From a bacterium (lineage in GTDB: Bacteria; CSSED10-310; JAJRTK01), in contig JAJRTK010000211.1 of the NCBI GenBank assembly GCA_024278345.1, positions 1-9,463 on the forward strand: a stretch of 9,463 nt of DNA. Direction: 5' to 3'. The notes under the pieces were generated by a model, which made no database searches, was not told the DNA's origin, and saw only the letters and a program-made list of their open reading frames with translations. Position numbers and translations under genes: made by a program. Shown one piece after another: positions 1 to 9,463 of the stretch (position 1 is the first letter of the stretch; every line of letters begins with the position of its first letter).

Positions 1-69
1 AGATCCGGTTGACAACTTCACCGCTGGGGCGGGCCTCCTTCCCGGCTCCGTGCAGCCCGGAGGGCGCTA

Positions 70-88
70 CACCGGCAAGATGCCGGTG
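70..88. repeat. REP-like perfect hairpin
   Basis: Seen: an 8-bp perfect stem, CACCGGCA (70-77) with TGCCGGTG (81-88), around the 3-nt loop AGA. It sits in the intergenic stretch upstream of the gene at 174. GC-rich short palindromes of this look (cACCGGCA...TGCCGGTGcc) are common dispersed intergenic repeats in several bacterial phyla; that comparison is from memory. No second copy was found in this window, so its repetitive nature is inferred. It has no T-tract and is unlikely to be an intrinsic terminator on the plus strand. Confidence 0.5.
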
Positions 89-106
89 CCACCGTTTCGG
101 CGAAGA

Positions 107-138
107 AAATTGTAAAGCAAAAACACGACAATTTGATA
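107..138 (+). promoter_or_regulatory. Candidate promoter with overlapping inverted-repeat operator
   Basis: Seen: perfect 7-bp arms AAATTGT (107-113) and ACAATTT (128-134), separated by 14 bp, so half-site centres are 21 bp or about two helical turns apart. A weak -35 (TTGTAA, 110-115) and a weak -10 (TTTGAT, 132-137, spacer 16) fall inside the two arms. The arrangement would suit a dimeric repressor occluding a promoter for the membrane protein gene at 174. The -10 match is poor and AT-rich arms can arise by chance, so this is a suggestion only. Confidence 0.3.
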
Positions 139-173
139 GGTTCCCCCTGTTCTATCCCCAAAGGAGAACTTCC

Positions 174-584
174 ATGAATTTTGCGCCCAAAAGCCTCTAT
201 CAATCGAGTACCGTCGCCATGGTCATCTTGACGGTGCTCATCTACGGTGGCGCCCGCTTTTTCGATGCTCCCCAGGAAGTCCTGGAAAAGATCCTTGTGG
301 TGGGTGTCGCTCTCATCGCCATTTTCATGCGCCGGGCCATCCGGCGAATTTTCAGCGACTTCCAAAAGACAGGAGAATCCGGCAAAAAAATCGCCAACAA
401 ACCACTCTACCGATCCATGACCGTTATCTCGTCGATCTTGACGGTCATTGCCTACTTCGTGGCCGACCACCTCAAGCCACCATCATCCCCCGAGGAAGTC
501 AAGGAAGCCATTCTCCTCATCGGCATCTGTGCCATCATCATCTACATGCGCCGTGCGATGATCGCCATCTTCCGGGACGTCTGA
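174..584 (+). CDS. Small four-helix membrane protein with internal tandem duplication, function unknown
   Basis: I do not recognise the family. The ATG at 174 is chosen because AAGGAGA (161-167) lies six bases upstream; the reading frame is open further upstream but that extension looks random and has no ribosome site. The 136-residue product has four hydrophobic segments, about residues 13-30, 37-51, 82-98 and 111-124. It consists of two copies of one unit: residues 6-63 align with 76-136 with a single 3-residue gap and about 28 identities in 58 positions. Both copies share LY.S.TV...ILTV..Y, a P.EV.E element, and a second helix ending in MRRA followed by IF.D. A Gly/Lys-rich linker (64-75) joins them. 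The two positively charged MRRA ends and short polar loops suggest an inner-membrane helical-hairpin protein with two similar hairpins. It converges on the histidine kinase gene with 37 bases between stops. Role unknown; a small channel, holin-like or scaffold protein cannot be distinguished. Confidence 0.8.
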   Translation: MNFAPKSLYQSSTVAMVILTVLIYGGARFFDAPQEVLEKILVVGVALIAIFMRRAIRRIFSDFQKTGESGKKIANKPLYRSMTVISSILTVIAYFVADHLKPPSSPEEVKEAILLIGICAIIIYMRRAMIAIFRDV

Positions 585-621
585 TCCCATCCAAAACCTG
601 GCCACCGGGAAAGATCCGCGG

Positions 622-1767
622 CTAACTGCTCTTGGTGGGGAGGGCGAACCAAAACATACTGCCGACGCCCACCTGGCTCTGGACTCCGATCCGCCCTCCA
701 TGAGCCTCGATGGCCAACTTGCAAAAAGCCAGGCCTAGTCCCGTGGAGCTTCTGGCACCGGCTTGCCGCGCCTGGACCGTGCCAAACTTCTCGAAGATCT
801 TCGTGTAGTATTCTGGCGGGATACCGGGGCCCGTATCCTGTACGGACACCACGGCCCAAGAGTTCTGTGTCGAGGCTTCCGGCTGCTGACCGGCGCTTTT
901 GTGGACCTCCCGGGCACTGATCTCCACACGCCCCCCTGACGGAGTAAACTTGAGGGCATTGTCCACGAGGTTGATGACAACCCTGCGCACAAGATTCGGG
1001 TCGGCATAGATGGGGAAGGCATCGGGTGGAATGAAAGAGACCATCTCCACCTTCCTCATGGACGCGATCCCGGACAAGGCGGGCTTCGCTTCGCTCCAAA
1101 TGCTGCCGATTCGCGTATCTTGGCACTTGATGTCGATTTTCCCGCTCTCGAGCTGATGCACCGTGAGCAAGTCGCTGATCAGGCGCTCCAAAATGCGCCC
1201 GCTCTCCTGCGCTTCCCCGATGTAACGTGCCTGCTTATCCGTGGCAGTCTTCTTGACCAGATCGAGGTATCCCAGAATGCTCTGGATGGGCGAGCGCAGG
1301 TCGTGGACAATAAGGTGCATGAGATTGTCCCGAAGGTTCTCCACGTCCCGAAGCTGGGAAAAGCTCCGCTCCAGGTCATTGTACAGGGACTTCATGCGAA
1401 CGGCATTCCCCACGCGGAGCATGAGGTCCTTGGGATCGATGGGCTTGGTCAAGTAATCGTCGGCGCCGGCGGAAATCCCCTGGAGCCGTTTATCTCGATC
1501 CGCCAGGGCCGTCGTCATGATAATGGGGATGATAGCGGTCTCCGGCGCCGCCTTCAGACGGCGGCAAACCTCGAAGCCGTCGATTCCCGGCATCATCACG
1601 TCCAACAGAATGAGATCGGGCGGCGTCTTTTGAACAAAGTCAATGGCGTCGTGGCCACGGTGAACAACCGACACGTCGTAGCCCGCGGCTGACAGATAAT
1701 CTTTGAGCATTCTTGAGATATGCTGATCATCTTCCGCAACCAAGATTTTCGCGGCTTGTTTATTCAT
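622..1767 (-). CDS. Hybrid response regulator-histidine kinase (REC-HisKA-HATPase_c), soluble
   Basis: A 381-residue cytosolic two-component protein with the receiver at the N-terminus and the kinase at the C-terminus. Seen: receiver domain about 7-120 with acidic pair D13/D14, phospho-acceptor D56 in LLDVMMPG, T85/T86 and K108; a helical linker; HisKA dimerisation helix with phospho-accepting H155 in the H-box HDLRSP; HATPase_c domain with N-box N266/N270, G1 box DTGPG (311-315), an F-box around 325-328 and G2 box GLGL (343-346). All catalytic motifs are intact. There are no transmembrane segments, so the input is probably phosphotransfer to D56 from another kinase, or a partner protein. The ATG at 1767 lies 20 bases after the channel gene's stop and lacks a good Shine-Dalgarno; a TTG at 1791 overlapping that stop is an alternative. 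Both point to translational coupling with the channel gene. No cognate output regulator is in the window, so the target is unknown. Confidence 0.92.
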   Translation of the reverse strand: MNKQAAKILVAEDDQHISRMLKDYLSAAGYDVSVVHRGHDAIDFVQKTPPDLILLDVMMPGIDGFEVCRRLKAAPETAIIPIIMTTALADRDKRLQGISAGADDYLTKPIDPKDLMLRVGNAVRMKSLYNDLERSFSQLRDVENLRDNLMHLIVHDLRSPIQSILGYLDLVKKTATDKQARYIGEAQESGRILERLISDLLTVHQLESGKIDIKCQDTRIGSIWSEAKPALSGIASMRKVEMVSFIPPDAFPIYADPNLVRRVVINLVDNALKFTPSGGRVEISAREVHKSAGQQPEASTQNSWAVVSVQDTGPGIPPEYYTKIFEKFGTVQARQAGARSSTGLGLAFCKLAIEAHGGRIGVQSQVGVGSMFWFALPTKSS

Positions 1768-1787
1768 CGTTGGGGTCCAGGCTGGAG

Positions 1788-2783
1788 TCAAGAGGATTCA
1801 GCAACTTGCCGACAACGTTCCACGGCACTCAACGGACCAATAGCCACCAGAATATCCCCTTCTCGGAGCAACTCCGTGGGGCTGGGGTTGAAAACAGCTT
1901 TGTCGTCACGTTTCAGGCCGATCACCATGATTTCAAACTTTTTGCGGATATCCGCTCCGGCGAGGGATCTTCCCAGGAAGGGCGAACGCGCCCCAAGCTC
2001 GATCTCCTCCAGCACGAGATCTTTGTCTTCGTATTCCAGGGATATATCAAGAAAATCAGACAAGGTAGGCTTCATCGCCGACAACGCCAATCGATTGCCA
2101 CCGAGGCGATACGGATTGAGCACCTTGTCCGCGCCGGCCAGACGCAGCCGCCCCTCGGCACCCTCCTCCAACGCGCGGGCAATGATTCGAAGCGATGGGT
2201 TGAGCTGCCTTGCCAGCAGTACTGTATAAACGTTATGGGCGTCATCGGGCAAACAGACGATGAGCCCCTTGGCCCGACCAATCCCGGCCTCTCGAAGAGC
2301 CAACTCCGTCGAGGCATCTCCCTGAACATTGGCAATGCCGTGCAGCCTAAGCTCCTGGGTGCTCTCCAGGCTCAGGTCCACCACCACCAATGGCTCCCGA
2401 TTGTGCTGGATCCTCTCCACGGCCCAACGCCCCATCCTCCCGTAACCACAAATGATGAAATGGCCATGGAGCTTCCTCATCTTTTCCCTCCCGAGGCCCA
2501 TCAGCCGCAAAACCTCGCTCTCCAGTATGCTCCTGGCGAACTCCGTGCCCACCCAAAAAATGATCCCAATCCCCCCGACACCCAAGGCCATCGTAAAATA
2601 ACGGCCCGCGCGGGAAAGAGGAAAGACCTCACCAAACCCGATGGTCGTCACCGTGATGAATGTCATGTAAAAAGCATCTTCCCAGGGAGCGCCCTCCAGA
2701 AGATGATACCCCGTGGCACCGCTAACAATGATGCCTCCCACAACAAAGCTGATGGCCAACCGTGGAGTGCGGCTCCGATTCAC
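1788..2783 (-). CDS. Two-transmembrane potassium channel with RCK (TrkA_N/TrkA_C) domains
   Basis: A 331-residue MthK/Kch-like K+ channel subunit, expected to form a tetramer in the inner membrane with a cytosolic gating ring. Seen: TM1 about residues 8-26, pore helix and selectivity filter T47-I-G-F-G51 followed by E52, TM2 about 62-80, then an RCK domain with Rossmann motif G113-Y-G115-R-M-G118 and D136 at the end of the second strand (usual for NAD or adenine nucleotide binding), and a TrkA_C-type domain about 250-330. There is no voltage-sensor segment. The GTG at 2783 is chosen because GGAGGTG lies just upstream with suitable spacing; an open frame continues to 2873 but its 30 extra residues have no ribosome site. 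The receiver-kinase gene follows after 20 bases, suggesting a shared transcript. A Trk-type accessory protein is less likely because the pore is present in the same chain. Confidence 0.9.
   Translation of the reverse strand: MNRSRTPRLAISFVVGGIIVSGATGYHLLEGAPWEDAFYMTFITVTTIGFGEVFPLSRAGRYFTMALGVGGIGIIFWVGTEFARSILESEVLRLMGLGREKMRKLHGHFIICGYGRMGRWAVERIQHNREPLVVVDLSLESTQELRLHGIANVQGDASTELALREAGIGRAKGLIVCLPDDAHNVYTVLLARQLNPSLRIIARALEEGAEGRLRLAGADKVLNPYRLGGNRLALSAMKPTLSDFLDISLEYEDKDLVLEEIELGARSPFLGRSLAGADIRKKFEIMVIGLKRDDKAVFNPSPTELLREGDILVAIGPLSAVERCRQVAESS
2478..2491 (-). promoter_or_regulatory. Internal Shine-Dalgarno and ATG for a free RCK domain
   Basis: Seen: inside the channel gene, GGAGG (2491-2487) is followed by exactly six bases and an in-frame ATG (2480-2478), encoding Met102, six residues before the first RCK strand (FIICGYG). 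Known: MthK uses an internal start (Met107) at the same structural position to make a soluble RCK subunit for its octameric gating ring. Inferred: this gene may also yield a ~230-residue soluble RCK protein. The GGGAGG bases also encode Gly-Arg, so the match may be coincidental. Confidence 0.45.
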
Positions 2784-2825
2784 AATCCCACCTCCCGCGC
2801 CATCCAAAGATCCCATACATCCACA

Positions 2826-2855
2826 AATATATACATATACCCGCCAACAAAGAAA
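2826..2855 (-). promoter_or_regulatory. Possible promoter of the channel-kinase operon
   Basis: An AT-rich patch stands out against the GC-rich surroundings about 45-70 bases upstream of the GTG at 2783. On the minus strand TATATT (2831-2826) could be a -10; the -35 region at about 2855-2850 is only pyrimidine-rich and matches poorly. The position is right for the divergent operon, but the sequence evidence is thin. Confidence 0.3.
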
Positions 2856-2973
2856 GCCCAACACCAACCGCACGGGAAAGCTCCGGGCTGGTTTTCGGCC
2901 CTATCACGGGAAATCCGCCACGGAATGACAGGGTTCCCGGGACTGTGATCCGCTGGCTCACCGGAACCATCCT

Positions 2974-3002
2974 TTGGCAAAGAAAGAGGATTCTCCTATA
3001 CT
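2974..3002 (+). promoter_or_regulatory. Near-consensus sigma-70 promoter of the J-domain gene
   Basis: Seen: -35 TTGGCA (2974-2979), a 17-base spacer, and -10 TATACT (2997-3002), each hexamer matching the consensus at five of six positions. The expected transcription start is about 3009, giving a ~75-base leader before the ATG at 3084. It is the best-matching promoter in the window and points only toward the J-domain gene. Confidence 0.72.
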
Positions 3003-3011
3003 ATTGGCCTC

Positions 3012-3050
3012 ATGCCAACCGCGACAAGCGATGGTCCCATGGACGACTAA
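3012..3050 (+). CDS. Possible 12-codon leader ORF
   Basis: An ATG at 3012 opens a 12-residue frame ending with TAA at 3050, within the leader of the J-domain mRNA. It begins only about three bases after the predicted transcription start, so it would be translated essentially leaderless. No run of a single amino acid or classical attenuator follows. It may be a chance ATG; it is listed because of its exact placement. Confidence 0.15.
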   Translation: MPTATSDGPMDD

Positions 3051-3083
3051 AAAACCTGACTCCCCGAACGGGCGACTTCCGCG

Positions 3084-3620
3084 ATGAATCGAAGAAGACA
3101 AGGCAAGTTTCAAGATTTCCTGAGCCGAAACCGCTCGATTTCACAGAGAATCTTCGACGAAGGCGTTCACCACCACGACGCCTCGCTCCAGCAGCTCAAG
3201 CGATTTCCCACGGACCTGTTCGGGCCTGGTGGAGAGGAACACGACCCGAAGATCTGGGAAGAATACACCCACTGGACCGAAACGCTGGCCTCAAGCCAGA
3301 GAATGGATTTTCAAGCCCGTTGGAGATTCGAGGATTGGCAACGGCGATGGCTCCAGCGGCTACGGTCCGCGCGCTGGCGGAAGGCGCCACCCCGCGGGCA
3401 GGGTCACGAATCGCCACATCACCAAGTCCCTGGCTCGATGGAAAAGGATCTCCTCTTCAACACTCTTGGCCTTGGGCCTTCGGCCAGCAACGAGGAGATC
3501 AAAGCCGCCTACCGAGAGCTGGCCAGCCGCTTCCATCCCGACCGCGAAGGGGGAGATACGGCCAAGATGCAAGAGCTCAACGCCGCCTACGAAGGACTGC
3601 GGCAACTCCGAGGATTCTGA
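3084..3620 (+). CDS. C-terminal J-domain (DnaJ-like) co-chaperone protein
   Basis: A 178-residue protein with a J domain at its C-terminus, about residues 122-175. Seen: a helix II-like stretch EEIKAAYRELASRF, the invariant HPD motif at 151-153, and the helix III signature MQELNAAYEGLR. HPD is the contact that stimulates ATP hydrolysis by DnaK/Hsp70. The N-terminal ~110 residues have no recognised domain; they are rich in Arg, Trp and charged residues, include HHH at 29-31, and have no membrane segment. There is no Gly/Phe-rich region, zinc finger or DnaJ C-terminal domain, so this is a class C J-protein in which the N-terminal part probably selects the client. The ATG at 3084 lacks a clear Shine-Dalgarno but is the only reasonable start. 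It is transcribed alone from the promoter at 2974-3002 and converges on the RelA/SpoT gene. Confidence 0.82.
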   Translation: MNRRRQGKFQDFLSRNRSISQRIFDEGVHHHDASLQQLKRFPTDLFGPGGEEHDPKIWEEYTHWTETLASSQRMDFQARWRFEDWQRRWLQRLRSARWRKAPPRGQGHESPHHQVPGSMEKDLLFNTLGLGPSASNEEIKAAYRELASRFHPDREGGDTAKMQELNAAYEGLRQLRGF

Positions 3621-3778
3621 TGATCCGGGGTGTCACGTCAACGGTGAGGGACGACCGAACCCAAGGCGATGAAGAAGTGAGCGGAACGTAAGAGGGGAAG
3701 CTCGCACGGCAGGCCCGGGTCATGCCGTGGGTGCGGATATCAACGAGAGGCAAGTGACCGAATTCCGGTCGAAAGAGG
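3621..3778 (+). other. Structured non-coding stretch, possibly a ribozyme or intron remnant
   Basis: No coding sequence is supported between the J-domain stop and the rel stop. The plus strand can form CACGGCA (3705-3711) with TGCCGTG (3723-3729), and GACCG (3756-3760) with CGGTC (3766-3770). Purine-rich connectors such as GCGGAACGTAAG and GATATCAACGAGAGG give it the look of a folded RNA. The style recalls bacterial group II intron domain I, but I see no reverse transcriptase, no domain V and no defined ends. It runs directly into the repeat copy beginning at 3779. Confidence 0.3.
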
Positions 3779-3900
3779 CTTTTGGGGCATGGAGAAGGCG
3801 TCAAGGGCGATGATATGCGAGCAGCGGTCGGCCGGATGGACGCCGATGGGAGCGGAACGCAACACCAAGAAAAAAGGTTACCGAGAACCTTGCGCAAAAC
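3779..3900 (+). repeat. Non-coding repeat, copy A (inverted relative to copy B)
   Basis: Copy A begins with CTTTTGGGG (3779-3787). Its core, 3817-3871, matches the minus strand of 6092-6039 at 47 of 55 aligned positions, including 11 identical bases (GCGAGCAGCGG) and 16 identical bases (3843-3858). Weaker similarity continues to about 3900. Single-base gaps shift the frame between copies, so conservation is at nucleotide level rather than as protein. The 3' end of the rel gene, including its stop codon, lies inside this copy. Confidence 0.8.
3870..3891 (-). terminator. Weak intrinsic terminator of the rel gene
   Basis: On the minus strand AAGGTT (3891-3886), a six-base loop and AACCTT (3879-3874) form a 6-bp stem, followed by a run of T ending at 3870; the last stem bases overlap the T-run. 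The rel TAA stop (3880-3878) is part of the hairpin. The stem has only two G:C pairs, so termination would be partial at best. Confidence 0.35.
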
Positions 3901-5938
3901 GAGGACCACTCTCCGAATTCCGACGCCGACGTAAACTCCAAAAAATGGATCGGAGACCGGGTATTTGCCGCAACCTGGAGGCCACATTGGCAAGGGTGTG
4001 GAGATCGATGCTGATCGCCTGGAGCATGACGACCCCTTCCCCTCTTTCTTTATGGGCATTGAGGCCGCTGAGGCTAAACCCTTGAAACGGCATCAGTACA
4101 TCGGCTGCCAGGGCGGGACGATCAGCCCCCCGGATTTCCAAGTAGATGACCGGAAGAGGATCGGAAAAACGCCAACAAGCCGGAAGGCGCCGCTTATTTT
4201 TCCGCAGGATCCCACACGACTCCAGATGAAGCGAACCCCCTTGGCCCGCAATCAGCTCACACCGGATGGGCTCCCCGGGCAAGGGCGAACAAGAACAGGT
4301 CGTCTGAAAGAAGGGGTCCCTCTCGGTCACTTCCGCGCAAAACCCCTGGTACAACTCGCTTCGGCTGAGCCGAGTCAACGGCTTGAAGGCGGGAAGGATC
4401 TCCACCCAGCGATGAAGCTGCTTCGGGCCACCGTAGAGGAATTCCTCCAGCATTTCCTCGGAGATCCGTGCGAACGCCTCTCGCCCATCCTCCGCCAAAA
4501 GGGTCTCCACGTGGGGTTTTAGCAACCGCCGTGCCAACTCCACGGCCCTGCTCTGAATCGCTTGCGCCAGTGCTCGTTGAATCGCTTGCCGCGCCACAAC
4601 CGTCCGGGGAAGTTCCATCCAATACCGCTCTGGCCCCGCCTCGGGCGACGTCAAAACTTCCACGACATCTCCGTCGGACAGTCCGTGCTCGATACCCACC
4701 ACGCGGCCATTGACCACGGCTCCTGTCATGTGCAACCCGAGGTCGGTATGGATCTGAAACGCGAAGTCAAGAGCCGTGGCGCCGCCAGGAAGATGGATTC
4801 GATCTCCAGCGGGCGTCAAAAGCTGTATCCCTCCCTGCGCCGCAAGATGCGACATCACATCTTCCACGCGGAGATCCTGCTCCTCGGTCATCTGGGCCAG
4901 CATATCCAGATACCGCCGATAGTAGCTGAAAGCCTTGGGCTGCTCGAGAAACCGGTGGAGCACGCCGTCTTCGTTACACCGCTGCATTTCCCGGGTAGCG
5001 ATGCGAACTTTGTGGCTCCCCTGAAGATAGATGGTCGTGTGGAGAGACCGGTAATCATTGGCCTTGGGGTTAGCGATGTAATCGAAGACCTGACTGGGTA
5101 AGACGCGAAGCCTCCGGTGGATGACGCCGAACGCCTGGTACACCTGCTCCGGCGTGTCGGTAAGAACCAACAGATCATAATGCGACGATGGATCAATATC
5201 GACCTTCAGTTTTCCCGATTCCCTGTCGTAAAACATCCCGAACGGACGCCATGCAATCCGAACTTCAAACTGTGGCAGCTCCCTCTCCAAGCTCTGGAGG
5301 GCGCGACCCGCCTCGGCCAAGAGGTTCTCATCAGCCCGCTGTCGATGAAGAATCTCCAGCTCCCCGGGCTGGAGCACCCTCAAGATCAAATCCTGGATCT
5401 GCCTTGCCACGGCCCACATGCCAAGACGCTTAGCGATATCGGCGTAGAGAAACGACTCCCGGGCCTTCCGTTTCCTTTTCTTCGGTGGCAAAGCATCCAG
5501 CGTCCGCAAGTTGTGAAGCCTGTCGAAAACCTTGATGATCAGGACACGAATGTCCAGGGCGGCACGACTGAGAAGCTTATGATAGGTGAGCACAGCCTCT
5601 CCGGGTCCCTTGGTCGCCTTGGTGACACCATCGATAATTCGAGCAAGTGCAGGCCCATACACCTCGCTGATGCTCTCCAGGCTCGCGCTAGTATCCTCCA
5701 CGGTATCGTGAATAAGCGCTCCAAGAATCGTCAGCTCGTCCAGCCCGGCGCGGGCACAATACAATGCCACCATGAACGGGTGAGTAATATAGGGCTCCCC
5801 GCTCTTTCGAGCCTGCCCGCGATGCAACTCCTCCGCATGGTGAGCCGCGGCGCGAATGCGTCCCAATTCACCATCGGGATAGATGCGCTGGAAGGTTTCC
5901 AGGATCTCCGCCAAAAGGGTTTCTGCTCGCTCATCCAT
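3878..5938 (-). CDS. Long RelA/SpoT homologue: intact (p)ppGpp hydrolase, degenerate synthetase
   Basis: A 686-residue stringent-response protein with the full long-RSH layout. Seen: HD hydrolase domain about 25-180 with R44, H53 (THP), H77-D78, E81-D82, and D139-R-L-H-N143, all expected Mn2+ and substrate residues; synthetase-fold region about 220-340; TGS about 368-430 with H397; helical region; Cys-rich domain with C548-S-C550, H571 and C575; ACT domain about 595-668. In the synthetase region the usual R.K...SI..K ATP loop reads RPFGMFYD, the Arg after the catalytic Asp strand is lost (YDLLVL, 254-259), and the catalytic Glu of VE(V/I)QIRT is replaced by Lys (HKVRIATREM, 309-318), while the substrate-loop DYIANPKANDYRSLHTT survives. 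Predicted role: ppGpp degradation with ribosome/tRNA-sensing regions retained, as in SpoT proteins reported to have lost synthesis. The ATG at 5938 has no Shine-Dalgarno. The last ~17 residues are Arg/Ser-rich and partly encoded by repeat copy A. Confidence 0.93.
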   Translation of the reverse strand: MDERAETLLAEILETFQRIYPDGELGRIRAAAHHAEELHRGQARKSGEPYITHPFMVALYCARAGLDELTILGALIHDTVEDTSASLESISEVYGPALARIIDGVTKATKGPGEAVLTYHKLLSRAALDIRVLIIKVFDRLHNLRTLDALPPKKRKRKARESFLYADIAKRLGMWAVARQIQDLILRVLQPGELEILHRQRADENLLAEAGRALQSLERELPQFEVRIAWRPFGMFYDRESGKLKVDIDPSSHYDLLVLTDTPEQVYQAFGVIHRRLRVLPSQVFDYIANPKANDYRSLHTTIYLQGSHKVRIATREMQRCNEDGVLHRFLEQPKAFSYYRRYLDMLAQMTEEQDLRVEDVMSHLAAQGGIQLLTPAGDRIHLPGGATALDFAFQIHTDLGLHMTGAVVNGRVVGIEHGLSDGDVVEVLTSPEAGPERYWMELPRTVVARQAIQRALAQAIQSRAVELARRLLKPHVETLLAEDGREAFARISEEMLEEFLYGGPKQLHRWVEILPAFKPLTRLSRSELYQGFCAEVTERDPFFQTTCSCSPLPGEPIRCELIAGQGGSLHLESCGILRKNKRRLPACWRFSDPLPVIYLEIRGADRPALAADVLMPFQGFSLSGLNAHKERGEGVVMLQAISIDLHTLANVASRLRQIPGLRSIFWSLRRRRNSESGPRFAQGSR

Positions 5939-5944
5939 AAAAAA

Positions 5945-5950
5945 AGTGTA
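5945..5950 (-). promoter_or_regulatory. Possible -10 box placing the rel transcript start at its ATG
   Basis: On the minus strand TACACT (5950-5945) is followed by six T and then the ATG at 5938, so the A of ATG lies seven bases after the -10 box, the usual transcription start distance. No Shine-Dalgarno exists upstream of the ATG. Together these suggest a leaderless mRNA. The region 17-18 bases upstream (about 5974-5968, TGGAAG-like) is a poor -35. Confidence 0.4.
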
Positions 5951-5994
5951 ACGGGTTTTTCCGCCAGCTTCCAGGACACACCCAAAAAATCCGG

Positions 5995-6128
5995 TCGTGC
6001 TCTTCTTTTAGGGCAGAGTTCTTGGCAAACCCTTTGTCTTCTTCGTGTTGAGTTCCGCTCCCATCGGTCGCCATCCGACGCCCGCTGCTCGCCATTCTTG
6101 CCCGTGGTGTCATCGAACACCCCAAAAG
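5995..6128 (-). repeat. Non-coding repeat, copy B (inverted relative to copy A)
   Basis: Read on the minus strand, this copy starts with CTTTTGGGG (6128-6120), continues with GCGAGCAGCGG (6092-6082) and the 16-base block at 6067-6052 shared with copy A, and fades near 5995. It fills most of the 227-base gap between the polA stop and the rel start. Its orientation is opposite to copy A, so the two copies bracket the rel gene as an inverted pair about 2.2 kb apart. Confidence 0.8.
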
Positions 6129-6165
6129 ATGGAACGCCGCCGAAACGTCCGTCGCAAAGGCCCCC

Positions 6166-8874
6166 TCAGTGCGCCTCGAGCCAATTCCTTCCCCACCCGA
6201 TGTCCACCACCAGCGGCACCTGGAGCTCCATGGCGTTCTGCATCTTCGCCCGGATCCCGGCTGATGCCGCCTTCAACTCGTTTTCGTGGACTTCGAAGAC
6301 GAGCTCGTCGTGGACCTGAAGAAGCATCCGCGCCGAAGGGGCGACGCCGGGTAGGCAACGGTGGAGCTCGATCATCGCCTTCTTGATGAGGTCCGCCGCC
6401 GATCCCTGAATCGGCGTGTTCACCGCCATGTTCTCCGCCGCCTGGCGGACGCGACCGTTGGACGACCGGATCTCCGGCAACTCCCGGCGGCGCCCCGACA
6501 GCGTCTTGACATAGCCCCTGGCCCTGGCCTGTTCCACGGTTCGCTCAATGTAAGCCTCCACACCCGGCAGTTTTTCGAAGTAGCTCTTGATAAACAGCCG
6601 GGCCTCGGCCACGGCTATTTTTAGCCTTGAAGCCAAGCCATATTCGTTCATCCCATACAGGATGCCGAAGTTGATGGTTTTGGCCCTGGCCCGCATCTCC
6701 CGGGTAACCTCGCCAGCTTCCACGGAAAACAGGAGCTGTGCCGTCCGGCTGTGGACATCTTGCCCCGATTCGAAAGCCGCCACCAGGTTCGCGTCTTCCG
6801 ACAGATGCGCCATGATCCGAAGCTCGATTTGGGAATAGTCGGCCGAGAGCAAGACCCAGTCCGGCGCCCGGGAAACGAAAGCCTTGCGGATCTCCCGGCC
6901 CAGCTCCGTGCGGATGGGGATGTTCTGGAGGTTCGGATTGGTGGAGGAAAGGCGCCCGGTAATCGCCGCCGTCTGGTTGTAGGAAGTGTGAACGCGACCG
7001 GTTCGGGGATCCACCAACTTTGGGAGAGCATCGACATAAGTGCCGATGAGCTTCTGGAGCTTCCGGTATTCAAGGATTTTGTCGATGATCGGATGTTCGG
7101 CATATTTTTCTAGAGTCCGTGCATCGGTGGAGTAAGATCCAGTCTTGGTTTTCCGGGGTTTGCGCTTGCCTAGGTCCTTTTGGATTTCCAGCCGCTCGAA
7201 AAGGACCAGGCCCAGTTGCTTCGGTGAATCGAGATTGAAAGCCTCTCCGCCACAGGCGGACAGGACCTCAGTCCGAAGCTCGTCGGTACGGGATCGAAGG
7301 CTCCTGGAAAGATCTCCGAGAAGCTCGGTGTCAAGGCATATCCCAGTCCGCTCCATCCCGGCCAGGACCGGGATCAAAGGCAGTTCGATCTGGCCCATCA
7401 AATCGCCAAGCTCCAGCTCCTGAATCTTCGGCTGAAAAAACTCCATCAACCTGTAGGTGATGTCGGCATCCTCGCAAGCGTACTCGGCCACCCGCTCTAC
7501 CTCGATCTGCTCCATACAGAGCTGCCCCTTCCCCTTTTTACCCAAGAGCTCTGACGTTGGAATCTTCTTGAACCTCAAATACTTGAGGGCAAGAGCATCG
7601 AGATTGTGCCGGCGAGTCCCGGGCTCCAACAAAAACGAGCCGATCATCGTGTCGAACGCGATACCCCGAAGCTCGATCCCATGGTTCTGAAAGACCAGGA
7701 GATCATACTTCAGATTCTGGCCACACTTCTTCACCTTGTCGTCTTCCAGAAGAGGACGAAGGAGATCGAGCCTCGCCAGGTCCTCCTCCGACTCCCCCAA
7801 TCCCGGCAGAGGCACATACCAGGCCCGCCGCGACTCATCGGAAAGGGAAACCCCCACAAGCCGCGCCTGGAGCGGATTCAACGACGTGGTCTCAGTGTCC
7901 ACCACAAGGATTTCCGCTTCCCCGAATCGCCGGCAAAGATCGCCAAGCTCCCCAAGGTCCCCTACGATCCGGTAGTCGTGCTCGTCCGACCCCGTATCCT
8001 CCGTAAACTCCTCCAACAACACCCGAAACTCGAACCTCTGGAACATCTCCCGGAGCCGGGAGCGATGGGGCTCGCCCCGACGAAGCTCTTCAATCTCCAC
8101 GGGCACGGGAACATCGGTGCGGATCCGTGCCAGATTCTTGGAAAGAAAGAGGATCTCCGGATCTTTTTGGAGCGCTTCCCGGGCCTTCTTGAAACGGATG
8201 GAATCCCGCGCCTCCACCATCTTCTCCAGCGTCGGGAACCGGTCCAAGAGCTTGAGCGCCGTCACTTTGCCAACGCCTGGAAGGCCCGGAATGTTGTCCG
8301 ACTTATCCCCTTGAAGCGCCAGGAAATCGACAATTCGGGACGGAGGGATTTTGAATTTCTCCTCCACGCCAGCGGGATCCAGAAGCTCCACGGGCTGGCC
8401 CGCACGGGCGATGTTGTAGATGAACGTCTTGTCGGTCACGAGCTGGGCCATATCCTTGTCGCCACTGACAATGTAGGTCTGGATCCCGGCCGCCTCCGCC
8501 CTTAAGGCCAAGGTCCCCATAACATCATCAGCCTCGAAGCCCTGGACTTCCACCCGACGAACCCCAAAAGCGTCGATGAGATCGTCCAAAAACCGGAGCT
8601 GCTCCGCCATTTCCGCGGGCATCTTTTGGCGCGTGGCCTTGTAGTCGGGAAAGAGCTCGTGGCGAAACGTCGGCCCACGCGGATCCTGCACCACCGAAAT
8701 ATAGTCGGGCTCCGCCTCCTTCAATAGGCGAAGCAGGGCCTGGCTGAAACCATACAGCGCCGAAACGTTCAGACCATACGAAGTGACCAATGGCCCGCGA
8801 ATGAAAGCGAAATGGGAACGGTAGGCCAAGGCCGAGCCGTCGATGAGAAAAAGAGCGGGGCGAACAAGCTTCAT
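6166..8874 (-). CDS. polA: DNA polymerase I, three-domain, proofreading-competent
   Basis: A 902-residue enzyme (E. coli: 928) for primer removal, gap filling and excision repair. Seen: 5' nuclease domain about 1-290 with metal ligands D12, E114-A-D116-D117, D139, D141, D190 and D193 (GDKSDNIPGLPGVG); 3'-5' exonuclease domain with Exo I D326-x-E328, Exo II N387...D391, and Exo III Y465...D469, so proofreading is expected to be active; polymerase domain with template-binding TGRLSS.NPNLQNIP (639-653), motif A D679-Y-S-Q-I-E684, motif B R728, K732, F736 in the O-helix, and motif C H855-D856-E857. The constant offset of 26 from E. coli numbering in the palm and fingers shows no internal loss there. 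Phe at 736 is the usual form that discriminates against dideoxynucleotides. The ATG at 8874 follows GGAAGGTGGAG with five bases between. The rel gene lies 227 bases downstream on the same strand, with repeat copy B between them. Confidence 0.98.
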   Translation of the reverse strand: MKLVRPALFLIDGSALAYRSHFAFIRGPLVTSYGLNVSALYGFSQALLRLLKEAEPDYISVVQDPRGPTFRHELFPDYKATRQKMPAEMAEQLRFLDDLIDAFGVRRVEVQGFEADDVMGTLALRAEAAGIQTYIVSGDKDMAQLVTDKTFIYNIARAGQPVELLDPAGVEEKFKIPPSRIVDFLALQGDKSDNIPGLPGVGKVTALKLLDRFPTLEKMVEARDSIRFKKAREALQKDPEILFLSKNLARIRTDVPVPVEIEELRRGEPHRSRLREMFQRFEFRVLLEEFTEDTGSDEHDYRIVGDLGELGDLCRRFGEAEILVVDTETTSLNPLQARLVGVSLSDESRRAWYVPLPGLGESEEDLARLDLLRPLLEDDKVKKCGQNLKYDLLVFQNHGIELRGIAFDTMIGSFLLEPGTRRHNLDALALKYLRFKKIPTSELLGKKGKGQLCMEQIEVERVAEYACEDADITYRLMEFFQPKIQELELGDLMGQIELPLIPVLAGMERTGICLDTELLGDLSRSLRSRTDELRTEVLSACGGEAFNLDSPKQLGLVLFERLEIQKDLGKRKPRKTKTGSYSTDARTLEKYAEHPIIDKILEYRKLQKLIGTYVDALPKLVDPRTGRVHTSYNQTAAITGRLSSTNPNLQNIPIRTELGREIRKAFVSRAPDWVLLSADYSQIELRIMAHLSEDANLVAAFESGQDVHSRTAQLLFSVEAGEVTREMRARAKTINFGILYGMNEYGLASRLKIAVAEARLFIKSYFEKLPGVEAYIERTVEQARARGYVKTLSGRRRELPEIRSSNGRVRQAAENMAVNTPIQGSAADLIKKAMIELHRCLPGVAPSARMLLQVHDELVFEVHENELKAASAGIRAKMQNAMELQVPLVVDIGWGRNWLEAH

Positions 8875-9007
8875 GGGGGCTCCACCTTCCTGAGACTACC
8901 GGATTTTGGGTTTTGGGGCTTCATGGCCTACGCCCTCCCATGGAAGCGGCGATGAGAAGATTGTGAAGCCAGTTAGCGTGGACCTCGAATCCGTTGGGAC
9001 CATGGAA

Positions 9008-9066
9008 AGGTGAACGCCTCCGCGGATCTCAGGCGCCGCGACAGGGCCTGGACTCACCTCTTTTTT
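9008..9066 (+). terminator. Terminator-like branched structure ending in T6
   Basis: AGGTGA (9008-9013) can pair with TCACCT (9054-9059), enclosing either CGCGG/CCGCG (9021-9025 with 9036-9040) or CGCCT/AGGCG (9015-9019 with 9031-9035); the outer stem is followed, after one C, by six T (9061-9066). On the plus strand this resembles a terminator or the 3' end of a small RNA, but no plus-strand gene precedes it in the window. The large interior makes it non-canonical. Confidence 0.25.
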
Positions 9067-9344
9067 CGCTACGCGTTTTTGGGGAGGGTGGCCGGTGCCA
9101 TGGACGAGGCCGCCAGAGAATATCGCGAGGCGACGCCGGAAGCAAGATGTCCGTGTCCTTTCGGTGGGGATGCTTGAAAGGAAGATATCTTGAAGTAGAT
9201 TGAGCTGGGGGGGGGAATTGGTCAGATGAGAGCAGCCGACCCTGGAGCAGATCGGTGGACTCGTCGGGTATCCACGCAAGGCGGGACATTCCCGGGACTG
9301 TGGAATCGAAAGCGTCCGGGCAACGCCTCGCTGTCGCTTGGCGG

Positions 9345-9463
9345 GTCACGTTTGCGTGACTCGAAGGGTCACGCCGTGCGTTACCCGAAGGTCGTCCGGG
9401 GATTCCATCCCCCGTCCCCTGGCAGGGCTTCGCCCTGCACCCACCAGGGAGTTACCTCCCTGG
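9345..9463. repeat. Tandem series of five hairpins, cut by the window edge
   Basis: Seen in order: GTCACG/CGTGAC (9345-9350 with 9355-9360); GGGTCACG/CGTTACCC with one mismatch (9366-9373 with 9379-9386); GGGGAT/ATCCCC (9398-9403 with 9407-9412); GCAGGGC/GCCCTGC (9422-9428 with 9432-9438); CCAGGGAG/CTCCCTGG (9444-9451 with 9456-9463). CCAGGG (9444-9449) can instead pair with CCCTGG (9417-9422), so the last two hairpins have an alternative fold. This is probably a dispersed intergenic repeat cluster (BIME-like) and may continue past the window. Confidence 0.55.

Follow-up and report, generated by a model that had tools for sequence, protein, structure and literature searches.

MITEs with a REP-like core hairpin beside rel in a bacterium of the CSSED10-310 lineage

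Genes and repeats of the rel locus

The window, i.e. the whole analysed stretch of 9,463 bp from a bacterium of the GTDB lineage CSSED10-310, contains a DnaJ-domain gene, rel and polA around two copies of a short repeat. The RelA/SpoT-type gene rel (3878..5938, minus strand) was assigned by its Pfam domains HD_4, RelA_SpoT and TGS. Copy A is located at the 3' end of rel on the plus strand (3767..3913) and was delimited as a complete MITE of 147 bp by alignment to full-length copies and by an exact 8-bp target-site duplication: CGAATTCC is found at 3759..3766 and identically at 3914..3921, where the terminal repeat predicts it. The ends of this copy are degenerate (GGTCG...), and its core, a REP-like hairpin followed by GAGCGGAACGCAACAC, was placed at 3816..3865 (plus strand) by the covariance model of the core (62.6 bits, E = 1.6e-14). 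Copy B, a MITE of 146 bp on the minus strand (5993..6138), occupies the 227-bp spacer between polA and rel and was likewise recognised by alignment to full-length copies. Its right terminal repeat is intact, with an exact match to the right-end pattern at 5993-6014; the left end is diverged and no target duplication was recognised around the copy. The REP-like hairpin of copy B, with GAGCGGAACTCAACAC, comprises 6045..6093 on the minus strand (73.4 bits, E = 8.2e-18). Except for one 36-nt match, no other family member was found at 3615-3770 beside copy A.

According to the reading frame of the empty site, copy A supplies the last 11 codons and the stop codon of rel. The encoded protein terminates in RRRRNS-ESGPRFAQGSR with copy A, whereas RRRRNS-VTCLSLISAPTA is predicted without it. 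As the frame thus ends differently, the insertion exchanged a short tail of rel past the recognisable domains.

The inverted pair around rel on which the original prediction was built is present, both in an ungapped repeat search of the window (arms 3833-3871 / 6039-6077, 39 nt, 87%) and by blastn (3817-3909 against 6092-5997, 77% over 97 nt, E = 1.5e-13). A new alignment of both elements yields about 49 identities in 56 columns of the core, so that the similarity of the cores stands while the count of 47 in 55 is replaced, and it contains the predicted identical block of 16 bases, CCGATGGGAGCGGAAC. The common start sequence was also recovered, since CTTTTGGGG is found at the left of copy A and of copy B. 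The predicted spans (3779-3900 and 6128-5995) were right in location but slightly too narrow in comparison to the limits 3767-3913 and 5993-6138. Because the copies belong to different subfamilies, they are two independent MITE insertions.

Both copies are part of a large dispersed family, as had been suspected. In the draft genome of 6.06 Mb, 341 places match GGGAGCGGAACGCAACAC with at most two mismatches and none match the reversed control, so that the similarity is not due to chance and the pair is more than a local duplication. The covariance model found 46 copies in an unselected sample of 394,771 bases, for which contigs were used in the order of their numbers; extrapolation from this sample gives about 700 per genome, and a similar estimate (about 730 copies) was obtained by profile search. 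The copies are non-coding and almost exclusively intergenic, and the search for many such copies with compensatory changes, proposed together with the prediction, returned both. Outside this genome the family was found neither in a DNA search of the genomes of 40 relatives nor with the core covariance model in seven genomes of the same phylum, and an exact pattern of 22 bases had just one isolated match among the GTDB contigs, in Methylobacterium soli.

Two further dispersed repeats border the window. Positions 1-145 belong to a repeat that blastn matched 25 times in 972 kb, in several cases with 96-99% identity over 115-146 nt, and the start of the contig lies inside it. A third family, partly palindromic (TTCCCGGGACTGTGGAATC...) and present at many genomic places, covers 9265-9463; the contig also ends inside a repeat here, which helps to explain the assembly into 550 contigs.

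Anatomy and insertion of the full-length elements

Full-length copies measure about 146-147 bp and carry imperfect terminal inverted repeats (GGTSGTGCTY...AGGGC). In the youngest subfamily the ends are sharp, and GGTGGTGCTCCAGCCCTAGGGCAATGGA on the left forms an imperfect inverted pair with GCCCTAAAAGAAGAGCACGACC on the right. The flanks of 27 full-length copies agree at 8 bp and at no other length, with a mean identity of 0.616 in comparison to 0.391 in shuffled pairings (maximum 0.495). Furthermore, nine exact 8-bp duplications exist at two-ended copies, where 0.6 are expected. The copy at C408:28004-28153 interrupts a member of another repeat family and has GGCCTTCC on both sides; at least six paralogues of this host repeat, 84-94% identical, continue across the junction without a break and represent the empty site. 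The duplications and the empty site together thus demonstrate that the elements insert and duplicate 8 bp of their target, and the supposed connection to mobile elements holds for the full-length copies. The host repeat itself constitutes a fourth repeat family, GCATGGAGGCCTTCCGGCCTCCATGC...CGTGTACTTTCACGGCAAGACAGATGTCTGCTTTGCGTG. Variant elements of about 169 bp were observed at L129:10480-10648, L126:17418-17586 and L135:12811-12979; their core hairpin is lengthened by a second nested stem, GGGGAACTCGCGCC..GGCGCGGGTCG.

Assignment to the MITEs is well supported for the family as a whole and for the two copies in the window: the elements are short, lack an ORF, possess terminal inverted repeats, make a duplication of constant length (8 bp) and share their ends with resident IS1-type fragments on contigs C58, C548 and C474, with no intact autonomous copy in the draft. 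Elements of the IS1 family are defined by GGnnnTG ends and target repeats of 8-9 bp (PMC10425158), and IS6 elements also have GGnnnTG ends and 8 bp (PMC6807381). The MITE ends GGTGGTG / GGTCGTG and the 8-bp duplication fit the IS1 definition, and fit IS6 too. A search of the genome for DDE_Tnp_IS1 gave three matches. The one on C548 lies above the cut-off with 26.4 bits and has one internal stop, the fragment on C58 remains below the Pfam cut-off with 21.2 bits, and the match on C400 is a different IS1-type fragment. On C58 and C548 the repeats GGTGGTGCTCYATRGTTAGGGC stand directly past the transposase stop, and IS ends match the left end of the MITE at up to 21 of 24 positions. NCBIfam gave no match to the transposase tail fragment.

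The remaining contigs with such ends fit into this picture. C273 and C545 terminate at the terminal repeat seen in C58 and C548, while C156, C187 and C549 run into the opposite IS end and then a start codon; contigs that break at IS ends are as expected of a multi-copy element that broke the assembly. On C474 (L194, C474:718 onward) an internally deleted IS1-type element of about 200 bp has kept both ends and joins the opposite IS end to the transposase tail, and is a MITE in the making. As MITE-type ends border an IS1-type transposase fragment, the elements can be classified as IS1-type MITEs, and an IS1 source of their ends is likely. No complete IS1 transposase gene is assembled in the draft, and mobilisation by an IS1-type transposase is therefore something we infer.

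The core hairpin and its relation to REP elements

In an alignment of the copies, the core of 49 nt is composed of GGCGA, a GNRG head, an 8-bp stem with a GGAY loop and finally GATGG-GAGCGGAACGCAAC; the stem is followed by the invariant motif GAGCGGAAC..CAAC. The head is mostly GTGG, GCAG or GTAG, with GCAG as common as GTAG. Of 110 cores, 48 have GT(A/G)G and 84 fit G-N-(A/G)-G at this place. In a set of 48 cores selected so that their stems differ, 90.4% of the stem cells are paired versus 74.3% after shuffling; counted over the 48 distinct stems, pairing amounts to 89% versus 72% in re-dealt ones, and many stems are perfect (8/8). Changes on both sides occur in nine of ten pairs, the covariation score is 0.500 versus 0.213, and structures slid along the alignment pair to just 25-61%. 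Of these 48 cores, 38 have A-U and 10 have G-C at pair 8-31; pair 14-25 is C-G, G-C, U-G or U-A, and neither pair contains a single mismatch. The conserved structured element proposed by the original prediction is thus borne out. Elements located by their ends alone carry the core in 44 of 47 cases for the right end and 35 of 44 for the left end, and the core is therefore an integral part of the elements and no search artefact.

Nearly half of the cores stand without recognisable ends or duplication. In 1.34 Mb, both ends were recognised in 50 of the 177 scorable copies, a single end in 46 and no end in 81, and the corresponding numbers in the 1.73-Mb sample are 64, 62 and 102. End-less copies exhibit no excess of 8-bp duplications (3 versus 1.4 expected), and no empty site for them was found in 1.73 Mb. 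The conservation of their cores is judged equal to that of full-length copies, with 0.65 versus 0.51 mismatches per 12 positions, and the stem is kept by compensation (88% versus 71%). In addition, they retain a trace of the MITE interior, namely GGGGCGA...A at -44 to -34 and an A-rich stretch to about +25, and some of them may therefore be MITEs with eroded ends. An end-less core is either a unit that moves by itself or one that is kept at each site as the ends decay.

A REP is a GT(A/G)G head directly before a GC-rich palindrome which is broken by 2-4 bases and changes by complementary mutations (PMC2817692). The core shows a GC-rich palindrome with complementary changes and far more than 100 intergenic copies, the number used for the GTAG superfamily; its conserved unit of 49 nt exceeds the 20-40 nt of a REP. 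A genome search revealed exactly one REP-associated tyrosine transposase (RAYT), at C390:22510-23232 (= L101:1012-1737). Its match to NF047646 (E = 1.4e-18) lies below the curated cut-off, probably owing to a long insert. The full ORF matches Y1_Tnp with 30.1 bits, Pfam Y1 stayed below the cut-off in a six-frame search, and the TnpA-REP structure 4er8 in the PDB is matched with E = 0.002. The insert is unusual, with two GAGSEPAPTQPDTTDRA-like segments between the HUH and the tyrosine parts.

Across the stop codon of the RAYT gene lies a diverged core (30.4 bits, E = 3.9e-8, 6/8 stem pairs), and RAYT genes with REPs overlapping their 3' end are on record (PMC3733652). The core is found at the 3' end only, versus the two inverted flanking copies of the REP definition, and at a density of about one per 9 kb a core beside any given gene is not rare. 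The palindrome and, in part, the head and the RAYT-linked core match published REP traits, and a REP origin is therefore favoured, with reservations as to the length, the additional invariant motif and the single core at the RAYT; the core is a probable REP element.

Spread of the family and comparison with known systems

The family as a whole is best explained, with good though not full confidence, by IS1-type MITE insertions which carry a REP core, of which copies A and B are two independent cases beside rel. An IS1-type transposase would cut and insert the MITE in trans. The RAYT would normally disseminate the REP core in folded single-stranded form, leaving no target duplication. One REP, or several, would have become enclosed by IS1 ends and from then on have been amplified inside the MITE as well. 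That both transposition systems contribute is reasonable but unproven. The stricter claim, that a REP is spread with its core intact by two unrelated chemistries, i.e. by an HUH-type RAYT without duplication and by a DDE transposase with an 8-bp duplication, is put forward tentatively, at somewhat less than even chances.

The strongest competitor is a single MITE family, in which all cores arrived as IS1-type MITEs and a functional hairpin, binding protein or acting as RNA, was selected while the ends decayed. The interior traces that persist beside end-less cores speak for it, as do the equal conservation of end-less and full-length cores and the compensation that keeps the stem in both groups. 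However, such a family needs selection to act site by site on hundreds of loci, among which no gene context is preferred, and the end-less copies lack the excess of 8-bp duplications. We regard it as unlikely, at about one chance in four.

Template-switch correction perfects imperfect palindromes. The stem complementarity could accordingly stem from mutation bias within quasi-palindromes and not from selection, and the many perfect stems are in line with this. However, while the arms vary, the loop and the flanking motifs hardly change, which calls for some kind of recognition, and pair 8-31 switches from A-U to G-C without any mismatch in the 48 sequences; mutation bias is therefore an improbable source of the pattern.

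The strong covariation and the invariant unpaired motif would also suit an abundant cis-regulatory RNA, i.e. a riboswitch or leader. However, the copies are distributed roughly in proportion to spacer length, in either orientation and with no strong strand preference, as judged from approximate gene calls by a home-made hexamer model, and the same-strand excess of end-less copies is weak (27 versus 14). Moreover, the target duplications prove that full-length copies were inserted, and the Rfam covariance models gave nothing relevant for the window up to E = 1, which also leaves the suggested ribozyme-like fragment without a family. The riboswitch or leader reading was rejected on gene context, and a regulatory RNA of this kind is very improbable.

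Just as improbable is the suggestion that A and B are the ends of a composite mobile element carrying rel or form a switch for its inversion: the inverted arrangement around rel and the genome-wide excess of inverted close neighbours favour it, but copy A is an entire element bounded by an exact duplication of its own, A and B come from different subfamilies and share no exact block longer than 16 bp, and rel, polA and the dnaJ-type gene resemble ordinary chromosomal genes. Inverted neighbours are common in this genome. In the 1.73-Mb sample, which holds 260 copies, 43 neighbouring pairs at a distance of 150 bp-3 kb are inverted and 12 direct (p = 3e-5), an excess that is marginal at 3-8 kb and gone beyond 8 kb, and the arrangement of A and B is therefore typical. 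The excess may have arisen because deletions removed direct repeats that lay close together. Recombination between A and B is unlikely to invert rel because the longest exact identity is 16 bp, and nothing suggests that the copies move or invert rel.

IS1-type MITEs with a REP cargo, the preferred explanation, share features with several known systems. The hundreds of intergenic copies with compensatory changes resemble the REP/RAYT (TnpA-REP) systems of the GTAG superfamily (PMC2817692; PMC3733652; PMC8266576), as do the GC-rich palindrome with a 4-nt loop directly after a G-N-(A/G)-G head, the single RAYT gene whose 3' end is overlapped by a copy and the mostly inverted orientation of close copies. 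In contrast to REPs, the core is longer (49 versus 20-40 nt), has a variable head and an added 5' GGCGA, and possesses an extra invariant 3' motif GAGCGGAACGCAAC; the invariant GAGCGGAAC is not a known REP feature either. The one flanking copy at the RAYT and the large share of cores inside MITEs with 8-bp duplications are further differences. The GGnnnTG ends, the 8-bp duplication, the resident IS1-type ends and the non-coding nature are shared with the IS1 family and IS-derived bacterial MITEs. However, the terminal repeats are imperfect and asymmetric here (left GGTGGTGCTC, right GGTCGTGCTC), and the interior carries a structured REP-like core which is not visibly IS-derived.

ERIC/IRU, Correia (NEMIS) and RUP are mobile-looking intergenic elements of 100-160 bp with internal secondary structure, but other ends and duplications. 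The present MITEs can be likened to them, by description only, in size, placement and internal structure. REP units nested in larger palindromes are known from Anabaena variabilis, Thermomicrobium roseum and Halothiobacillus neapolitanus (PMC3733652). The regular nesting within a second repeat is similar, whereas the carrier in the present case is itself a transposing MITE with proven 8-bp duplications.

How REPs spread is still poorly understood, and a family with both naked and MITE-borne cores allows the routes to be separated by their insertion scars. It also adds a structured repeat of about 700 copies, private to its lineage, from an almost unsampled phylum. Finally, repeats of such a kind can replace the ends of core genes, for example that of rel.
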